The translations under genes were made by a program, and so were the position numbers. This document shows positions 1 to 64,000 of a stretch of DNA of 64,000 nt, one piece after another (the first letter of the stretch is position 1; each line of letters starts with the position of its first letter). The stretch is taken from positions 1 to 64,000 of the forward strand of contig JACQBC010000019.1 of NCBI GenBank assembly GCA_016194635.1. Reading direction: 5' to 3'. The notes beneath the pieces were generated by a model. That model saw only the letters and a program-made list of their open reading frames with translations, searched no databases and was not told the DNA's origin. Source of the stretch: Gammaproteobacteria bacterium. Its GTDB lineage: Bacteria > Pseudomonadota > Gammaproteobacteria > UBA6429 > Thiohalophilaceae.

Positions 1-2
1 TC

Positions 3-152
3 GATTCCTATGCGGATAATGCTCATGACTTTCCCCTTTCGCAGGTTTTGATGAAATACAGGAATTCCATCATGGTACTTTTGATGCCGTTTGCGGTAAC
101 CTCACCGCGCCTTCGGGACGGGGAAGTCCCTTTCATTCGTTATGTGACTTGA
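3..152 (+). CDS. 3' end of an unrecognised cassette ORF (partial)
   Basis: A reading frame is open from the window edge to a TGA at 150-152 and runs into the attC at 94-145, as the last codons of cassette genes often do. The visible peptide contains MKYRNSIMVLLMPFAVTS. I do not recognise it, and the frame could be open by chance. Only the end of the cassette is in view. Confidence 0.25.
   Translation, partial: DSYADNAHDFPLSQVLMKYRNSIMVLLMPFAVTSPRLRDGEVPFIRYVT
94..145 (+). other. attC site 1
   Basis: It runs from a TAAC-containing R''-like box to a GTTATGT R' box, with GC-rich inverted segments between (CGCGCCTTCGGGACGG and a following AAGTCCC). The GTTATGT belongs to the start of the next cassette, whose own R'' is the exact complement ACATAAC at 558-564. 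Confidence 0.6.
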
Positions 153-173
153 AACGCACATTAGGAGGCTTTG

Positions 174-548
174 ATGAGTGAGCAAGGGAATAAATCAAAG
201 GAGGTAGACGATTACATTTCAAATTTTCCTCCTGAAACTCAGCAGGCGCTTGAAGAGTTGCGGCTCTGTATTTGGCATGCTGCGCCAAATGTTTCAGAAC
301 TAATGAATTACAAGATGCCGGCTTTTTCCTTAGTAGAGGGCGGGAAGCGCGACCAACAAATCATGATTGCCGGCTTTTCAAAACACGTCGGTTTCTATCC
401 CGCTCCGGCAGTGATTGAAGCTTTCTCTGATCGGCTTACTGAGTACAAATTCGCCAAAGGGTCCATCCAATTCCCATTGAACAAACCCATCCCTAAGGAG
501 CTTGTCATTGAGATGGTCAAATACAGGTTGTCCCATTTGCTTAAATGA
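174..548 (+). CDS. DUF1801 / YdhG-like protein (cassette)
   Basis: 124 aa. The sequence fits the DUF1801 (YdhG-type, frataxin-like fold) family: an N-terminal helix (VDDYISNFPPETQQALEELR), the NYKMPAF segment, GFSKHVGFYP and the KGSIQFPLNKPIP stretch are typical. Members have been linked to iron handling, but the function here is unproven. The ATG at 174 has AGGAGG five bases upstream; an in-frame TTG at 171 is less likely. It is alone in its cassette, between attC 1 and attC 2. Confidence 0.75.
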   Translation: MSEQGNKSKEVDDYISNFPPETQQALEELRLCIWHAAPNVSELMNYKMPAFSLVEGGKRDQQIMIAGFSKHVGFYPAPAVIEAFSDRLTEYKFAKGSIQFPLNKPIPKELVIEMVKYRLSHLLK

Positions 549-557
549 ATAGACGTC

Positions 558-629
558 ACATAACATGGCGCTCAACACGGACGAGCAAAATGCTGCGCAT
601 TTTCCCCGCCGGTTAGCTCTACGTTGGGC
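558..629 (+). other. attC site 2
   Basis: R'' ACATAAC (558-564) and R' GTTGGGC (623-629), 72 bp, with the usual GGCGCTCAA-type left stem. R'' exactly complements GTTATGT at the start of the same cassette (139-145), so this is an intact cognate cassette. Confidence 0.85.
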
Positions 630-659
630 GGCATGAAGTCTGAGAAAGGTTTGTAATTC

Positions 660-1364
660 ATGAAAATTGGAATCGTTGGTACTGGCAATATGGGGCGCGT
701 TCTGGGCTTGGCTCTGGCAGAAAGAGGGCATCAAGTGTTTTTCGGTGCGCGCAATATTGAGAAAGCCAGGCAGGCAGCACAGATCGGAACGTCTAACACA
801 TTTTTTGGCGACAATCAGCAGGCCGCTGAATTTGGCGATGTGATTTATTACAACCCCCGCGATGTCTGCCCCGCAGATGTCCTAAGCAATCCTGATGTGC
901 TTAACGGAAAAGTGGTCGTTGAATCACACAATGGCACCGTCCCATCGGATTTTTCTTTCGCACCTGTTGTTGAGTCTCGCGCCGAGACATTACAGTCTCA
1001 AATCCCAGAGGCTCAAGTCGTCACTGCGTTCAATACAATCACCCAAGAAATCTTCGAGCACGCTAATCGAAGCCTTGATGGACTCAACATTGCATGTTTT
1101 ATCGCTGGTGATCAACCAGAAGCACGCGAGACTGTTGCGCAACTTGTAGCATCGCTCGGTTTTACGCCGGTGGATTGCGGCGAGCTAAGACAAGCAAGGC
1201 TGATTGAAAGCGCTGCAGATCTTGTGCGTATGCTTCTGTATAAACAAAAAAGTCCTTGGGCATCATTCTCCTTCACCAAAATCCCGCCATTGCAGCCGAG
1301 TAGGCTTGGTGGCCGACAAGCATCCTCTCTGACTCGTGCAACTACAACAGGAAGCTCACAATGA
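660..1364 (+). CDS. F420/NADP oxidoreductase-type dinucleotide-binding protein (cassette)
   Basis: 234 aa. The N-terminus MKIGIVGTGNMGRVLG is a Rossmann GxGxxG fingerprint. The pattern after it (FFGARN, VVESHNGT, VVTAFNTI, CFIAGDQPEA, LGFTPVDCGEL, ARLIESAADL) matches NADPH-dependent F420 reductase-like proteins. It probably binds NADP(H); the hydride acceptor is unknown. The last 35 residues look unlike the family and may be sequence acquired up to the attC. No strong ribosome-binding site is visible. Confidence 0.75.
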   Translation: MKIGIVGTGNMGRVLGLALAERGHQVFFGARNIEKARQAAQIGTSNTFFGDNQQAAEFGDVIYYNPRDVCPADVLSNPDVLNGKVVVESHNGTVPSDFSFAPVVESRAETLQSQIPEAQVVTAFNTITQEIFEHANRSLDGLNIACFIAGDQPEARETVAQLVASLGFTPVDCGELRQARLIESAADLVRMLLYKQKSPWASFSFTKIPPLQPSRLGGRQASSLTRATTTGSSQ

Positions 1365-1377
1365 ATGTTGTTCTTAC

Positions 1378-1469
1378 GTCCAACCCGTCGCTCAACCTGA
1401 CCGCCCACCGGCTGCGCTGGTGGGTTCCCTCCGCGCTGCACGCTCCGGCGGCAGGTTAGCTTTTACGTT
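1378..1469 (+). other. attC site 3, boundary occupied by a 108-bp element
   Basis: R'' GTCCAAC (1378-1384) nearly complements GTTGGGC at the start of its cassette (6 of 7). The site ends in GTT (1467-1469), after which a 108-bp element is inserted. The next cassette resumes at GTTAGCC (1578-1584). Confidence 0.7.
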
Positions 1470-1577
1470 GAAGCTGTAGAAAAACCCCTAAATCATAAAT
1501 TTCAAGTTAATAAATGTGATCAAAAACAATGGCTTATAATTGCATAAAACCGCAAAATCATGTTTTCCTACAGCTTC
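1470..1577 (+). mobile_element. 108-bp terminal-inverted-repeat element, type I copy A
   Basis: The ends are GAAGCTGTAG and CTACAGCTTC, extending to about 16 bp of terminal inverted repeat with one mismatch. It is flanked by GTT on both sides (1467-1469, 1578-1580). It differs from copy D (7729-7836) at about four positions. The AT-rich interior contains TATAAT at 1535-1540. No coding capacity. It looks like a MITE or a cassette-like unit lodged precisely between two cassettes. Confidence 0.8.
1535..1540 (+). promoter_or_regulatory. candidate -10 box inside element A
   Basis: TATAAT lies 47 bases before the chosen start of the next cassette gene; an upstream AAATGT at 17-bp spacing is a poor -35. 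A TGTGATCA motif lies upstream. This is a prediction only. Confidence 0.35.
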
Positions 1578-1586
1578 GTTAGCCAA

Positions 1587-2006
1587 ATGGGAAAACAAAA
1601 CTCATCCGTGTTCGAGCTTAACGCGCCAGGCCTTAATCTCCGGTTGCGTCTTTCCGGGCCGGATCAAGAAGACTGGCTTTCGGCCGTTGCTGATGTTTCG
1701 ACTGTGCCGTTTTCTGGCACCTATGTCTTTCAAATACTTTCTTCGGAACTGCAGGCATTACTGGAAAACCTTCAGGAACTCGAACGTTCTGTTGGAAAAG
1801 AGTTTGAGATTAACTGGGAGAACTGCGAGAGTAACATCAAGCTTAAGCTTTCTCTAAACTCCCGTGGGCAGTTGATTGGCTACTATCGACTCGCGGCCGG
1901 TTTGGGCTGGGAAGGAGCAAATCTATCGGGGCAGTTTCATGCCGATCAAAGTTATTTAAGAGGCTGGGTTCAACAACTCAAGCAGGTTCAACGTGAGCTT
2001 GGCTAG
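1587..2006 (+). CDS. WapI/DUF6228-like immunity-type protein (cassette)
   Basis: 139 aa from the ATG at 1587, three bases into the cassette after GTTAGCCAA. An in-frame ATG at 1560 lies inside the preceding element, and neither has a clear ribosome-binding site. The pattern VFELN-x-LRLRLSGP, DWLSAVADV, FSGTYVFQILSSELQALLENL, a beta-rich middle, then GQFHADQSYLRGW resembles WapI-type immunity proteins of polymorphic toxin systems. No toxin gene is adjacent. Family assignment is by pattern recognition only. Confidence 0.5.
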   Translation: MGKQNSSVFELNAPGLNLRLRLSGPDQEDWLSAVADVSTVPFSGTYVFQILSSELQALLENLQELERSVGKEFEINWENCESNIKLKLSLNSRGQLIGYYRLAAGLGWEGANLSGQFHADQSYLRGWVQQLKQVQRELG

Positions 2007-2084
2007 CCAGCGCTTCGAGATGGACTCGCTACGTCGGCGCTTCACACCTTCTCCGCGCACCGCTCACCGCTCAAGCGCGGCGTT
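2001..2084 (+). other. attC site 4 (R'' substituted), boundary occupied by element B
   Basis: R'' GGCTAGC (2001-2007) complements the cassette's own start GTTAGCC (1578) except for one A-to-G change. The site ends at GTT (2082-2084), directly followed by element B. The next cassette starts at GTTAGCC (2193). Confidence 0.65.
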
Positions 2085-2192
2085 GAGGCTGTAGGAAAAC
2101 CCCAGTTTCGCTATTTTTGAGAAATATTTATATAATGAATCCAGTGAATTACAAATTTACAAAATGTGAAAATTGGGTTTTCCTACAGCCTC
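2085..2192 (+). mobile_element. 108-bp terminal-inverted-repeat element, type II copy B
   Basis: The termini are perfect 18-bp inverted repeats (GAGGCTGTAGGAAAACCC and its complement), with GTT at both flanks. The length equals the type I copies exactly, but the interior is unrelated. It contains TATAAT at 2131-2136 and has no open frame of note. Confidence 0.82.
2131..2136 (+). promoter_or_regulatory. candidate -10 box inside element B
   Basis: TATAAT preceded by AT-rich sequence, 83 bases before the DUF1272 start. No good -35 at 16-18 bp spacing. Confidence 0.3.
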
Positions 2193-2218
2193 GTTAGCCA
2201 CTACAAAAAGGAATCGCC

Positions 2219-2527
2219 ATGTTAGAACTCAGGCCAACCTGCGAGCATTGCAACAAGCCGCTACCACCCGACTCACTCGAGGCGCGCATCTGCACTTATG
2301 AGTGTACGTTTTGTGCCACCTGTGTGGACAATGTTCTGAACAATGTCTGTCCAAATTGCGGTGGCGGCTTTGTTCCCAGACCAATCAGACCATCTAAGAA
2401 CTGGAAGGGTGACAACTTTCTTGGCAAAGACCCGGCGAGCACCAAAGTTAAACACAGGCCGGTTGATGCAACGGCTCACGCCTTATTCTCGTCTGCAATC
2501 AAAACCATACCGCCTGAAAAACGGTAG
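2219..2527 (+). CDS. DUF1272 family zinc-ribbon-like protein (cassette)
   Basis: 102 aa. The N-terminus MLELRPTCEHCNKPLPPDS followed by ARICTYECTFCATC and CPNCGGGFVPRP is the DUF1272 signature. The CxxC pairs (C8/C11, C31/C34, C44/C47 approximately) probably bind zinc. The usual domain is about 60-80 aa; the extra C-terminal 35 residues are unassigned. AGGA precedes the ATG at a good distance. Function unknown. Confidence 0.85.
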   Translation: MLELRPTCEHCNKPLPPDSLEARICTYECTFCATCVDNVLNNVCPNCGGGFVPRPIRPSKNWKGDNFLGKDPASTKVKHRPVDATAHALFSSAIKTIPPEKR

Positions 2528-2544
2528 CTTGTGAACATGAGAGC

Positions 2545-2607
2545 GGCTAGCACCGCGCTCGAGAGGGGCGCGCCAAATGCGGCGCGTCACACAACGCTAC
2601 GTTATAC
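2545..2607 (+). other. attC site 5
   Basis: R'' GGCTAGC (2545-2551) pairs with the cassette start GTTAGCC (2193) with the same single A-to-G change seen in attC 4. R' is GTTATAC (2601-2607). The internal GGCGCGCCAAATGCGGCGCG segment forms the central stem. Confidence 0.7.
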
Positions 2608-2853
2608 CTAAAAATAAAATCGCACTAACGTAATGGTGCTTGGTGGGTGGGCTGAGGATCACGCGGTTATACGTCATCAGTGATGCACGATGGCAGCGTT
2701 TTAAAGTAGTACAACATCCAGTGCCGTGCACCCAGGCCATCATTAGCGTTGTGGCAGGAGCCGGCATCGGCACCGCACCGAAAGTGAGTAAAAAGTTGTT
2801 TATTGTTAATGGTGGTGGTAAATTCAATACCTTATGGTTAAAGCAAAGCCCAG
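2608..2853. other. cassette without a recognisable gene
   Basis: The unit lies between GTTATAC (2601) and its near-cognate R'' GTCTAAC (2854). A rightward frame from a TTG at 2640 is open to the attC and beyond, in phase with the next gene, but lacks a ribosome-binding site and any family resemblance. A leftward frame (2597-2827) is equally unconvincing. It may be non-coding or carry a degraded gene. Confidence 0.4.
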
Positions 2854-2925
2854 GTCTAACCCGGCGCTCAAGTTCGCGCTGCGCGAGCCTCGCCTACGCT
2901 CGGCCGCGTAGGCTTAGCGTTCGGC
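2854..2925 (+). other. attC site 6
   Basis: R'' GTCTAAC (2854-2860), R' GTTCGGC (2919-2925), 72 bp, with internal complementary stems (CGGCGCTCAAGTTCGCG; GGCCGCGTAGGC). R'' matches the complement of GTTATAC at 6 of 7 positions. Confidence 0.8.
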
Positions 2926-2966
2926 CATTAAATCGTTTTGCGTTAATCCAGAGGAAAGAAAAAGCC

Positions 2967-3257
2967 ATGCCCGCATATCTCATCGTTAGAGTAAACGTAG
3001 ATGATCCAGCGCTGCTCAAAGCTTATCAGGCGGCGACTCCTTCAATCATCGAAAAATACCACGGCAAGTTCATTGCACGAGGAGGTGCTGTGGTCACGCT
3101 TGAGGGGCCAGACGAGTCACGTCGCATCGTTGTCTTGGAGTTTCCAGAACTATCCGATGTTAAGGCGTACTATTACTCCCCTGAATATTCAGAGGCTCGT
3201 AAACTTCGAGAGGGTATTGGAAGCTTTGAGGTTATCGCTGTTGACGGGGTTAAGTAA
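2967..3257 (+). CDS. DUF1330 family protein (cassette)
   Basis: 96 aa. The pattern MPAYLIVRVNVDDPALLKAY, FIARGGAVVTLEG, RRIVVLEFP, ARKLREGIGSFEVIAVDG is the ferredoxin-like DUF1330 domain over its whole usual length. No enzymatic role is established. GAGGAAAG precedes the ATG by about 8 bases. The frame is also open far upstream through attC 6, but that part is not gene-like. Confidence 0.85.
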   Translation: MPAYLIVRVNVDDPALLKAYQAATPSIIEKYHGKFIARGGAVVTLEGPDESRRIVVLEFPELSDVKAYYYSPEYSEARKLREGIGSFEVIAVDGVK

Positions 3258-3273
3258 TGAGCCGATCACCTCA

Positions 3274-3318
3274 GCCTAACCCGGCGTTCGGGCGGGACAC
3301 CGCAACTTTACGTTAAGC
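3274..3318 (+). other. attC site 7 (short)
   Basis: R'' GCCTAAC (3274-3280), R' GTTAAGC (3312-3318), only 45 bp. R'' matches the complement of the cassette start GTTCGGC at 6 of 7. Confidence 0.7.
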
Positions 3319-3335
3319 CCATTTCGAATTTCATC

Positions 3336-3824
3336 ATGACTCTGACAATTCACAAAGACTACATACCGGGCTCCATCGGAACAATCGTTGAGCTTCACGC
3401 CCACTATTACAGCAAACTTGTCGGATTTGGCCTCCCCTTTGAGAGCAAGGTGGCGCGCGAGCTTTCCGAGTTCTGCGAACGATATGACGGCGAACGTGAC
3501 GGTCTTTGGCTTGCGCTGCAAAATGGCAATATTGAAGGAGCGATTGCAATCGACGGTTCCCATGCCGAGCAGGACGGAGCACACCTTCGCTGGTTCATCG
3601 CATCAGACAACATGCGCGGTACAGGCGTTGGGACAGCTTTGCTTACTTCAGCGATGGAGTTCTGTCAGTCAAGACATTACGAACGAGTATATCTGTGGAC
3701 TTTTGAAGGCCTTGGCGCAGCAAGACACCTTTACGAAAAGTTCGGCTTTCGCCTAACTCACCAGCAACGCGGTACTCAATGGGGTGCCGAGGTAAATGAG
3801 CAGCGATTTGAACACCGGGCCTAA
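3336..3824 (+). CDS. GNAT-family N-acetyltransferase (cassette)
   Basis: 162 aa. It shows the GNAT fold: beta-strand LRWFIASDN, then RGTGVGTALLTSAMEF (the acetyl-CoA pyrophosphate-binding Q/RxxGxG/A loop) and YLWTFEGLGAARHLYEKFGFRL at the C-terminal core. Some MarR-GNAT proteins share this type of domain. Substrate unknown. The ATG at 3336 has no clear ribosome-binding site, and the stop codon lies in R'' of attC 8. Confidence 0.8.
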   Translation: MTLTIHKDYIPGSIGTIVELHAHYYSKLVGFGLPFESKVARELSEFCERYDGERDGLWLALQNGNIEGAIAIDGSHAEQDGAHLRWFIASDNMRGTGVGTALLTSAMEFCQSRHYERVYLWTFEGLGAARHLYEKFGFRLTHQQRGTQWGAEVNEQRFEHRA

Positions 3825-3877
3825 CCTTGCGTTCGAGAGGGATGTGGCAAAAGCACGGCGCCCCGTAGCTTTACGTT
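3819..3877 (+). other. attC site 8, boundary occupied by element C
   Basis: R'' GCCTAAC (3819-3825) complements its cassette start GTTAAGC at 6 of 7. It ends in GTT (3875-3877), followed by element C. Confidence 0.7.
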
Positions 3878-3980
3878 GAGGCTGTAGGAAAATCCCAGTT
3901 TCGCTATTTTTGAGAAATATTTATATAATGAACCCAGCGGATTACAAATTTACAAAATGTGAAAAATTGATTTTTTTATA
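3878..3980 (+). mobile_element. type II element copy C, right end lost
   Basis: It is closely similar to copy B from the left terminus (GAGGCTGTAGGAAAA) through TATAAT (3924-3929) to AAAATGTGAAAA. The right terminal repeat has decayed into a T-rich run (TTTTTTTATAACC), so it should be immobile. The right-hand GTT is also gone. Confidence 0.75.
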
Positions 3981-3999
3981 ACCAACCCCGGAGCAAAAA

Positions 4000-4533
4000 A
4001 TGAGAATCCTCTCCTTAGCAGTAGTTATCTTAGCTGCTCTAATCTCTGGCTGTGCTTACAACGCGTCACCGTATGGCGCTTCGATTCGAAATGTAGAATC
4101 AATCAAATCGGCTAACATCAAACCCGTTGCGGTTGCGCCATTCAAATCGTCAAAACCGGGGCTGGACTCCATTACGTGCCGTGCTGCCGGGCCAGTAATT
4201 GTTAAGCCAAACTTTGAGACCTACATCGAAAAAGCCTTAATTGACGAACTAAAACTCGCTGGTGTCTATAACCAAAACTCTGAACTTGTTCTTACAGGCA
4301 ACCTTGAGAACGTTGATTTCAGCTCTGGTATGACAGATGGGAAATGGATATTTTCTCTGATTGTATCAAACAACAAGAATCAGAGCTTTACAGCCAACTC
4401 AACCTATGAATTTTCAGGAAGTTTCATTGCTGACAAAGCTTGCCAAGAAGTCGCGCAAGCCTTTGGACCGGCTATCCAGAAATTAATTGAGGACGTCGTT
4501 CAAAACCCCAAGTTCAGGCAGCTTGCACACTAA
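4000..4533 (+). CDS. hypothetical lipoprotein (cassette)
   Basis: 177 aa. A 17-residue hydrophobic leader ends in the lipobox LISGC, so Cys18 is probably lipidated and the protein membrane-anchored. The mature part (VAVAPFKSSKPGLDSITCRA, FETYIEKALIDELKLAGVY, LTGNLENVDFSSG) resembles outer-membrane assembly-type lipoproteins of the beta-alpha-beta kind, but I do not recognise a family with confidence. CCGGAG lies 7 bases before the ATG. Confidence 0.75.
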   Translation: MRILSLAVVILAALISGCAYNASPYGASIRNVESIKSANIKPVAVAPFKSSKPGLDSITCRAAGPVIVKPNFETYIEKALIDELKLAGVYNQNSELVLTGNLENVDFSSGMTDGKWIFSLIVSNNKNQSFTANSTYEFSGSFIADKACQEVAQAFGPAIQKLIEDVVQNPKFRQLAH

Positions 4534-4537
4534 TTTT

Positions 4538-4609
4538 GTCTAGCCCGGCGCTCGAGGTGACGTCACAAAAGTTACGCTCTTGTATCGCCCCTTAGCTTCG
4601 ATGTTGCGC
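4538..4609 (+). other. attC site 9
   Basis: R'' GTCTAGC (4538-4544; again G for A in the AAC), R' GTTGCGC (4603-4609), 72 bp. Confidence 0.6.
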
Positions 4610-4644
4610 GTCAATCAAATCACTGTGAGCGTTTAACGGGAATC

Positions 4645-5145
4645 ATGATAATTCGCGAGTTGACACCGGCAGACACAATGGCCTATCAAACCTTGATTCT
4701 TTGCGGCCTAAGAGAACACATTGAATTGTTCCGCATCTCCGCACAGGATGCTGGAGAACCCATGATTCCTTTCGCTTCGAGCAGATCAGATACCTTCACC
4801 CTTGGGGCTTGGCTAGAAGACGGACAATTAGTTGGAGTGGTCAGTTTTGAGCGAGAGGCGCGCGCAAAACTTAAACACAAAGGATTACTTTACCGAATGT
4901 ATGTCCGTGCGGACACGTCCGATAGAGGCATCGGTAGAAGTCTCATCCAGGAAGCAGTTAAACGTGCAAGAAAAATTGATGGTCTGGAGCAGATCAACCT
5001 GACGGTTGTTGCGTCCAACACAAGAGCGAAGCACCTCTATTCTTCAGAGGGCTTCAAGACATTCGCGCTGGAAGAACGTGGCCTGAAAATTGGCGAAACA
5101 TATTTTAATGAAGAGCAGATGGTATTGCGTTTGTTCAAAGAATAA
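4645..5145 (+). CDS. GNAT-family N-acetyltransferase (cassette)
   Basis: 166 aa. It starts MIIRELTPADTMAYQ. The acetyl-CoA loop is DRGIGRSLIQEAVKRAR, the preceding strand is KGLLYRMYVRAD, and the C-terminal core is NLTVVASNTRAKHLYSSEGF. This is a typical RimI-like small GNAT with unknown substrate. It is not closely similar to the other array GNAT at 3336-3824, so it is an independent acquisition. ACGGGA is a weak ribosome-binding site. Confidence 0.85.
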   Translation: MIIRELTPADTMAYQTLILCGLREHIELFRISAQDAGEPMIPFASSRSDTFTLGAWLEDGQLVGVVSFEREARAKLKHKGLLYRMYVRADTSDRGIGRSLIQEAVKRARKIDGLEQINLTVVASNTRAKHLYSSEGFKTFALEERGLKIGETYFNEEQMVLRLFKE

Positions 5146-5212
5146 GCCCAACAAGGCGCTCCAGTCAACGTCGCCGCCGGCGCGGCGTCACGTCTGAGCT
5201 TGGTCGTTAGGT
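5146..5212 (+). other. attC site 10
   Basis: R'' GCCCAAC (5146-5152) directly after the stop codon; R' GTTAGGT (5206-5212). R'' complements its cassette start GTTGCGC at 6 of 7. The central stem is CGCCGCCGGCGCGGCG. Confidence 0.85.
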
Positions 5213-5267
5213 GTCTGCGACGCAAGTGCGTAAATTAAACAAAAATTGATTTAGAGGAGAATTTATT

Positions 5268-5642
5268 ATGATAAAAATTTCAGTGAGTATTGATGTCTCA
5301 GACTTGAGGAAAGCAGAGATTTTTTATGTTGAAGCCCTTGGCTGTAAGAAAGTACGTGACCAAGGTTCTACTATGGTTGTTCTTTCTGTGGAAAACTCTG
5401 ATATATATCTACAAGAAAAAGAACCTGGAACAAAGCCCCTCGTATCAAGTAGGGTTGTCCGTGATTATCAGCGTCACTGGACACCTGTGCACTTAGATTT
5501 TATCTGTAACAATGTCGACGAGCTTGTATCAAAAATACTGAAATTGGGGGGATTCCATGAAGGGGGAGATAGGGGTGACTGGGGTTCTATTGCTTACTGT
5601 GCCGACCCTTTTGGCAATGGGTTTTGCGTAATCAATGAATAA
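5268..5642 (+). CDS. glyoxalase/bleomycin-resistance (VOC) family protein (cassette)
   Basis: 124 aa. The paired beta-alpha-beta VOC layout is visible: ISVSIDVSDLRKAEIFYVEALGCKK at the N-terminus, PVHLDFICNNVDELVSKILKLGG in the middle and YCADPFGNGFCVINE at the end. Possible metal ligands are His (PVHLDF) and the terminal Glu. Substrate unknown. GAGGAGA lies about 8 bases before the ATG. The codon use is more AT-rich than the chromosomal genes to the right. Confidence 0.85.
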   Translation: MIKISVSIDVSDLRKAEIFYVEALGCKKVRDQGSTMVVLSVENSDIYLQEKEPGTKPLVSSRVVRDYQRHWTPVHLDFICNNVDELVSKILKLGGFHEGGDRGDWGSIAYCADPFGNGFCVINE

Positions 5643-5705
5643 AATAAATAGTAATCAGTATGTCATTCTTTTTAAGTAAAAGAAATTATTTATGGTATTA
5701 AAAAC

Positions 5706-5874
5706 ACCTAACATGGCCCCCTGTGTCAGCCTAGTTGTCGCCTTTTTAAAATGAATACAGGAGCGACGACCTAGGTAAAAGACAAACAAAACCGTGAATC
5801 AGGCATAGTACGAGGATACCTCAGCGATGTGTCCTAACCACCGTTTCGAGGAACTGCCGAGAAGCTGGTTATGT
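5706..5874 (+). other. attC remnant, non-coding interval and attC site 11
   Basis: ACCTAAC (5706-5712) is the exact complement of GTTAGGT, the start of the VOC cassette, so the attC of that cassette begins here. No R' box follows at a normal distance. An imperfect hairpin lies at 5731-5776 (CCTAGTTGTCGCC against GGAGCGACGACCTAGG). A second site spans 5832-5874 (TCCTAAC to GTTATGT). The interval between has no convincing gene and may be a remnant of another cassette. Confidence 0.5.
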
Positions 5875-6091
5875 GCCAGATGAAAATACAGCAATTCAAA
5901 TTGCTGTAGCAATATGGGCATCTATTTATGGGGCTGAGAAGATAGCGCGTGAAAAGCCATATCATGCAAGATTAGAAAATGGAGTGTGGATAGTAGTAGG
6001 TTCTCTTCCAAAAACTATGCGGGGTGGTGTGGCAATCGCAGAGATATCCAAAGAAAACGGGAGAATCTTACGTGTTAGTCATGGGCGGTAA
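5873..6091 (+). CDS. NTF2-fold immunity-type protein (PF15631-like), probably 5'-truncated
   Basis: 72 aa from a GTG at 5873, which lies inside the attC core. The sequence VPDENTAIQIAVAIWASIYG, WIVVGSLP, GGVAIAEISKENGRIL, VSHGR is a close match to the NTF2-fold immunity domain of polymorphic toxin systems, covering the C-terminal domain only. The codons just upstream (EAGY) still look like family sequence, but no start codon precedes them. The cassette's R'' (GCCCAAC) does not match its own start (GTTATGT), which supports loss of the 5' part. Confidence 0.65.
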   Translation: MPDENTAIQIAVAIWASIYGAEKIAREKPYHARLENGVWIVVGSLPKTMRGGVAIAEISKENGRILRVSHGR

Positions 6092-6094
6092 ACC

Positions 6095-6154
6095 GCCCAA
6101 CAAATCGCTCCAGGCGACTCCAAAAAGCGGCGCGCCTGAGTTCTAACGTTATGT
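6095..6154 (+). other. attC site 12
   Basis: R'' GCCCAAC (6095-6101), R' GTTATGT (6148-6154), 60 bp, typical AAATCGCTCCAGGCG left stem. Confidence 0.8.
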
Positions 6155-6492
6155 TCCTTAAGGTGCGATTATTTCAATGGATAGAATTTAGTGTTAATAT
6201 AGAAGAAGGTTTCCTGATACATTGGTGTGATTCATTTATGAGCCACTTTGGTAAAGACTCTCTTTTTGTGCGAGCACTTTCTGATTTTCATACTCTAAAA
6301 ATCGCCAAAATGATGTACGACACTGGCCAGTTACACAACTTTGAAACAGTAAAGCTATACGTTGATGAGCCTTCTGTAGAGGCAATTTGGTTTTTAGCAA
6401 GGCAGTGTGAGTTGGTAGGAAAACCATTATTTCAAGCGCCATTAGGTTCTACAAGATCTGGTGCAATTGAGGCTGCAGTTGATTTATCATAG
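6151..6492 (+). CDS. hypothetical protein (cassette)
   Basis: 113 aa if the ATG inside the boundary GTTATGT is used; no ribosome-binding site can precede it within the cassette. A GTG at 6163 is an alternative. Nothing in the sequence (rich in aromatic and aliphatic residues, no signal peptide, no repeated cysteines) allows a family call. The cassette is cognate: its R'' ACATAAC at 6581 exactly complements GTTATGT. Confidence 0.5.
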   Translation: MFLKVRLFQWIEFSVNIEEGFLIHWCDSFMSHFGKDSLFVRALSDFHTLKIAKMMYDTGQLHNFETVKLYVDEPSVEAIWFLARQCELVGKPLFQAPLGSTRSGAIEAAVDLS

Positions 6493-6501
6493 GGTAAAGA
6501 C

Positions 6502-6579
6502 ATGTTTGAGAGTTGGATAAACCGCTTTGAAAATAGTAGGTTCGAAGAATGCAACAGCTTGTTAATAAGTACACATTGA
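6502..6579 (+). CDS. possible 25-aa ORF in the same cassette
   Basis: A short frame MFESWINRFENSRF... starts 9 bases after the preceding stop with a weak AGGGTAA upstream. It ends just before attC 13. It could be a real small second gene or chance. Confidence 0.2.
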   Translation: MFESWINRFENSRFEECNSLLISTH

Positions 6580-6580
6580 A

Positions 6581-6652
6581 ACATAACAAGTCGCTCAAGT
6601 TCGCGCGCCGGACGCGCCAAACTGCGGCGCGCCGCTCAACACAACGTTAGGC
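6581..6652 (+). other. attC site 13
   Basis: R'' ACATAAC (6581-6587), R' GTTAGGC (6646-6652), 72 bp, with long complementary GCGCGCC segments. R'' is the perfect complement of its cassette start GTTATGT (6148). Confidence 0.88.
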
Positions 6653-6656
6653 CGCT

Positions 6657-7106
6657 ATGAAGCCAGACGAGTCGCCTACCGCATTTGCCTCATTCGCTGC
6701 GTCGAGAGCGGTGAGCCTTTCCGATTGCACTCCTCGCCAAGGTGTGGACTTGATGTTTTGTTTCTACCAAACGGTGTTCCCTATCGGCAGCCAAGAGCCA
6801 GACGGCGACATGCTGCTATTCCAGTGGGGAACATACGACTGGGGTGCCGGCCGTCACTTCGAACTGAACATCACTCGACAGTTCATCGAGCAAGACCTTC
6901 AAGATGACGATGTAATCAGTCAGCTAAGCCTCACCTTCCGATTCGAACCAAGTGCTGAACGCGACGCACTTGGCGAAGGCAACCGGTGGTGCGGTGGGCC
7001 AACGGAGTTCGAGATCGTCCGGGAATTCACCCTATCGTCTGCTTCTTTCCTGGCCGTGGCAGATAAAAAGGCCGTTGCAGTGGAGCTCGTTCACTGGTAT
7101 GTCTAG
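6657..7106 (+). CDS. hypothetical protein (cassette)
   Basis: 149 aa. The ATG lies four bases after the attC core, so there is no internal ribosome-binding site; translation may rely on the upstream transcript. The protein is acidic with a FCFYQTVFP, LLFQWGTYDWGAGRHFELNITRQF, WCGGPTEFEIVREF layout that looks beta-rich and globular. I do not recognise a family. No signal peptide or membrane segment. Confidence 0.65.
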   Translation: MKPDESPTAFASFAASRAVSLSDCTPRQGVDLMFCFYQTVFPIGSQEPDGDMLLFQWGTYDWGAGRHFELNITRQFIEQDLQDDDVISQLSLTFRFEPSAERDALGEGNRWCGGPTEFEIVREFTLSSASFLAVADKKAVAVELVHWYV

Positions 7107-7115
7107 CCACTAGCG

Positions 7116-7194
7116 GCCTAACCCTTTTATCGAGCGGATGCCCAACAGCCGGCTTCGCCGTCTGTCGGCCGCTGCTCATGCTAAACGCTAGAGC
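7116..7194 (+). other. attC site 14
   Basis: R'' GCCTAAC (7116-7122) exactly complements its cassette start GTTAGGC (6646). The right boundary reads GCTAGAGC (7187-7194), a GTT-to-GCT change from the expected GTTAGAGC. Confidence 0.75.
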
Positions 7195-7211
7195 CACCAA
7201 GGACAAAAATT

Positions 7212-7655
7212 ATGCTAAGACTAAGTATTGCAATAGCACTTGTAGCCCTATCCTGTACTTCATACGCCGCCGAGGAATTGCCGCTGGGTATATTAGCCGT
7301 AAAGGTCCCGGAGGCGGCAGTTGCGGCTGTTAAGTTCCGTGATGCGGGAAAACCTAAGGAATTTCTTACAAACGCGCTCCCACCGAAAGGAAGTCCAATG
7401 TCGCGTATGGGTCGTGAAATGCACCAGATTGCAGACGATATTTATGAATTTACAAAAGTAAAAGGGCTTACCTACTTCGCATATACCCACAATCGCTTTA
7501 TACAGGAGCTTAAAGGCAAACCTGCTCCTAGTCGATTTAATCAGGTTGCGAGTGAGGTGCTGGCATGTCAAGACAAATTTCCAGAAACAGACCAGCAAAA
7601 ACTAATTCAATGTGTAACCACCGCAGTCGAGAATTATGTTCCAAAGACAGACTAA
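7212..7655 (+). CDS. hypothetical exported protein (cassette)
   Basis: 147 aa. A Sec-type signal peptide (MLRLSIAIALVALSCTSYA, cleavage likely at YAA-EE) predicts a periplasmic protein. The mature part is helical with two cysteines (ACQDKFP and IQCVTTA) that may form a disulfide. No family recognised. AAGGA lies 10 bases before the ATG. The cassette R'' GCTCTAAC (7665) is the exact complement of GTTAGAGC, showing that the boundary change in attC 14 came after insertion. Confidence 0.65.
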   Translation: MLRLSIAIALVALSCTSYAAEELPLGILAVKVPEAAVAAVKFRDAGKPKEFLTNALPPKGSPMSRMGREMHQIADDIYEFTKVKGLTYFAYTHNRFIQELKGKPAPSRFNQVASEVLACQDKFPETDQQKLIQCVTTAVENYVPKTD

Positions 7656-7664
7656 AACAATACG

Positions 7665-7728
7665 GCTCTAACTATCGCCTCCACGGAAGGTCGACACTAA
7701 CGCGCCGCCGCCCGTGAAGCAGGTCGTT
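7665..7728 (+). other. attC site 15, boundary occupied by element D
   Basis: R'' GCTCTAAC (7665-7672); the site ends in GTT (7726-7728), followed by element D. The next cassette resumes at GTTGGGC (7837-7843). Confidence 0.75.
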
Positions 7729-7836
7729 GAAGCTGTAGGAAAACCCCTAAATCATAAATTTCAAGTTACTAAATGTGATCAAAAACAATGCCTTATAATT
7801 GCATAAAACCGCAAAATCAAGTTTTCCTACAGCTTC
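7729..7836 (+). mobile_element. 108-bp terminal-inverted-repeat element, type I copy D
   Basis: The ends GAAGCTGTAGGAAAAC and its complement form perfect 16-bp repeats, with GTT on both sides. It differs from copy A at about four positions. TATAAT lies at 7794-7799. No coding capacity. Confidence 0.82.
7794..7799 (+). promoter_or_regulatory. candidate -10 box inside element D
   Basis: TATAAT identical in context to that of copy A; it would read into the RidA-like cassette. The -35 region is weak. Confidence 0.35.
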
Positions 7837-7850
7837 GTTGGGCTACGAGA

Positions 7851-7922
7851 ATGATAATGCATCGATTGGCAGTGATCGTATCCGCGGTACTAATCTTGGG
7901 CCGTCAGGCTCTCGCACCGTAA
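7851..7922 (+). CDS. signal-peptide-like 23-aa ORF, probable remnant or leader
   Basis: The frame from ATG 7851 encodes MIMHRLAVIVSAVLILGRQA and stops after LAP. It looks like an isolated Sec signal peptide with no mature protein. It precedes the RidA-like gene by 9 bases. It may be what is left of an exported protein, or a short leader. Confidence 0.3.
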   Translation: MIMHRLAVIVSAVLILGRQALAP

Positions 7923-7931
7923 GGAGAAGCA

Positions 7932-8348
7932 ATGCAGGCGCATGGATATGTGCAACATCTCAATCCGGCAGGCTTGCACAAGAATCCCGGGTATACTCAG
8001 GCCGTTGTTGTCAGCGGCAATGTAACGACAGTCTATGTCGGTGGCCAGAATGCGGTGGATGCTGCTGGCAACATCGTCGGCAAAGGCGACCTCCGGGCGC
8101 AAACGGAAAAGTCGCTACAGAATGTGGAAACCGCCCTGGCGGCAGGCGGGGCCGGACTGCAACATGTGGTGAAGTGGAACGTCTATATCCTGCACGGCCA
8201 ATCAGCCAAAATGGGATTCGAGGCGTTTCAAAAAGTGTGGGGCCAACGTCCGAATCCCCCCGTCATTAGCGGTATTTTTGTGTCTGCACTGGCACACCCC
8301 GATTTTCTTGTAGAGATTGATGCCATTGCCGTGGTTCCGCAGAAGTGA
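7932..8348 (+). CDS. RidA/YjgF-family protein lacking the canonical arginine (cassette)
   Basis: 138 aa, full family length. GYTQAVVVSG, VYVGGQNAVDAAGNIVGKGD, QTEKSLQNVETALAAGGAGL and FLVEIDAIAV are YjgF signatures. In deaminating RidA proteins an arginine lies in the P-x-R-S region before the final strand; here that region reads NPPVISGIFVSALAHP and the arginine is absent. It is therefore unlikely to be a 2-iminobutanoate deaminase and resembles the non-RidA subfamilies. AAGGAG precedes the ATG. The cassette is cognate (GTTGGGC at 7837, GCCCAAC at 8352). Confidence 0.85.
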   Translation: MQAHGYVQHLNPAGLHKNPGYTQAVVVSGNVTTVYVGGQNAVDAAGNIVGKGDLRAQTEKSLQNVETALAAGGAGLQHVVKWNVYILHGQSAKMGFEAFQKVWGQRPNPPVISGIFVSALAHPDFLVEIDAIAVVPQK

Positions 8349-8772
8349 GCAGCCCAACAACCAATGGCACGACTTCGCGCGCAGCCGCAATGTTGACGCG
8401 TTAGTTGCGTTGTATGCTACGGATGCCGTCTTTGAAAGCCCATTGGTGCCGGCCATACTCGATTGCGATTCGGGCCTGCTTCGAGGTCATTCTGAAATCC
8501 GTCGCTTCCTTGAAGAGGGCACCCAGCGTCGACCCAATGATTTGGTTCGATGGTACAGAAACGGAAAATACTTCACTGATGGCCGTTCTCTGGTATGGGA
8601 ATATCCTCGTCAAACACCGGACGGCGAGCAAGTGGATATTCTTGAAGTCATGGAAATACACGCGGGCAAAATCCACAAACACAGGATCTATTGGGGTTGG
8701 TTCGGCTGCAAGCTTCTCATTGGTTCTGCAGTCGCGAAAGCGACAAGTCCCAAGCCCCAGAGTTCGGGTTGA
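8317..8772 (+). pseudogene. SnoaL/NTF2-like gene, N-terminally truncated at a cassette junction
   Basis: From about base 8370 the frame reads QWHDFARSRNVDALVALYAT, then FESPLVP, WEYPRQTPDGEQVDILEVME and HKHRIYWGWF: a SnoaL-like domain missing its first helix. The frame can be extended back to an ATG at 8317 inside the RidA-like gene, but that stretch spans the R'' box GCCCAAC (8352-8358) and is not family sequence. The RidA attC appears to have fused into the middle of this gene. Confidence 0.6.
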
Positions 8773-8887
8773 CCTTGGATTGGTCGATAGTAGCGACCTA
8801 GGGAGATGCGATCACGGCTGATAACAGCAAAGAGTGTGTGCAGCATGCGTACATCGCTAAAAAAAAGAATTGTCCCCGGATACGAAT

Positions 8888-9451
8888 ATGATAAAAGACC
8901 TGCACACATTACCCGCTAATTTACCGGTTCCAGTAGACGATGGCGCATGCAATCATTTACCGGGGATAACCTTACCTTCAATTTCATTAACCAGCACCGC
9001 CGGTAGGGCGCTAGATCTCAGCGCTTGTACGGGCGCAGTGGTTATTTATTTTTACCCCCTGCTGGGCCGTCCCGACAGCCCCCCTCTCATCGGTTGGAAT
9101 GAGATACCCGGTGCTAGGGGATGTACTCCGCAAACCTGCGCCTTCCGCGATTTCCATGCGGAGTTAAAGCAGCTTGGTGCCCAGGTATTTGGTGTGAGCG
9201 CGCAACGTTTAGAAGATCAATACGAAGCCCACGCGAGACTGCACCTTCCTTTTGAGTTGCTGAATGACGGACAACTGGCTTTAGCCCAAGCGCTGCAACT
9301 GCCCACCTTTGAGTATGCAGGCACACGCCTGATAAAACGGTTAACGATTGTTGCAAGCGATGGTCTTATTCGGAAGGTTTTCTATCCAGTATTCCCGCCC
9401 GATAATAATGCGCGTGAGGTCATCGCATGGCTTAGGGTACAACAGGTCTAA
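8888..9451 (+). CDS. peroxiredoxin-like protein (cassette)
   Basis: 187 aa from ATG 8888 (an in-frame TTG at 8870 is less likely). A thioredoxin-fold peroxiredoxin pattern is present: VVIYFYPLLGRPDSPP, PGARGCTPQTCAFRD with the peroxidatic-type Cys and a second Cys five residues later, GAQVFGVSAQ, LPFELLNDGQLALAQALQLP, and KRLTIVASDGLIRKVFYPVF. It probably reduces peroxides using thiols in the cytoplasm. The stop codon lies in the R'' of attC 17. Confidence 0.8.
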   Translation: MIKDLHTLPANLPVPVDDGACNHLPGITLPSISLTSTAGRALDLSACTGAVVIYFYPLLGRPDSPPLIGWNEIPGARGCTPQTCAFRDFHAELKQLGAQVFGVSAQRLEDQYEAHARLHLPFELLNDGQLALAQALQLPTFEYAGTRLIKRLTIVASDGLIRKVFYPVFPPDNNAREVIAWLRVQQV

Positions 9452-9579
9452 GCCTGCGTTCGGGCAGGGCGCGCCAGTATCCGGCGACATGTCTTTCAAT
9501 TGCAGGTTGCGTAAACACAGAGTCTGGCGCCCAAGCCAGTTGGATTCGTACCCCGCGCGGCTCAACACAGCGTCAATGG
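9447..9579 (+). other. attC site 17 (long, degenerate)
   Basis: It begins GTCTAAGCCTGCGTTCGGGC, with the AAC of R'' changed to AAG, and ends near CTCAACACAGCGTCAATGGC, with the R' GTT changed. At about 133 bp it is the longest in the array and probably inactive. Confidence 0.5.
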
Positions 9580-9612
9580 CTGATTTCTAACTATAATGAA
9601 CTTACCAAGAAC

Positions 9613-9652
9613 ACATAACACCGCCGACTACCGTTCACGGCAAACGTTGGCC
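9613..9652 (+). other. attC-like site 18 (short)
   Basis: ACATAAC (9613-9619) to GTTGGCC (9646-9652), only 40 bp, with ACCGCCGACTACCGTTCACGG between. It is the last site with recognisable core boxes before the degraded end. Confidence 0.45.
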
Positions 9653-9672
9653 CTCAAACGAGAAACGACACC

Positions 9673-10197
9673 ATGAAATCTGCCGTATTGGTAACCGATG
9701 TTCAAGCCAAGATCTTTGACACCAGCCCCCAGCCGTTTGAAGCCGACGAAGTCGTGCAACGGATCAATCACGTAACAACGCTGGCCAGAGCCGCGGGCGT
9801 CCCGGTCTTTTTTATCCAACATGAAAGCCCGGGCTATTTGGACCCCGCCAGCGAGGGTTGGCGATTACAGAAAGATTTGATCGTAAAAGACAGCGATATT
9901 CGCCTGCGCAAAACCACAGGGGATGCATTTCTGCGGACCGACCTCGAAGAAAAATTAACATTACTCAATGTCACTACCCTTATCATCTGCGGCTATGCCT
10001 CGGAGTTTTGTATCGACAATACAACGCGCAGGGCCACGGGCTTGGGTTATACCGTGCAACTCGTTTCCGATGCTCACACCACTCATGAAAAGAAGCACCT
10101 ATCCGCAAAGAAAATCCGCGAGCACCACAATTTAACATTATCCATGGGTCCTACGATAACAGCCGTTCAATCGGAGGATATAAGCATTGAAGGCTGA
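9673..10197 (+). CDS. isochorismatase-family cysteine hydrolase
   Basis: 174 aa. The catalytic triad of the family is visible: Asp9 (VLVTDVQ), Lys80 (RLRKTTGDAF) and Cys113 (GYASEFCIDNTTRRA). The middle has AAGVPVFFIQHE and the C-terminal part LVSDAHTT. The likely reaction is hydrolysis of a small amide or vinyl ether; the substrate is not predictable. The ATG follows an ACGACACC stretch with no strong ribosome-binding site. A clear attC is not seen after it. Confidence 0.88.
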   Translation: MKSAVLVTDVQAKIFDTSPQPFEADEVVQRINHVTTLARAAGVPVFFIQHESPGYLDPASEGWRLQKDLIVKDSDIRLRKTTGDAFLRTDLEEKLTLLNVTTLIICGYASEFCIDNTTRRATGLGYTVQLVSDAHTTHEKKHLSAKKIREHHNLTLSMGPTITAVQSEDISIEG

Positions 10198-10300
10198 TAT
10201 TATCTTCACGAGGCACACACTAAAAACATCGCACCCTCAACTTTACATTGGCGTTACATCAATATGATACCGCCCGCACCGCTAAACGAAGGAGAACTCA

Positions 10301-11200
10301 ATGTTGATACGTCGTACTGGCCATCGTTACCGTGATGTAGAAAGTGGAAGGACTATCGACATCTGGTTCCCACAATCAAACAGTGCCAGCAAACGGGGCT
10401 GCTTAGCCGAGAAGGTCGGACTGATTTGTTCCGACTTCGTTGCAGTAACCATCGATTCATTTGATTCTCCGCCCGCGTCCACCGAGGATGCCTATCTGCG
10501 ACTGCATCTTCTGTCCGAAAGGGTCGCTAAGCCAAACCAAGTTAATCTCGATGGGCTCTTTGGTCTTCTCCCGAACGTGGCATGGACGTCGGCTGGCCCC
10601 GTGCTGCCGGCCAAGGTCGAAGCACTGCGCGATCTTGTGGCAACTGAATTCCACCATCTTAGCGTGCTGTGCATCGACAAGTTGCCTCGAATGGCGGACT
10701 ACGTCACCCCAACCGGCATACGGATCGCCGACGCTGATCGCGTCCGACTCGGTGCACACCTCGCCGAGGGTACTACCGTCATGCACGAAGGATTTGTCAA
10801 TTTCAATGCGGGTACACTCGGAGAGTCAATGGTGGAAGGACGGATCACGCAAGGGGTTGTCGTGGGTCCAAACTCCGATATTGGCGCTGGCGCCTCGATC
10901 ATGGGAACACTCTCTGGCGGCGGAAAGCACCGGACAACCATCGGCCAGCGCAGTCTGCTCGGCGCGAACGCAGGCATCGGTATCTCACTGGGGGACGAAT
11001 GCATTGTTGAGGCAGGCCTCTACTTAACGGCGGGCACCAAGGTGAAGATGCCGGACGGAACAGTCGTATCAGCAAGACAATTATCCGGGCAGTCCCGACT
11101 TCTGTTTCGGCGCAACAGCCAAACAGGCTCGGTTGAGGCCATACCCACCGACTCCTCGCGATGGGGCGGTCTGAATACCACGCTGCACCGCAACGACTGA
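10301..11200 (+). CDS. dapD: tetrahydrodipicolinate N-succinyltransferase-like protein
   Basis: 299 aa. It matches the Pseudomonas/actinobacterial form of DapD: YLRLHLLSERV, FGLLPNVAWTS, DYVTPTGIRIADADRVRLGA, TTVMHEGFVNFNAGTLG, MGTLSGGGK, SLLGANAGIGISLGDECIVE and the C-terminal LLFRRNSQTGSVE are characteristic of its left-handed beta-helix enzyme in the lysine/diaminopimelate pathway. The N-terminal domain is about 30-40 residues shorter than usual. AAGGAGA precedes the ATG. A diaminopimelate gene among array cargo is unusual; no other lysine gene is nearby. Confidence 0.85.
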   Translation: MLIRRTGHRYRDVESGRTIDIWFPQSNSASKRGCLAEKVGLICSDFVAVTIDSFDSPPASTEDAYLRLHLLSERVAKPNQVNLDGLFGLLPNVAWTSAGPVLPAKVEALRDLVATEFHHLSVLCIDKLPRMADYVTPTGIRIADADRVRLGAHLAEGTTVMHEGFVNFNAGTLGESMVEGRITQGVVVGPNSDIGAGASIMGTLSGGGKHRTTIGQRSLLGANAGIGISLGDECIVEAGLYLTAGTKVKMPDGTVVSARQLSGQSRLLFRRNSQTGSVEAIPTDSSRWGGLNTTLHRND

Positions 11201-11311
11201 GGGCCGGTACTGGATACAGATCATCGTTTTATGCGTAAATAAACAGGAGATGCCCCTGATTAAAACCGCGACTTGTCGCTGCGGGTAAGTTTCAATCGAG
11301 AAGGATTGTCT

Positions 11312-11708
11312 ATGCAAAATGATGCACAGGAAATTCGACAGCTTGTTTCCACCTGGATGACGGCGAGCAAGGCGGGTGATGTTGAGAAACTCTTATCGCT
11401 GCTAACCGAAGATGTTGTCTTTCTCGTGCCGGGTCAACCGGTCATGCGCAAAACCGACTTCACTGCGGCGGCACCGGTTCAATCCGCTCAGGACGCCCCC
11501 CCATTTGACAGCGCAAGCGAGATCCAAGAGATCTAAGGTTCTCGGCGACTGGGCCTTTATGTGGACTAAGCTCACCGTCGTCGTAACTCCACCGGGAGGC
11601 GCTCAAACCATGATGCACGCAGGTCATACATTGACTATCCTACAGAAACAAAATGGCATATGGCTACTTGCGCGCGATGCCAATATGCTCAGCCCTGTGC
11701 AAAAATAA
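11312..11708 (+). pseudogene. SnoaL/YybH-like protein gene broken by a frameshift
   Basis: The first frame (MQNDAQEIRQLVSTWMTASK... to SEIQEI) stops at 11534-11536. One base later the frame continues as KVLGDWAFMWTKLTVVVTPP...MHAGHTLTILQKQNGIWLLARDANML, the second half of the same NTF2-like domain. Removing one T in GAGATCTAAGG restores a single protein of about 131 aa. AAGGA lies before the ATG. This is either a pseudogene or a sequencing error. Confidence 0.75.
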
Positions 11709-11820
11709 TGACCCCTTGCTTGTGGTTCGACAACCCAACCGAAATTGATTATTTTTGGGCGAGGCTAGCGGAAGACAGGCAAGCTAGGGCAACGGTTGAA
11801 GTTTAGCAGGGTAAATTTAT

Positions 11821-12221
11821 ATGAGGTATTTTCTTGTTTTGGTTTTTCTATCAGCAGGCACACTCCACGCCGCGATTTACCGCCTCCTCCCCGAGGGGAA
11901 GATGTCTTTAATGCGCTTTTCGAAAAGGGAAATATTGATCTTGCTAATGAACCGCTTTGCAAAGCCGATATAAAATTGTATCAGCAACTGGCCTTGGCAT
12001 TTTCAGTGTCCTACGAAAGCCCGCACAGAACGATGCTTAAATCCTCTTGCGCGCCGTCCAAATTTGAAAAAACATCCGGCAGTATAATTGCTGTATGGGA
12101 ATGCACGGTTCAAATTAATGAAAATCGAAACAACGGAGAATTTGTATCTAGCTCCACAATCGTGTTTGACCTTTCGTTAGATAAAAAGAAATTCCTCACA
12201 GGCTCGTTACGGTGTCTCTAA
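11821..12221 (+). pseudogene. exported-protein gene with a frameshift after the signal peptide
   Basis: The ATG at 11821 opens a clean Sec signal peptide, MRYFLVLVFLSAGTLHAA. Its frame then becomes nonsense, while another frame from about base 11868 continues as DLPPPPRGEDVFNALFEKG...PSKFEKTSGSIIAVWECTV...SLRCL to 12221. A single-base shift near 11865-11880 would join them into about 133 aa. Family not recognised. Confidence 0.55.
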
Positions 12222-12224
12222 ATA

Positions 12225-12356
12225 TTACTAAGTCACATGGAAAGGATAGCCCCCCACCAAGACATGCCGTCAATACCTCCCTGTAGGCTCGACAGCAGCA
12301 TCCCTGCGGCGGACGGCCTTGGTGGGGGGTATCCTTTCCATACGCCTCATTAGTAA
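12225..12356. repeat. long palindromic repeat R1
   Basis: 132 bp. The arms TTACTAAGTCACATGG...CACCAAGAC and its near-complement ending CATTAGTAA enclose a core with CGTCAATACCTCCCTGTAG, CTCGACAGC, and GCATCCCTGCGGCGGACGG. It has the same organisation as R2-R6. It lies inside the decayed end of the array. Confidence 0.85.
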
Positions 12357-12559
12357 GGCTTTCAAAATTGAACATCGGGGTTTTCCACTGCCTGGTTTGG
12401 CGCTAGAAAAAACGCGCCGTAGAATCGCGTGTGGCTGTCGCAGGCTATCCTGTGCCCTTGAAACAGCGCCTCGGCCTACAGTAGGATTCAAGCATCCGTT
12501 ACATTGCTCGGGTTAAACAACCGAGGATTTGGCAAGTTCAGCGCAAAAGAAGATTCACC

Positions 12560-12845
12560 ATGGCCGTTAAACCTATACCCGTGGGTTATCACACCCTAAC
12601 CCCTTAATATCAACATTAAAGGCGCGGTTGCAGCGATTGGGTTTTACAAAAAAGCAGTTGCTGCACACGAAATTGGGCGTATTACCCTGGGGACGGAACC
12701 ATCGCACCTGCGGAGACACAAGTTGGCGATTCAAAAATCATGCTTGCCGAGGAATCAGTACCATGGGGCAACAAACGACCGCCAACCCAAAGAAATGCAA
12801 GCACGCGCCAATACCATGTTTGGCTGATGCGCGCCTATCACACCC
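12560..12845 (+). pseudogene. VOC/PhnB-like protein gene, multiply frameshifted
   Basis: From ATG 12560 the translation MAVKPIPVGYHTLTP, then after a shift KGAVAAIGFYKKAVAAHEIG, and after another AETQVGDSKIMLAEESVPWG is clearly a PhnB-like VOC protein. At least two frameshifts and the loss of the C-terminal part make it non-functional. A degenerate attC follows, so this was once a cassette. Confidence 0.75.
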
Positions 12846-12900
12846 AGCGTTCGAGCAGGATAGGTTTTATCCCCTCCTCCGCCCGATAGGCGGTTGAGGC
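12837..12900 (+). other. degenerate attC and remnant of a type II element (right end of array)
   Basis: ATCACACCCAGCGTTCGAGC resembles the left half of an attC with a decayed R''. It ends in GTTGAGGC (12893-12900), which continues as TATGGGAAAACC, 15 of 17 bases like the left terminus of the 108-bp elements. No right terminus is found. This is the last trace of the array. Confidence 0.55.
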
Positions 12901-12973
12901 TATGGGAAAACCTCGATATGATACAACCTCGCACATCGCAGTTGCCCGGCACCACTTTTGATGGAGAAAATTA

Positions 12974-13396
12974 ATGTATAACTTATTCAAACCCGAACAA
13001 CCCGTCGGCTTGATGGATTTCGTGCGCGCCGCCAAGTCCTGCATTACCGAGATTACCCCGGCGGAACTCAAGGCCAAATTGGACGCGAAAGAAAACCTGT
13101 TACTCGTCGATGTCCGCGAGCCTACCGAGTTCGAGCACGGCCATATTGGCGGGGCACATCTGGTACCGCGCGGTATCATCGAAGCCGCCGCCGATACAAG
13201 TTATCCCAAGCACTATCCGCCCCTAGCCACTGCGCGCGACCAGCAGATTGTCCTCTACTGCGCCACCAGCGGTCGTTCGGCCATGGCGGCGGCCGTGTTA
13301 CAGATGATGGGTTTCAAAAAAGTGCTCAACCTCGCCGGCGGTTATACACGTTGGGAAGCCGAAGGCCTGCCGCAAACCCGCGATGCACAGTACTAA
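12974..13396 (+). CDS. rhodanese-like domain protein
   Basis: 140 aa, single rhodanese domain: ENLLLVDVREPTEF, HGHIGGAHLVPRG and the active-site loop with Cys96 (LYCATSGRSA), then NLAGGYTRWEAEGLP. It probably carries persulfide sulfur on Cys96; the acceptor is unknown. GATGGAG lies before the ATG. It is the first gene right of the array and appears to be a single-gene unit. Confidence 0.88.
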   Translation: MYNLFKPEQPVGLMDFVRAAKSCITEITPAELKAKLDAKENLLLVDVREPTEFEHGHIGGAHLVPRGIIEAAADTSYPKHYPPLATARDQQIVLYCATSGRSAMAAAVLQMMGFKKVLNLAGGYTRWEAEGLPQTRDAQY

Positions 13397-13472
13397 GCCA
13401 TCCCTGTGCAGCGACTAAAATCGTGCTAATACCGCCGCAAGGTACATTATTTTATACATTAGGGCCATCGCC

Positions 13473-13649
13473 ATGACACGCTCTGCACTACGCTCATTTC
13501 TTCTTGGCTTGGGAGTTGGTGTTACACTTGCATGGGTGCTTGAGGCTTTTTTTGCAGGACGTGGTATTGTTTCAACCTATCTTGCCCCGCTGGCCTTGAT
13601 TGCGCTAACGCTTGCTGCATTTATACGCGCACCCAAAACATAGTATGAT
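13473..13649 (+). CDS. small two-helix membrane protein
   Basis: 58 aa. Two hydrophobic segments are visible, FLLGLGVGVTLAWVLEAFF and TYLAPLALIALTLAAF, separated by a short loop (AGRGIVS). The N-terminus is basic (MTRSALRS), so both ends probably face the cytoplasm. No family is recognised and no strong ribosome-binding site is visible. Confidence 0.45.
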
Positions 13650-13842
13650 TTTGCAGTTGGGCGTTCCCCGCCTCGCCCTGCACTGATACAGGACGACGCA
13701 AAAACGTAGCGCTCATACACTTTATGTTGGGTACTCTAGCGTTGCGGGATAGACCGGCCCACAATCCGGTTGATCATAAGCAAGGGCGCGTCAACATGGC
13801 TAAACTTGCCAGCGAGTTCGCGATCAAGCACAGCGAGGAACT

Positions 13843-14193
13843 ATGCTCTGGATCATCACTAAATATTTCCTGACCGCGGCCATCGTCGTGCTTGTGTCAG
13901 AAGTCGCAAAACGCAGCGATAAACTCGGCGGCTTGATCGCGGCGCTTCCACTGGTGACCATCCTGGCCCTTATCTGGCTCTACGTCGAGAACCAACCCCA
14001 AGAAAAAATTGCCAATCATGCTTGGTACACATTCTGGTATGTGGTTCCAACCTTGCCCATGTTCCTGCTGTTTCCAATGCTTCTTTCTCGCATTGGTTTT
14101 TGGCCAACCCTGGCGGCGTGCACCGTCATCACCATGGTGTGCTTCGGCCTGTTTGCGCTCAGTGTTCGCCGTTTTGGCATAGAACTGTTGTAA
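13843..14193 (+). CDS. DUF3147 family membrane protein
   Basis: 116 aa with four hydrophobic segments (KYFLTAAIVVLVSEVA; GLIAALPLVTILALIWLYV; WYVVPTLPMFLLFPMLL; LAACTVITMVCFGLFAL). The KRSDKLGGLIAALP motif is typical of DUF3147. Function unknown, presumably inner membrane. GAGG lies before the ATG. Confidence 0.8.
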   Translation: MLWIITKYFLTAAIVVLVSEVAKRSDKLGGLIAALPLVTILALIWLYVENQPQEKIANHAWYTFWYVVPTLPMFLLFPMLLSRIGFWPTLAACTVITMVCFGLFALSVRRFGIELL

Positions 14194-14259
14194 CACCCCT
14201 GTAATCGTAACCGTGAATTGAGAAAAATATTTTCACGCCGCAATATTCCGGAGCAATTG

Positions 14260-15027
14260 ATGTTATCTAACAAGCGAGTGGTAATTACCGGCGGCAGTGA
14301 GGGCATTGGCTTTGGAATTGCCAAGGCCTTCGCGAAAAACGGTGTTGGCGTTTTACTGGTGGCCAGGGACGCAGCCAAGCTCAAAGCATCGGCGGAGACT
14401 CTTACGCCCTTTGGCGTGGAGGTCGAGTTATTACCGGCCGACTTGTCCGATCCGCGGGCGGTCAAGCAAACCGCTCGAAATATCCTTAATATCTGGCCGG
14501 AAGTGGATGTGCTGGTCAATAATGCCGGTATAGCGAGGTTTCACCCCTTCACCGAAACCGACGAGGCACAGCTGGATTTACACCTGAACCTGAATGTAAA
14601 AGCGCCATACCTCCTAACACAACAATTGTTTAACGCACTTGCCGCCCGCCAAGGCGTGGTGATCAACATCTCGTCCTTTTTTTCACATCGGATGCTACCA
14701 GGGCGCCCCTCAACGGCGTACTCGTTAACCAAGGGGGCGATCGATGCGTTTACCAAGGCCCTCGCGTATGAAGCGGGACCGCAAGGGATACGGGTAAATG
14801 CAATCGCCCCGGGAACCGTGAATACGCCCTTGGTACGATCCAACATCGACCGGCTTACGGAAGCAGGCAAGATAAAATTCAGCGACATGATCGGAACTGT
14901 CTACCCGCTGGGGCGTATCGGTGAACCCGATGATGTTGCGGGGGCTGCCGTGTTTCTCGCTTCGGAACACGCACGTTGGATTACCGGAGCGATCCTCGCC
15001 GTTGACGGTGGATTAACTACAAATTGA
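14260..15027 (+). CDS. SDR-family oxidoreductase
   Basis: 255 aa from ATG 14260, which has CCGGAG upstream; an in-frame TTG at 14218 is less likely. Classical SDR features are present: the TGGSEGIG NAD(P)-binding loop, NNAGIA, a catalytic Ser in the NISSFF region, the YSLTK catalytic Tyr/Lys pair, and the LAVDGG end typical of FabG-like proteins. An arginine in VARDAAK after the second strand suggests NADP. Substrate unknown. Confidence 0.9.
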   Translation: MLSNKRVVITGGSEGIGFGIAKAFAKNGVGVLLVARDAAKLKASAETLTPFGVEVELLPADLSDPRAVKQTARNILNIWPEVDVLVNNAGIARFHPFTETDEAQLDLHLNLNVKAPYLLTQQLFNALAARQGVVINISSFFSHRMLPGRPSTAYSLTKGAIDAFTKALAYEAGPQGIRVNAIAPGTVNTPLVRSNIDRLTEAGKIKFSDMIGTVYPLGRIGEPDDVAGAAVFLASEHARWITGAILAVDGGLTTN

Positions 15028-15200
15028 AATACGCCTATGCTGGCAATTAGAAATACCCACCGGTATGGCAGCCGAAGTTCAGCCGTCCGCCACGCTGAAA
15101 CCTTGCGCAGAGATAGGCGGGATAGCGTGCATAACACGCAGTCGCTTTTTGGCGGGGTCACACATATAATGGTCCGCAACTAGCCTATATCATCACACCA

Positions 15201-15962
15201 ATGACCGCACGCTTTGCCAACCAAACGGTATTGATCACCGGCGGAGGTTCCGGTATCGGACAAGCGACCGCGCTGGCCTTTGCCCGTGAAGGCGCCGCGG
15301 TTGTTATCGCGGGCCGCCGCGAGGCGCCTCTTGCCGATACGGTAAAACTGATTCAAGCCGCGAACGGCACGGCAAGCTTGGTGCTCGCCAACGTCGCGGA
15401 TCCGGCCGATGTCGCGCGCATGGTTGAAACCTGCGTGCAACGCCACGGCGGCCTGCAGATCGCCTTCAACAATGCCGGCACGGTTGGAAAACCCGGCCCG
15501 CTTGCAGACTTGGACGAAACCCTCTGGTCCGAGATGATCGCAACCAATCTAACCGGGATCTGGCTGTCGATGAAGTATGAAATTAAACAGATGCAAACAC
15601 ACGGCGGCGGCAGCATCGTCAACATGGCCGCCAATATCGGGGCGCACACCCGCCGTCCCGGCTTGGGTGCGTACGCGGCGACCAAGGCGGCGGTCAGCGC
15701 GCTCACGCGCAATGCCGCGCGCGAGTATATTGCTGACGGCATTCGTATCAACGCCGTTAGTCCCGGGGCCACCGATACTCCCTTGTCACGACGGCCGGGC
15801 GAAACCCATGCGGATCGCGACGCGCGAATCAAAACGGTCGTGCCCCTGGGCCGGGTGGGCACCACCGAGGAAGTCGCGGCAGCCGTGTTATGGCTGGCCG
15901 CACCGGAATCTTCCTTTGTTGTGGGTCATGATCTGGTAGTGGATGGCGGCGCGACTGCCTAG
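15201..15962 (+). CDS. SDR-family oxidoreductase
   Basis: 253 aa. TGGGSGIG loop, AGRREA (NADP-type Arg), NNAG, the SIVNMAANIG strand where the catalytic Ser is normally found, YAATKAAVSALT with the YxxxK pair, and LVVDGG at the end. In the active-site strand Ser is replaced by Ala (NMAANIG where NMSS is usual), so activity may be altered or a neighbouring residue may serve. It is about 170 bases after the preceding SDR. No clear ribosome-binding site. Confidence 0.88.
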   Translation: MTARFANQTVLITGGGSGIGQATALAFAREGAAVVIAGRREAPLADTVKLIQAANGTASLVLANVADPADVARMVETCVQRHGGLQIAFNNAGTVGKPGPLADLDETLWSEMIATNLTGIWLSMKYEIKQMQTHGGGSIVNMAANIGAHTRRPGLGAYAATKAAVSALTRNAAREYIADGIRINAVSPGATDTPLSRRPGETHADRDARIKTVVPLGRVGTTEEVAAAVLWLAAPESSFVVGHDLVVDGGATA

Positions 15963-16040
15963 TGCAGACGGCTAAGAATTTCTTGGCTAGACCGCGTCGT
16001 TGGGCTAACCTCGGATCAAATCCTTAGGAGGAGAGTAGTG

Positions 16041-16400
16041 ATGATCGACAAAACATTCGCAGAGCATTTCGCGCAGCAGTGGATTGACGCCTGGAATAGT
16101 CACGACTTGGATCGCATCCTCGGGCATTATTCCGATCAGTTTGAGATGTCCTCCCCGGTTATTATTCAGATCACGGGCGAGCCCACCGGCACGCTCAAGG
16201 GCAAACACGCGGTGGGTGGTTACTGGGCCAAGGCGTTACAGCTGATCCCCGATCTTCGGTTTGAACTGCTTGCACTCTTGACGGGTGTTAACAGCATCAC
16301 CCTCTATTACAAAGGTGCGCGCGGACGCCTCGCCGCGGAAGTCTTCCATTTTGGCTCCGACCAGAAGGTATTACGGGCATACGCACATTACGCGGTGTAA
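16041..16400 (+). CDS. NTF2-like / SnoaL-type protein
   Basis: 119 aa. FAQQWIDAWNSHDLDRILGHYSDQFEMSSP is the usual opening helix-loop-strand, followed by GKHAVGGYWAKALQLIPDLRF and EVFHFGSDQKV. The fold binds small hydrophobic ligands; no catalytic Asp/His pair can be assigned. AGGAGGAG lies 8 bases before the ATG at 16041; a GTG at 16038 is too close. Confidence 0.82.
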   Translation: MIDKTFAEHFAQQWIDAWNSHDLDRILGHYSDQFEMSSPVIIQITGEPTGTLKGKHAVGGYWAKALQLIPDLRFELLALLTGVNSITLYYKGARGRLAAEVFHFGSDQKVLRAYAHYAV

Positions 16401-16450
16401 CCTGCGGTGTAGTAACTTTAAACACAGTATCCTCCGTATAACCGCCAAAA

Positions 16451-16900
16451 ATGCAAATTACCCCCGCAACCACTTCCGACCTCCCAGCACTCTGTGAATT
16501 GCTGGATCTCTTGTTTTCTCAAGAAGCCGATTTCAAGCCTGACCGCGAAGCACAACGCCGTGGTTTAGCTCGCATCATTAACAACCCAGAGGTTGGGCTT
16601 ATCGTTGTCGCTCGCCGTGATAACCAAGTTGTCGGTATGGTCAATCTTCTCTATACCGTATCTACCGCGCTTGGCGAGCGCGTCGCGTTATTAGAAGACA
16701 TGGTGGTCTCGCCCAACTCCCGTGGCGCCGGCGTGGGCTCTCGGCTTCTAGAACAAGCCATTCAATTCGCGCGTTTCAATGGCTGCAAACGCATCACCCT
16801 GCTTACGGATAGAACGAATGAATCGGCGCAACGTTTTTATCAAAAACACGGTTTTAGTTTTTCAGCGATGATCCCCCTGCGCCTCGCATTGAGCGAATAG
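16451..16900 (+). CDS. GNAT-family N-acetyltransferase
   Basis: 149 aa. N-terminal MQITPATTSDLPALCELLDLLF, strand VALLEDMVVSPNSRG followed by the acetyl-CoA loop RGAGVGSRLLEQAIQFAR, and LLTDRTNESAQRFYQKHGF. It is a compact GNAT with unknown substrate. Palindromic repeat R2 starts 14 bases after its stop. Confidence 0.87.
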   Translation: MQITPATTSDLPALCELLDLLFSQEADFKPDREAQRRGLARIINNPEVGLIVVARRDNQVVGMVNLLYTVSTALGERVALLEDMVVSPNSRGAGVGSRLLEQAIQFARFNGCKRITLLTDRTNESAQRFYQKHGFSFSAMIPLRLALSE

Positions 16901-16913
16901 GTCGCCACGCATA

Positions 16914-17046
16914 TTACTGAGTCACATGGACAGGATACCCTCCCACCAAGACACGCCGTCAATACCTCCCTGTAGACTCGACAGCCGCATCCCTGCGGCG
17001 GACGGTCTTGATGGGAGGGTATCCTGTCCATGTGACTCATTAGTAA
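16914..17046. repeat. long palindromic repeat R2
   Basis: 133 bp. Arms of about 39-42 bases differ only by a 3-base indel near the tip and one mismatch. Relative to R1, GGAAAGG has become GGACAGG with the matching change CCTTTCC to CCTGTCC on the other arm, which is a compensating pair. Core CGTCAATACCTCCCTGTAG followed by GCCGCATCCCTGCGGC. Confidence 0.88.
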
Positions 17047-17076
17047 CTTTACTTTAAATATACAGAAGGAGTTGAA

Positions 17077-17472
17077 ATGCCCAGTGTCTTAATCGAAGTA
17101 CGACGGCAATACACGCCGGAGCAAGAGGTTGCGCTCATGGAAGCGGTTCACCGGGCCTTGCGTGAGGCTTTTAAAATCGTCCCAGGCGATAAGAATGTCC
17201 GCTTTATCGTGCACGAGCCGCACCGCTTCGCCTGCCCACCCGCCCGCGACAAGCCGGATTTTTATACGCACATCAGTATTGACGCCTTCGCCGGCCGTTC
17301 GCTGGATGCGAAGCGCGCTCTGTACCAGGCCATCGTGAACAATCTTGAACCTTTCGGCATCCCCAAAGACCACGTGAAAATTCTGCTGCGCGAAATCGCA
17401 AAAGAAAACTGGGGCATTCGCGGCGGACAAGCCGGCTGTGACGTTGAACTGGGTTTCAAGGTTGAAGTGTAG
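17077..17472 (+). CDS. tautomerase-superfamily protein (MSAD/4-OT-like)
   Basis: 131 aa. Pro2, which becomes the N-terminal catalytic proline once Met is removed, and PSVLIEVRRQYTPEQEVALMEAVHRAL are characteristic. KNVRFIVHEPHRFACPPARD and HVKILLREIAKENWGIRGGQAGCDVELGF place it near the malonate-semialdehyde-decarboxylase-like group rather than 60-aa 4-OT. AGAAGGAG precedes the ATG. Substrate unknown. Confidence 0.82.
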   Translation: MPSVLIEVRRQYTPEQEVALMEAVHRALREAFKIVPGDKNVRFIVHEPHRFACPPARDKPDFYTHISIDAFAGRSLDAKRALYQAIVNNLEPFGIPKDHVKILLREIAKENWGIRGGQAGCDVELGFKVEV

Positions 17473-17647
17473 TTAGCACGTAACATTACACGCGCAATTG
17501 ATACTTTGCTGCAACCTATTGCACCTGTCGCATCTCAACATTGAAGCTGAATATGCTTGCAGCCGTGCAGGAAAAAATAAACAATTGAAAATATCGGTGG
17601 GGATGGTATCGTTGTAAACTGCAGTTTCCTAGATGAGAATAGCTGAC

Positions 17648-18127
17648 ATGACTACCCCCGAAAACCCAAGACCCCCCTTTCCACCGTTTGACGCCCAGAC
17701 CGCCGCCCAAAAAGTTCGCATGGCGGAGGATGCCTGGAACAGCCGCGATCCGCAACGGGTTTCGCTCGCGTACACCCCGGAGAGCGTCTGGCGTAACCGC
17801 GCCGAGTTTTTATCGGGCCGCGACGCCATCGTTCAGTTTCTGACGCGAAAGTGGCACAAAGAGCTGGATTACCGGCTGATCAAAGAACTTTGGGCGTTTC
17901 ACGGTAACCGAATCGCAGTACGCTTCGCCTACGAGTGGCATGACGATTCGGGCCATTGGTACCGCTCGTATGGCAACGAAAACTGGGAGTTTGACCCACA
18001 GGGCTTCATGCGGCGACGCATCGCCAGCATCAACGATCTGCCGATAAACGAGAGCGAACGGAAATACCACTGGCCGCTGGGTCGTCGTCCCGACGATCAT
18101 CCGACGCTGTCTGAACTGGATCTGTGA
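17648..18127 (+). CDS. DUF1348 / NTF2-like protein
   Basis: 159 aa from ATG 17648 (an in-frame ATG at 17633 is possible). The sequence [66 protein letters not shown] and GLMRRR-like [15 protein letters not shown] is the DUF1348 family of SnoaL-fold proteins over its full usual length. No function is established. Confidence 0.87.
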
Positions 18128-18218
18128 GGGCCACCAAGCATCGTTTAACATTGCACGTGCATGTAGTGTCAGGCTATTTTCTATAACATTATATGACACA
18201 AGAAGTATATAGAAAAAA

Positions 18219-19055
18219 ATGATCACCCTTGGCAAAACATACGCATTAAACGTGATCAAAAAAGTCGATTTTGGTTTCTATGTCGACGCCGAGAATCTCG
18301 GTGAGGTGTTATTGCCGCGTAAATTCGCACCCGCAACCCTGAGCGTGGGAGATGTTATCGAGGTCTTGCTGTATCTTGATGCCGATAACCGGCCGGTGGC
18401 GACCACGCAAAAACCCAAGGCCCAGGTAGGTGAATTCGCTTATTTAAAGGTCGTGGCCAACACCGAGGTGGGTGCTTTTTTAGATTGGGGTCTGGATAAG
18501 GATGTCTTAGTGCCGTTTGCCGAGCAACATCGGCCGATGCTCGTCGGGGATTCGTATTTAGTGTATTTGTATCTGGATAAGATCCACGGCCGCATCACCG
18601 CCTCGTCGAATATTGATAACATCTTGGAGGATGACAAACCGCATCAGTTTAAACCGCAACAAGCGGTGCAGCTGATCATCGCCAACAGTACCGATCTGGG
18701 TTACAAGGCGATTATTAATCACAGCCACTGGGGAATGCTCTATAAAGCGGAGGTGTTCGGGCGTTTAAGTTTCGGTCAGTCGATCAACGGTTATATCAAA
18801 CATATCCGACCGGACGGGAAAATTAATCTCAGCCTCCGAAGTAGCCGGGAAACTCGCGACAAACATGAAAACATCATCCTGGACCACTTAAAAAATAATA
18901 AAGGTTATGTTGCGGTGCACGATAACTCGGATCCCAAATTAATCGCGGAACTGTTTGGTATGAGTAAAAGCGCGTTTAAAAAAGCCATTGGCGGCTTGTA
19001 CAAGCAGCGGATCATTAGCCTTGACAAGCAGGGTATTACCTTAATTGAAAAATAA
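18219..19055 (+). CDS. CvfB-type S1 RNA-binding protein
   Basis: 278 aa. Tandem S1-like beta-barrels (KVDFGFYVDAENLGEVLLPRK; NTEVGAFLDWGLDKDVLVPF; a third with GYKAIINHSHWGMLYKAEVF) are followed by a C-terminal winged helix (LIAELFGMSKSAFKKAIGGLYK). This matches CvfB/YitL, an RNA-binding regulator in other bacteria. GTGTCA/TGACAC lies upstream at about 18165-18200. It converges with the RIO kinase, with one base between stops. Confidence 0.87.
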   Translation: MITLGKTYALNVIKKVDFGFYVDAENLGEVLLPRKFAPATLSVGDVIEVLLYLDADNRPVATTQKPKAQVGEFAYLKVVANTEVGAFLDWGLDKDVLVPFAEQHRPMLVGDSYLVYLYLDKIHGRITASSNIDNILEDDKPHQFKPQQAVQLIIANSTDLGYKAIINHSHWGMLYKAEVFGRLSFGQSINGYIKHIRPDGKINLSLRSSRETRDKHENIILDHLKNNKGYVAVHDNSDPKLIAELFGMSKSAFKKAIGGLYKQRIISLDKQGITLIEK

Positions 19056-19056
19056 A

Positions 19057-19914
19057 TTATCCCGGCTCCTGCGCTTGACGCAGACGCTCAAGCCGGGCTT
19101 GCTCTTCGACAAAGGCCGCTTTGATCTCTTCTAACACCGCATCGACATCGGCGGCGTGCGTGTCTTCGGCATGATAACCCGTCAGCGGCGTCTCCGGGTG
19201 TAACGCCCCGTCGCCGTACAACGCCCAGATTTCCTGGGCGTAGCGACGGTCGGCCAATTCGGGGGCGTATTGGGCATAGTAGCGGGTCATATTGTCGACA
19301 TCGCGTTGCAGCATCGACTGGGCGTTGTTATTGACCGCTGCATCGACGGCTTGTGGCAGGTCGATAATCACCGGACCGTGTTCATCCACCAGCACATTAA
19401 ATTCGGACAGATCGCCGTGCACCAGCCCGGCGCAAAGCATGCGCACCACGTACCGCATGACGACGGCGTGATCGTGCAGCGCCTGTTGCGCGGTCATGGA
19501 CACCTCCACCAGACGTGGCGCCACCTCGCCCTGTTTATCGGTGATCAATTCCATCAATAACACCCCGTCAACACAGCCATAGGTTTGTGGGACGCGCACA
19601 CCGGCGCGCGCCAGGCGATAGAGCGCGTTAACCTCGGCATGCTGCCAGGTTTCTTCCTGCTGGCGACGACCGAACTTGGACCCTTTTTCCATGGCACGGC
19701 CACGCCGACTATTACGCACTTTGCGGCCCTCTTGGTATAACACCGCCTGTTTAAAGCTGCGCTGCGCCGCTTCTTTGTAGACCTTGGCGCAGCGGATCTT
19801 GCCGCCGCAGCGCACCACATAGATATCGGCCTCCTTGCCGCTCATCAACCGACGCAGCACCTCGTCCACCAGGCCATCATCCACCAGTGGCTGGATTCGT
19901 TTTGGAATTTTCAT
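19057..19914 (-). CDS. RIO1-family serine protein kinase
   Basis: 285 aa from the ATG at 19914, chosen because family sequence begins at MKIPKRIQPLVDDGLVDEV; longer upstream frame is not conserved-looking. GKEADIYVV is the nucleotide loop, CAKVYK holds the Lys, LVHGDLSEFNVLV the catalytic Asp and VIIDLPQAVD the metal-binding Asp of RIO kinases. Bacterial RIO1 proteins have no settled target. AAGG precedes the start. Confidence 0.88.
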   Translation of the reverse strand: MKIPKRIQPLVDDGLVDEVLRRLMSGKEADIYVVRCGGKIRCAKVYKEAAQRSFKQAVLYQEGRKVRNSRRGRAMEKGSKFGRRQQEETWQHAEVNALYRLARAGVRVPQTYGCVDGVLLMELITDKQGEVAPRLVEVSMTAQQALHDHAVVMRYVVRMLCAGLVHGDLSEFNVLVDEHGPVIIDLPQAVDAAVNNNAQSMLQRDVDNMTRYYAQYAPELADRRYAQEIWALYGDGALHPETPLTGYHAEDTHAADVDAVLEEIKAAFVEEQARLERLRQAQEPG

Positions 19915-20014
19915 AGCGCCCTTGTACCTTATTTGGGCCCGCGAGGGAATGGTGTGGTGGTTAATTAGTGCGATAATAGTCGCTAATCTGAGAACCAAGC
20001 CAGCGTCAAGACAC

Positions 20015-20578
20015 ATGAGCGAATTAATCGAGTTCAACACCGAGCGCCTGCGTTTGCGCCAATGGCGTGCGACGGACCGCGAACCTTTCGCGGCGTTAAA
20101 CGCGGATCCGAACGTCATGGCGTTTTACCCAGCCCCGCTTGAACGGGCCGCCAGTGACGCAATGGCGGACCGTTGTCACGCGCTTATCGCTGGACGCGGC
20201 TGGGGTTTCTGGGCGGTTGAGATCAAGCAGACACAGGTATTTATTGGCTTTGTCGGCTTACATATCCCGACCGCCGCGCTGCCGTTCGCTCCGTGTGTTG
20301 AGATTGGCTGGCGTCTTGCTTTTCAGCATTGGGGCAAGGGTTTCGCCACGGAGGCGGCGCGGGGCGCTCTTCAGGTGGGCTTTGAGTTACTGGACTTATC
20401 TGAAATCGTATCGTTTACGTCAATTCGCAATCTACGCTCGCGCGCCGTCATGGAAAGGCTTGGGATGGAGGCGGCGGCGGAAACATTTGAGTATCCCAAC
20501 GTAGCCGTAGGCAGTATGCTGCGCACGCATTGTTTGTACCGATTGTCGCGTATAAAATGGGCAGCGCCTAGCGTATAA
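20015..20578 (+). CDS. RimJ/RimL-type GNAT acetyltransferase
   Basis: 187 aa from ATG 20015. ELIEFNTERLRLRQW and FAALNADPNVMAFYP are hallmarks of the RimJ/RimL group; EIGWRLAFQHWGKGFATEAARG is the acetyl-CoA motif and IVSFTSIRNLRSRAVMERLGM the C-terminal core. Such proteins acetylate protein N-termini or small amines. It is divergent to the RIO kinase gene, with about 100 bases shared as promoter space. Confidence 0.88.
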   Translation: MSELIEFNTERLRLRQWRATDREPFAALNADPNVMAFYPAPLERAASDAMADRCHALIAGRGWGFWAVEIKQTQVFIGFVGLHIPTAALPFAPCVEIGWRLAFQHWGKGFATEAARGALQVGFELLDLSEIVSFTSIRNLRSRAVMERLGMEAAAETFEYPNVAVGSMLRTHCLYRLSRIKWAAPSV

Positions 20579-20643
20579 TACATCGCTTGATTTGATTTGT
20601 TACGACAGCGCCTTGCTCGAAATACTTGGTTAAGGAGCTATGA

Positions 20644-21612
20644 ATGCCGTCCCTGCTTCGTCGTAGTTTTGTATCGGTTTGCCTCTGCGCCGGGATTTTT
20701 ACGTCTTTTTTTCCCTCGGCCGGGATGGCCTACGCACAACCCACGGGAGGCGCGGCGGTCAGCTTTGCAACGCACGACGCCTCGGGTAACCGCCTTGTTT
20801 TGCGCGCAATGCTTTGGCTCCCGGCGGGACCCGCACGCGCGGCCGTGGTTCTGGTGCATGGCTCTGGTGGATGGAGCGATTTTCGCGAAGGATATTACGG
20901 ACGCGCCCTACGCGCGGCCGGTTACGCCGCACTCGCTATTGATACGTTTGGTCCACGCGGGATCAAACAAACCATCAACGATCAGTCCCAAATCTCGGTT
21001 TTGCAAATGACCCGCGACGCCTTCGCCGCGCGACGCTTGTTGCTGGCACGGGGCTTCGCGGCGGAGCGCCTCGCCATCATGGGCTTCTCTAAGGGCGGCG
21101 CGGTTGCGCTCTACGCGGCGGACCGTAACTTTCTTCCGGCGCAAGTGGATCGATTTGCGGTGGCGATTCCGTTTTACCCTGGTTGCAACATCCACCCGCG
21201 CACTCCCAAACCGGCAAGCCGCGTATTCATGCTGCTCGCGGAGAAAGACAACTACACCGGCATTAAACCCTGCCAAGAGATTGCCGACGACTTCAGAAAA
21301 GCGGGTGGGACGATCTCCGTTAAGATCTATCCCAATGCATCACACGCCTTCGATGGAAACCCGGCAAGCACCCGTAAGATCAACTTGCGTTTCGCCCAGA
21401 GTTATAAGGAGTGCACCGTCTACCTTGAAGAAAACGGCTGGCGGTCCTATGCGGGCAAGAAGTACGCGCCGGCTGACACTTCACTGCTGGCGGATCTACG
21501 CAACACCTGCATGCGAAGAGGCGCCACGGTCTGGACCAATCTTCGACAGAAGCACGCGGCGACGCGTGACGTGATCGAGTTCCTGAATGATTCCTTCCCC
21601 AAAGGACCATGA
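20644..21612 (+). CDS. exported dienelactone-hydrolase-type alpha/beta hydrolase
   Basis: 322 aa. A signal peptide (to about MAYAQ, residue 31) suggests periplasmic location. VVLVHGSGGWSD is the oxyanion region, GFSKGG holds the nucleophile Ser149, LLAEKDNYTG the acidic residue and NASHAFDG the catalytic His, the usual DLH order. AAGGAG lies 6 bases before the ATG. Substrate unknown. Confidence 0.85.
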   Translation: MPSLLRRSFVSVCLCAGIFTSFFPSAGMAYAQPTGGAAVSFATHDASGNRLVLRAMLWLPAGPARAAVVLVHGSGGWSDFREGYYGRALRAAGYAALAIDTFGPRGIKQTINDQSQISVLQMTRDAFAARRLLLARGFAAERLAIMGFSKGGAVALYAADRNFLPAQVDRFAVAIPFYPGCNIHPRTPKPASRVFMLLAEKDNYTGIKPCQEIADDFRKAGGTISVKIYPNASHAFDGNPASTRKINLRFAQSYKECTVYLEENGWRSYAGKKYAPADTSLLADLRNTCMRRGATVWTNLRQKHAATRDVIEFLNDSFPKGP

Positions 21613-21824
21613 CTAAATCATTTTAATTAGCCGTGCTAGTGATGTCTGAATTTTTTCACCTAAACATTTTTACTTTCAGCTTGTGTCATTTTTGACTTTA
21701 TGAAATTATGAACCTGCCAGTCATTCTCTGGAAAATAGGATTGGGTTTAATTCCTGGATTTTGTCTGACTGGCTGTCGTTGCGCATGAGAACAAATTATT
21801 AGGACAAAATTATGAGGTAAACAC

Positions 21825-22586
21825 ATGAACCGAGCCACGGGATACACTCTCAGTAAAGTTCCAGAAGTAACCGTGATCTTCTGGGTCATCAAGATCGCCG
21901 CCACCACCCTAGGCGAAACCGGTGGTGACGCTGTGTCGATGTCGATGCAGCTTGGTTATCTGCTGGGCACGGCGATCTTTGCGGTGATTTTTCTTGTAGC
22001 CGTCGCCGCACAAATTAAGGCAAGGAACTTTCACCCCTTCCTGTATTGGACCACGATTATCGCAACAACAACGGTCGGCACGACCTTGGCGGATTTCGCC
22101 GACCGCTCGCTCGGTATCGGCTACACAGGAGGTGCCTCACTGCTGTTCATTCTGCTCATGGCCTGCTTGGCTATTTGGCATCGGTCGCTCGGCACGGTAT
22201 CCGTTGCTAGCGTGACTTCCGCTAAGGCAGAAATGTTTTATTGGCTCACGATAATGTTTTCTCAAACACTGGGCACCGCATTGGGCGACTGGACGGCGGA
22301 TAGCGCCGGACTTGGATACACCGGCGGGGCTTTTGTTTTTGGTTTACTTTTAGTATTGGTGGTCGCGGCTCATCACTGGACGAGCATCTCAAAAACCGCG
22401 CTCTTCTGGACCGCATTCATCTTGACCCGCCCGCTGGGTGCGGTTGTCGGTGATTTTCTTGACAAGCCAATGAGCGCCGGGGGTTTAGCGTTGAGCCGGT
22501 ATTTAGCATCGACGGCGCTCATCGTATTCATCGTCATCTGCATTTTAATATTTCCCCAGCAAGCGGCAAAGGATCCTGGGCATTAG
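21825..22586 (+). CDS. COG4705 / DUF347-repeat membrane protein
   Basis: 253 aa with about eight hydrophobic segments. Four internal repeats are visible, each with a T-x-G-x-x-x-G/A-D motif (KIAATTLGETGGD; ATTTVGTTLADF; FSQTLGTALGDW; ILTRPLGAVVGDF), two followed by GLGYTGGA-type loops. This is the DUF347 repeat family. It probably is an inner-membrane transporter, but the substrate is unknown. It follows a 212-base intergenic stretch with no gene. Confidence 0.82.
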   Translation: MNRATGYTLSKVPEVTVIFWVIKIAATTLGETGGDAVSMSMQLGYLLGTAIFAVIFLVAVAAQIKARNFHPFLYWTTIIATTTVGTTLADFADRSLGIGYTGGASLLFILLMACLAIWHRSLGTVSVASVTSAKAEMFYWLTIMFSQTLGTALGDWTADSAGLGYTGGAFVFGLLLVLVVAAHHWTSISKTALFWTAFILTRPLGAVVGDFLDKPMSAGGLALSRYLASTALIVFIVICILIFPQQAAKDPGH

Positions 22587-22611
22587 AATAACACAGCACT
22601 TGGCCTCACAA

Positions 22612-22660
22612 ATTCCAATTGCAGATTGGACTTTTCCACGGCCTTGTTAAACCGCCAAGA
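22612..22660 (+). mobile_element. possible decayed right end of a 108-bp-type element
   Basis: The stretch ATTGGACTTTTCCACGG then CCTTGTTA resembles the right terminus of type II (ATTGGGTTTTCCTACAG then CCTCGTTA). It has several mismatches and no left end, so this may be chance. If real, cassette material once extended to here. Confidence 0.2.
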
Positions 22661-22745
22661 AGAGTGATCTTGTGGAAACACCGCTTGAAAAGAGTGTTCC
22701 GTTCGGTCGCGCGCGGCTTGGTGCTGTGGTAGCCTTATTTCACCT

Positions 22746-23636
22746 ATGCGTACGCGTAACATTTTCATTCTGCTCAGTATGGCGGCAATTTTAGGCTGTG
22801 GCCAAAAACCAGACAGCGGCGCCGCCGTCAAACTATACACCGATATCCATGGTTTCGTATTCCATTCAAGTAGTAAGCCCCCGCGCCTCCTCCTGGGGGT
22901 GGGGGATAGTGGGGAAAAGCTGCTGCAACAAAACCCGTTCTTAAAAGGAGTGCTGTGGCTGCCAAAGGCCGAGGAGAAGCAAGTTATGGATGAAATGCGC
23001 TTATCCTTGCAAGCCACAACGGATGTGCACTATAGCGACGGTGATTTACGCCTTCAGGTTTGCGCGCACAGCGTGAGCGCGGATGGAAATTCCGCGTTTA
23101 AGTTAGGGGTCGCCTTTGTCGGTATCAAGCTGTGTGAAGCCCCGGTAAACGATTATAAACGCGCGCTTCAACTTGCCAAGGAAGTGGTTACGCAGCTGCA
23201 ACAAGAAAACCCCAGAATACACAACCTAAATGATTTCTACCGCAAGGCTACTCAAGCACAATTGCTGGCCATGGGTGGGCATAGTTGGGCAGACGCGGCG
23301 ACGAAATATTTTTGTAACCTGCCCGCCAGACGCGACAACCCGGACTCTGGCGAGTACCTGTACGGGTTTGAAGAAGCCGACGTCTATTTCTCCAACACAC
23401 TAACAAATCCTCGCTTCAAGGATGACGTGAACGGACAGCCGCGGCTGCAAGGCGGTGACGCACTGCTGGGAGTTTATGCCGGCAAGTATGCTATCTTTGA
23501 GATTGGCGTCACCGCAACGCAGAATTGGGGTGGCACAAATCTAACTCCCGCGCAACTCGACGAGCAACGGTACGACATTAGTATGCATTTTAGGCTGCGT
23601 AACGATGTCGATCCCCGCGGGATTGGTCGCGATTAA
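22746..23636 (+). CDS. hypothetical lipoprotein
   Basis: 296 aa. The leader MRTRNIFILLSMAAILGC has a lipobox (AILGC), giving a lipidated Cys18. The mature protein has no repeated motif that I recognise; WADAATKYFC and YGFEEADVYFSNTL are notable segments. It lies 22 bases before the GST gene and may be co-transcribed with it. No strong ribosome-binding site is seen. Confidence 0.65.
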   Translation: MRTRNIFILLSMAAILGCGQKPDSGAAVKLYTDIHGFVFHSSSKPPRLLLGVGDSGEKLLQQNPFLKGVLWLPKAEEKQVMDEMRLSLQATTDVHYSDGDLRLQVCAHSVSADGNSAFKLGVAFVGIKLCEAPVNDYKRALQLAKEVVTQLQQENPRIHNLNDFYRKATQAQLLAMGGHSWADAATKYFCNLPARRDNPDSGEYLYGFEEADVYFSNTLTNPRFKDDVNGQPRLQGGDALLGVYAGKYAIFEIGVTATQNWGGTNLTPAQLDEQRYDISMHFRLRNDVDPRGIGRD

Positions 23637-23657
23637 ACCAAAGGAGGTTACCGATCC

Positions 23658-24356
23658 ATGAAGCCCAAGCTTATCAGTTTCACACTGTGTCCTTTTGTGC
23701 AACGGGCCGTGATCGTACTGGAACATAAAAAGATCGACTACGATATTGTGTATATCGATCTGGCCGATCCCCCGGCCTGGTTTTTGGATCTCTCGCCGCT
23801 CAAACAAGTACCGGTGTTGCAGGTGGGCGAGCACGTAATCTTTGAATCCGCGGTGATCAACGAATACCTCGATGAAACCTACCCCCCGCCATTGCATCCG
23901 CGGGAGAGTATCCTCCGGGCCAAAAACCGCAGCTGGATCGAGTTCGGCAGCGCCTGCCTGGGAGACGCCTTTCAATTGAGTATCAAAGAAACCGAACAGG
24001 AATTTATTCACTTTCGGGACGAACTACAGAATAAATTCGATCACCTCGAAAAAGTGGTTCGCGCCACGCCGTTTTTTAATGGCACCGCATTCTCACTGGT
24101 GGATGCCGGGTATGCGCCGCTGCTGCAACGGCTGGACTATCTTGCTGCCTTGGTCCCCGATATTTTAAATCCGGCCCGGCATCCAAACATCAACACCTGG
24201 AAAAATAATCTCCTAAAATTGGAAGCGGTGCGCAAATCCTGCGTCCCTGAAATAAAAACGCTTTATTATGAGTACCTCTGGAAACGCCAGGGCTATATTG
24301 TCAAGTTCCTGGATAAAAGCCGCTATCCCCAAGCGGTTACCAAGTCTATATATTAA
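23658..24356 (+). CDS. glutathione S-transferase family protein
   Basis: 232 aa. The N-terminal thioredoxin-like domain has the omega/dehydroascorbate-type active site LCPFVQRA (catalytic Cys rather than Ser/Tyr), PLKQVPVLQVG with the cis-Pro, and FESAVINEYLDE for glutathione binding. The helical C-terminal domain has FSLVDAGYAPLLQRL. It probably acts as a thiol transferase. A strong AAAGGAGG ribosome-binding site precedes the ATG. Repeat R3 follows. Confidence 0.88.
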   Translation: MKPKLISFTLCPFVQRAVIVLEHKKIDYDIVYIDLADPPAWFLDLSPLKQVPVLQVGEHVIFESAVINEYLDETYPPPLHPRESILRAKNRSWIEFGSACLGDAFQLSIKETEQEFIHFRDELQNKFDHLEKVVRATPFFNGTAFSLVDAGYAPLLQRLDYLAALVPDILNPARHPNINTWKNNLLKLEAVRKSCVPEIKTLYYEYLWKRQGYIVKFLDKSRYPQAVTKSIY

Positions 24357-24385
24357 CGGTGGTTAATCGTGAATAACGCTCATGC

Positions 24386-24515
24386 TACTGAGTCACATGA
24401 AAAGGATACCCTCCCATCAAGACCGTCAGCGGCAGGGATGCGGCTGTCGAGTCTACAGGGAGGTATCAACGGCGTGTCTTGGTGGGAGGGTATCCTTTCC
24501 ATGTGACTCAGTAAT
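24386..24515. repeat. long palindromic repeat R3 (core inverted)
   Basis: About 130 bp with the same arms as R2 (CTGAGTCACATG...GATACCCTCCCATCAAGAC), but the core is in the opposite orientation (GCGGCAGGGATGCGGC, CTACAGGGAGGTAT). This shows that the whole unit can lie either way round. Confidence 0.87.
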
Positions 24516-24619
24516 AATCCCGGCGCTTAGGTAACTGTTTCTAAGTAGCGGCTTTAGTGAACGAACTCTACCGTACGAACTTTATCCAACGCTGCAACCA
24601 GAACCTTAAGGAGTCTACT

Positions 24620-25204
24620 ATGAATGCCAATGAAGAATTACCCGAGAAGCTGGAGAAAATGGAAGGTATCGCAGAACGGCTTGCCTTCAAATCGCGCTTT
24701 GTGCTTGTGTTTGGCGAGATCAATCACTCCATGGCGCGCGCCACCAGTGAGCGATTAATTGCCCTGGCCGAGGAATCGGATGCGCCCATCAATGTTCTAA
24801 TATCCTCCCCGGGCGGCCATGTGGAATCCGGCGACGCGATCCACGACATGATCAAATTCGTGCGCGCGCCGGTGACCACCGTGGGCACCGGCTGGGTGGC
24901 CAGCGCGGGGACGCTTATTTTTCTCGCGGCGCCTAAAAACCGGCGTGTTTGTCTGCCAAACACGCGTTTCATGATCCACCAACCCTCCGGTGGAATGGGT
25001 GGGCACGCCACCGACATCGCGATTCAAGCCAAAGAAATACTGCGCACCCGCGAACGGGTCGCGCATATTATCGCAAACCAAACCGGCAAAACATTCCAAC
25101 AAGTGCAGACCGACATGGACCGTGACTTCTGGATGAGCGCCGATGAGGCCATTGACTACGGGATCGTGTCGCGGATTATTGAAACGCACCAGGAGCTGGC
25201 GTGA
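24620..25204 (+). CDS. ClpP-like serine protease
   Basis: 194 aa from ATG 24620 with AAGGAG upstream. Catalytic Ser95 in GWVASAGTLIF, His120 in FMIHQPSGG, and an Asp in DRDFWMSADEA match the ClpP triad. PINVLISSPGGHVESGDAIHDMIK is typical. It lacks a ClpX or ClpA neighbour and is shorter at the N-terminus, so it is probably a ClpP paralogue. It ends overlapping the next start (GTGA). Confidence 0.85.
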   Translation: MNANEELPEKLEKMEGIAERLAFKSRFVLVFGEINHSMARATSERLIALAEESDAPINVLISSPGGHVESGDAIHDMIKFVRAPVTTVGTGWVASAGTLIFLAAPKNRRVCLPNTRFMIHQPSGGMGGHATDIAIQAKEILRTRERVAHIIANQTGKTFQQVQTDMDRDFWMSADEAIDYGIVSRIIETHQELA

Positions 25205-25779
25205 CCCCGCAGAACCAGGCCGTCGTAGCCGCAGGTCCTAAATACCTGATTCGGCAGGTTGAACCAGGCGATTATGAGGCGCTGCGCGCGATCTACGCCT
25301 CGCCACTGGCCATGGCGGGTACCTTGCAACTGCCTTTACCAAACGCCGAGTTGTGGCGAAAAAATCTCGCCGACCAACCCCCGAGCACGCGCGCATTTTT
25401 GCTGGTGGCGGGAACCGAGCCGGTGGGACATTTGGGGCTTTGGCCGCTGCAGCGGGCGCGTCGCGCCCATGCGGCAAGCCTCGGCATGGCGGTGCGTGAC
25501 GACTGGCATAACCGCGGCGTGGGTACGGCGTTGTTGCAAGAAGCCGTTTCCCAGTCGGACAACTGGTTGCATATTATACGTTTGGAACTTACGGTTTATA
25601 CGGACAATGCCGCGGCGATTCATTTATACCAAAAATTTGGTTTTATCATCGAAGGCACGCATCGCGCCTATGCGCTACGCGACGGTGTCTACGTCGATGC
25701 GTACGCCATGGCGCGGCTTCATCCGCGCCCGCCCAACCCCTGGCTTAACCGGGACATGCAACAGGCGCGCAGCGTCTAG
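25201..25779 (+). CDS. GNAT-family N-acetyltransferase coupled to the ClpP-like gene
   Basis: 192 aa. The GTG start overlaps the ClpP-like stop by four bases, indicating translational coupling. YLIRQVEPGDYEALRAIYASP, SLGMAVRDDWHNRGVGTALL and LELTVYTDNAAAIHLYQKFGFIIEG are standard RimI/L-amino-acid acetyltransferase features. The shared unit suggests, without proving, a link between acetylation and proteolysis. Confidence 0.87.
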   Translation: MTPQNQAVVAAGPKYLIRQVEPGDYEALRAIYASPLAMAGTLQLPLPNAELWRKNLADQPPSTRAFLLVAGTEPVGHLGLWPLQRARRAHAASLGMAVRDDWHNRGVGTALLQEAVSQSDNWLHIIRLELTVYTDNAAAIHLYQKFGFIIEGTHRAYALRDGVYVDAYAMARLHPRPPNPWLNRDMQQARSV

Positions 25780-25853
25780 CTAATTTTATCGGGCAACCTT
25801 GCGCGCATCGCTTTGAACCTGGGTTGGATCGAGTTAAGAGGAACCACAAACGC

Positions 25854-26591
25854 ATGGCTTTTATAATCTTATCGGTTGTCATTCAGCTCGCGCTGGTGAT
25901 CCATATCATCAAAACCGGCCGCAGTGTGACCTGGGTGTTTATTGTGTTAATTTTTCCCTTGATTGGAACCCTGGCTTATTTAATCATCGAGCTATTACCC
26001 GAATTAACCTCCAGCCGAACGGGGCGGGGACTGCGCCGAAATTTCTCAAAAACACTCAACCCGGATAAAAACCTCAACACCGCATCGCAAAACTTGGCGG
26101 TCGCCGACACCGTTCAGAACGCCATGACCCTGGCCACCGAATACCTGGAAAAATCGAAGTATGCCGAAGCCAAAGAACTTTTCGCTAAAAGCCTCAAAGG
26201 TATCCATGCGGATGATCCGCCGTTATTGCTCGGTCTTGCCAGGGCGCAATTCGGGCTGGGTGAATTCAATGCGGCGAAACAAACGCTCGACACCCTTAAA
26301 GAGAAAAACCCAACCTTTAAATCCGTAGAGGGACATCTGCTTTACGCACGCACCCAGGAACAACTGGGTAATACGGCCGACGCGATTCACGAATACGAAG
26401 CGTTATGTTCCTATTATCCAGGACCCGAGCCCTGTTGCCGGCTTGCGCTTATTCTGAAATCCAGCGGTAACTTAACACGGGCCAGCGAGCTTTTTCAAAG
26501 TGTATTAAATACCAGTAAGATTTCCGGTAAACACTACAACAACTTCCACAAGGAATGGATCGCCTTGGCGCGGCGCGAAATAAACGGCTAA
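25854..26591 (+). CDS. membrane-anchored TPR protein with PLDc_N-type N-terminus
   Basis: 245 aa from ATG 25854 with AAGAGGAA upstream. Two N-terminal membrane segments (FIILSVVIQLALVIHIIK; WVFIVLIFPLIGTLAYLII) form the PLDc_N-like hairpin (the IFPLIGTLAYL motif). The rest is helical tetratricopeptide repeats (YLEKSKYAEAKELFAKSL; ARAQFGLGEFNAAKQTLDTL; YARTQEQLGNTADAIHEYEAL). Probably a cytoplasmic scaffold at the membrane. Confidence 0.8.
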   Translation: MAFIILSVVIQLALVIHIIKTGRSVTWVFIVLIFPLIGTLAYLIIELLPELTSSRTGRGLRRNFSKTLNPDKNLNTASQNLAVADTVQNAMTLATEYLEKSKYAEAKELFAKSLKGIHADDPPLLLGLARAQFGLGEFNAAKQTLDTLKEKNPTFKSVEGHLLYARTQEQLGNTADAIHEYEALCSYYPGPEPCCRLALILKSSGNLTRASELFQSVLNTSKISGKHYNNFHKEWIALARREING

Positions 26592-26663
26592 CGACTGTTG
26601 CGGATCCTTGGCTCAATGCCCGCCAACCACCAGGACCATGGCTTAATTCATGCCTTCAGCAGT

Positions 26664-27203
26664 TCAATTCCGGGTTGGACGTTTTTGCAATTTGCGTTGC
26701 AAGGTGCGACGGTGCATGTTGAGACGGCGCGCGGTCTCAGAAATATTGCCGTCGCATTCGTTCAACACACTCTGAATATGTTCCCATTCCATGCGTGCCA
26801 CCGACAATGGCTTATCGGCCACCGGGGCTTGGGTATCACCTTCAATACGACTAAACGCTGCTAGGATAGTCTCTAGATTGGCGGGCTTGCTAAGATAATG
26901 TACCGCGCCGAGCTTGATCGCTTCCACTGCCGTGGTGATCGAAGCGTACCCGGTGAGCACCACAATGCGGGTGGCGGGATCGAGTTTAATCAACTCGGCC
27001 ACCAGTTCTAAACCTGAAGGTCCGGGCATTTTTAAATCGACAATCGCATATTCAGGGGGGTCTTGTTGCGCCAAGCGGCGGCCGTGGTGCACGTCATGCG
27101 CTACGTGTACGACGTAACCGCGCTTCTCCAAGGCACGGCTGAGCACCTCACAAAACGTGATGTCGTCATCGACGAGTAATACACTGATGCCTTCGTCGTT
27201 CAT
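26664..27203 (-). CDS. regA: RegA/PrrA/ActR-type response regulator
   Basis: 179 aa. Receiver domain with the acidic pocket VDDD, phospho-acceptor Asp56 (AIVDLKMPG), LTGYAS and the Lys in YLSKPAN. The short Fis-like C-terminal helix-turn-helix (WEHIQSVLNECDGNISETAR then RLNMHRRTLQRKLQKR) is the near-invariant RegA effector domain. It should control redox-dependent genes with RegB. Its start overlaps the regB stop by four bases. Confidence 0.92.
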   Translation of the reverse strand: MNDEGISVLLVDDDITFCEVLSRALEKRGYVVHVAHDVHHGRRLAQQDPPEYAIVDLKMPGPSGLELVAELIKLDPATRIVVLTGYASITTAVEAIKLGAVHYLSKPANLETILAAFSRIEGDTQAPVADKPLSVARMEWEHIQSVLNECDGNISETARRLNMHRRTLQRKLQKRPTRN

Positions 27204-28471
27204 GCGCTAGCGCTCACCTGTAGTGTTGCCAGCGGCAGACTCACGCGGCATACCACCCCGCCCCCAGCGCGATTAAATAACTGCACCTCACCACCTAGGC
27301 GCTGTAAGGTGGCATAGCTTAAAAACAAGCCCAATCCCAGCCCATCGGTCTTGGTGCTAAAAATTTTATCCCCGGCGTGCAGAGCGGCTTCGGGTGCAAG
27401 GCCGTTGCCTCGATCGGCAATCTCGATGTGTACCTGATTTGTATCCCAATGACATTCCCATTCGATTTGCTGCGGAGAGGCATCGGCGGCATTATTCAGA
27501 ACATTGGTGATGGCCTGCGTCAAGGTTTGTTCGGCGATGATCACCGGTTCCGGATCATTGCCGTGATAGTCTTCGCGTATTAACCTTATCCCCGGACGGC
27601 TTCGCTGCCACTGCGCGACAAGCTCGCGTAGAAATTGTGTCAACCCAATCCGCCGGCCACCTTCGGCACGCACCTGCCCGGCCGATGCCGCCAGCGATTG
27701 TAAAATTTGTTTGCAACGATCGATTTGCTCCACCAGAATGTTATGCGTGTCTAACGGCAGGGGTTTGCCGACTGCTAATTCACCGCTTAGGATCGACAAG
27801 GTTGCCAAGGGCGTGCCCAGTTCATGCGCCGCGCCGGCCGCCAACGCCCCTAAGGCCACCACCCGCTCTTGGCGTAAATCATGTTCCCGCATGCGCGCCA
27901 ATTGCTGTTCGCGGTTACGCACCGCCTGCGCCATACGCCCACCAAACCAGGCAATCAAAACCGCACTCAACACAAAACCAAACCACATCCCACCGATGTG
28001 CAGGGAAAATACCCGGTCGTGATGGTGTTCATCCTTGATCAGCGGCACAAAATGAAATATCAGCACGGCATAACACGACGTGCTCAATACCACCATGATC
28101 CAAGTATAGTGTTGCGGCAAACTCGCCGCGGTTAGGGCCAACGGGACCAAGTACAACATGACAAACGGATTGGTCGACCCGCCGGTTAAATATAAAAACA
28201 CCGTCAAACTCGCAACGTCAAAAATTAAATGCGCGAATAATTCCCGCTCGGTCACCCACCACGGTTGCTGCAAGCGCCACCAGACCACGGTGTTAAGCAA
28301 GGCCACCACGGCCAGTAAAAAACCAATTGCCCTCATCGGCAGACTCAAGCCTAACATCCCTTGCAACAACATCATCGCGCCAAGCTCCACCGCCACCGTT
28401 GCGTAACGTAATCGGCATAAACGCCGCAGATTTTGGCTTGCGGGGGAAACGAGGTTATCTATGGGTATCAT
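27200..28471 (-). CDS. regB: RegB/PrrB-type redox sensor histidine kinase
   Basis: 423 aa from the ATG at 28471. It has about six transmembrane segments, the periplasmic/quinone motif GGSTNPF (residues 97-103), the H-box AAHELGTPLAT with His216, and Cys253 in DRCKQIL at the place of the redox-active cysteine of RegB, then N-box (NVLNNAADAS) and G-boxes (DRGNGLAP; GLGLGLFLS). No strong ribosome-binding site is seen. With regA it forms an operon on the minus strand. Confidence 0.92.
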   Translation of the reverse strand: MIPIDNLVSPASQNLRRLCRLRYATVAVELGAMMLLQGMLGLSLPMRAIGFLLAVVALLNTVVWWRLQQPWWVTERELFAHLIFDVASLTVFLYLTGGSTNPFVMLYLVPLALTAASLPQHYTWIMVVLSTSCYAVLIFHFVPLIKDEHHHDRVFSLHIGGMWFGFVLSAVLIAWFGGRMAQAVRNREQQLARMREHDLRQERVVALGALAAGAAHELGTPLATLSILSGELAVGKPLPLDTHNILVEQIDRCKQILQSLAASAGQVRAEGGRRIGLTQFLRELVAQWQRSRPGIRLIREDYHGNDPEPVIIAEQTLTQAITNVLNNAADASPQQIEWECHWDTNQVHIEIADRGNGLAPEAALHAGDKIFSTKTDGLGLGLFLSYATLQRLGGEVQLFNRAGGGVVCRVSLPLATLQVSASA

Positions 28472-28564
28472 GCACTTATTGTAAACGTAGTTAAGCAACC
28501 CTGCCTGCCCACCCACCGGCAGAAAGGTTCTGCCGTCAAAAGGCTAAGCCCTACGAAACTTGGA

Positions 28565-28680
28565 CAGCGGTGTAGGCGGTTAGCCTCTTCACATGACACG
28601 CGTCAATACATCCCTGTAGCTCGGCGGCCGCATCCCTGCGGCCGGCGGTCATGTGAAGAGGCTAACCGCCTACACCGCTG
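28565..28680. repeat. palindromic repeat R4: same core, unrelated perfect arms
   Basis: 116 bp. The arms are a perfect 33-bp inverted repeat (CAGCGGTGTAGGCGG...CTTCACATGAC) with no similarity to the arms of R1-R3, R5 and R6. The core CGTCAATACATCCCTGTAG followed by GGCCGCATCCCTGCGGCC is the same. Confidence 0.88.
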
Positions 28681-28745
28681 AACTTAATATCGTATATCAA
28701 ACCCTGAACTACGCCTTAAAGACGATAAACTCATCCAATATTCAT

Positions 28746-28914
28746 GGCGATACGGATTGCATGTGGTTGGTTGCTATGTGGTGTGACCATCGGCCCACCA
28801 GTGCAGGGATGCACGAGGTAGTGCCATGCAGAGAGCAATTGCCGCAGGGATGCGGCCGTCGAGCATACGGGAAAGTATTTATAGGGAGTCACACCACAGG
28901 CAATCCGTATCGCC
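28746..28914. repeat. palindromic repeat R7, composite and core inverted
   Basis: 169 bp. Outer arms GGCGATACGGATTGC and GCAATCCGTATCGCC and inner arms GTGGTGTGAC and GTCACACCAC are perfect complements, separated on the left by a 17-base insertion. The core, inverted, holds GCCGCAGGGATGCGGC and CGTCGAGCATACGGGAAAG. A third arm set, unrelated to the others. Confidence 0.75.
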
Positions 28915-29046
28915 TTGCCTCGAATTACATTTTATCGCACTGCGGCAAAATGCCGCGTGCGACATTGCACCGCATTGTCGCAACCGTGGCGCGCTTTTAC
29001 AGTACACCCTCACAAGGATTTTCTGTGTTTTCTGTGGAGTAACTAA

Positions 29047-30003
29047 ATGAAACTTTCTGTTGTGCTGATAGGCGTGTGTTTTACAGCATTCGCCGCGTCG
29101 GTGCATGCCAGCTGTGGCAGCGCCAGTTGCAGCCTGAGCACGCCTATCGATAGTTTAGGGATTACCGCCAATCACGGTTGGCAAGCCGATCTGCGGTATG
29201 AATATATCAATCAAGACGATCTGCGCGCCGGTACCCATACGGTGGGAGTTGGCGCAATTCCTCAAGATCATAACGAGGTTTATACTAAAAACAACAATGT
29301 TCTGGCCACGCTTGATTATAGCGCCGATAATCGTTGGGGCGTGTCGATCCAACTTCCCTACCTGCAACGCGAGCATTATCACATCCAGAACACCGGCGGC
29401 GTACCTATTGATGAACGTTGGAATTTTAGCGCGCTAGGCGATATCCGCGTCCTAGGCCGGGTAATACTCGATAACACCATGGCCACGCGCGGCCAAACCG
29501 GGTTACAACTGGGGGTCAAACTTCCCACCGGTAAGATTAACCAAACCAACGCCGCGGGCGAAGTCGCTGAGCGCAGCCTGCAACCTGGTACCGGCACAAC
29601 CGATCTGCTCGCCGGTTATTTTGATAGCCGTGACATGGCGTGGTTGGATAGCACCGGGCGGGGCTTTCTACAGGCACAACTGCAAAGCGCGTTGAATGAT
29701 CACGCGGCGTATCGCCCCGGTACTCAATACCACTTTAATATCGGCATGGTGTTCCGCCCCCACGCCGATGTCAGTCCCATTGTGCAACTCAATGCGCTGA
29801 GCAAAGGCCGCGACCGTGGCGACAATGCCGAACCGGATGCCTCGGGCGGGGAGTACTTATGGCTGAGTCCGGGATTGAACCTGCAGTTAAGCCATTCCAC
29901 ACGCACCTATGGCTATGTGCAATTGCCGTTGTATCAACGCGTCAATGGTATGCAACTCACCTCGAAGTGGAACGCCAGTGTTGGTATTACCTGGTCGCTG
30001 TAG
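29047..30003 (+). CDS. outer-membrane beta-barrel protein
   Basis: 318 aa. A signal peptide ends at VHA-SCGS, and the mature N-terminus has a CGSASCS motif. The rest alternates short amphipathic strands ending in aromatic residues (WQADLRYEYI; WGVSIQLPYL; TGLQLGVKLPTG; YGYVQLPLYQRV) and closes with SVGITWSL, a typical barrel terminus. Possible metal or small-molecule channel. GGAG precedes the ATG. Its position opposite regBA may mean RegA control. Confidence 0.75.
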   Translation: MKLSVVLIGVCFTAFAASVHASCGSASCSLSTPIDSLGITANHGWQADLRYEYINQDDLRAGTHTVGVGAIPQDHNEVYTKNNNVLATLDYSADNRWGVSIQLPYLQREHYHIQNTGGVPIDERWNFSALGDIRVLGRVILDNTMATRGQTGLQLGVKLPTGKINQTNAAGEVAERSLQPGTGTTDLLAGYFDSRDMAWLDSTGRGFLQAQLQSALNDHAAYRPGTQYHFNIGMVFRPHADVSPIVQLNALSKGRDRGDNAEPDASGGEYLWLSPGLNLQLSHSTRTYGYVQLPLYQRVNGMQLTSKWNASVGITWSL

Positions 30004-30061
30004 ATCACTACCGTAAAGTGTTATTCTAAGCCTCCGTTCCACGCGAGGTATGAGGGTTGCC

Positions 30062-30805
30062 ATGCCCGACAAAACCACCGATTTTGGTTATACCCAAGTC
30101 CCCTGGGAAGACAAGGCCCGCAAGGTGGCGGGCATATTTGATTCGGTTGCGCGCAAATACGACATCATGAATGATTTGATGTCGTTGGGTGTTCACCGTA
30201 TTTGGAAACGGTTTACGGTTGAAATGGCGGGCATACGCCCCGGTCATCGAGTACTGGACCTGGCTGGGGGCACCGGCGACCTCAGCGCGAAATTCTCGCA
30301 GATCGTCGGCCCCCAGGGTCAGGTGATCTTGGCCGACATCAATGGAACGATGTTACAGGTAGGACGTGAACGCCTCACTGATCGTGGTATCGCAGGCAAT
30401 GTGCACTACGTTCAAGCCAACGCTGAAGCGCTGCCGTTTGCCGCGGATAGTTTTGATGCCGTCAGCATTGCCTTTGGGCTGCGTAATGTTACCGATAAAA
30501 CGGCCGCGTTACGCGCCATGCAGCGTGTCCTCAAACCGGGCAAACCGCTCTTGGTGCTGGAATTTTCCAAACCGATTAAAGCGTTACAACCCCTGTATGA
30601 CGCCTATTCATTTTCGATCCTGCCCTGGCTAGGCAAGATCATCACCCAGGATGCCGACAGTTATCGTTATCTGGCGGAATCGATCCGCATGCACCCGGAT
30701 CAAAACACCTTGCAACAGATGTTGCAGGACGCCGGGTTTATTCACTGCGAATACTTCAACCTCAGCGGCGGTATTGTCGCCCTGCACCGTGGCTACAAGG
30801 CATGA
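30062..30805 (+). CDS. ubiE: ubiquinone/menaquinone biosynthesis C-methyltransferase
   Basis: 247 aa from ATG 30062 (an ATG at 30050 is also possible). [25 protein letters not shown] and [12 protein letters not shown] (SAM loop), [17 protein letters not shown], and [16 protein letters not shown] are UbiE signatures over the usual 250-aa length. It methylates the demethoxy-quinol ring using SAM. First gene of a block with overlapping RDD and ubiJ genes. Confidence 0.96.
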
Positions 30806-31272
30806 GCCCGCCACTGAGTTATGGCGGTTTTTGGCGTCGCAGCGGCGCCTATGGTATTGATGCCGTGCTGGCCAAGGCCGTGTTGTTTCCCTGGGTTTAT
30901 TACCTGCAACACAGCGTGCGTCCGCAACTAGGTGCTGATCTACTATATATACCGCTGCAATTGGTATTGGCCGACGGCTGGGTATTGCTACTGGTCGTCA
31001 TGTTCTGGGTTAAATACGGCGCGACCCCCGGCATGCTGTTATTTGAACTCAGGGTTATTGACGCCACCCACGGCGGACGGCTCACCTGGAAACAGGCCAT
31101 AGCACGTTTATTCATGCGCGCGATCGCGATGTTGACCGTACTGGGCATCCTGATGTTGATCTGGGATCGGCAAAAACAAGGCTTGCATGACAAAATTTGT
31201 AATACCTGGGTGGTCGATGCGCAAGAAGACGCTATCGACCTCGCGACGATGGATCTCGGATCGTTCGCATGA
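30802..31272 (+). CDS. RDD-family membrane protein
   Basis: 156 aa, overlapping the ubiE stop by four bases (ATGA). [20 protein letters not shown] has the RDD-type start (R and D conserved), [36 protein letters not shown] is the family core, and [11 protein letters not shown] ends it. Three membrane segments. Its presence between ubiE and ubiJ suggests a role linked to quinone synthesis, or simple co-transcription. Confidence 0.85.
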
Positions 31273-31892
31273 GCTTGGCTGAGGCCTGGTGTGGCGCGTT
31301 GGAAATTGTCGAACAGGGGATCAATCGCCTGTTACGCCTTGACCCCGTCACGTTGACAGCCCTGGCGGCGTTGCACGGCAAGGTGATCGCCCTTGAGATC
31401 GAGGGGCTGGGTATCACGCTTTACTGTTTACCCGGTCCCCACGGGATAACGCTTTTAAGCCACTACCCGGCCGCCGCCGACACCGTGTTGCGCGGCCGTC
31501 CGCTGGCGCTGCTGCGCTTGGCACGCGCGACCGATAGCAGTGGCTTGTTATTCAGCGGCAGCGTCACGATTCGCGGTGACATCGAACTGGGGCAGCGCTT
31601 TAAAGCGATCTTATCCCGTAGCGCACTGGACCTCGAAGAACCGCTGTCGCGGCTAAGCGGCGATGTGCTCGCCCACCACATCGGCGTTCTGCTGCGAAAC
31701 ACGCAAGGTTGGTGGCGCGCCAGCCGTGAACGGCTGACGCGGGATGCGGTGGAATACCTCCAAGAAGAACAGCAGGCCGCGCCGTCGCGTACCGAAGTTA
31801 ATCGCTTTAACCACGCCGTCGAAACCCTGCGCGATGACGTGGCCCGGTTGAAGGCGCGCCTGGCGTTATTACATACCCGTTTAATCCGTTAG
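31269..31892 (+). CDS. ubiJ: UbiJ-type SCP2-domain accessory factor
   Basis: 207 aa. It overlaps the RDD stop by four bases. The SCP2-like domain (HGKVIALEIEGLGITLYCLP; TVLRGRPLALLRLA; VTIRGDIELGQRFKAIL) plus a C-terminal coiled coil (NRFNHAVETLRDDVARLKARL) is the UbiJ architecture, a lipid-binding factor of the aerobic ubiquinone complex. ubiB, the usual next gene, is not in the window. Confidence 0.88.
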   Translation: MSLAEAWCGALEIVEQGINRLLRLDPVTLTALAALHGKVIALEIEGLGITLYCLPGPHGITLLSHYPAAADTVLRGRPLALLRLARATDSSGLLFSGSVTIRGDIELGQRFKAILSRSALDLEEPLSRLSGDVLAHHIGVLLRNTQGWWRASRERLTRDAVEYLQEEQQAAPSRTEVNRFNHAVETLRDDVARLKARLALLHTRLIR

Positions 31893-31943
31893 ACAAATCG
31901 GGTATCCTTGCGGCCCTGGACTTGCGTATTAACCCCGGCATCT

Positions 31944-32291
31944 ATGGCGTCAACGATCCCCGAGTTTACTAAGGACGAATTGGTTTTGATCCGCGCCACC
32001 TTGCAGGAGCGCTTTGGACGGGAAGTTACCCTGCAATTGGCCGAGACTGAATTGCGCCTCAATCCCGCCTTGACCGAAATCACCCCCTGTCCGACCGTCT
32101 ACTGGGAGGTTGATAATTGTCATTACTTAATTAGTAAGGTCGATAAAGCGCATTACCATGCCACGTTTTTTTACCGGCTGTATCAACAATACGGCACGCA
32201 AAAGAAACGTTACGATGATCTCTTTGATTGCATCGTGAGTTTACTTAAGGCACAGGAACAACATCAGCAGCAAGAACAAGGTGATAGCTGA
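31944..32291 (+). CDS. conserved-looking hypothetical protein
   Basis: 115 aa from ATG 31944. IPEFTKDELVLIRATLQERFG and a tryptophan/histidine-rich centre (CPTVYWEVDNCHYLISKVDKA) followed by a helical, Gln-rich tail. No family recognised. It follows ubiJ by 51 bases and could be in the same transcript. Confidence 0.65.
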   Translation: MASTIPEFTKDELVLIRATLQERFGREVTLQLAETELRLNPALTEITPCPTVYWEVDNCHYLISKVDKAHYHATFFYRLYQQYGTQKKRYDDLFDCIVSLLKAQEQHQQQEQGDS

Positions 32292-32418
32292 CTTGTCGGG
32301 CTAAGGCCGAGGTATTGAAGTGAAGTCAAACCGCGCCGCTTCACCCTATCCTCTCCCAACGCGAGGGGATAAACGCAAACGCAATCAAACCTAATAACCA
32401 ACCCAACGGAGAGTCTCC

Positions 32419-33747
32419 ATGGCAAAACCCAAGCACGCTGCCCGCAAGGCCGCAACCTCTAAACCTACCGTAAGAAAATCCAAGGCGCCGTTAAAAAACG
32501 CCTTCTATGCACAGTCGGGCGGGGTCACGGCCGTGATCAACGCCAGCGCCTGTGGTGTTATCGAAACCGCGCGCAAGCACAAAAATAAAATCGGTAGGAT
32601 CTACGCCGGGCGTAACGGTATTATTGGCGCGCTCACCGAAGACCTGATCGACACCAGCAAGGAATCCAACAGCATGATCGCCGCGCTGCGCCACACACCG
32701 TCGGGCGCGTTTGGTTCGTGCCGCTATAAATTAAAAAGCCTGGAAGAAAATCGCCGCGAGTATGAACGCCTGATCGAAGTGTTCAAGGCGCACAACATCG
32801 GCTACTTCTTCTATAACGGCGGCGGTGACTCGGCGGACACCTGTTACAAGATCTCGCAACTATCGCAACAAATGGGCTACCCCATTCAAGCCATTCACAT
32901 TCCTAAAACCGTCGATAATGATCTGCCGATCACCGACACCTGCCCCGGTTTTGGTTCGGTGGCCAAATACATTGCCGTGTCCACCCGCGAGGCCACCTTG
33001 GATGTTGCTTCGATGGCCAAAACCTCCACCAAGGTATTTGTGATCGAAGTGATGGGTCGGCACGCGGGGTGGATCGCCGCTGCGGGGGCGCTGGCCTCCA
33101 GCAAGGGGTGTGAGTTACCGATTGTGATCCTGTTCCCCGAAGTCAGTTTCGATGAAGCCAAGTTCCTCGCCAAGGTGGACGGCGCCGTGAAGAAGTTTGG
33201 TTATTGCACCGTGGTTGTATCCGAAGGTGTCAAGGGGCCGGATGGCAAGTTCCTCGCTGATCAAGGTTTAAAAGACGCCTTTGGTCATGCGCAACTAGGC
33301 GGCGTGGCGCCGGTGATCGCCGGCCTGATCCGCGCCAAACTCGGTTTGAAATTCCACTGGGCGGTGGCGGATTATTTACAACGCGCCGCGCGTCACATCG
33401 CCTCGAAGACCGATGTGGAACAGGCCTATGCCATGGGCAAGGCTGCGGTGGAGCTGGCGATCAAGGGCCATAATTCGGTGATGCCCACGGTGGTGCGCAA
33501 GAGCAACAAACCCTATAAATGGGCGGTGGGCGTGGCACCGCTGGAAAAGGTCGCCAATGTTGAAAAGATGATGCCCGCGGATTTTATCAGCGCCGATGGG
33601 TTTGATATCACCGCCAAGGGTCGGGCGTATTTAGAACCGCTGATTAAAGGCGAAGACTATCCGCCGTATAAAGACGGCATGCCGCAGTATGTGCGTTTAA
33701 AAAATACCGCCGTGAAGAAAAAACTTAAGGATGAGTTTAAGGTGTAA
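32419..33747 (+). CDS. pfp: pyrophosphate-type 6-phosphofructokinase
   Basis: 442 aa. After a basic Lys/Ala-rich tail of about 25 residues come YAQSGGVTAVINAS, NGGGDSADTCYKIS and PKTVDND. Lys in PKTVDND (Gly in ATP enzymes) is the pyrophosphate-PFK signature. EVMGRHAGWIAAA and ILFPEV follow. It should phosphorylate fructose 6-phosphate reversibly with PPi. GGAGAG precedes the ATG. Confidence 0.9.
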   Translation: MAKPKHAARKAATSKPTVRKSKAPLKNAFYAQSGGVTAVINASACGVIETARKHKNKIGRIYAGRNGIIGALTEDLIDTSKESNSMIAALRHTPSGAFGSCRYKLKSLEENRREYERLIEVFKAHNIGYFFYNGGGDSADTCYKISQLSQQMGYPIQAIHIPKTVDNDLPITDTCPGFGSVAKYIAVSTREATLDVASMAKTSTKVFVIEVMGRHAGWIAAAGALASSKGCELPIVILFPEVSFDEAKFLAKVDGAVKKFGYCTVVVSEGVKGPDGKFLADQGLKDAFGHAQLGGVAPVIAGLIRAKLGLKFHWAVADYLQRAARHIASKTDVEQAYAMGKAAVELAIKGHNSVMPTVVRKSNKPYKWAVGVAPLEKVANVEKMMPADFISADGFDITAKGRAYLEPLIKGEDYPPYKDGMPQYVRLKNTAVKKKLKDEFKV

Positions 33748-33765
33748 GCTACAGTATCGGAGATA

Positions 33766-33793
33766 TTGGGGATAGAATTCATTCTGTCCCCAA
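33766..33793. repeat. short inverted repeat of the REP type
   Basis: TTGGGGATAGAAT and ATTCTGTCCCCAA form a 13-bp stem with one G:T-type difference around a tiny AATTC loop. It lies between pfp and the small ORF and may act as a terminator or REP element. Confidence 0.5.
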
Positions 33794-33840
33794 GCCGATC
33801 AGAATACAATCCCACATTAATAGCGTCTTGAGGGATCGCC

Positions 33841-34035
33841 ATGACACTCGATAAGGCCCGCGAATTACTCAATGTTCAAATCGGTCTCGGCAGCGGCTAT
33901 AACCGCAACGCGGCTAGATTGATCCTAGCGGAAATTCAACGCGAGCACGGCCAGGCCGGCGTGGATCAATTGATTAAAGAACTCCACCTGGATCAGCACT
34001 TTGGTTGTAAAGTCGGTGAGGTGATACGAATTTAA
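33841..34035 (+). CDS. small hypothetical protein
   Basis: 64 aa. MTLDKARELLNVQIGLGSGY and AARLILAEIQREHGQAGVDQ then LIKELHLDQHFG: an all-helical soluble protein with a possible nucleotide-like GLGSGYN loop that is not a Walker motif. GAGGGATCGCC precedes the ATG. No family recognised. Confidence 0.6.
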   Translation: MTLDKARELLNVQIGLGSGYNRNAARLILAEIQREHGQAGVDQLIKELHLDQHFGCKVGEVIRI

Positions 34036-34052
34036 ATCTAACTCTAGTTTAA

Positions 34053-34541
34053 CTAGGCGCCGTACGTTTCGTGTTTTACCACTAGCACGCTGGCTGCTGG
34101 AGGCGCCTTGACGGCGCGCTCCTCGTGCGCGGATTTAATCAGGTGTTCCAATTCGGTGAACAGTTTTCGGATCACGGTTTGATCGGCGTTGTTATACAAC
34201 ATGGCCTTAATCCGTAAGGTTGAGGCCATACCCTTGGCCTTGATAATGATTTCCTTCTCGCCCAAGGCAATAAAGTATACATTTTTGAATTCAATCATAG
34301 AGCGCCGCCCGGCCAACCACGCACGGTAACTAAACTTACTGTACTGCCACACCATGGCCGGCATGTAACTGAGCAAGGTGGTGATCACCCCCAACAATAC
34401 CAGCGCCCCGCTTTCTAACCATAAGCCCAGCTGCAAGCCGAGATTAACCGCCACGGCGATAAAACCGAGGGTCACCAGCCCAAAACCCAGTTGCCGATGC
34501 AAACCGCTGAAAGAAAACTGAGTACGAATGGGGGTATACAT
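34053..34541 (-). CDS. hypothetical membrane protein
   Basis: 162 aa. Two membrane segments (LGFGLVTLGFIAVAVNLGL; SGALVLLGVITTLLSYMPAM) are followed by a soluble C-terminal half (FKNVYFIALGEKEIIIKAKG, VIRKLFTELEHLIKSAHEE). Probably inner membrane with the C-terminus in the cytoplasm. No family recognised. It converges with the small ORF on the other strand. Confidence 0.6.
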   Translation of the reverse strand: MYTPIRTQFSFSGLHRQLGFGLVTLGFIAVAVNLGLQLGLWLESGALVLLGVITTLLSYMPAMVWQYSKFSYRAWLAGRRSMIEFKNVYFIALGEKEIIIKAKGMASTLRIKAMLYNNADQTVIRKLFTELEHLIKSAHEERAVKAPPAASVLVVKHETYGA

Positions 34542-34618
34542 GCACGCGCTCCCTGTGTGTGTTAGTACGTGGAGGCGGCGATTCTAACAAACTTCAGCGC
34601 GGCATTGCCATGACTGAA

Positions 34619-35290
34619 TTACAGAGTCTTGACGGCGTTATCTTTTTCCCGTGAAGTCACGCGCGGCGGCGCGGACTTTTTACGCCGTCGCGCGATGCAA
34701 CTGAAATAACTGTTCATAAAACCGGGCACCACGATCTTCTCAAAGCGCAGTGTCGGGTTGTCCACCAGTTCGTGGATATTCTCTTTTAATAAGCACCAGG
34801 CGGCGGTGTCGCTGAGCCGGCCCACACCATGACTGGCTTCCTCATCACACAACTGACTGACGGCCTCGCAGGCCACACCGTCCAAGGCGCTGAAAATTCC
34901 CACCTGATGCATGGCCAGGTCATTTAACAACAGGCTCAGGGCTTCTGCCCCTTCCGCATCATTCTTGAATAACGCGGCCACGAGTTGTGTCGCGGTATGG
35001 CCGGCGAATAAATGGTGACTGGTAGGGAACACCCGTTGCAACGGTATACCCAGCTGTCCGGCGAAGGCACGTTGATTTTCGATCAAACGCACAAGACCCA
35101 TCACTAAGACACGGCTAAACACCCACTTCCGATCCTGGCGGATGCCGTCTTCCGATGTGGTAAATGAATCACTCATGATGTTATGCAGTGTATTTAAGGG
35201 GTGGGCCCAACGGGTTGAGACCTGGTTAACACTATAACGAATTTGAATCCCCGCATACAATACATTATTAACCTGTGAATAACATTTCAT
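34619..35290 (-). CDS. hypothetical protein with weak similarity to T6SS FHA C-terminal domains
   Basis: 223 aa. GGAGGAG lies 11 bases before the ATG at 35290, supporting the long form over an internal ATG at 35176. LNDLAMHQVGIFSALDGVAC followed by EAVSQL and later KIVVPGFMNSYFSCI recalls the helical C-terminal domain of type VI secretion FHA proteins (the D-x-x-x-HQ motif), but there is no FHA domain and no T6SS gene nearby. Treat the similarity as a hint. Confidence 0.5.
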   Translation of the reverse strand: MKCYSQVNNVLYAGIQIRYSVNQVSTRWAHPLNTLHNIMSDSFTTSEDGIRQDRKWVFSRVLVMGLVRLIENQRAFAGQLGIPLQRVFPTSHHLFAGHTATQLVAALFKNDAEGAEALSLLLNDLAMHQVGIFSALDGVACEAVSQLCDEEASHGVGRLSDTAAWCLLKENIHELVDNPTLRFEKIVVPGFMNSYFSCIARRRKKSAPPRVTSREKDNAVKTL

Positions 35291-35498
35291 TGGGTGCGAT
35301 TCTCCTCCCCCTGCCGTCCATTAATTTAAAGTAACCCCATGTATTTCATCGCATAATCATTGTATTCAGCCGCGCATATTCAGAAAGACGCCTGGGGTCT
35401 AGTGGGTAGTGGCCGCTGCAAAATGGGCAATCTCCCGTAGATTCAGCTGTAGCCGCGCGAATTTGTTATGCTATGCCGTTCTCAGCATAAAAATACCC

Positions 35499-37385
35499 AT
35501 GGACCAGCCTCCTGCCTCATCCACTACGTCTACCCGACTGCTTGCGTTGATCATCGGCGCAATCGGCGTTGTGTATGGTGATATCGGGACCAGCCCGCTG
35601 TATGCCTTAAAAGAAGCCTTTAACGGCCCGCATGCCATCGCGGTTACCCACGATAATGTTTTAGGGGTGTTATCGTTGATCTTCTGGTCGCTGATCTTCG
35701 TGGTTTCAGTGAAATACGTGGTCTTGATCATGCGTGCCGACAACCACGGAGAGGGCGGGATCATGGCCTTGATGGCCTTGGTACAACGCGCCACCGAACA
35801 ACGTGCGCGGTTACGTTGGTTATTGATGACCCTGGGGATCTTCGGTGCCGCGTTATTTTACGGCGATGGGATGATCACCCCGGCCATCTCGGTGCTGTCG
35901 GCGGTAGAAGGGCTGGAAGTCGCCACCCCGGCGCTAAAACGTTTTGTTATTCCGATCACCTTGAGTGTGTTGGTGGTGTTATTCCTGTTGCAGCGCCACG
36001 GCACCGCGCGCGTCGGTGCGGTGTTTGGGCCGATCATGATTGCGTGGTTTATTACCCTGGCCGTACTGGGCATCATCAGTATTACGCAATACCCGGATGT
36101 CTTGGCCGCGCTGCACCCCGGTTATGCGCTTGGATTTTTTGAACACACCCATTGGGCCGGGTTTCTGGTCTTGGGCGCGGTCGTGCTCGCCGTCACCGGT
36201 TGTGAAGCCCTGTATGCCGACATGGGGCATTTTGGCAAACACGCGATCCGCGCGGCGTGGTTTAGTTTTGTATTGCCCGCCCTGGTGTTGAATTATTTCG
36301 GTCAGGGCGCGCTGTTACTGCACACCCCCAATATCACCAATCCTTTTTATGAATTGGCCCCCAACTGGGCCCTGTACCCGATGGTCGCGCTGTCCACCTG
36401 CGCCACCATCATCGCCTCGCAAGCGGTGATCTCCGGCGCGTTTTCGATCACCCGCCAGGCGATCCAACTGGGTTATGCACCGCGTATGGGTGTTACCCAC
36501 ACCTCCGAAAGCGAGATCGGTCAAATCTATATTCCGTTCATGAACTGGGGATTGTTGGTGGGCGTTTTGATCCTAGTCATTGGTTTTCAATCGTCGAGCA
36601 ATCTCGCCGCCGCCTATGGCATTGCCGTCACTGGGACCATGGCCATCGATACAATCCTGGCCTTTGTGGTGGTACGCGGCTTGTGGCAATGGAACTGGGT
36701 AATGACGGTGATCGGCATCGTGGTATTTCTGTCGGTGGATATCGTATTTTTCAGCGCCAACACTGAAAAGATTATGCAAGGCGGCTGGTTCCCCTTGGTT
36801 ATCGCCTTGGTCATGTTCACCCTCATGTCCACCTGGAAACGCGGCCGGGCCTTGTTGTACGAACGTTTGGCCGTCTTGACGATTAAACTAGTGCCCTTTG
36901 TGGAGTCATTATCGAAACACCCCCCGCAAAAAGTACCGGGCACGGCGATCTTTTTAACGACCAGTCAGGACGGTGTACCGCACGCCCTGTTACACAACTT
37001 AAAACACAATAAAATCTTGCACGAACACGTGATCGTGTTAAAGGTGCATTTTCATGATGTCCCGTACATCGAGGACGCCCAACGCATTCAGATCGAAACC
37101 CTGGCGCCGGGGTTTTATCGCCTACGGGTTAACTACGGATTCAAAGACCTCACCGATATCCCGCGCGCCCTGGCCTTGTGTAAAGACCAAGGGCTGGCAC
37201 TAAACGTCATGGAGACCTCGTTTTTCTTAAGCCGTGAAACCCTGATCTCCACTGATCGCCCCGGCATGGCCCGTTGGCGTGAAAAATTATTCATTGGCAT
37301 GAGCCGCAATGCCGGTAGCATCACCGCGTATTTTAATATCCCCACCAACCGGGTGATCGAGCTGGGAACACAAGTGGAGTTGTAA
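35499..37385 (+). CDS. kup: Kup-type potassium uptake protein
   Basis: 628 aa from ATG 35499. GAIGVVYGDIGTSPLYALKE is the diagnostic N-terminal motif. DNHGEGGIMALMALV, LFYGDGMITPAISVLSAVEG and AFSITRQAIQLGYAPR follow, with 12 membrane segments and a cytoplasmic C-terminal domain (HEHVIVLKVHF, VNYGFKDLTDIP). It is a proton-coupled potassium importer. About 200 bases of upstream region are available for regulation. Confidence 0.95.
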   Translation: MDQPPASSTTSTRLLALIIGAIGVVYGDIGTSPLYALKEAFNGPHAIAVTHDNVLGVLSLIFWSLIFVVSVKYVVLIMRADNHGEGGIMALMALVQRATEQRARLRWLLMTLGIFGAALFYGDGMITPAISVLSAVEGLEVATPALKRFVIPITLSVLVVLFLLQRHGTARVGAVFGPIMIAWFITLAVLGIISITQYPDVLAALHPGYALGFFEHTHWAGFLVLGAVVLAVTGCEALYADMGHFGKHAIRAAWFSFVLPALVLNYFGQGALLLHTPNITNPFYELAPNWALYPMVALSTCATIIASQAVISGAFSITRQAIQLGYAPRMGVTHTSESEIGQIYIPFMNWGLLVGVLILVIGFQSSSNLAAAYGIAVTGTMAIDTILAFVVVRGLWQWNWVMTVIGIVVFLSVDIVFFSANTEKIMQGGWFPLVIALVMFTLMSTWKRGRALLYERLAVLTIKLVPFVESLSKHPPQKVPGTAIFLTTSQDGVPHALLHNLKHNKILHEHVIVLKVHFHDVPYIEDAQRIQIETLAPGFYRLRVNYGFKDLTDIPRALALCKDQGLALNVMETSFFLSRETLISTDRPGMARWREKLFIGMSRNAGSITAYFNIPTNRVIELGTQVEL

Positions 37386-37403
37386 TCGTCACACTAAACA
37401 CCG

Positions 37404-40400
37404 ATGTTATTCACAATTAAAGATATTCAACAATTTACCACCCCCGCCTCCTATGATCGCGGCCTGGCCTACCAACGCTCCGGCCACGTGCTGAGTTGCC
37501 ATATCGCCCAGGCGGGTAATTTAATCACCGGAATAATACAAGGCGGCGAGACCGCCCCTTACAACGTCGTGGTGCAAATTCAACCCAACCGTAAACACGC
37601 TGTTACGATCAATGGGCATTGCGACTGCCCGATGCAATTCAACTGCAAACACGTGGTGGCTCTGCTGTTACACGCCCTGCAAGAGAACACCGAGTTATCG
37701 CTTAAGCCAACCACGCCGCGACCCGCCACAGATACGTTAACGCCGGCAGTCGATACCTGGCTTGAACAACTCACACAGACGATACAACCGAGCATCGCCG
37801 CCGCACCGGTCGCCCCACGGATGGAATTTTTACATTATGTGCTGAACGTGGATACGCGCTTACCTCGTCCGCAATTATACGTAGAATTTTTCACGCTGCG
37901 GATCAAAAAAGACGGCCGCCCCGGTAAACCGCAAGTGTTTCGCGGTGGTCTAAACAGTACGACCATCAGCGAGGACGATCGCTTTTTGTTGCGCTGGCTG
38001 CAAGCCCTGAAGGATTTTCAGACCCTGCGCGCCACTATCCTAGGCAAAGAAGGGGCGCGCTTGTTGCACGACATGATCGCCACTGGACGTTGTCATTGGC
38101 AATCCGCCACGCATCCGCCGCTGCTGCCCGGCGCCATCCGCAGCGCCGGTTTGCAATGGGTACTGCAGGCGGACGGTAGCCAACAACTGCGTTGCCAAGG
38201 TGACGGCATCGATATATTACTCCCGCTCGAGCCGCCCTGGTATATCGATACCACCCAGCACCAATGCGGCCAGATTGATTTAAATGTACCGGATCACATC
38301 GCCAAACTTTTAGTCCATGCACCATTGGTAGCACCACAACAGGCCGCGGCGGTACGAAAACAACTCGGCAAGCTTGCCGGGCCGCTGCCGATCCCCTTGC
38401 CGCGACAATTTGAAGATATAACCCAACGCCCGGTCAAACCCGTTCCCCACCTGACCCTGTTGGTGAAAAATTTGCAGGTCCGGTATGAATACCGTTGGGA
38501 ATTCGATCAGCGTGAGGTTGCCATTGAACTTGCGCAACTACGTTTCAATTATGACGACACATTAATCGGCCTCAATGATCCGCGTAATGAAATTTGCCGG
38601 GTGGCCGGTAATAGTATTACCTACACCCAGCGCGACCTAAAAACCGAACACCAGGCCCTGCAAGCCTTGGATGAATGGGGTTTTGAACCGATTGAAATGG
38701 CCATGGCGTTCGAGGTTCCGGAAGAAAACATCATGGACCTGTCAATGTGTTTTGACGAACAACGCACCCAGGCGCTGGTAAATTTTACCGTCGCCGGCAT
38801 CCCGCAGTTGCAGGCACAGGGCTGGAAAATCCACCTCACCGCGGATTATCCGTTTCGCAGCGCAACCCAGACCGGCGAGTGGTACGTCAGCGTGGACACA
38901 CCCGCGGCCCATCCCTGGTTTGATATTGATCTGGGTATTGAAGTCGACGGACAGGCCGTGAGTTTATTGCCCATTCTAGATTCGATGTTAGCCGGATTAC
39001 CCGAACTCAAAACCCTGATGCACTCGGGCAAACCGCAAGCTTACCAAACCGTGGCCACGCGTTTACCCGATGGGCGGCTGTTGTCCCTACCGCTGGAACG
39101 GCTCTACACTATTCTGAGCACCTTGGAAGAATTACACCAGCCGCACAGCAATACCTCCTCGGCGTTGCGTTTGAATCAATACCAACTGGCGCAGCTTGCC
39201 GAACTGGAAGACGCCCTCGGGCAGAACACCCAATGGCACGGCGGTGAACGGCAACGCACACTCGGCCGTCAGCTCAAGGCGTTTGACGGTATCAAGGCCG
39301 TGAGTATACCCAATAATCTGCAAGCGACTTTACGCCCTTATCAGCAATTAGGGCTCAATTGGCTGCAATTCTTGCGGGAGTATCAACTGGCCGGAATTCT
39401 CGCGGATGACATGGGCTTGGGTAAAACCATCCAAGCCCTGGCGCACCTATTGTGCGAAAAAAATTCCGGCCGCATGGACCTGCCCAGCTTGGTGGTCGCG
39501 CCCACCAGCTTGATGTATAACTGGCGGGCCGAGGCCGAACGCTTCGCTCCGGAGCTGCGTGTTCTGGTGTTGCAAGGCAGCGAACGCAAACAACATTTCA
39601 ACGCGCTGCGCGACTATGATCTGATCCTCACCACCTATCCGTTATTGCCGCGCGATCAAGACGTGCTATTGGCACAACGCTACCACCTGATGATTTTGGA
39701 TGAAGCGCAAAACATCAAAAACCCCACCGCCAAGGCCAGCCAACTGGTACGCCAACTGCAGGCCCGGCACCTGCTGTGCCTGACCGGGACGCCGCTGGAA
39801 AATCACTTGGGCGAACTCTGGGCGCAATTCGACTTTCTGATGCCGGGCTTGCTCGGCAATGACAAGGAATTTCGTCGCCTGTTTCGCACCCCGATCGAGA
39901 AACACAACGATAAACCGCGCCTAGCACGGCTAGTACGTCGCGTCTCTGCGTTTATGTTGCGTCGCACCAAACAAGAGGTTGCCACCGAATTACCGCCCAA
40001 AACGGAGATCATTCAAACCATCGAATTGAGCGGCGCGCAACGCGACCTGTACGAAAGTATTCGCCTGGCGATGCACGAAAAAGTCCGCGACGCGATCCGC
40101 GCACAAGGCATATCGCGCAGCCACATTATTATCCTGGATGCACTGCTGAAATTGCGCCAAGTCTGTTGTGACCCGCGGCTGCTTAAACTGAGTAACGCCA
40201 AAAATTTGCGCCATTCGGCCAAGCTCGATTGGCTGATGGACGCCCTGCCCGAACTCATCGCCGAAGGTCGGCGGATTTTATTGTTTTCACAATTCACCAG
40301 CATGTTGGCCTTGATCGAAGACGCGCTAAGTAAACAACAGCTCGACTACGTCAAGCTCACCGGCGACACCAAGCAACGCGCCACGCCGATTCAACGCTTT

Positions 40401-40727
40401 CAAGCAGGCAAGGTGCCGCTGTTCCTCATCAGCCTCAAGGCCGGGGGTACCGGTTTAAACCTCACCGCCGCCGACACCGTGATCCATTATGATCCGTGGT
40501 GGAACCCGGCGGTGGAAAACCAGGCCACCGATCGCGCCCACCGCATCGGTCAGGATAAACCGGTGTTTGTGTATAAATTAATTACCAGCGGCACGGTGGA
40601 AGAGAAAATCTTGCAAATGCAGGCCCGTAAACAAGCCCTGGCTGATAGCTTGTTCAGTGCCGGTGGCGAGGCGGGGAAGGCGCTGAGTGCAGATGATCTA
40701 GAGGCATTATTTGAACCTTTGGGCTAA
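37404..40727 (+). CDS. SWIM-zinc-finger SNF2-family helicase
   Basis: 1107 aa. An N-terminal SWIM finger (CDCPMQFNCKHVVALLLHAL, about residues 72-92) is followed by a long middle region and a SNF2 core: Walker A in ADDMGLGKTIQALAHL (about 667), the DEAQ box in MILDEAQNIKN, TGTPLENHLGELW, and the C-terminal lobe with LISLKAGGTGLNLT and QATDRAHRIGQ. A DNA-dependent ATPase that remodels protein-DNA complexes. It starts 18 bases after kup. Confidence 0.93.
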   Translation: MLFTIKDIQQFTTPASYDRGLAYQRSGHVLSCHIAQAGNLITGIIQGGETAPYNVVVQIQPNRKHAVTINGHCDCPMQFNCKHVVALLLHALQENTELSLKPTTPRPATDTLTPAVDTWLEQLTQTIQPSIAAAPVAPRMEFLHYVLNVDTRLPRPQLYVEFFTLRIKKDGRPGKPQVFRGGLNSTTISEDDRFLLRWLQALKDFQTLRATILGKEGARLLHDMIATGRCHWQSATHPPLLPGAIRSAGLQWVLQADGSQQLRCQGDGIDILLPLEPPWYIDTTQHQCGQIDLNVPDHIAKLLVHAPLVAPQQAAAVRKQLGKLAGPLPIPLPRQFEDITQRPVKPVPHLTLLVKNLQVRYEYRWEFDQREVAIELAQLRFNYDDTLIGLNDPRNEICRVAGNSITYTQRDLKTEHQALQALDEWGFEPIEMAMAFEVPEENIMDLSMCFDEQRTQALVNFTVAGIPQLQAQGWKIHLTADYPFRSATQTGEWYVSVDTPAAHPWFDIDLGIEVDGQAVSLLPILDSMLAGLPELKTLMHSGKPQAYQTVATRLPDGRLLSLPLERLYTILSTLEELHQPHSNTSSALRLNQYQLAQLAELEDALGQNTQWHGGERQRTLGRQLKAFDGIKAVSIPNNLQATLRPYQQLGLNWLQFLREYQLAGILADDMGLGKTIQALAHLLCEKNSGRMDLPSLVVAPTSLMYNWRAEAERFAPELRVLVLQGSERKQHFNALRDYDLILTTYPLLPRDQDVLLAQRYHLMILDEAQNIKNPTAKASQLVRQLQARHLLCLTGTPLENHLGELWAQFDFLMPGLLGNDKEFRRLFRTPIEKHNDKPRLARLVRRVSAFMLRRTKQEVATELPPKTEIIQTIELSGAQRDLYESIRLAMHEKVRDAIRAQGISRSHIIILDALLKLRQVCCDPRLLKLSNAKNLRHSAKLDWLMDALPELIAEGRRILLFSQFTSMLALIEDALSKQQLDYVKLTGDTKQRATPIQRFQAGKVPLFLISLKAGGTGLNLTAADTVIHYDPWWNPAVENQATDRAHRIGQDKPVFVYKLITSGTVEEKILQMQARKQALADSLFSAGGEAGKALSADDLEALFEPLG

Positions 40728-40741
40728 AAAGGATTTTTTGG

Positions 40742-40769
40742 TTGTGTCATATAGTAAACTGGTTTACTA
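40742..40769 (+). promoter_or_regulatory. predicted promoter of the SRPBCC-marR operon
   Basis: TTGTGT (40742-40747) and TACTAT (40765-40770) with a 17-base spacer. The palindromic operator covers the spacer and the -10 box. Confidence 0.55.
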
Positions 40770-40772
40770 TAT
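40749..40772. promoter_or_regulatory. 24-bp palindrome, probable MarR operator
   Basis: ATATAGTAAAC and GTTTACTATAT are perfect 11-bp arms around TG. It overlaps the predicted promoter and lies 30 bases before the first gene of an operon encoding a MarR repressor, so autorepression is likely. Confidence 0.75.
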
Positions 40773-40802
40773 CGCGTACCAGCGATTGCCGCGGAGATCC
40801 TT

Positions 40803-41222
40803 ATGTGGAGCAAGACCTATAGTCAAAAAGTACGCGGCCTAAGCGCCGATAAAGTTTGGCAAGTATGGACCGACGTAAACCAATGGCATCGCTGGCAAGG
40901 CGACATTGAGTACGCCAAACTCGACGGCGAGTTTAAAGTAGGTAATCGTTTTGTGCTTAAACCAAAGGGCGGCCCGCGGGTTAGTATTGAGCTTATTGAA
41001 GTGGTGACAAATACGCTATTCACCGATCTAACCCGTTTTCCGTTGGCGAGGATGTACGGCACCCATGCGTTTGTTGATCATGGTGAGGAGCTGGAGATAA
41101 AAACCACGATGCGCGTCGAGGGGTGGTTGTCCTTGCTGTGGAGAAAGCTGGTGGCGGAAGGGATTGCCAAGGGCATGCCCGAACAAACCGCGCAACTGAT
41201 CGAGCAAGCCCGCCGTGTCTAG
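40803..41222 (+). CDS. SRPBCC-family (polyketide cyclase-like) protein
   Basis: 139 aa. MWSKTYSQKVRGLSADKVWQVWTDVNQWHRWQGD and the later VSIELIEVVTNTLFTDLTRF, MYGTHAFVDHG, IKTTMRVEGWLSLLWRKLVA show the START/SRPBCC helix-grip fold with a hydrophobic cavity. It probably binds or handles a lipophilic compound. It is the first gene of the operon with the MarR gene, which overlaps its end by eight bases. Confidence 0.85.
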   Translation: MWSKTYSQKVRGLSADKVWQVWTDVNQWHRWQGDIEYAKLDGEFKVGNRFVLKPKGGPRVSIELIEVVTNTLFTDLTRFPLARMYGTHAFVDHGEELEIKTTMRVEGWLSLLWRKLVAEGIAKGMPEQTAQLIEQARRV

Positions 41223-41676
41223 GGGCTCGCCGTTTAAACATGCCAAGGCCGATGACAGCGCGGGGTTTTTGCTTTGGAAAATTACCACGTTATGGCAGCG
41301 AAAGTTAGCCGAGGTATTGAGCGAGTTTGGGATCACCCAAACACAATTCGCGTTGTTGGCGTCGTTACGGTGGTTTGAAGAACAACAACAGCCCACCAGC
41401 CAGACCCACCTGGTCGATCACACGAAGATTGATAAAATGACGGTTTCAAAATCCCTACGCCAACTCGAGGCGGCGGGTCTGGTGGTAAGGGAGCCCTCGG
41501 ACTTGGATAGCCGGGCGACCCGGATTCGATTCAGCGCGCGGGGAAAAAAGTTGATTCAAAAAGCCATCGTGGCGATTGAAAACGCCGATGCGGCGTTTTT
41601 TTCCTGCCTCAATAAAAAACAACTGACGGTATATAAATCCCTCGCGGTGCTGATCATCGGCCATAACCAGGGATAA
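41215..41676 (+). CDS. MarR-family transcriptional regulator
   Basis: 153 aa from a GTG at 41215 that overlaps the SRPBCC stop. LWQRKLAEVLSEFGITQTQFALLASLRW, LVDHTKIDKMTVSKSLRQLEAAGLV and REPSDLDSRATRIRFSARGKKLI are the MarR winged-helix with DxR wing. It is predicted to bind the 24-bp palindrome before the operon and respond to a small ligand. Confidence 0.9.
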   Translation: MSRGSPFKHAKADDSAGFLLWKITTLWQRKLAEVLSEFGITQTQFALLASLRWFEEQQQPTSQTHLVDHTKIDKMTVSKSLRQLEAAGLVVREPSDLDSRATRIRFSARGKKLIQKAIVAIENADAAFFSCLNKKQLTVYKSLAVLIIGHNQG

Positions 41677-41761
41677 CCGAGCTAGCACTACCGTTACCGC
41701 ACAGCGTTACTAAGCACTTTCCGACCCTTGGTCATTCGAGCCCCGTCAAAATCGCACCGGC

Positions 41762-41893
41762 TTACTAATGCGGCGTATGGACAGGATATCCCCCACCAAG
41801 ACCGTCCGCCGCAGGGATGCTGCTGTCGGGCCTACGGGAGGTATTGACGGCGTGTCTTGGTGGGGGGGTATCCTGTCCATGTGATTCCGTAAT
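41762..41893. repeat. long palindromic repeat R5 (core inverted)
   Basis: About 132 bp. Arms TTACTAATGCGGCGTATGGACAGGAT and the near-complement TATCCTGTCCATGTGATTCCGTAAT. The core is inverted relative to R1, R2 and R6 (GCCGCAGGGATGCTGC, CTACGGGAGGTATTGACGG). It lies between the MarR operon and the flavin reductase gene. Confidence 0.86.
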
Positions 41894-41983
41894 AAGTGCC
41901 AAACCGCAAGATCCGGGTCGATAACGCCTAGCCAGACTGCAATACTACATCCGCACTCTAAATATATTCTTGCGGGATCATTG

Positions 41984-42655
41984 ATGCAGCAGACGTTTGA
42001 GCCTTCGATTTTATACTTCGGGACCCCCGTGGTTTTAATCAGCACCCTAAACGAAGACGCGACCTATAATCTCGCGCCCATGTCTTCGGCGTTCTGGCTG
42101 GGCTGGCGGTGTATGCTCGGTTTGGCGGCACAGTCCAAAACCCCGCAGAACATGCTCCGCAACGGTGAGTGTGTCCTTAACCTGCCGTCGGTCAACGAGG
42201 TCGCCGCGGTGAATCGTCTGGCACTCACCACCGGCTCCGATCCTGTTCCCGAATTTAAACAGCGCAAGGGTTACCGCTATGTCGCTGACAAGTTTGGGAT
42301 TGCCGAGTTGACGCCGGTGGCGTCGCAAACGGTTGGCGCGCCGCGTGTACGCGAATGTCCCGTGCAACTCGAGGCGGTGGTGGTAGCCACTCATCCCCTG
42401 GCGCAGGAAGATGCTGTGCAACGTGGATTCATGCTGTGTTTCGAGGTGCGCATTCAGCGCGTGCACCTGGACGAGTCGATACTCATGCGCGGGGAATCCA
42501 ACCGCATTGACCCGGATAGGTGGCGGCCGCTTATCATGAGCTTCCAGAAGTTTTATGGCCTCGGGTCACAGCTGCACGCCTCAGCCTTGGCGAAAATCCC
42601 AGAGTCGCTGTATCGAAGTCCGGACATAGACCGTGCGCGCAGCGTCGAACGATGA
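41984..42655 (+). CDS. flavin reductase / DIM6-NTAB family protein
   Basis: 223 aa from ATG 41984. YFGTPVVLISTLNEDATYNLAPMSSAFWLGWRC is the FMN-binding split-barrel opening, with NGECVLNLPSVNEVAAVNRLA and QRGFMLCFEVRIQRVH following. It probably binds FMN and reduces flavin or acts on small molecules. It may be co-transcribed with the following SDR (71-base gap). Confidence 0.82.
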   Translation: MQQTFEPSILYFGTPVVLISTLNEDATYNLAPMSSAFWLGWRCMLGLAAQSKTPQNMLRNGECVLNLPSVNEVAAVNRLALTTGSDPVPEFKQRKGYRYVADKFGIAELTPVASQTVGAPRVRECPVQLEAVVVATHPLAQEDAVQRGFMLCFEVRIQRVHLDESILMRGESNRIDPDRWRPLIMSFQKFYGLGSQLHASALAKIPESLYRSPDIDRARSVER

Positions 42656-42726
42656 GCGGTTGTTCTCATTCCAAAACCGTGGCGCCCGTTTCATCACAAA
42701 AATCAATTTATACGAGGTATAGCAAA

Positions 42727-43491
42727 ATGACAGCACTGTTCAATAAAGTCGCCATTGTCACCGGCGCAAGTTCCGGCATCGGTTATGCCACCGCAAAATT
42801 ATTCGCCAGGGAAGGCGCCAAGGTGGTCGTAGCCGCACGCCGTCGAGCAGAACTAGACGCGCTGGTGGCGGAAATTACCCAGGCCGGTGGCCATGCCGTC
42901 GCGCTTGTTGGTGACGTCAAGGATGAAGCGTTTGCCCAGGCCCTGGTCGAAGCTGCGCTTGATCATTTCGGCGGTCTGGATGTGGCGTTTAACAACGCCG
43001 GCGGCCTCGGCGCGTTAGGGGCCACGCCCGCGGTCTCACTCGTGGAGTGGGACGATACGATCCGAACCAATCTGAGCAGCGCCTTCCTCGGCGCGAAGTA
43101 TCAACTCCCCGCGCTGCTCGAACGTGGCGGCGGATCGCTGATCTTCACCTCCACGTTTGTCGGTTACACGGTCGGTTTGCCGGGCATGGCCGCCTATGCC
43201 GCGAGCAAGGCGGGGCTCATCGGCCTCACCCAGGCCCTTGCGTCCGAGTTTGGTGCCCAAGGGATCCGGGTAAACGCCCTGCTGCCCGGCGGCACCGATA
43301 CCCCCATGGGCCGGGCTTTCGCCAGCACGCCCGAAGCGCTAGGATTCGTGCAGGGTTTACACGCCTTAAAACGCATGGCGCGAGCGGAGGAAATCGCGCA
43401 ATCGGCCCTCTATCTTGCCTCCGACGCCTCCAGCTTCACGACCGGCTCGGCGCTGCTGGCGGACGGAGGAATCTCCGTCCACCGGACCTAA
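42727..43491 (+). CDS. SDR-family oxidoreductase
   Basis: 254 aa from ATG 42727. TGASSGIG loop, ARRRAE for NADP, FNNAGG, TSTFVGYTVG with the catalytic Ser region, YAASKAGLIGLTQ with Tyr/Lys, and ALLADGG at the end. Start chosen because the family begins at ALFNKVAIVTG; the frame is open further upstream inside the flavin reductase gene. Substrate unknown. Confidence 0.9.
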   Translation: MTALFNKVAIVTGASSGIGYATAKLFAREGAKVVVAARRRAELDALVAEITQAGGHAVALVGDVKDEAFAQALVEAALDHFGGLDVAFNNAGGLGALGATPAVSLVEWDDTIRTNLSSAFLGAKYQLPALLERGGGSLIFTSTFVGYTVGLPGMAAYAASKAGLIGLTQALASEFGAQGIRVNALLPGGTDTPMGRAFASTPEALGFVQGLHALKRMARAEEIAQSALYLASDASSFTTGSALLADGGISVHRT

Positions 43492-43524
43492 ACACACACC
43501 GCCGGTATTCTATGGAAAATTTAT

Positions 43525-44358
43525 ATGTCGGATTATGATCGTATCGCCGCCGCGATCGCCTTCATTGCCGAGCAGGTGCATCACCAGCCGAGCCTCCCGG
43601 ACATTGCCGCGCATTTACACCTCAGTCCATTTCATTTCCAGCGTTTATTCTGCCGCTGGACCGGGGTAACCCCTAAACGGTTTCTGCAAGTGCTCACGGT
43701 GGAGCGCGCTAAACAACTGCTAGCCGAATCCAAACCCCTGCTTGAGGTGTCAGATACACTTGGATTAAGCAGCGGTTCGCGTTTGTATGATCACTTCGTG
43801 CAGTTGGAAGCGGTGACGCCGGGGCAATACAAAACCCGCGGCCTGGATCTGACTATCGAATACGCGGTACACGACACCCCTTTTGGCAAGGCCTTTATTG
43901 CCGTTACTCCCAGGGGTATCTGCCGGTTTTCTTTTCTACAGGGTGTCGAGATTGAAATCTGTTTAGCTGAATTAAATAAAACATGGCCACACGCGATTAT
44001 GCGACCACACCGCCAACGAACGCTCGCGGTGATCAAGACCATGTTTTCTACGCGGGCGAAACCAGTACGACCGTTGTCTTTGTACGTGAGTGGAACGAAT
44101 TTTCAGATCAGCGTATGGAAGGCTTTGTTAGCGATACCGCCCGCGACGGTAACCAGTTATTCCCAAGTAGCCGCCGCCATCGATCAGCCACACTCGGCAC
44201 GAGCCGTGGGATTGGCGGTGGGCGCCAACCCGGTGGCTTTTCTTATTCCCTGCCACCGCGTCATCCAACAAAGCGGCAAGCTGGGCGGGTATCGTTGGGG
44301 TGAAACACGCAAACACGCTTTGCACGCATGGGAGACGGCCAGGTGTGAAAGTCCTTAG
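43525..44358 (+). CDS. Ada-like AraC/O6-alkylguanine-DNA alkyltransferase without the N-terminal zinc domain
   Basis: 277 aa. An AraC-type helix-turn-helix (HQPSLPDIAAHLHLSPFHFQ to GVTPKRFLQVLTVERAKQLL) is joined to an alkyltransferase domain with the acceptor Cys243 in LIPCHRVIQQSG and AVGLAVGANPVAF. It lacks the N-terminal Ada domain that accepts methyl groups from phosphotriesters. It should repair O6-alkylguanine directly; how it senses damage for regulation is unclear. Confidence 0.9.
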   Translation: MSDYDRIAAAIAFIAEQVHHQPSLPDIAAHLHLSPFHFQRLFCRWTGVTPKRFLQVLTVERAKQLLAESKPLLEVSDTLGLSSGSRLYDHFVQLEAVTPGQYKTRGLDLTIEYAVHDTPFGKAFIAVTPRGICRFSFLQGVEIEICLAELNKTWPHAIMRPHRQRTLAVIKTMFSTRAKPVRPLSLYVSGTNFQISVWKALLAIPPATVTSYSQVAAAIDQPHSARAVGLAVGANPVAFLIPCHRVIQQSGKLGGYRWGETRKHALHAWETARCESP

Positions 44359-44693
44359 TATTAACATTCATGCTGCACTAAGGGCGTTCTATAAAGAAAT
44401 AAATTGTCTCTGCCTATAGTTTGATATCGCTAAACCGTGATCGATTACACTCCGACCTTCTAGGTAGGCTGATTTGTATAAATATACACCGCGCATACTC
44501 GTGATTTAAAAGAATTATAAGAAAATTATTGAACTATTAAAATCATCTAGCGCACAATAGGCCTGGCATTGGATCAACCGTATTCTTGGTTGGTATCTGG
44601 ACCTCTGTTTAGCTACGACACTCACCGACAATAGGGTGGTGGTTACAGCTAACATTAATCATCTATTTACGTATATTTAGGGAGTGAAAAATT
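44359..44693. other. AT-rich intergenic region
   Basis: 335 bases without a credible gene. It is much more AT-rich than its surroundings and holds a short palindrome GTATAAATATAC near 44477-44490. It probably contains the promoter of the DUF2846 lipoprotein gene. Nothing else is recognised. Confidence 0.6.
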
Positions 44694-45128
44694 ATGTTAC
44701 GCAGATTAACTAGCATTGTAATCATACTTAGTCTTGTCGGTTGTGCGTCTGTCCCCATGGGTGATCCCAAACAAGACGCCGCATTAAAAACATTTTCCGC
44801 CAAGCCCGGGGTCGCGGGTGTTTATATCTACCGTAATGAATCTATGGGTGGGGCTGTACGTATGGATGTCGAGGTTGATGGAAAACCTCTGGGACAAACT
44901 GCTGCTAAGACATTCTTCTACACAGAAGTATCGCCCGGAAAACACACCATCACATCCAAGGCAGAAAATACCGATAACCTTGATGTGGATACCGTTGCTG
45001 GCAAACTCTATTACGTTTGGCAGGAAGTAAAAATGGGAATACTTTACGCCCGTACTAAACTTCACCTCATGTCCGACGTAGAAGGTAAGAAAGGGGTGCT
45101 CGAAACCAATTTAGCAGCATCCAAATAA
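44694..45128 (+). CDS. DUF2846-type lipoprotein
   Basis: 144 aa. A signal with lipobox LVGC (Cys17) precedes a domain with GVAGVYIYRNESMGGAVRMDVEVDGKPLG, FFYTEVSPGKHTITSKAEN and LYYVWQEVKMG, the pattern of DUF2846. AGGGAG precedes the ATG. Probably an outer-membrane lipoprotein of unknown role. Confidence 0.8.
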   Translation: MLRRLTSIVIILSLVGCASVPMGDPKQDAALKTFSAKPGVAGVYIYRNESMGGAVRMDVEVDGKPLGQTAAKTFFYTEVSPGKHTITSKAENTDNLDVDTVAGKLYYVWQEVKMGILYARTKLHLMSDVEGKKGVLETNLAASK

Positions 45129-45145
45129 CCCGAACCACCTCTCTC

Positions 45146-45185
45146 TACGCCGCCAGGGGGGCCGTACGATCTCCTTGGCGGTGTA
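45146..45185 (+). terminator. hairpin after the DUF2846 gene
   Basis: TACGCCGCCAGGG and CCTTGGCGGTGTA form a 13-bp stem with mismatches around a 14-base loop. No T-run follows, so the terminator call is tentative. Confidence 0.4.
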
Positions 45186-45255
45186 AGCGAGCTTATATGC
45201 AGTGACTGACAATCACTCCACCCCTTAAGATTACACAATTCATGAGAAGACTCGC

Positions 45256-45930
45256 TTGCCGCTGTTACATTTCGATCACGACGGTGTTGAAATACGCGAG
45301 GGGCTGCTTTCGCCGGCAAGCCTCGAACAGGTTAAATCCGATATTGATCTTGAATGCGAGAAGTTACGGATCTACGGAGTAAGAAATCTAGAAAAAAGAT
45401 TCAGCTCGATACTGGCACTGACGCGAGACCCAACTATTTTGTCGATTGCCAAGGATCTGTTGAATAGCCGGGTGAGCTTAGTCCGCGCGCTTTTCTTTGA
45501 CAAAACACCTGAGAAAAACTGGTACGTCACTTGGCATCAAGATAAAACGGTAACCGTTAATCGAAAAACCGAGCTGCCGGGGTGGGGGCCCTGGTCGATT
45601 AAAGAGGGATTGCATCACGTCCAACCCCCGCTTGCGGTGTTGAACAAAATGATCACCTTGCGCTTACACATCGATCCGTCCGATGAGGACAATGGTTGTT
45701 TGAAAGTCATCCCCGGGTCATATAAACTTGGAATACTACAACAGACGCAAATAGATGCAATTGTCCAGGACACGAGGGCTACGCCGTGCATCGTAGCGGC
45801 AGGTGATGCGGTGATCATGCGTCCGCACCTGTTGCATGCCTCCAGCAAGGCCAGGCAACCCAGCCATCGCCGCGTAGTACACTTGGAGTACAGTAGTTTT
45901 ACCCTGCCTGCTGGGCTTGGCTGGGCCTAG
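45256..45930 (+). CDS. phytanoyl-CoA dioxygenase (PhyH) family protein
   Basis: 224 aa from a TTG at 45256; the ATG at 45242 is out of frame and no in-frame ATG/GTG precedes. FDHDGVEIREGLLS opens the family. WHQDKT supplies the HxD iron ligands, RPHLLHASSKA the distal His, and HRRVVHLEYS the 2-oxoglutarate-binding Arg. A non-haem iron oxygenase of unknown substrate. GAGAAG 7 bases upstream may serve as ribosome-binding site. Confidence 0.85.
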   Translation: MPLLHFDHDGVEIREGLLSPASLEQVKSDIDLECEKLRIYGVRNLEKRFSSILALTRDPTILSIAKDLLNSRVSLVRALFFDKTPEKNWYVTWHQDKTVTVNRKTELPGWGPWSIKEGLHHVQPPLAVLNKMITLRLHIDPSDEDNGCLKVIPGSYKLGILQQTQIDAIVQDTRATPCIVAAGDAVIMRPHLLHASSKARQPSHRRVVHLEYSSFTLPAGLGWA

Positions 45931-46032
45931 CCGCGCTTCCACAGGTTTTATGCAGAACAACCCTTCATCCCACCTTCATCCCGGGGGACAACTCCCCCGC
46001 GGGAAAAGCGGTGTAGTAGCTAGCGGAAATAC

Positions 46033-46935
46033 ATGACTTTCATGAATAAAGGTATTGGGTACGGTGTTGGGGCGTATATTGCCTGGGGTTTATTCCCGAT
46101 TTATTTCAAATTGCTACGTCATGTTCCCGCGCTGCAATTGATCAGCCACCGTATCTTCTGGTCCTGTCTTATATTGGGCGCCAGCGTGTTGCTCACGCGC
46201 CAGTGGACGACGTTCCGCGCCGCCATTGTACAACCGCGTATCATCCTTCGTTATGTGATCGCGGCGGTATTGATCGGCATAAATTGGCTGGTTTTTGTCT
46301 GGGCGGTTAATGCCAATTTCATTATCGAGATCAGCCTGGGTTATTTTATTGCGCCGATTGTCAACGTGTTGTTAGGGGTGTTTTTTCTGCGCGAACGCTT
46401 GCGTGTTTGGCAGTGGGTTTGTGTTGCGCTGGTGGCGACGGGGGTACTTTATCTCACCGTGATGTACGGCACTCTGCCGTGGATTGCCATGACCTTGGCT
46501 TTTTCCTTTGGTGTTTACGGCTTGGTAAAAAAAACCGCGCCGCTGGGCTCGCTGCACGGACTCACGCTCGAAACCGCGATCTTGTTACTGCCCGCCTTTT
46601 TTTATCTGATGTATAGCGAAAATGTCGGCCAAGGCGCCTTCCTGCACAGCGGTACGGCGATAGACCTATTACTGATCGGCGCGGGCATATTGACCGCCAT
46701 TCCCTTGCTGATGTTCGCCAGCGCCGCGCAACGCATCCCGCTCTGGCAGTTGGGGCTGTTGCAATATATCGCCCCCACCTTGCAATTCCTATTAGGCGTG
46801 GTGGTCTACCATGAGCCGTTTATCGCCGCCCAAGGGTGGGGCTTTGGTTGCGTCTGGCTGGCGCTGATCATTTTTGGAATGGAAGGATTTCTTACCCATC
46901 GCCGCCAAACCGCAGTGACGACAACGTATCAGTAA
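46033..46935 (+). CDS. rarD: RarD-type EamA-family permease
   Basis: 300 aa with ten hydrophobic segments. NKGIGYGVGAYIAWGLFPIYFKLL, RIFWSCL, FVWAVNANFIIEISLGYFIAPIVNVLLG and LLQYIAPTLQFLLGVVVYHEPF are specific to the RarD group of DMT exporters. ATG 46033 is used; an ATG at 46042 is possible. Substrate uncertain. Repeat R6 follows. Confidence 0.92.
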   Translation: MTFMNKGIGYGVGAYIAWGLFPIYFKLLRHVPALQLISHRIFWSCLILGASVLLTRQWTTFRAAIVQPRIILRYVIAAVLIGINWLVFVWAVNANFIIEISLGYFIAPIVNVLLGVFFLRERLRVWQWVCVALVATGVLYLTVMYGTLPWIAMTLAFSFGVYGLVKKTAPLGSLHGLTLETAILLLPAFFYLMYSENVGQGAFLHSGTAIDLLLIGAGILTAIPLLMFASAAQRIPLWQLGLLQYIAPTLQFLLGVVVYHEPFIAAQGWGFGCVWLALIIFGMEGFLTHRRQTAVTTTYQ

Positions 46936-47699
46936 CTCGTCGCGCGTCAGTAAGTTTCGTTTAACGAATCACTACAGTTTACCGAGTTAACGGATGCCTT
47001 GGCTCCTGGTTATTATTACTGAGTCACACGGAAAAGATACTCCCCCGCTAAGACACGCCGTCAATACATCCTTGTAGACTCGACAGCAGCATCCCTGCGG
47101 CGGACGGTCTTGGTGGGGGGGGTATCCTTTCCATACGCCTCATTAGTATGTATGCTGCAATCCATTTCTCGATGATCGTTCTCTCCTAGCGTCTTACCCG
47201 CCGCACTGCTATAGAGCAACCGGTCCCCTGTTGTGGTCCGTGGGCTACCTATTGACGCATCTTTTGTAAGCCGTGGTGCATGCGCAGACACTGTGCGCAA
47301 AAATTTGCGCCGTCGAGTCCGGCCACGCGACGCGCTCTGTGTTTAGGCGAGTGTGGGGTTGTTTCGAGTGATCAGGAAAATAACATAAAGCTCACCAGTA
47401 ATTTCCATTATAAAAATACTGTTTTAACCTGCAACCTAATGCGTGGTTCGCTTTATTGAGACCCATTGCGATATTTGTTTTCCTAACGCCTCCTCTGATT
47501 GTGATTATCGACTGAGTCATTTTTCAAAACTGACTCCTAGAGAAATCCGAACTCGGATCTGATCGAGGCAAGTGTAACAACAGGCTTGCAGGGGATTGTA
47601 GGGGTACCGCAAGTAAATTCACACGGCAAGAAATTCGGTATAACCCCACCGAAGAGTGGGCGGTGCCTATGGAAAATAACACAACATGGAGAAATTGTA
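46936..47699. other. long intergenic region before the multicopper oxidase
   Basis: 764 bases with R6 and no credible gene. The 47,350-47,550 part is AT-rich and probably holds the promoter of the oxidase gene. GTTTTCCTAACGCCTC at about 47,479 recalls the right end of the 108-bp elements, but the match is weak. A frame upstream of the oxidase start is open from 47586 and does not look coding. Confidence 0.55.
47014..47149. repeat. long palindromic repeat R6
   Basis: About 136 bp. Arms TTATTACTGAGTCACACGGAAAAGAT and TATCCTTTCCATACGCCTCATTAGTAT; core CGTCAATACATCCTTGTAG followed by GCAGCATCCCTGCGGC. The arm ends show the two tip variants found in R1 and R2. Confidence 0.86.
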
Positions 47700-49643
47700 A
47701 TGATTACACGACGAGGTTTCCTGAAATTAACAGCAGCAGCCACGGGTGGAATTTGTTTGTATTCAAAATTTGGGCTTCCGGCTCTCGCCTATGCCGCTAT
47801 TCCCGGTGGCACACTCGATCCCACGACCATTGCAAAATATCAAATGCCGCTTTTTATCCCGCCGGCCATGCCACGCAGCGGTGAAATTAAAACCCAGAAT
47901 GGCCTGGATGCCGACTATTATGAAATCGCGGTGCGGCAATTCCAACAACAGATACTGCCTGCCGGTATGCCGACAACCACGGTGTGGGGTTATGGATCGA
48001 TTCTGCAGCCCAGCTCGTTTCACTATCCGACCAATAGCATCGAGGCGATGTGGGGTAAACCGGTGCGCATCAAGTGGATCAATGATCTAAAAGATCCTGT
48101 CACCGGACATTATTTGCCGCATTTGTTGGCGGTTGATCCAACCTTGCATTGGGCCAATCCGCCCGGTGGCGACATGGGGCGTGACATGCGCCCGTCTTTC
48201 AAGGATACCCCCGCGGCCTATACCGGACCGGTTCCACTGGTGACGCATCTGCACGGCGGCCATACCAGTCAGGAGAGCGACGGCTATCCTGAGGCCTGGT
48301 TCCTGCCCGCCGCCAGCAATATTCCCGAAGGTTATGCCACCCAGGGTAGCCGGTATGACAGTTTCAAAACACAATTTCAAACACAGCAGGGTGTAACCTG
48401 GGAAGCGGGCACGGTGGTGTTTCAATACCCCAATGATCAGCGCGCCTGCACCCTGTGGTTTCACGATCACACCTTGGGGATGACGCGATTAAATCTCTAC
48501 GCGGGACCGGTGGGCTTCTATTTGGTGCGCGATGGTTCGGGCGATGTGGAAGATGGCGTGCTGCCGGGACCGGCGCCGCAATGGGGGGATAACCCCAAGG
48601 ATAAGAACTACCACGAAATACCGATCCTGATTCAAGATCGCGCCTTCAACAGCGACGGTTCGCTTTTTTATCCGGATAACCGGATATTCTTCGATCAATT
48701 CTCCGGGCCGTATATTCCAGACAGCGATATCTCACCGATTTGGAACCCGGAGTTTTTTGCCAATACCATCGTGGTCAATGGGCATACCTGGCCGTATCTC
48801 GAGGTGGAACCGCGCCGTTACCGCTTACGAATTGTGAACGGTTGCAACTCTCGGTTTTTGATCCTCAAACTCGACGATCCCACGCTGCCCTTGTGGCAAA
48901 TTGGCAGCGATGGCGCGCTTCTGCCCGCACCGGTACAACTCACGAAATTACTGCTCGCGCCGGCCGAACGCGCCGATATCATCATCGATTTCACCGAGCT
49001 GTCGCCGGGCGCCGAGGTCATTCTGCAAAATATTGGGCCTGACGCACCGTTTGGGGGTGGCACGCCGGGGGTTGATTTTGTCTCCGCCGATCCCGACACC
49101 ACGGGGCAGGTGATGCAGTTTCGTGTGGTACCGCTAACCGGCGTGGATAACAGCTCGCCGCCGAATCAACTCAAGCTGCCCAAACTACGTGACCTGGGCC
49201 CGGCCAGTAAAACCCGTCAGATATCTTTAAACGAAGCAGAATCGAATCTGTTACTCGGTGTCGGCCCTCGGCAAGCGCAACTCGGTACGGTCGACGCGGG
49301 CGCCGGTACGCCGCTGCTGTGGATGGACCCGATTACCGAAAATCCGGCGCTTGACGCCACCGAGGTGTGGGAGATTCATAATTTCACCGAGGACGCGCAC
49401 CCGATTCATGTGCACGAAGTGCAGTTTCAGATCGTCAATCGCCAACCCTTTGGGGGCGAACCGCGGCCGCCGGAACACAACGAGACCGGCTTAAAGGACA
49501 CGGTTATCGCTTATCCTGGCGAGATTACCCGTATCAAGGCGAAGTTTGATCTTGCCGGGCTTTATGTTTGGCACTGCCATATTGTCGAACATGAAGACAA
49601 TGAGATGATGCGCCCGTATTTCATTGGGCCCATGACGCCCTAA
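47700..49643 (+). CDS. TAT-exported multicopper oxidase
   Basis: 647 aa from ATG 47700 with GGAG upstream. The twin-arginine signal MITRRGFLKLTAAATGG implies export folded with copper. Copper ligands lie in HLHGGH, WFHDHTLG, HPIHVHEVQ and WHCHIVEHEDNEMM, the last giving the type 1 site with axial Met. The layout resembles CotA/bilirubin-oxidase-like three-domain laccases. Likely substrates are phenols or metal ions. Confidence 0.92.
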   Translation: MITRRGFLKLTAAATGGICLYSKFGLPALAYAAIPGGTLDPTTIAKYQMPLFIPPAMPRSGEIKTQNGLDADYYEIAVRQFQQQILPAGMPTTTVWGYGSILQPSSFHYPTNSIEAMWGKPVRIKWINDLKDPVTGHYLPHLLAVDPTLHWANPPGGDMGRDMRPSFKDTPAAYTGPVPLVTHLHGGHTSQESDGYPEAWFLPAASNIPEGYATQGSRYDSFKTQFQTQQGVTWEAGTVVFQYPNDQRACTLWFHDHTLGMTRLNLYAGPVGFYLVRDGSGDVEDGVLPGPAPQWGDNPKDKNYHEIPILIQDRAFNSDGSLFYPDNRIFFDQFSGPYIPDSDISPIWNPEFFANTIVVNGHTWPYLEVEPRRYRLRIVNGCNSRFLILKLDDPTLPLWQIGSDGALLPAPVQLTKLLLAPAERADIIIDFTELSPGAEVILQNIGPDAPFGGGTPGVDFVSADPDTTGQVMQFRVVPLTGVDNSSPPNQLKLPKLRDLGPASKTRQISLNEAESNLLLGVGPRQAQLGTVDAGAGTPLLWMDPITENPALDATEVWEIHNFTEDAHPIHVHEVQFQIVNRQPFGGEPRPPEHNETGLKDTVIAYPGEITRIKAKFDLAGLYVWHCHIVEHEDNEMMRPYFIGPMTP

Positions 49644-49676
49644 GCCATGACCTCACACGACTAGCGCAATAACACT

Positions 49677-49699
49677 CCACCCCGGCGATACCGGGGTGG
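49677..49699. terminator. bidirectional terminator hairpin
   Basis: CCACCCCGG and CCGGGGTGG form a perfect 9-bp stem around CGATA between the convergent oxidase and AhpD-like genes. No long T-run on either side. Confidence 0.6.
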
Positions 49700-49711
49700 G
49701 TGGTTACAACA

Positions 49712-50245
49712 TTAAAAATCATGTTCAACTTGGAAGGTATTGAAGATGATATCCACCGCGACGTTACGCGCGCCGTGGGCGACGGCGTCGATCACATCGG
49801 TCTCGGTCCAACCAAGTGCGATCAATTTGTCGATTTCGGCACGCGTAATGGGTTTGCGTTGGTTTACGGTTTTTAGCACGAACTGTAACAAGGTCTTCTC
49901 TTTGTCCTTTAAGGGTGCGGCGCTGGCGTCACGCTTGGTAGCGTTGACTTGATCCGCACTCCAGCCGGCCATGTTGATCAGCAGACTGCCGTTCATACCG
50001 ATGCAGTAGTCGCATTTGTTTTCCTGCGATACCAGCATGCGAATCGTGGCCAACAGGGTGAAGGACAGGTTCGGATGTTGCAGGTAATAACTCATCCCGC
50101 TCCACTGGTTATCCAACAAACTGGGGCTGACCGAATACATTTGCATGGCATTGGGTATGCGCCCAAACACCTTTTTAATACTGCCGTAAACGTCAGCCAC
50201 TTTCCCCTGGGCTTTATCAGGACTCACGGTTGCTAATAATGACAT
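49712..50245 (-). CDS. carboxymuconolactone decarboxylase / AhpD-like protein
   Basis: 177 aa from the ATG at 50245 with AGGAG upstream. ATIRMLVSQENKCDYCIGMNGSLL contains the AhpD-type CxxC (KCDYCIG) of alkylhydroperoxidase-like proteins; the rest is helical. It could reduce peroxides or quinone-like compounds. A palindrome at 50283-50314 in its promoter region matches that before the TetR gene. Confidence 0.85.
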   Translation of the reverse strand: MSLLATVSPDKAQGKVADVYGSIKKVFGRIPNAMQMYSVSPSLLDNQWSGMSYYLQHPNLSFTLLATIRMLVSQENKCDYCIGMNGSLLINMAGWSADQVNATKRDASAAPLKDKEKTLLQFVLKTVNQRKPITRAEIDKLIALGWTETDVIDAVAHGARNVAVDIIFNTFQVEHDF

Positions 50246-50282
50246 GTTAGTTCTCCTAGGTTGCGGTTGATGATGACTCAAT

Positions 50283-50314
50283 CCGATACATACCAACCGA
50301 TTGGTATGTATCGG
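50283..50314. promoter_or_regulatory. palindromic operator before the AhpD-like gene
   Basis: CCGATACATACCAA and TTGGTATGTATCGG are perfect 14-bp arms around CCGA. The ACATACC/GGTATGT core recurs before the tetR gene, so the TetR protein probably binds both. Confidence 0.8.
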
Positions 50315-50326
50315 GGTAAAAAAATA

Positions 50327-50938
50327 TCACGCGCTTACTTTCACTAATAGATGTTCCAGGTAATCGTCCAATTGAGTCATGCACAGGCGAAACTCCTTGG
50401 GGGATTGCAAATTCTTTGACACACTGATGCAGCCTTCAAACGCGGAGATAATAAACAACGCTGCCGCGCGGCAATCAATGTTCTGGCGCAACTGGCGGTT
50501 TTGTTGCGCGCGCTTGAGGGCATTAAACACCGTGTCCTGCCAAATTTTTAATACCACCGAGAGGTGTTGTTTAAATTCCTTATCCAAGGGACTCATCTCT
50601 TGCATGAGATTATTCAACGGGCAACCCAAGGCCACCATCTCGGGGGTAGTGAGTTTGGCGCGATTGCGGAGTATCTCGCGCAAGGTAGTAATGGGATCGG
50701 TGGCGTTGCGCAGCGGCAAAAACAGCCATTTTTCCAGGCGCTGGTGGATCACCTCATCGACCACCGCCAATCCCAGGTCGTGTTTGGCGGGAAAATGGTG
50801 GTAAAGCGCGCCCTTGGTCAGGCCGGTCTTGTGCAGGATATTGCTCAGGCTGGCGGCCTGAAAGCCATGGCGGTAGATTTCCCAAAACGCGGCGTCGAGC
50901 AGGGTCTCGCGGGTCTGGTCGGGTTGTTTGATACGCAT
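50327..50938 (-). CDS. TetR-family transcriptional repressor
   Basis: 203 aa. TRETLLDAAFWEIYRHGFQAAS then LSNILHKTGLTKGALYHHFPAKHDLGLAVVD is the TetR helix-turn-helix with the conserved GALYHHF recognition part. The ligand-binding half has a Cys (VALGCPLNNLM), as in several AcrR/NemR-like regulators. With operators before itself and the upstream-transcribed AhpD-like gene it is probably autoregulated and controls that gene. Confidence 0.9.
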   Translation of the reverse strand: MRIKQPDQTRETLLDAAFWEIYRHGFQAASLSNILHKTGLTKGALYHHFPAKHDLGLAVVDEVIHQRLEKWLFLPLRNATDPITTLREILRNRAKLTTPEMVALGCPLNNLMQEMSPLDKEFKQHLSVVLKIWQDTVFNALKRAQQNRQLRQNIDCRAAALFIISAFEGCISVSKNLQSPKEFRLCMTQLDDYLEHLLVKVSA

Positions 50939-50947
50939 CGGCTAATT

Positions 50948-50965
50948 ACATACCAACCGGTATGT
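50948..50965. promoter_or_regulatory. palindromic operator before tetR
   Basis: ACATACC and GGTATGT around AACC, the same half-sites as at 50283-50314, ten bases upstream of the tetR start. Confidence 0.75.
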
Positions 50966-50977
50966 ATCTGTCAAGCC

Positions 50978-51976
50978 CTAGCCTTGCTGCGGCAAGGCCA
51001 CGCGTTGTGACGGCCGCACTGCCTCGGCCTGTGGCTTGGGCTCGCTGGCTTGGGCCGAGAAGTAGGTGGAATAAATGCAGTCATGTAATTCATTCAGTGT
51101 CAGTTGCAAACTGTCAATAAACTGATGTAATTCCGCTTGTTGTAGTTTCTCCGGTTTGACGCTGTTTACGGTAGCCAGTAGGCCACGGGCGATCTTCAAG
51201 GGCTGGGTATTATGCGGCAGGCTGCGCAAGCAAAATTCCACTTCGCCCACCGTATGGGCAAAGGCCCGTGGAAAACTGCGCTCTTGCAGCAAAAAGCGTA
51301 ACGCCTCCGCGCGGCGCACATTAACTTGCATTTTACGCCGATACATTTGGTAAGCGGACAGGGATTTGAGCACGCTGACCCACTGAATGCTTTCAAAGGG
51401 CCGCAATTCGCTGGCCACGTTCGGTAACAAATTGGCCGAGCGCACATCGATGATGCGGGTGGTCATATCGCCGCGTTCTAAATTACGCCCCATACGCAAA
51501 AAATCGTAACCGTCATCGTGGATCATGGACCCGGCCAATAACCCGGTAATGGTCTGTGTCCCCAGGATGATCGATTTTAAATATCCGAAGCGACCTTGCG
51601 CCGATAAACCCTTGCTGAGGTGGGTGCGGGCGAATAGATATAACTCGTTAAGGTATTCGTAGGTTTCGCGTGGGACAAAATCGCGGATGGTGCGCGCATT
51701 CTCGCGCGCCTGGCGCAACGAGCTTAACAAGGATCCGGGATTGAGTTCTTCACCGATGAGAAATTTTACCACGTGGCGCTCGTCGTAAATTCCCTTCATG
51801 TCTTTGAATAATGCCTCACCGCCGGTGATTTGAACCAACGGTTCCCAGCCGGGCCGGACTTTCTTGGGCAGGTCCAAGAGCAAAAACGCATTGACGTTGA
51901 TGATGCGCGCGATATTCTCCGCGCGTTCGACATAACGCGACATCCAATAGACATTTTCCGCCACTCGCGATAGCAT
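50978..51976 (-). CDS. alpha-E domain protein (COG2307)
   Basis: 332 aa, mostly helical. MLSRVAENVYWMSRYVERAENIARIINVN is the diagnostic opening; RDFVPRETYEYLNELY and MIHDDGYDFLRMGRNLERGDMTTRIIDVR are conserved. Alpha-E proteins accompany circularly permuted ATP-grasp enzymes and transglutaminase-like proteins in the Anbu neighbourhood. It starts two bases after the ATP-grasp gene ends. The biochemical role is not known. Confidence 0.9.
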   Translation of the reverse strand: MLSRVAENVYWMSRYVERAENIARIINVNAFLLLDLPKKVRPGWEPLVQITGGEALFKDMKGIYDERHVVKFLIGEELNPGSLLSSLRQARENARTIRDFVPRETYEYLNELYLFARTHLSKGLSAQGRFGYLKSIILGTQTITGLLAGSMIHDDGYDFLRMGRNLERGDMTTRIIDVRSANLLPNVASELRPFESIQWVSVLKSLSAYQMYRRKMQVNVRRAEALRFLLQERSFPRAFAHTVGEVEFCLRSLPHNTQPLKIARGLLATVNSVKPEKLQQAELHQFIDSLQLTLNELHDCIYSTYFSAQASEPKPQAEAVRPSQRVALPQQG

Positions 51977-51978
51977 CT

Positions 51979-53427
51979 TTAACTGTCCGTATCCACAATC
52001 CAGGTGTCTTTACTACCCCCGCCCTGCGAGGAATTCACCACGGTCGAGCCCTTAACCAAGGCAACCCGGGTTAATCCGCCCAGCGTGACATAGGTGCGCT
52101 TGCCCGACAAAATAAACGGCCGTAGATCCACGTGCCGGCCTTCGACATGATCATCCACCAAGGTTGGGACCGTGGATAACGCAATTAACGGTTGCGCGAT
52201 GTAGTTACGCGGATCCTGTTTGATGAGTTTTGCGAATTCGGTGCGTTGCTTGCGGGTGGAACGGGTACCGATCAACATACCGTAGCCGCCGGATTCATTG
52301 GCAGGTTTCACCACCAGCTTATCCAAATTGGCCAACACGTGTTTGCGTTCATCTTTATTAATACACAAATAGGTCGGCACATTGGGGATGATCGGCTCCT
52401 CGTCTAAATAATATTTGATCATCTGCGGCACGTAGGCGTACACGACTTTATCATCGGCAACACCGGCGCCGGGGGCATTGGCCAGGGCGACGTTGCCTTT
52501 TTGCCAGGCGCGCATCAAGCCCGAGACACCGATCACCGAATCTTTGACAAATACACTCGGGTCCATGAACAGATCATCAATCCGCCGATAGATCACGTCC
52601 ACCCGCGCCAAGCCTTCGATGGTGCGCATGTACACGCAATCATCGTCGGCGACGGCAAGATCTCGGCCCTCGACCAGTTCCACCCCCATTTGCTGGGCGA
52701 GGTAGGCGTGTTCAAAATACGCGGAGTTATAAATACCCGGGGTTAACACCACGACCTCGGGCCGTTTCACCTTGCGCGGCGACAACGAGGCGAGCATGTC
52801 GTATAACTGCGAGGGATAATCATCCACCGGTAAAATATTTCCAGAGGCAAATAATTCCGGAAACACCCGTTTTTGCACTTGGCGATTCTCCAGCATGTAC
52901 GATACCCCGGAGGGAACCCGCAAATTATCTTCTAACACATACATCGTGCCGTCTTTGTCCCGAATTAGGTCAGAGCCACAGACATTTGCCCAAGCTTGGT
53001 GCGGAACCGAAGCGCCTTTGCATTCGGGCCGAAAATTTTTCGAATCGAGCAGTAATTCGCGTGGAAATACTTTATTCTTGACGATGCGTTGTTGGTGATA
53101 AATATCGTCGATAAACAGGTTCAAGGCCCTGACCCGCTGCCGTAATCCTTTTTCGATCACATCCCATTCGGACTTGCGGATGATCCGCGGAATGATATCA
53201 AAGGGCCACGCCCGGTCGATAGAACCGCCTTCTTGGGAGTATACCGTGAATGTGATACCCATGACCTGGATTGCCAGCTCCGCCGCGGCCTTACGCTCTT
53301 TGATTTCGGCATTGCTAAGGGTACTAAGATGTTCGCCTAAGGGCTTTGATGCATCGCGCGGCCGACCATTTTCAATGAGTTCATCGAAAAAGCCCTTTGC
53401 TGTATAAGATGACCAACGGATCGTCAT
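51979..53427 (-). CDS. circularly permuted ATP-grasp protein (COG2308)
   Basis: 482 aa. GITFTVYSQEGGSIDRAWPFDIIPR, PHQAWANVCGSDLIRDKDG, YVLEDNLRVPSGVSYMLENR, VVLTPGIYNSAYFEHAYLA and KLVVKPANESGGYGMLIG are hallmarks of this family, predicted to ligate a peptide or amine using ATP. The next gene on the same strand is the alpha-E protein; Anbu is divergent with a 130-base gap. Full family length. Confidence 0.93.
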   Translation of the reverse strand: MTIRWSSYTAKGFFDELIENGRPRDASKPLGEHLSTLSNAEIKERKAAAELAIQVMGITFTVYSQEGGSIDRAWPFDIIPRIIRKSEWDVIEKGLRQRVRALNLFIDDIYHQQRIVKNKVFPRELLLDSKNFRPECKGASVPHQAWANVCGSDLIRDKDGTMYVLEDNLRVPSGVSYMLENRQVQKRVFPELFASGNILPVDDYPSQLYDMLASLSPRKVKRPEVVVLTPGIYNSAYFEHAYLAQQMGVELVEGRDLAVADDDCVYMRTIEGLARVDVIYRRIDDLFMDPSVFVKDSVIGVSGLMRAWQKGNVALANAPGAGVADDKVVYAYVPQMIKYYLDEEPIIPNVPTYLCINKDERKHVLANLDKLVVKPANESGGYGMLIGTRSTRKQRTEFAKLIKQDPRNYIAQPLIALSTVPTLVDDHVEGRHVDLRPFILSGKRTYVTLGGLTRVALVKGSTVVNSSQGGGSKDTWIVDTDS

Positions 53428-53557
53428 TCACAACTCATGAAAAATAGCCCAGCCTGATTAAGATTATTGTATAGACTCTAGCACCACTTCAACACTTAAT
53501 TGAATTGTGTGCGATAATTCCTTGCACTTAATTGCACCATAACAGAGCGCGCCACGC

Positions 53558-54301
53558 ATGACCTATTGTCTCGCAGTAAAAGTAAACGATGGTTTGGTAT
53601 TTGCATCGGATTCTCGTACCAATGCCGGGGTGGATTACATCAACACCTACAGCAAAATGCATACGTTCCAACTGCAGGAGGATCGCGTTATCGTGGTGCT
53701 GTCATCGGGAAACCTCGCGACGAGCCAAGCGGTGATCAATGGCTTGCGGCGTGACTTGGAAGAACAGTCCGAGATTAACTTGGGTAGTGTTGACTATTTA
53801 TTTGACGCGGCGCATTACGTCGGACAACTGTCGCAGCGCATACAACAAGAACACAGCCCCAGCTTGGCACGCCACAGTATCAATGCGGAGGCGAGTTTTA
53901 TTCTGGGCGGGCAAATTCGCAATCGTGAATTGCAATTGTATTTGGTCTATCCCGAGGGCAATTATATCAGCGCCTCGGACGACACGCCGTTTGTACAAAT
54001 CGGCGAAACCAAATACGGTAAACCGATCTTGGATCGGGTGATTCGTCCCACCACCACCCTCGAGGACACCGCACGTTGCGCGCTGGTGTCGTTGGACTCC
54101 ACCATGCGATCCAATATCTCGGTGGGCCCCCCGATAGAATTGACGATCTGCAAAAAAGATTCTCTGCGTATCGACCAGCACCTGAGTTTAAATTACGACA
54201 CGCCCTTGTACAGAAGTCTGCAAAAGAGCTGGAACGACGGCATCCGTCGCGCCTTTAGCCGCTTGCCGCGGTTTGAGTGGGAGAGCCCCTCCACTAAATG
54301 A
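53558..54301 (+). CDS. Anbu proteasome-like peptidase
   Basis: 247 aa. MTYCLAVKVNDGLVFASDSRTNAGVDYINTYSKM is the Anbu hallmark: Thr2 becomes the N-terminal nucleophile, with Asp in SDSRTNAG and Lys in YSKM. VVLSSGNLATSQAV and LGGQIRNRELQLYLVYPEGN follow. Anbu is an ancestral beta-subunit relative of HslV that forms open helical rings in other species. It is 13 bases before the transglutaminase gene. Confidence 0.93.
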   Translation: MTYCLAVKVNDGLVFASDSRTNAGVDYINTYSKMHTFQLQEDRVIVVLSSGNLATSQAVINGLRRDLEEQSEINLGSVDYLFDAAHYVGQLSQRIQQEHSPSLARHSINAEASFILGGQIRNRELQLYLVYPEGNYISASDDTPFVQIGETKYGKPILDRVIRPTTTLEDTARCALVSLDSTMRSNISVGPPIELTICKKDSLRIDQHLSLNYDTPLYRSLQKSWNDGIRRAFSRLPRFEWESPSTK

Positions 54302-54314
54302 AAAATACTCCTAA

Positions 54315-57300
54315 ATGACCCTCCGTGTTGCTATTCATCACCACACTCGCTATTCCTATGATGCTCCTGTAATAATGGAGCCGCAGGTATTACGCCTGCG
54401 CCCGGCGGTGCATTGCCGCACCCCCATTGAGGCGTATTCCCTGCGGATCAGCCCGGCCAAACATTTTATCAACTGGCAGCAAGACCCCTTCGGTAATTTT
54501 CTGGCGCGGGTGGTATTCCCCGAACCGGTCGATCAGATGAGTATCGACGTTAGTCTGATCGCGCAAATGACGGTGATCAACCCGTTTGATTTTTTCATGG
54601 AAGAATACGCCGAACATTATCCCTTCAAGTATGCTAAAGATCTGCAGCGGCAACTGTCACCCTATCTTGCGCTGACCGAGCACGGGCCGCGGCTGCAAGG
54701 CTGGTTGCAAAGCATCGACACCCGCAAGGTTAACACGATTGATTTTCTAGTACGTATCAATCAACAACTGCAAGCCGCGATCCATTACAACATCCGCATG
54801 GAACCCGGTGTGCAAAGCGCTGAACAGACCTTGCAACGCGCCGACGGCTCCTGCCGTGACTCGGCCTGGTTGCTGGTTCAAATCTTACGTCACCTGGGGT
54901 TGGCGGCACGCTTCGTCTCGGGTTACTCCATACAATTAACCGCCGATCAAAAACCCCTCGACGGACCAAGTGGACCCAGCCAGGATGTGACCGACTTGCA
55001 CGCCTGGACCGAAGTATATATTCCCGGTGCCGGTTGGGTTGGCCTGGATCCCACCTCGGGTTTATTCGCCGGCGAAGGCCACATTCCCTTGGCCTGTACC
55101 CCCGAACCCGCCAGTGCCGCGCCGCTGACCGGCGCATTCAAGGGCCAGGCCACCACCACGTTTGAGTTTCACAACCACGTCACCCGTCTGCAGCAAGACC
55201 CGCGCGTGACCAAACCCTATCGTACGGAGGAGTGGCAAGCCATCCAGGCATTAGGACAACACATCGATGATCAATTGCAAGCCGATGATGTACGTCTAAC
55301 CCTCGGTGGCGAACCGACGTTTGTATCGATCGACGACATGGACTCGTCACAGTGGACCGTGGCCGCCGACGGCGCGGACAAACGCCAGCGTGCCGGTGAA
55401 CTGCTGCGGCGCCTCTGGGCACAGTTCGCCAAAGGCGGACTCTTATATTATGGACAGGGTAAATGGTACCCTAGCGAACCCCTGCCGCGCTGGGCGTTGG
55501 GATGTTTTTGGCGCAAAGATACGGTCGCGGTGTGGCAACAACCCAAGTGGCTCGCGAATGAAACCCAGGATTACGGCTTTGGTGCGCTGCACGCCGAACG
55601 CTTTATCGTCGCCCTGGCTAAACAGCTGGGGGTAGTTCCACAGCATGTGTCTGCCGGCTATGAAGACAGTGTGTATTATCTGCATCGCGAGAGCGAATTG
55701 CCGATCAACCTTGACGTCTTACAGACCGATTTGAATGACTCCTTGGAGCGCCAACGGCTCGCCGCCTTGCTCAAACGTGGACTGGCAACCCCCAGCGGTT
55801 ATGCCTTGCCGTTGCAGCTTGATGCAACCCGACAAGCTTGGCGCAGTTGTGAATGGCGGTTTCGCCACGGCCGCATGTACTTGGTGCCCGGCGATTCCGC
55901 GATGGGACTGCGACTGCCGTTGGACTCCCTCCCCTGGGTCGAGCCGGCGCAGCGCGACACCGCCCATGCGCGCAGCCTGTTTGAGCCGTTGCCGCCCTTG
56001 GGTGATGACAGCGGCGAGATCGCACGGCGTTACAGCGTACCGGTTCGTACCCCTGCCGCGCATCCGGAGATCCACGATCAGGTTATTGATAAACCCAAGG
56101 AGCCGTTGATACACACGGCCTTGTGCGTCGAAACACGGCAGGGACGGCTGCATATATTCCTACCGCCGTTGACACACTTGGAACATTACCTGGCATTACT
56201 ACACGCGGTGGAAACCACCGCCGCGGACTTACAACTGCCGGTGATCATCGAGGGTTACCCACCGCCAACGGACCCGCGTCTGCAACGGCTGATGGTAACA
56301 CCCGACCCCGGCGTGATCGAAGTTAATATTCACCCGGCCGAAAGCTGGGCGCAACTAACCCAGATCACCACCGACCTGTACGACATCGCGCGCGCCACAC
56401 GCTTGGGCACGGAGAAATTTATGCAGGACGGCCGCCACACCGGCACCGGCGGCGGTAATCACATCACCTTAGGCGGCGCAACCCCGGCCGACAGTCCGTT
56501 TTTGCGCCGCCCGGATTTATTGCGTAGCATGATCACCTACTGGCAACATCACCCGGGCTTGTCGTATTTATTTTCAGGATTGTTCATCGGTCCGACCTCA
56601 CAAGCCCCGCGGGTGGATGAAGGTCGCGACGAGATGTTGTATGAACTGGAAACCGCCTTTGCGCAGATGCCCACGGGAGTAGTCACCCAGCCATGGTTGG
56701 TGGATCGCCTGCTGCGTAATTTATTGATCGATATCACCGGCAATACCCACCGCGCTGAAATTTGCATCGACAAATTATACGCGCCCCACAGCCAAAGCGG
56801 GCGGCTGGGATTGGTGGAATTGCGCGGTTTTGAAATGCCACCGCACGCGCAGATGAGCCTGGTGCAGATGTTATTACTGCGCGCGTGCATCGCCTGGTTT
56901 TGGCGTCAACCCTACACCAAACCCTTGGTACGCTGGGGCACTGAATTGCACGATCGTTTTATGCTGCCGCACTATGTACAGCGGGATATGCAAGACATCG
57001 TGGCTGATCTTAATCGCGCGGGGTTTGGCTTTGATGCAGGTTGGTTAGAACCGTTTGTGGAATTTCGTTTTCCGCGCTACGGTCAGGTTCAAATTCAAGA
57101 CCTGTCACTGGAGTTACGCATGGCCTTGGAGCCCTGGCATGTGTTGGGTGAGGAGGTCACCGCCCAAGGCACGGCGCGTTATGTGGATTCCTCGCGCGAA
57201 CGCTTACAGGTGCGCGTCAACGGCATGACCGATACGCGTTTCGTCGTCACCTGCAACGGCCGGCGTGTGCCGTTACACGCCACCGGCACCCATACCGAGT

Positions 57301-57620
57301 ATGTCGCCGCGGTGCGTTATCGCGCCTGGCAAGTCCCCTCGGCCTTGCATCCGACGATTGGCGTACACGCGCCCTTGGTGTTTGATATTATCGACACCTG
57401 GAATAACCACTCGATTGGCGGCTGTACCTACCATGTTACCCATCCTGGCGGGCGCAATTTCACCGATTTTCCGGTTAACAGCCAGGCCGCCGAATCCCGC
57501 CGCAACGCGCGTTTTTGGCCGTACGGCTACACCCCCGGGCCACGGCCGGTAGCCGCCGATGAATCCAATGCGGAATACCCCTATACCTTGGATTTGTTAC
57601 GCCCTAATAGCGTCCGATGA
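54315..57620 (+). CDS. DUF2126 transglutaminase-like protein
   Basis: 1101 aa. The N-terminal domain has the papain-like triad in order: Cys (about 178) in GSCRDSAWLLVQ, His in DLHAWTEVYIPG, Asp in LDPTSGLFAGEGH. A long DUF2126 region follows (TLGGEPTFVSIDD, YYGQGKWYPSEPLPRWALG, TGGGNHITLGG), resembling amidoligase/ATP-grasp-associated domains. Likely forms or cuts isopeptide-type bonds. It overlaps the convergent metallopeptidase gene by 17 bases. Confidence 0.92.
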   Translation: MTLRVAIHHHTRYSYDAPVIMEPQVLRLRPAVHCRTPIEAYSLRISPAKHFINWQQDPFGNFLARVVFPEPVDQMSIDVSLIAQMTVINPFDFFMEEYAEHYPFKYAKDLQRQLSPYLALTEHGPRLQGWLQSIDTRKVNTIDFLVRINQQLQAAIHYNIRMEPGVQSAEQTLQRADGSCRDSAWLLVQILRHLGLAARFVSGYSIQLTADQKPLDGPSGPSQDVTDLHAWTEVYIPGAGWVGLDPTSGLFAGEGHIPLACTPEPASAAPLTGAFKGQATTTFEFHNHVTRLQQDPRVTKPYRTEEWQAIQALGQHIDDQLQADDVRLTLGGEPTFVSIDDMDSSQWTVAADGADKRQRAGELLRRLWAQFAKGGLLYYGQGKWYPSEPLPRWALGCFWRKDTVAVWQQPKWLANETQDYGFGALHAERFIVALAKQLGVVPQHVSAGYEDSVYYLHRESELPINLDVLQTDLNDSLERQRLAALLKRGLATPSGYALPLQLDATRQAWRSCEWRFRHGRMYLVPGDSAMGLRLPLDSLPWVEPAQRDTAHARSLFEPLPPLGDDSGEIARRYSVPVRTPAAHPEIHDQVIDKPKEPLIHTALCVETRQGRLHIFLPPLTHLEHYLALLHAVETTAADLQLPVIIEGYPPPTDPRLQRLMVTPDPGVIEVNIHPAESWAQLTQITTDLYDIARATRLGTEKFMQDGRHTGTGGGNHITLGGATPADSPFLRRPDLLRSMITYWQHHPGLSYLFSGLFIGPTSQAPRVDEGRDEMLYELETAFAQMPTGVVTQPWLVDRLLRNLLIDITGNTHRAEICIDKLYAPHSQSGRLGLVELRGFEMPPHAQMSLVQMLLLRACIAWFWRQPYTKPLVRWGTELHDRFMLPHYVQRDMQDIVADLNRAGFGFDAGWLEPFVEFRFPRYGQVQIQDLSLELRMALEPWHVLGEEVTAQGTARYVDSSRERLQVRVNGMTDTRFVVTCNGRRVPLHATGTHTEYVAAVRYRAWQVPSALHPTIGVHAPLVFDIIDTWNNHSIGGCTYHVTHPGGRNFTDFPVNSQAAESRRNARFWPYGYTPGPRPVAADESNAEYPYTLDLLRPNSVR

Positions 57621-58695
57621 TCCGATGCACAAACCGCAACTTGTCACTGATGGTGGCGGTAATGGCAAACGGGTAAGCATCGCGCAAACCCATGCTGCGA
57701 TTCAACGAATTCATCACCAAGGTTAAACTCACCCAATCGCGCAACATGTCATCGAAGCTGGATTTGCAGCGCGCATCCGAGGTAAGTTGCGCCGTGCCGC
57801 TATTCACCAACGGTGCACTGAAGCTTTTGCCGCGAATCGCGAAGTCGTAATCGTAGGCGGTATCCAGGGTGTCCACCATGTGCAGATAATGCGCGAAGGT
57901 CTCGGCAAAATCCTCCCAGGGATGGGCGCTCGCATACGCACTGATATACGACACCGGCCACTGCTTGGGGGCACCTTGTTGATAATAGTCCGCCAAGGCC
58001 CGCGAATAATTCCGCCGTTCATCACCGAAGACCTGACGATAGTCCGTCAGCAAGCTCGGTGTGGTATGCAACACATACCAATAATAATGGCCGATCTCGT
58101 GGCGAAAATGCCCCAGCAGGGTCCGGTACTGCTCTCCCATCTTCTCGCGCATGACGGTGCGTTGCACTGGATCGGCCTCGGCCACGTTGATGGTGATCAC
58201 ACCTTGGTTGTGACCCGTCATGACCTGCTGTTCATCAACCGCGTCGTTAAATTCGGCGGGTTCGCGCGAGGCCAAAAACTGAAACGCCAAGCCACGCGTA
58301 TTATCCGCATCACGACCCTGCAGCGGTAATCGCAAACGGTACAGGGTATATAACAAACGCCGTTTGGCCGATTCGGTACGTAACCACAACAGGTGGTTCT
58401 CCGGGTGGGTCAGATCAGGGACCGTATCATTTAAGCGGCAGGCCTGACAGTACGGCTCGGTATCGTTCTCGGCAACCAACCAATTACACACGTGCTGCTC
58501 GGCGTAATTCCGGCACAGACGGTAGTGGCCCTGCCCGGCATGTACCGCGGCATCGCGCCAAAGATCCTCCGTCACCGGTTCTAGGGCAAGTAACTGCAGG
58601 CGATCCACCGCAAAACCCAGCTGGCGCTCGCACACCAGACAGCGAGTGTTCTCAAAGTGCAAGTTGTTGCCGCATACACAGCGAAAGGTTTTCAT
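57604..58695 (-). CDS. zinc-ribbon metallopeptidase (DUF2248/COG4307)
   Basis: 363 aa. The N-terminal zinc ribbon has CxC and CxxC (Cys6, 8, 19, 22), with a second CxxC at Cys83/86. HEIGH at residues 199-203 is a zincin motif, and EDFAETFAHYLH supplies the probable third ligand. The family recurs beside ATP-grasp/alpha-E/transglutaminase genes. It may hydrolyse a product made by the other enzymes. Confidence 0.87.
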   Translation of the reverse strand: MKTFRCVCGNNLHFENTRCLVCERQLGFAVDRLQLLALEPVTEDLWRDAAVHAGQGHYRLCRNYAEQHVCNWLVAENDTEPYCQACRLNDTVPDLTHPENHLLWLRTESAKRRLLYTLYRLRLPLQGRDADNTRGLAFQFLASREPAEFNDAVDEQQVMTGHNQGVITINVAEADPVQRTVMREKMGEQYRTLLGHFRHEIGHYYWYVLHTTPSLLTDYRQVFGDERRNYSRALADYYQQGAPKQWPVSYISAYASAHPWEDFAETFAHYLHMVDTLDTAYDYDFAIRGKSFSAPLVNSGTAQLTSDARCKSSFDDMLRDWVSLTLVMNSLNRSMGLRDAYPFAITATISDKLRFVHRIIGRY

Positions 58696-58842
58696 GTTGA
58701 ACTAACCCCGTCAATTCCCCCAAGTTAAGCATGCCCCCCGCCGCATGGCAATTCGTATCATCGTGTAATGACCTCCAGCGGCGATGCAGCCGCCGGGAAG
58801 CTGTGCGATAATGCCGTTCAGTACACATCCAGCGTGACACCG

Positions 58843-59655
58843 ATGCAAGCCCAGGTTATTAAACCCGAAGAACATTTTATTACCGAAGAGCCGTATTATG
58901 AATCGATCGGCGACGAAATCGCGGTGTTCAGCGCGGCCTACCGGCAAAAATTGCCGGTGCTCCTCAAGGGCCCCACCGGTTGTGGCAAGACCCGGTTCAT
59001 GGAGCACATGGCCTGGCGACTCCACCGGCCGCTGATCACCGTCTCCTGCCACGATGATCTAACCGCCTCGGATCTGGTGGGGCGCTTCTTGGTCAAGGGG
59101 GGCGAGACCGTGTGGATAGACGGTCCCCTGGCGCGTTCGGTCCGCAGCGGCAGCATTTGTTACTTGGATGAAATCGTCGAGGCCCGCAAAGACACCATGG
59201 TGGTAATCCACCCCCTGGCCGATGATCGGCGGGTGTTACCGATCGAGAAACTCGGCGAACTGATCGAGGCCAACGAGGATTTTTGCCTGGCCATTTCCTA
59301 CAATCCCGGCTATCAGAGCGTCTTAAAGGATCTCAAACAAAGCACCCGCCAACGTTTCATCGCGCTGGAGTTTAATTACCCCGCCCCGGATTTGGAGGCC
59401 ACGATCATCTTAAAAGAAACCGGCCTGCCGCGCGAGATGGCGAGCAAATTGGTGAAGTTCGCCAGCATGACGCGCAATTTAAAAGGCAGCGGCCTGGACG
59501 AAGGGGCCAGCACCCGACTGCTGGTGCACGCCGCCAAACTCATCACCGCCGACATCGCACCGGTCACCGCCTGTCACACCGCCATCGCCGCCGCGCTAAC
59601 CGATGACGCGGAAATGATCGCGGCGATCAACGAACTGAGCGGTTCGTTGTTTTAA
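58843..59655 (+). CDS. CbbQ/NirQ/NorQ-type MoxR AAA+ ATPase
   Basis: 270 aa from ATG 58843. Walker A in LLKGPTGCGKTRFMEHMAW (about residue 42), Walker B SICYLDEIVEARKD, sensor region CLAISYNPGYQSVLKDLKQS and arginine finger STRQRFIALEF match the CbbQ/NorQ clade. These ATPases act with VWA partners (CbbO/NorD) to activate metalloenzymes. A NorD-like gene starts 3.5 kb downstream. Confidence 0.92.
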   Translation: MQAQVIKPEEHFITEEPYYESIGDEIAVFSAAYRQKLPVLLKGPTGCGKTRFMEHMAWRLHRPLITVSCHDDLTASDLVGRFLVKGGETVWIDGPLARSVRSGSICYLDEIVEARKDTMVVIHPLADDRRVLPIEKLGELIEANEDFCLAISYNPGYQSVLKDLKQSTRQRFIALEFNYPAPDLEATIILKETGLPREMASKLVKFASMTRNLKGSGLDEGASTRLLVHAAKLITADIAPVTACHTAIAAALTDDAEMIAAINELSGSLF

Positions 59656-59657
59656 AA

Positions 59658-59692
59658 CCTCCTCACCCCGCCCTCTCTCGGCGGGAGAGGAA
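59658..59692 (+). terminator. possible terminator after the CbbQ-like gene
   Basis: CCTCCTCACCCCGCCCTCTC and TCGGCGGGAGAGG can pair over about 13 bases. It resembles a common GAGAGG/CCTCTC hairpin; a similar stretch is at about 32,345. No T-run. Confidence 0.35.
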
Positions 59693-59756
59693 AACATGCC
59701 AAGTCCCGCCGATCCTGCCAATCAACTACAGATAGTACACTTCCACTTTAATTGGG

Positions 59757-61163
59757 TTATCGATAATCCGCTTGGAAACGATCTTTATTCCAGGACATAT
59801 CCCACCAGACGCGCACGGATTGAAACCATTTATCCTGAAACTGATACAGATTACCGGCATATTTAGTCAGGATGGCCGCATCGCGGATCAATTCCGGATC
59901 GGCACCGGGATAGGCTTTTAAACGAATAATTTGCTGGTTCAATAAGGCTATGGCGTGATAATTTCGTTTTTGCTGGATCGCATAGGCAGTATTCATAAGC
60001 GTTTGCTGCGTATCCAAAATAAGCTTGGAACGCGCCACCTTACCTTCGTGATAGGGCAGGCAGTCGTTGTGATCTACTCCATAACTTATCGCTATTGCTT
60101 GCTGAATCTTTTGGTAGCGCTGTTGCGCAGGATGAAAATACTCCAGGCTTGCATGCAACAACTCGCGGCGTTTGTCACTCGACATGGCCGGTACTTTTAG
60201 TTTTACTAACAACACCCGCGTCTCGCCGGCATCCAGGTTGTTTAACGTCAATTGAATACGATTTTTTTGGATCACGATATTTTTTGGGTTGACCACCTCG
60301 ATAAGTTCCACCCCCGCGGCGGGTTCGATACTGGCCTGTAACTCGCGATAGTGGCTGGCATGGATAAAATGCAATTCGCTATTAAGCCAGAGGGGCAGAT
60401 TAAAATAGTCATTGTTAAACGCTAACCGCCCGGCGCCCTGCGTCACAATGGCATCCAGCAAGGCAAAATCAGGTTTCTCCCCCAGGCTCAGGATCGAAAG
60501 TTTGCCCGTGCTGATCTTCAACAGCCCCGCGATATCGATCAGGTCTTGTCGCGCCGCCGCACCCGGTCGAGCCATATCCCCCAGCAACAGCAGAAAATGT
60601 TGCGGCCTTGCGGCAAATTTGGCTTGGGATATTTTTTTCAAGAACATTTCTAGCGAATCGGAGCTATCGGTGAGTACACCTGGCGTGGTTAACCAGGCCG
60701 GTCGGGTAAACGCCGTGTCAACGCTGATCGATAAACCGCTGGAGGATGCGGCGCTGCTCTGCGCTAACGCGTTTATCACCTGTTGCTCAAATGACTGGTA
60801 GTGCGCGTTGTCGAGCGCCTCATCATAGATCAGCACATGGATGGCGGCGGGTTGTAACGCCGCCGGTTTGGCGACAATACCCAGTTGCGCATACAGCTCC
60901 CCGCCCGTCGCCATGATCCGTGGGCGATCAACATCGATATGCAGGGCCAACGCGGGGTCGCCGGGGGAATAGTCATGTTGGTACTGGTTCAGAATATCAT
61001 CGACCTCGACCGATTCCGTTCCCAACACATGATCTTCTGCGAGACTCTGATTGACGAAATCCATACGGGCGGTTTGAGTACCGCAGGCAGTGAGCCCCAA
61101 CAGGGTGATAACAAGACCCGTCCCAATGAGCCGTTTATTACGTAATAGCTTGATAATGAGCAT
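59757..61163 (-). CDS. VWA-like lipoprotein without a clear MIDAS motif
   Basis: 468 aa from the ATG at 61163 with AGAGGAT upstream. The lipobox LTAC gives a lipidated Cys at about residue 27. The layout of AAIHVLIYDEALDNAHYQ, HFLLLLGDMARPGAAARQDL and LSILSLGEKPDFALLDAIVTQGAGR matches the strands of YfbK-like VWA domains, but the DxSxS metal site is replaced by YDEAL. A C-terminal helical part follows. Probably a partner or decoy of the ATPase module. Confidence 0.6.
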   Translation of the reverse strand: MLIIKLLRNKRLIGTGLVITLLGLTACGTQTARMDFVNQSLAEDHVLGTESVEVDDILNQYQHDYSPGDPALALHIDVDRPRIMATGGELYAQLGIVAKPAALQPAAIHVLIYDEALDNAHYQSFEQQVINALAQSSAASSSGLSISVDTAFTRPAWLTTPGVLTDSSDSLEMFLKKISQAKFAARPQHFLLLLGDMARPGAAARQDLIDIAGLLKISTGKLSILSLGEKPDFALLDAIVTQGAGRLAFNNDYFNLPLWLNSELHFIHASHYRELQASIEPAAGVELIEVVNPKNIVIQKNRIQLTLNNLDAGETRVLLVKLKVPAMSSDKRRELLHASLEYFHPAQQRYQKIQQAIAISYGVDHNDCLPYHEGKVARSKLILDTQQTLMNTAYAIQQKRNYHAIALLNQQIIRLKAYPGADPELIRDAAILTKYAGNLYQFQDKWFQSVRVWWDMSWNKDRFQADYR

Positions 61164-61186
61164 TTTCTTATCCTCTCTGGCATTAA

Positions 61187-61228
61187 ATGGGATATATTTC
61201 CCAATTAATAGTGGGAAATATATCCCAT
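61187..61228. promoter_or_regulatory. 42-bp AT-rich palindrome
   Basis: ATGGGATATATTTCCCA and TGGGAAATATATCCCAT are perfect 17-bp arms around ATTAATAG, 24 bases before the lipoprotein start and 65 before the divergent SUMF1 start. Another ATATATTTGGGAT half follows. A shared operator, or a strong hairpin in the lipoprotein leader. Confidence 0.7.
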
Positions 61229-61292
61229 ATATTTGGGATGTCAAGACCAATTACGCTAGAATCGCTTCCGGACCACCCAAAGGAGAACCGCG

Positions 61293-62165
61293 ATGCTGAG
61301 GATGTCACACCGGTTAATGACTGGCCGGAGCTTTTTATTAAACCTGGCGGCGTGCTTATGCCTGGGCAGTGTGTGGCTAAGCACCCCGCTGCACGCCGAA
61401 ACGTGGAGCAACCGCCTGAATTTACGCTTTGTCAAAATCAACGCGGGCAAATTCACGATGGGCAATCCACAGCTCGAGGACACGGCCTTTGAACTACCCG
61501 ACGGGGACATCGAATCGATCCAGGATGAAACCCCGCCGCACCTGGTCCAGATCACCCAGGATTTTTGGCTGGGAGAAACCGAGGTAACCCAGGCGCAGTG
61601 GTTTAACGTGATGGGGACGCGCCCCGGTCCCGACGCACTGTGGCGTGGTGACTGGAAGAACTTACCGGTGGTGTCGGTCAGCTGGGAAGACACGCAACGT
61701 TTTATTCGTAAACTCAACGCCCTCGAAAAATCCACCGCCTACCGCTTGCCCACCGAGGCAGAATGGGAATACGCGGCGCGCGCGGGTAGTGTAGATTCCC
61801 GTCCCTTTCCTAAAACCCAGCTCGCGGAAAATACCTGGTATATCGCCAACTCCGGCGACCACGCCCAGCCCGTCGCCACCAAACCCGCCAACCGTTGGGG
61901 TGTCTACGACATGTTGGGTAATGTGTGGGAATGGGTCGGCGATTATTATCAGTCGGAGTATTATAGCCACTCGCCACGGGATAACCCCTCCGGCCCCGAT
62001 AGCGGCACAAAACGGGTGCGGCGTGGTGGATCGTACCATTGCCAAGCGCACTTGATGCGCGTGAACTATCGCGCCGCCGATACCCCGGATACACGCTATA
62101 CCGTGCTGGGATTTCGCGTAGTGCGTGAGGTCGCCTCAACCACAGCACGCGCTCCGAAATGGTAA
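61293..62165 (+). CDS. exported SUMF1/formylglycine-generating-enzyme-like protein
   Basis: 290 aa. A signal peptide (to about LHAET) precedes FVKINAGKFTMGNPQLED, FWLGETEVTQAQWFNVMG, YRLPTEAEWEYAARAG, YDMLGNVWEWVGDYYQ and RVRRGGSYHCQAHLMRV, the FGE-sulfatase fold. True FGE copper cysteines are not evident apart from one near the end (SYHCQAH), so it is probably a structural or ligand-binding member. AAAGGAG precedes the ATG. Confidence 0.87.
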   Translation: MLRMSHRLMTGRSFLLNLAACLCLGSVWLSTPLHAETWSNRLNLRFVKINAGKFTMGNPQLEDTAFELPDGDIESIQDETPPHLVQITQDFWLGETEVTQAQWFNVMGTRPGPDALWRGDWKNLPVVSVSWEDTQRFIRKLNALEKSTAYRLPTEAEWEYAARAGSVDSRPFPKTQLAENTWYIANSGDHAQPVATKPANRWGVYDMLGNVWEWVGDYYQSEYYSHSPRDNPSGPDSGTKRVRRGGSYHCQAHLMRVNYRAADTPDTRYTVLGFRVVREVASTTARAPKW

Positions 62166-62180
62166 ATAGACGAGCCCACG

Positions 62181-62996
62181 GTGCAGCAAAATCACTCTCA
62201 ATTGTTTCAAGCGGTGGTACGCATGTTGCGCCCGCTGGCGCGGCTGTTGTTAAAACGTGGATTGAGTTACGGTGTGTTTTCCGAAGCCACCAAACTGGCC
62301 TTTGTCGAGGCCGCCTTACACGACCTGGCCTTACCCGGCAAAAAACCCACGGCGTCACGCATCTCGACGCTCACCGGCTTATCCCGCAAACAAGTCAGCT
62401 GGTTACTGAACCTGGAAACCACCGGGGTGGTTGACGCGCAACACAAACTCAACCGTGCGGCGCGGGTGATCGGCGGCTGGATCAGCGATAGACGTTTTAC
62501 CGATAAAAACCAACAGCCGTTGAGTTTAGCCTTTGACGGTGTTGCAAATAGTTTTTCCACCTTGGTGCGCGACTACAGTGGTGACATCCCGCCGCGCACC
62601 ATCGCCGACGAGCTCACGCGTCTGGGCGCCATCGCGTTAACAACGCAAGGGGAACTACAGCTACTACGCGCCGCTTATATCCCCGCGGCCGGCAGTGATG
62701 AACAAATCAATTTTCTGGCCGACGACGTGGCCGATCTACTCAACACCATTACGCATAACATCGAACACACCGATCCGCAGCACAAGCGCTTTCAGCGCAA
62801 GGTGTTTTACAATAACATACCGGTGGAGGTCATGGAGGAATTGCGCCAGTACATCGCCGCCCAAGGCCAGCAATGTCTGGAAACCATTAACCGCAAACTG
62901 GCCCACTATGATCGGGATAACCACCCGGCGGTGCGTGGCACTAAGCGCATCAAAGTTGGATTGGCGATACACGCTATCGAGGAACCCCTACCATGA
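62181..62996 (+). CDS. DUF6502 family protein
   Basis: 271 aa from a GTG at 62181, 15 bases after the SUMF1 stop. MLRPLARLLLKRGLSYGVFSEATKLAFVEAA, SRISTLTGLSRKQVSWLL (a helix-turn-helix-like part), AARVIGGWISDRRFTD and QRKVFYNNIPVEVMEELRQYI are the DUF6502 pattern. Possibly DNA-binding. Four-base overlap (ATGA) with the small lipoprotein gene indicates one operon. Confidence 0.82.
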   Translation: MQQNHSQLFQAVVRMLRPLARLLLKRGLSYGVFSEATKLAFVEAALHDLALPGKKPTASRISTLTGLSRKQVSWLLNLETTGVVDAQHKLNRAARVIGGWISDRRFTDKNQQPLSLAFDGVANSFSTLVRDYSGDIPPRTIADELTRLGAIALTTQGELQLLRAAYIPAAGSDEQINFLADDVADLLNTITHNIEHTDPQHKRFQRKVFYNNIPVEVMEELRQYIAAQGQQCLETINRKLAHYDRDNHPAVRGTKRIKVGLAIHAIEEPLP

Positions 62997-63163
62997 GCCT
63001 AACCCTCCGTCATCTAACCCTGCTTGGCTTGATCTGCGGCGGTCTTATGCTGGGTTGCGCGCCATCCACCCGACGCGATGAAGGCGGCATTGTCGGCTCG
63101 GGCACTAAAATTGATTGTGGCCAGCAACCAACACACCCCTCGTGTAATCAACAGCCGCATTAA
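62993..63163 (+). CDS. small lipoprotein
   Basis: 56 aa. LLGLICGGLMLGC is a lipobox leader (Cys23); the mature part APSTRRDEGGIVGSGTKIDC...CNQQPH is short, with two further cysteines. Similar tiny GSGT-containing lipoproteins follow DUF6502 genes in gammaproteobacteria as far as I recall. Coupled to both neighbours. Confidence 0.65.
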   Translation: MSLTLRHLTLLGLICGGLMLGCAPSTRRDEGGIVGSGTKIDCGQQPTHPSCNQQPH

Positions 63164-63169
63164 AATCTC

Positions 63170-64000
63170 ATGTCCGATCCCAAACACCCCAGCCGCAACG
63201 CCGACGATATCGCGCAACAACTTGATGTCATACTTGAAGCGGAGTTTTCGTTTTTAAAAACGCTGCAACCGGCACAGATCATTGCCGGGCTGGAACGCCG
63301 CGAACAAGAGTTTATTTTAACCTGGGTCAAACGGGTATCCAGCACCAACATTCAACTCGCCTATCAATTCATGAACGAGGTGATCGGCAAACTGGCGGTG
63401 ATGGATAAAAAAATCATCGAGGCCTGGGCCTTGCATGCGATGGACATCTACGACCAAGACGGCATGTACCCGGCGCTGGAAGTGTTGCGGCATATTGATC
63501 GTTTTATCCATCACTCACACCAACGCACCGCCGGTGCTGTCTTAGAGGATATTATCGGTGTACTGGCGCATTTTACCCACGGGCTTTCCGGCCGCGCCCT
63601 AACCCTGCAAGAAGCCGACGAGGTTTACACCGATACTGAAACCATTTATTTACCGCCGCTGATAGGCCGGTTACCCAACACCGAGGATAATTTTAAAATT
63701 TACAAAGCCATGGTGGCCTACCATTGGGCCCAGGTGCGGTTTGGAACATTTCGCGAATCCTTGGCATGCGGCATCGCCGACCGGCCGCAACCGCAACGTT
63801 TTTTGGCGTTATTTCATAGCTTTGAACGGTTACGCTTGGAAGCGCATTTAGCCCGCGAATTACCCGGTTTGTACCGTGACATGCAACGGCTGTTATCCGA
63901 TCTGGGTGAGACCTTGACGCCACCCTGGCAGATCCATGCGCGGCAACTCACCGATCCACACTTGACGGTGCAACAGGTCATTGAACTTACCGCGCAACAC
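63170..64000 (+). CDS. NorD/CbbO-like protein, N-terminal part (cut by window end)
   Basis: 277 codons open from ATG 63170 to the window edge. ILEAEFSFLKTLQPAQIIAG, RVSSTNIQLAYQFMNEV, AWALHAMDIYDQDGMYPALE and YLPPLIGRLPNTEDNFKIYK match the helical N-terminal region of CbbO/NorD-type proteins that carry a C-terminal VWA domain; that domain lies outside the window. It is six bases after the lipoprotein stop. Presumed partner of the CbbQ-like ATPase. Confidence 0.65.
   Translation, partial: MSDPKHPSRNADDIAQQLDVILEAEFSFLKTLQPAQIIAGLERREQEFILTWVKRVSSTNIQLAYQFMNEVIGKLAVMDKKIIEAWALHAMDIYDQDGMYPALEVLRHIDRFIHHSHQRTAGAVLEDIIGVLAHFTHGLSGRALTLQEADEVYTDTETIYLPPLIGRLPNTEDNFKIYKAMVAYHWAQVRFGTFRESLACGIADRPQPQRFLALFHSFERLRLEAHLARELPGLYRDMQRLLSDLGETLTPPWQIHARQLTDPHLTVQQVIELTAQH

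Follow-up and report, generated by a model that had tools for sequence, protein, structure and literature searches.

How can a short repeat keep its centre while both halves of the long stem around it are replaced by other sequence that still pairs perfectly? The question is raised by R4, a 116-bp element in the 64,000-nucleotide stretch of gammaproteobacterial DNA analysed here (the window). Its two 33-bp arms are 50 nt apart, pair perfectly and flank a conserved core. Comparison of arms and cores reproduced what an earlier note had read from the letters, that the arms are unrelated to those of the repeats R1-R3, R5 and R6. We propose, with a probability of about 0.55, that R4 is a small palindromic repeat with a fixed two-hairpin core of ~52 nt and a free stem that is kept paired by self-templating together with selection. 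The features of the locus are as follows, with the GGA sense of the core on the minus strand (the GGA strand).

12223-12355, 16912-17045 and 24386-24513: R1, R2 and R3, R1-type repeats with the common ends TACTGAGTCACATGGAAAGGA
26664-27203, minus: response regulator ORF, with the histidine-kinase ORF
27200-28516, minus: histidine-kinase ORF beside R4
28565..28597, plus: R4 left arm, 33 nt, the 3' arm on the GGA strand, 100% complementary to 28648-28680
28598..28647, minus: R4 core, 50 nt, kept in the copies of its own genome and aligning end to end with the RU-2 core
28607..28618, minus: core hairpin 2 with loop CAGGGATG (28609-28616), from the fold
28625..28644, minus: core hairpin 1 with loop CAGGGATG (28631-28638), from the fold and from covariation in relatives
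28648..28680, plus: R4 right arm, 33 nt, the 5' arm on the GGA strand and presumed template
~28746..28914, plus: R4b, a private-arm copy in the opposite orientation to R4, with a longer core and an insertion in one arm
From 29047, plus: ORF without a Pfam match, on the other side of R4

R4 sits between divergent genes. As RNA, its minus strand folded at -90.9 kcal/mol compared with a mean of -41.7 for shuffled sequences (sd 3.9, n = 200, z -12.5), and 0/200 shuffles folded as well. The ends of R4 lack a flush TA at this single filled site (..TTGGA before, AACTTAA.. after). AACTT is found near both ends (28554-28564 and 28681-28691), the left one not flush, possibly as a target duplication or by chance. 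The core of R4b includes an additional CAGGGATG hairpin, and one R4b arm has an insertion of ~15 nt; because more than 110 nt separate the two arms, R4b was left out of the copy counts.

The core is shared and the arms are private

Within the 3.7-Mb, 37-contig genome, a search allowing up to three mismatches recovered only R4's own two arms. The earlier note had considered that many copies with R4-type arms would make R4 simply a second subfamily, and with zero extra arm copies at this threshold we dropped a second shared-arm subfamily of the R1-R3-type repeats as a candidate. The core had many more matches. R4 had 42 matches in its own genome, its two-strand self-match included (40 of 119 candidates scored), and there were 53 exact matches to the core pattern. 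Parsing loci L001-L033 and L065-L105, and excluding copies with arms more than 110 nt apart, yielded 56 distinct copies with arms. These formed one arm cluster of 20 (the R1-R3 type), one of 12, and 24 singletons including R4. Private arms are thus common, and R4 is no exception. Arms without a mismatch or indel were present in 21 of 39 copies taken as private-arm, a set that includes L083, L086 and L100, which fall in a shared-arm cluster. The ends TACTGAGTCACATGGAAAGGA of the R1 type were listed 90 times in the genome at up to three mismatches, often paired ~107 bases apart. Scores for an outer inverted repeat flanking the copies of R4's own genome were like those of the control, with 5/56 copies above the control's 95% point, shared-arm copies among them.

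It is near certain that R4 belongs to a core family spread across Gammaproteobacteria. The core was present in 14/40 genomes of the family, R4's own included (E <= 1e-5), with an uneven distribution: 23 copies were scored in G043 and 0-1 in each of seven congeners. In an even draw of gammaproteobacterial genomes it occurred in 45/369 genomes and 41/272 genera. A pattern scan of titled genomes found at least 116 stretches with at least 127 pattern matches, and the matches listed include Marinobacter, Microbulbifer, Cellvibrio, Stenotrophomonas, Halopseudomonas, Rheinheimera and Luteimonas. Two copies (L273, L280) came from a MAG labelled Klebsiella pneumoniae, a label that may be wrong. The plasmid search returned a single 25-nt match, from Halomonas. 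One stretch from Marinobacter sp. 1-4A (L225:3852-4137) scored 118 bits with the Rfam model 5_ureB_sRNA, whose threshold is 40.

The enclosing stem had a median length of 28-35 bp in most sets. In G007 the arms shared the ends GCCC and TTTCGTGAC around a middle that varied and was mostly still paired, and in G012 both substitutions and one-base length changes were mirrored in the two arms. The palindrome was nested in a larger inverted repeat starting near TAAATAGCTGTTCCGAATACC in G012, G021 and part of G007.

Both core loops of R4 fit CANGGANG on the GGA strand, which we take to be the CsrA/RsmE consensus. The loop of hairpin 1, which lay outside the search pattern, was CANGGANG in 89 and contained GGA in 110 of the 116 relatives listed. 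R4's own genome contains one CsrA gene. The core therefore probably acts as RNA, judging from the fit of its loops to this consensus and the presence of the CsrA gene. In the excerpts available of an Alcanivorax sRNA paper the subject is CsrA-related sRNAs, not repeats. With ORFs called by length only, convergent neighbours outnumbered divergent ones by 36:13 in the family set (99/116 counted, 8 inside an ORF) and by 21:6 in the broad set (63/100 counted, 20 inside an ORF call and 17 without a neighbour). Copies thus lie near gene 3' ends and the divergent setting of R4 is the rarer kind. Relative to tandem genes, the family set had 15 sense and 35 antisense copies and the broad set 17 sense and 19 antisense copies; these counts give a sense-mRNA role no support.

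Paired changes and strand polarity in the arms

Covariation was scored on relatives from the broad set, for which 127 pattern matches were listed, 10 were cut by sequence ends, 117 were tried and 116 were distinct. Arms scored at least 9 in 100 of the 116 listed, with a median of 28 bp and 27 without a mismatch. The 56 relatives with a 52-nt core and an arm score of at least 16 were aligned. Among them 93.4% of 1848 cells were paired, against 64.8% after shuffling and 32-42% after sliding, and both-sided changes occurred in 25/33 pairs. Pairing in the arm helix reached 97.8%, a value raised by construction since copies were chosen for paired arms, and many positions showed all four Watson-Crick types. 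Hairpin 1 was not chosen for, and it covaried with both-sided changes in 10/11 pairs. Hairpin 2, being included in the search pattern, was invariant here; its stem does vary in the genus of G311. RNAalifold gave essentially the same fold on these relatives. What is conserved is thus both the sequence and the structure of the core, but only the pairing of the stem around it.

Comparison of nearest-neighbour arms, in which reciprocal pairs were counted twice, showed the same concert. Among 22 copies in G007 and G021, paired changes numbered 115, including 70 transversions, and one-sided changes 11; the corresponding counts were 7 and 1 in three comparisons in G012, and 295 and 50 in 30 comparisons in G000, R4's own genome, where the arms compared were mostly unrelated. 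Mismatches can persist, as most G043 copies carried two mismatched pairs in 19. The earlier note had argued that drift cannot easily replace both arms, and we agree: arms that differ in concert, as these do, are not the product of independent drift.

The arms also differ from each other by strand. We compared 146 elements, one per arm cluster, with the inner three pairs omitted. Transition mismatches on the GGA strand were G.U in 122 cases and A.C in 24. G-C exceeded C-G in 97 elements and the reverse held in 37; U-A exceeded A-U in 91 and the reverse held in 35. Random arm flips reached any of the three polarity sums in 0/20000 trials, and among the subsets the signal was weakest for G.U within the family set (p 0.005) and for U-A within the broad set (p 0.0015). 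Pair counts were GC 531, CG 354, UA 416 and AU 255 in the 62 clusters of the family set, and GC 774, CG 526, UA 409 and AU 307 in the 92 clusters of the broad set. In a perfect palindrome, mutational strand bias alone should not be able to set the 5' arm apart from the 3' arm. If the 5' base decides how a G.U intermediate is resolved, the products are G-C and U-A. The excerpted text of PMC8794818 predicts this direction from a template-switch model, with intrastrand correction from the 5' arm, and also reports the same G-C/U-A asymmetry in ordinary RNA stems, so that the asymmetry of the arms is support for templating and no proof of it. For R4, the asymmetry points to the right arm, which is the 5' arm on the GGA strand, as the putative template.

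Under plain structural selection, the arms would drift by ordinary single mutations, and a functional RNA or single-stranded DNA would retain just those combinations that pair. This would account for the one-strand excess of G.U and for the strong covariation of the arms and hairpin 1. However, at the variable pairs of helix 1 in the 56-relative alignment, one-sided standard changes numbered 0-2 per pair against 9-36 both-sided changes, and paired changes were often transversions. Selection for stability would raise G-C and C-G alike, yet C-G is low and U-A exceeds A-U. We regard structural selection as an unlikely full explanation. Our best inference, resting on the paired transversions and the polarity, is that self-templating keeps the arms paired, with structural selection and swapping contributing alongside it.

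Under self-templating, the nascent GGA-sense strand would fold at the core during DNA replication, and the folded strand would use its 5' arm as the template for rewriting the 3' arm, often through a G.T intermediate. Selection on the folded GGA strand would be a second force. Mutation and correction would move both arms jointly off any ancestral sequence, and recombination through the common core would add wholesale arm swaps. Given these processes, the unrelated perfect arms of R4 would represent an old or swapped state and not captured flank. This data set does not separate change in situ from swapping with other copies. A more specific idea, which we put forward tentatively, is that the core is itself a stem-maintaining device that primes 5'-to-3' copying of the arms with fixed polarity, at times into the flank.

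Orthologous places and empty sites

Another route to unrelated perfect arms is flank capture, in which the core copies neighbouring DNA backwards at insertion so that one arm would be original flank and its partner an inverted copy of it. The uniqueness of the R4 arm within its genome is consistent with such an origin. We looked for traces of it at the R4 site itself and in two other genera.

At the R4 site, the intergenic region of the congener G001 contained no significant copy of a single R4 arm: the best match was 12/13 with a gap (p 0.08), a score equalled by 3/56 own-genome arms including those of R4. An earlier comparison on a shorter stretch had given p 0.53. Between this genome and other genera, the copies at some corresponding intergenic places (L014/L060) have different arms and are too diverged for alignment.

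In the genus of G286, a core-bearing MITE of ~241 bp lies between two genes in 2/6 genomes (G286, G405). The genes, named from their translations, are presumably LptF/G-like and RDD-like. The flanks adjoin without the MITE in G406 and G409 and are 66 bases apart in G408; for G407, a flank match was absent among the rows listed. At base level, the filled site differed from the empty sites of G406 and G409 by the MITE and some ten further bases, with the arms inside the MITE. In this one genus the core-bearing MITE entered together with its arms, at a site that three congeners have empty. The MITE of G286 (L338), TTACTGTGAAAG...AACGTTA, has very many copies, with at least 55 matches listed (40/511 candidates scored), and these make a good set for dating insertions.

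The richest comparison came from one place in the genus of G311, which is probably Stenotrophomonas because a sequence titled S. maltophilia (L235) has the same arms and flank. We searched 61 genomes and fetched 30 loci, labelling the arm types ourselves. Type A was found at three loci, B at nine, C at one and D at three, together with one unpaired hybrid, four empty sites and nine rearranged or element-less loci. Types A, C and D align with one another with paired changes and some mismatches. Both arms of type B are different beyond the inner 11 bp, and 7/8 of the type B rows besides L374 (nine rows in total) keep one or two mismatches.

At the four empty sites of this genus the outer 15 bp of one 26-bp arm are retained, a remnant of the kind that flank capture would leave. 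On a tree of the right flank, however, the types were scattered (17 changes against a shuffled mean of 17.4), and element-bearing rows fell on both sides of the midpoint root. With this scatter and rooting, the empty sites better fit deletion between short GTC repeats plus allele exchange than an ancestral state. The earlier note had proposed that a single copy of the arm at empty sites would reveal a captured and inverted flank. Part of a single arm is indeed there, and the tree does not favour reading it as ancestral, so this comparison can mislead.

The type B allele also resembles a palindrome extended into its flank. Its 3' flank carried an inverted copy of the 5' flank in 8/8 rows tested of the nine (p 0.0055-0.036), rows that count as one shared event, and five A and D rows gave p 0.37 or more. 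The 5' flank may here have been copied into the 3' flank in the 5'-to-3' direction, by foldback copying that ran beyond the arms.

Subfamily arms are inherited and alignable, the G286-genus MITE brought its arms along, and the G001 site lacks a significant arm copy. Together with the scattered empties, these results make flank capture at insertion very unlikely as the origin of R4. The earlier claim that the arms must be templated thus divides: the concerted paired changes and the polarised signature support templating, and the inherited, alignable arms speak against inversion-duplication of flank at insertion.

Least probable is that R4 simply acquired both arms at once by recombination through the common core with another copy or strain, a process visible in the hybrid L376 (left arm type A, right arm type B), in the fused copies L382, L390 and L394 and in the scatter of types A, B, C, D and empty at one place, but one that relocates arms without creating them and for which R4's own genome holds no donor.

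Comparison with known systems

REP/REPIN elements of RAYT (Y1) transposases resemble the R4 family as short, intergenic, many-copy sequences that form hairpins. The Y1 transposase (PF01797) had 0 matches in R4's own genome, in G001, in G021 and in G043, one to three matches each in G007, G012 and G017, and was found in 27/40 genomes of the family. We rejected a RAYT-driven REP origin for lack of PF01797 in the own genome, which favours the view in the earlier note that R4 does not behave as an ordinary REP element. In the openly licensed literature we found no report of a conserved core with private paired arms.

A known relative is the Yersinia palindromic sequence YPAL/RU-2, described in the excerpts of Delihas 2007 (PMC2759123, citing De Gregorio 2006) as a MITE of 167-168 bp, present in 60 intergenic regions of Y. 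pestis, with a TA duplication at its target. Like the R4 family it is intergenic and has many copies. The two share the two-hairpin core on the same strand: R4 aligned to RU-2 with a score of 24, compared with 22.5 for the best of 1000 shuffles and 12.5 on the opposite strand, and the alignment covers exactly the R4 core and none of the arms. As far as the published excerpts describe it, RU-2 differs in its 168-bp length and in its arms and outer ends, against 116 bp and private arms in R4.

Rfam gave no match for the R4 locus (L031) at E <= 1 and none at threshold for the whole window. The consensus of RF02770, Ysr224 (Yersinia sRNA 224), aligned over the core letters of the relative L238 with 37.3 bits against a threshold of 70. 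This below-threshold match is on the opposite strand, and the score alone is weak because hairpin models of unrelated miRNAs reach comparable scores on L238. According to the excerpts of PMC9029176, Ysr224 is one of the sRNAs annotated most frequently in genomes of bacteria. One core appears to link YPAL, Ysr224 and repeats of many genera, and it possibly binds CsrA.

In behaviour there is a likeness to the template-switch hairpins of Monttinen and Loytynoja 2022 (PMC8794818), which in the excerpts available share perfect stems, multibase paired changes and an excess of G-C and U-A with the R4 family. Those hairpins lie in rRNA and microRNA genes, whereas the R4 family is a dispersed repeat with a fixed core. 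Both bear on how long stems stay perfectly paired while their sequence changes, and the excerpted text calls its own strongest evidence for stem maintenance circumstantial. A many-copy repeat is a natural large-sample test of this question, and the strand-specific prediction of the template-switch model holds in this data set. If the core is indeed a stem-maintaining device, the repeat would be a palindrome that corrects itself, with one polarity of arm rewriting shared by its copies throughout Gammaproteobacteria.
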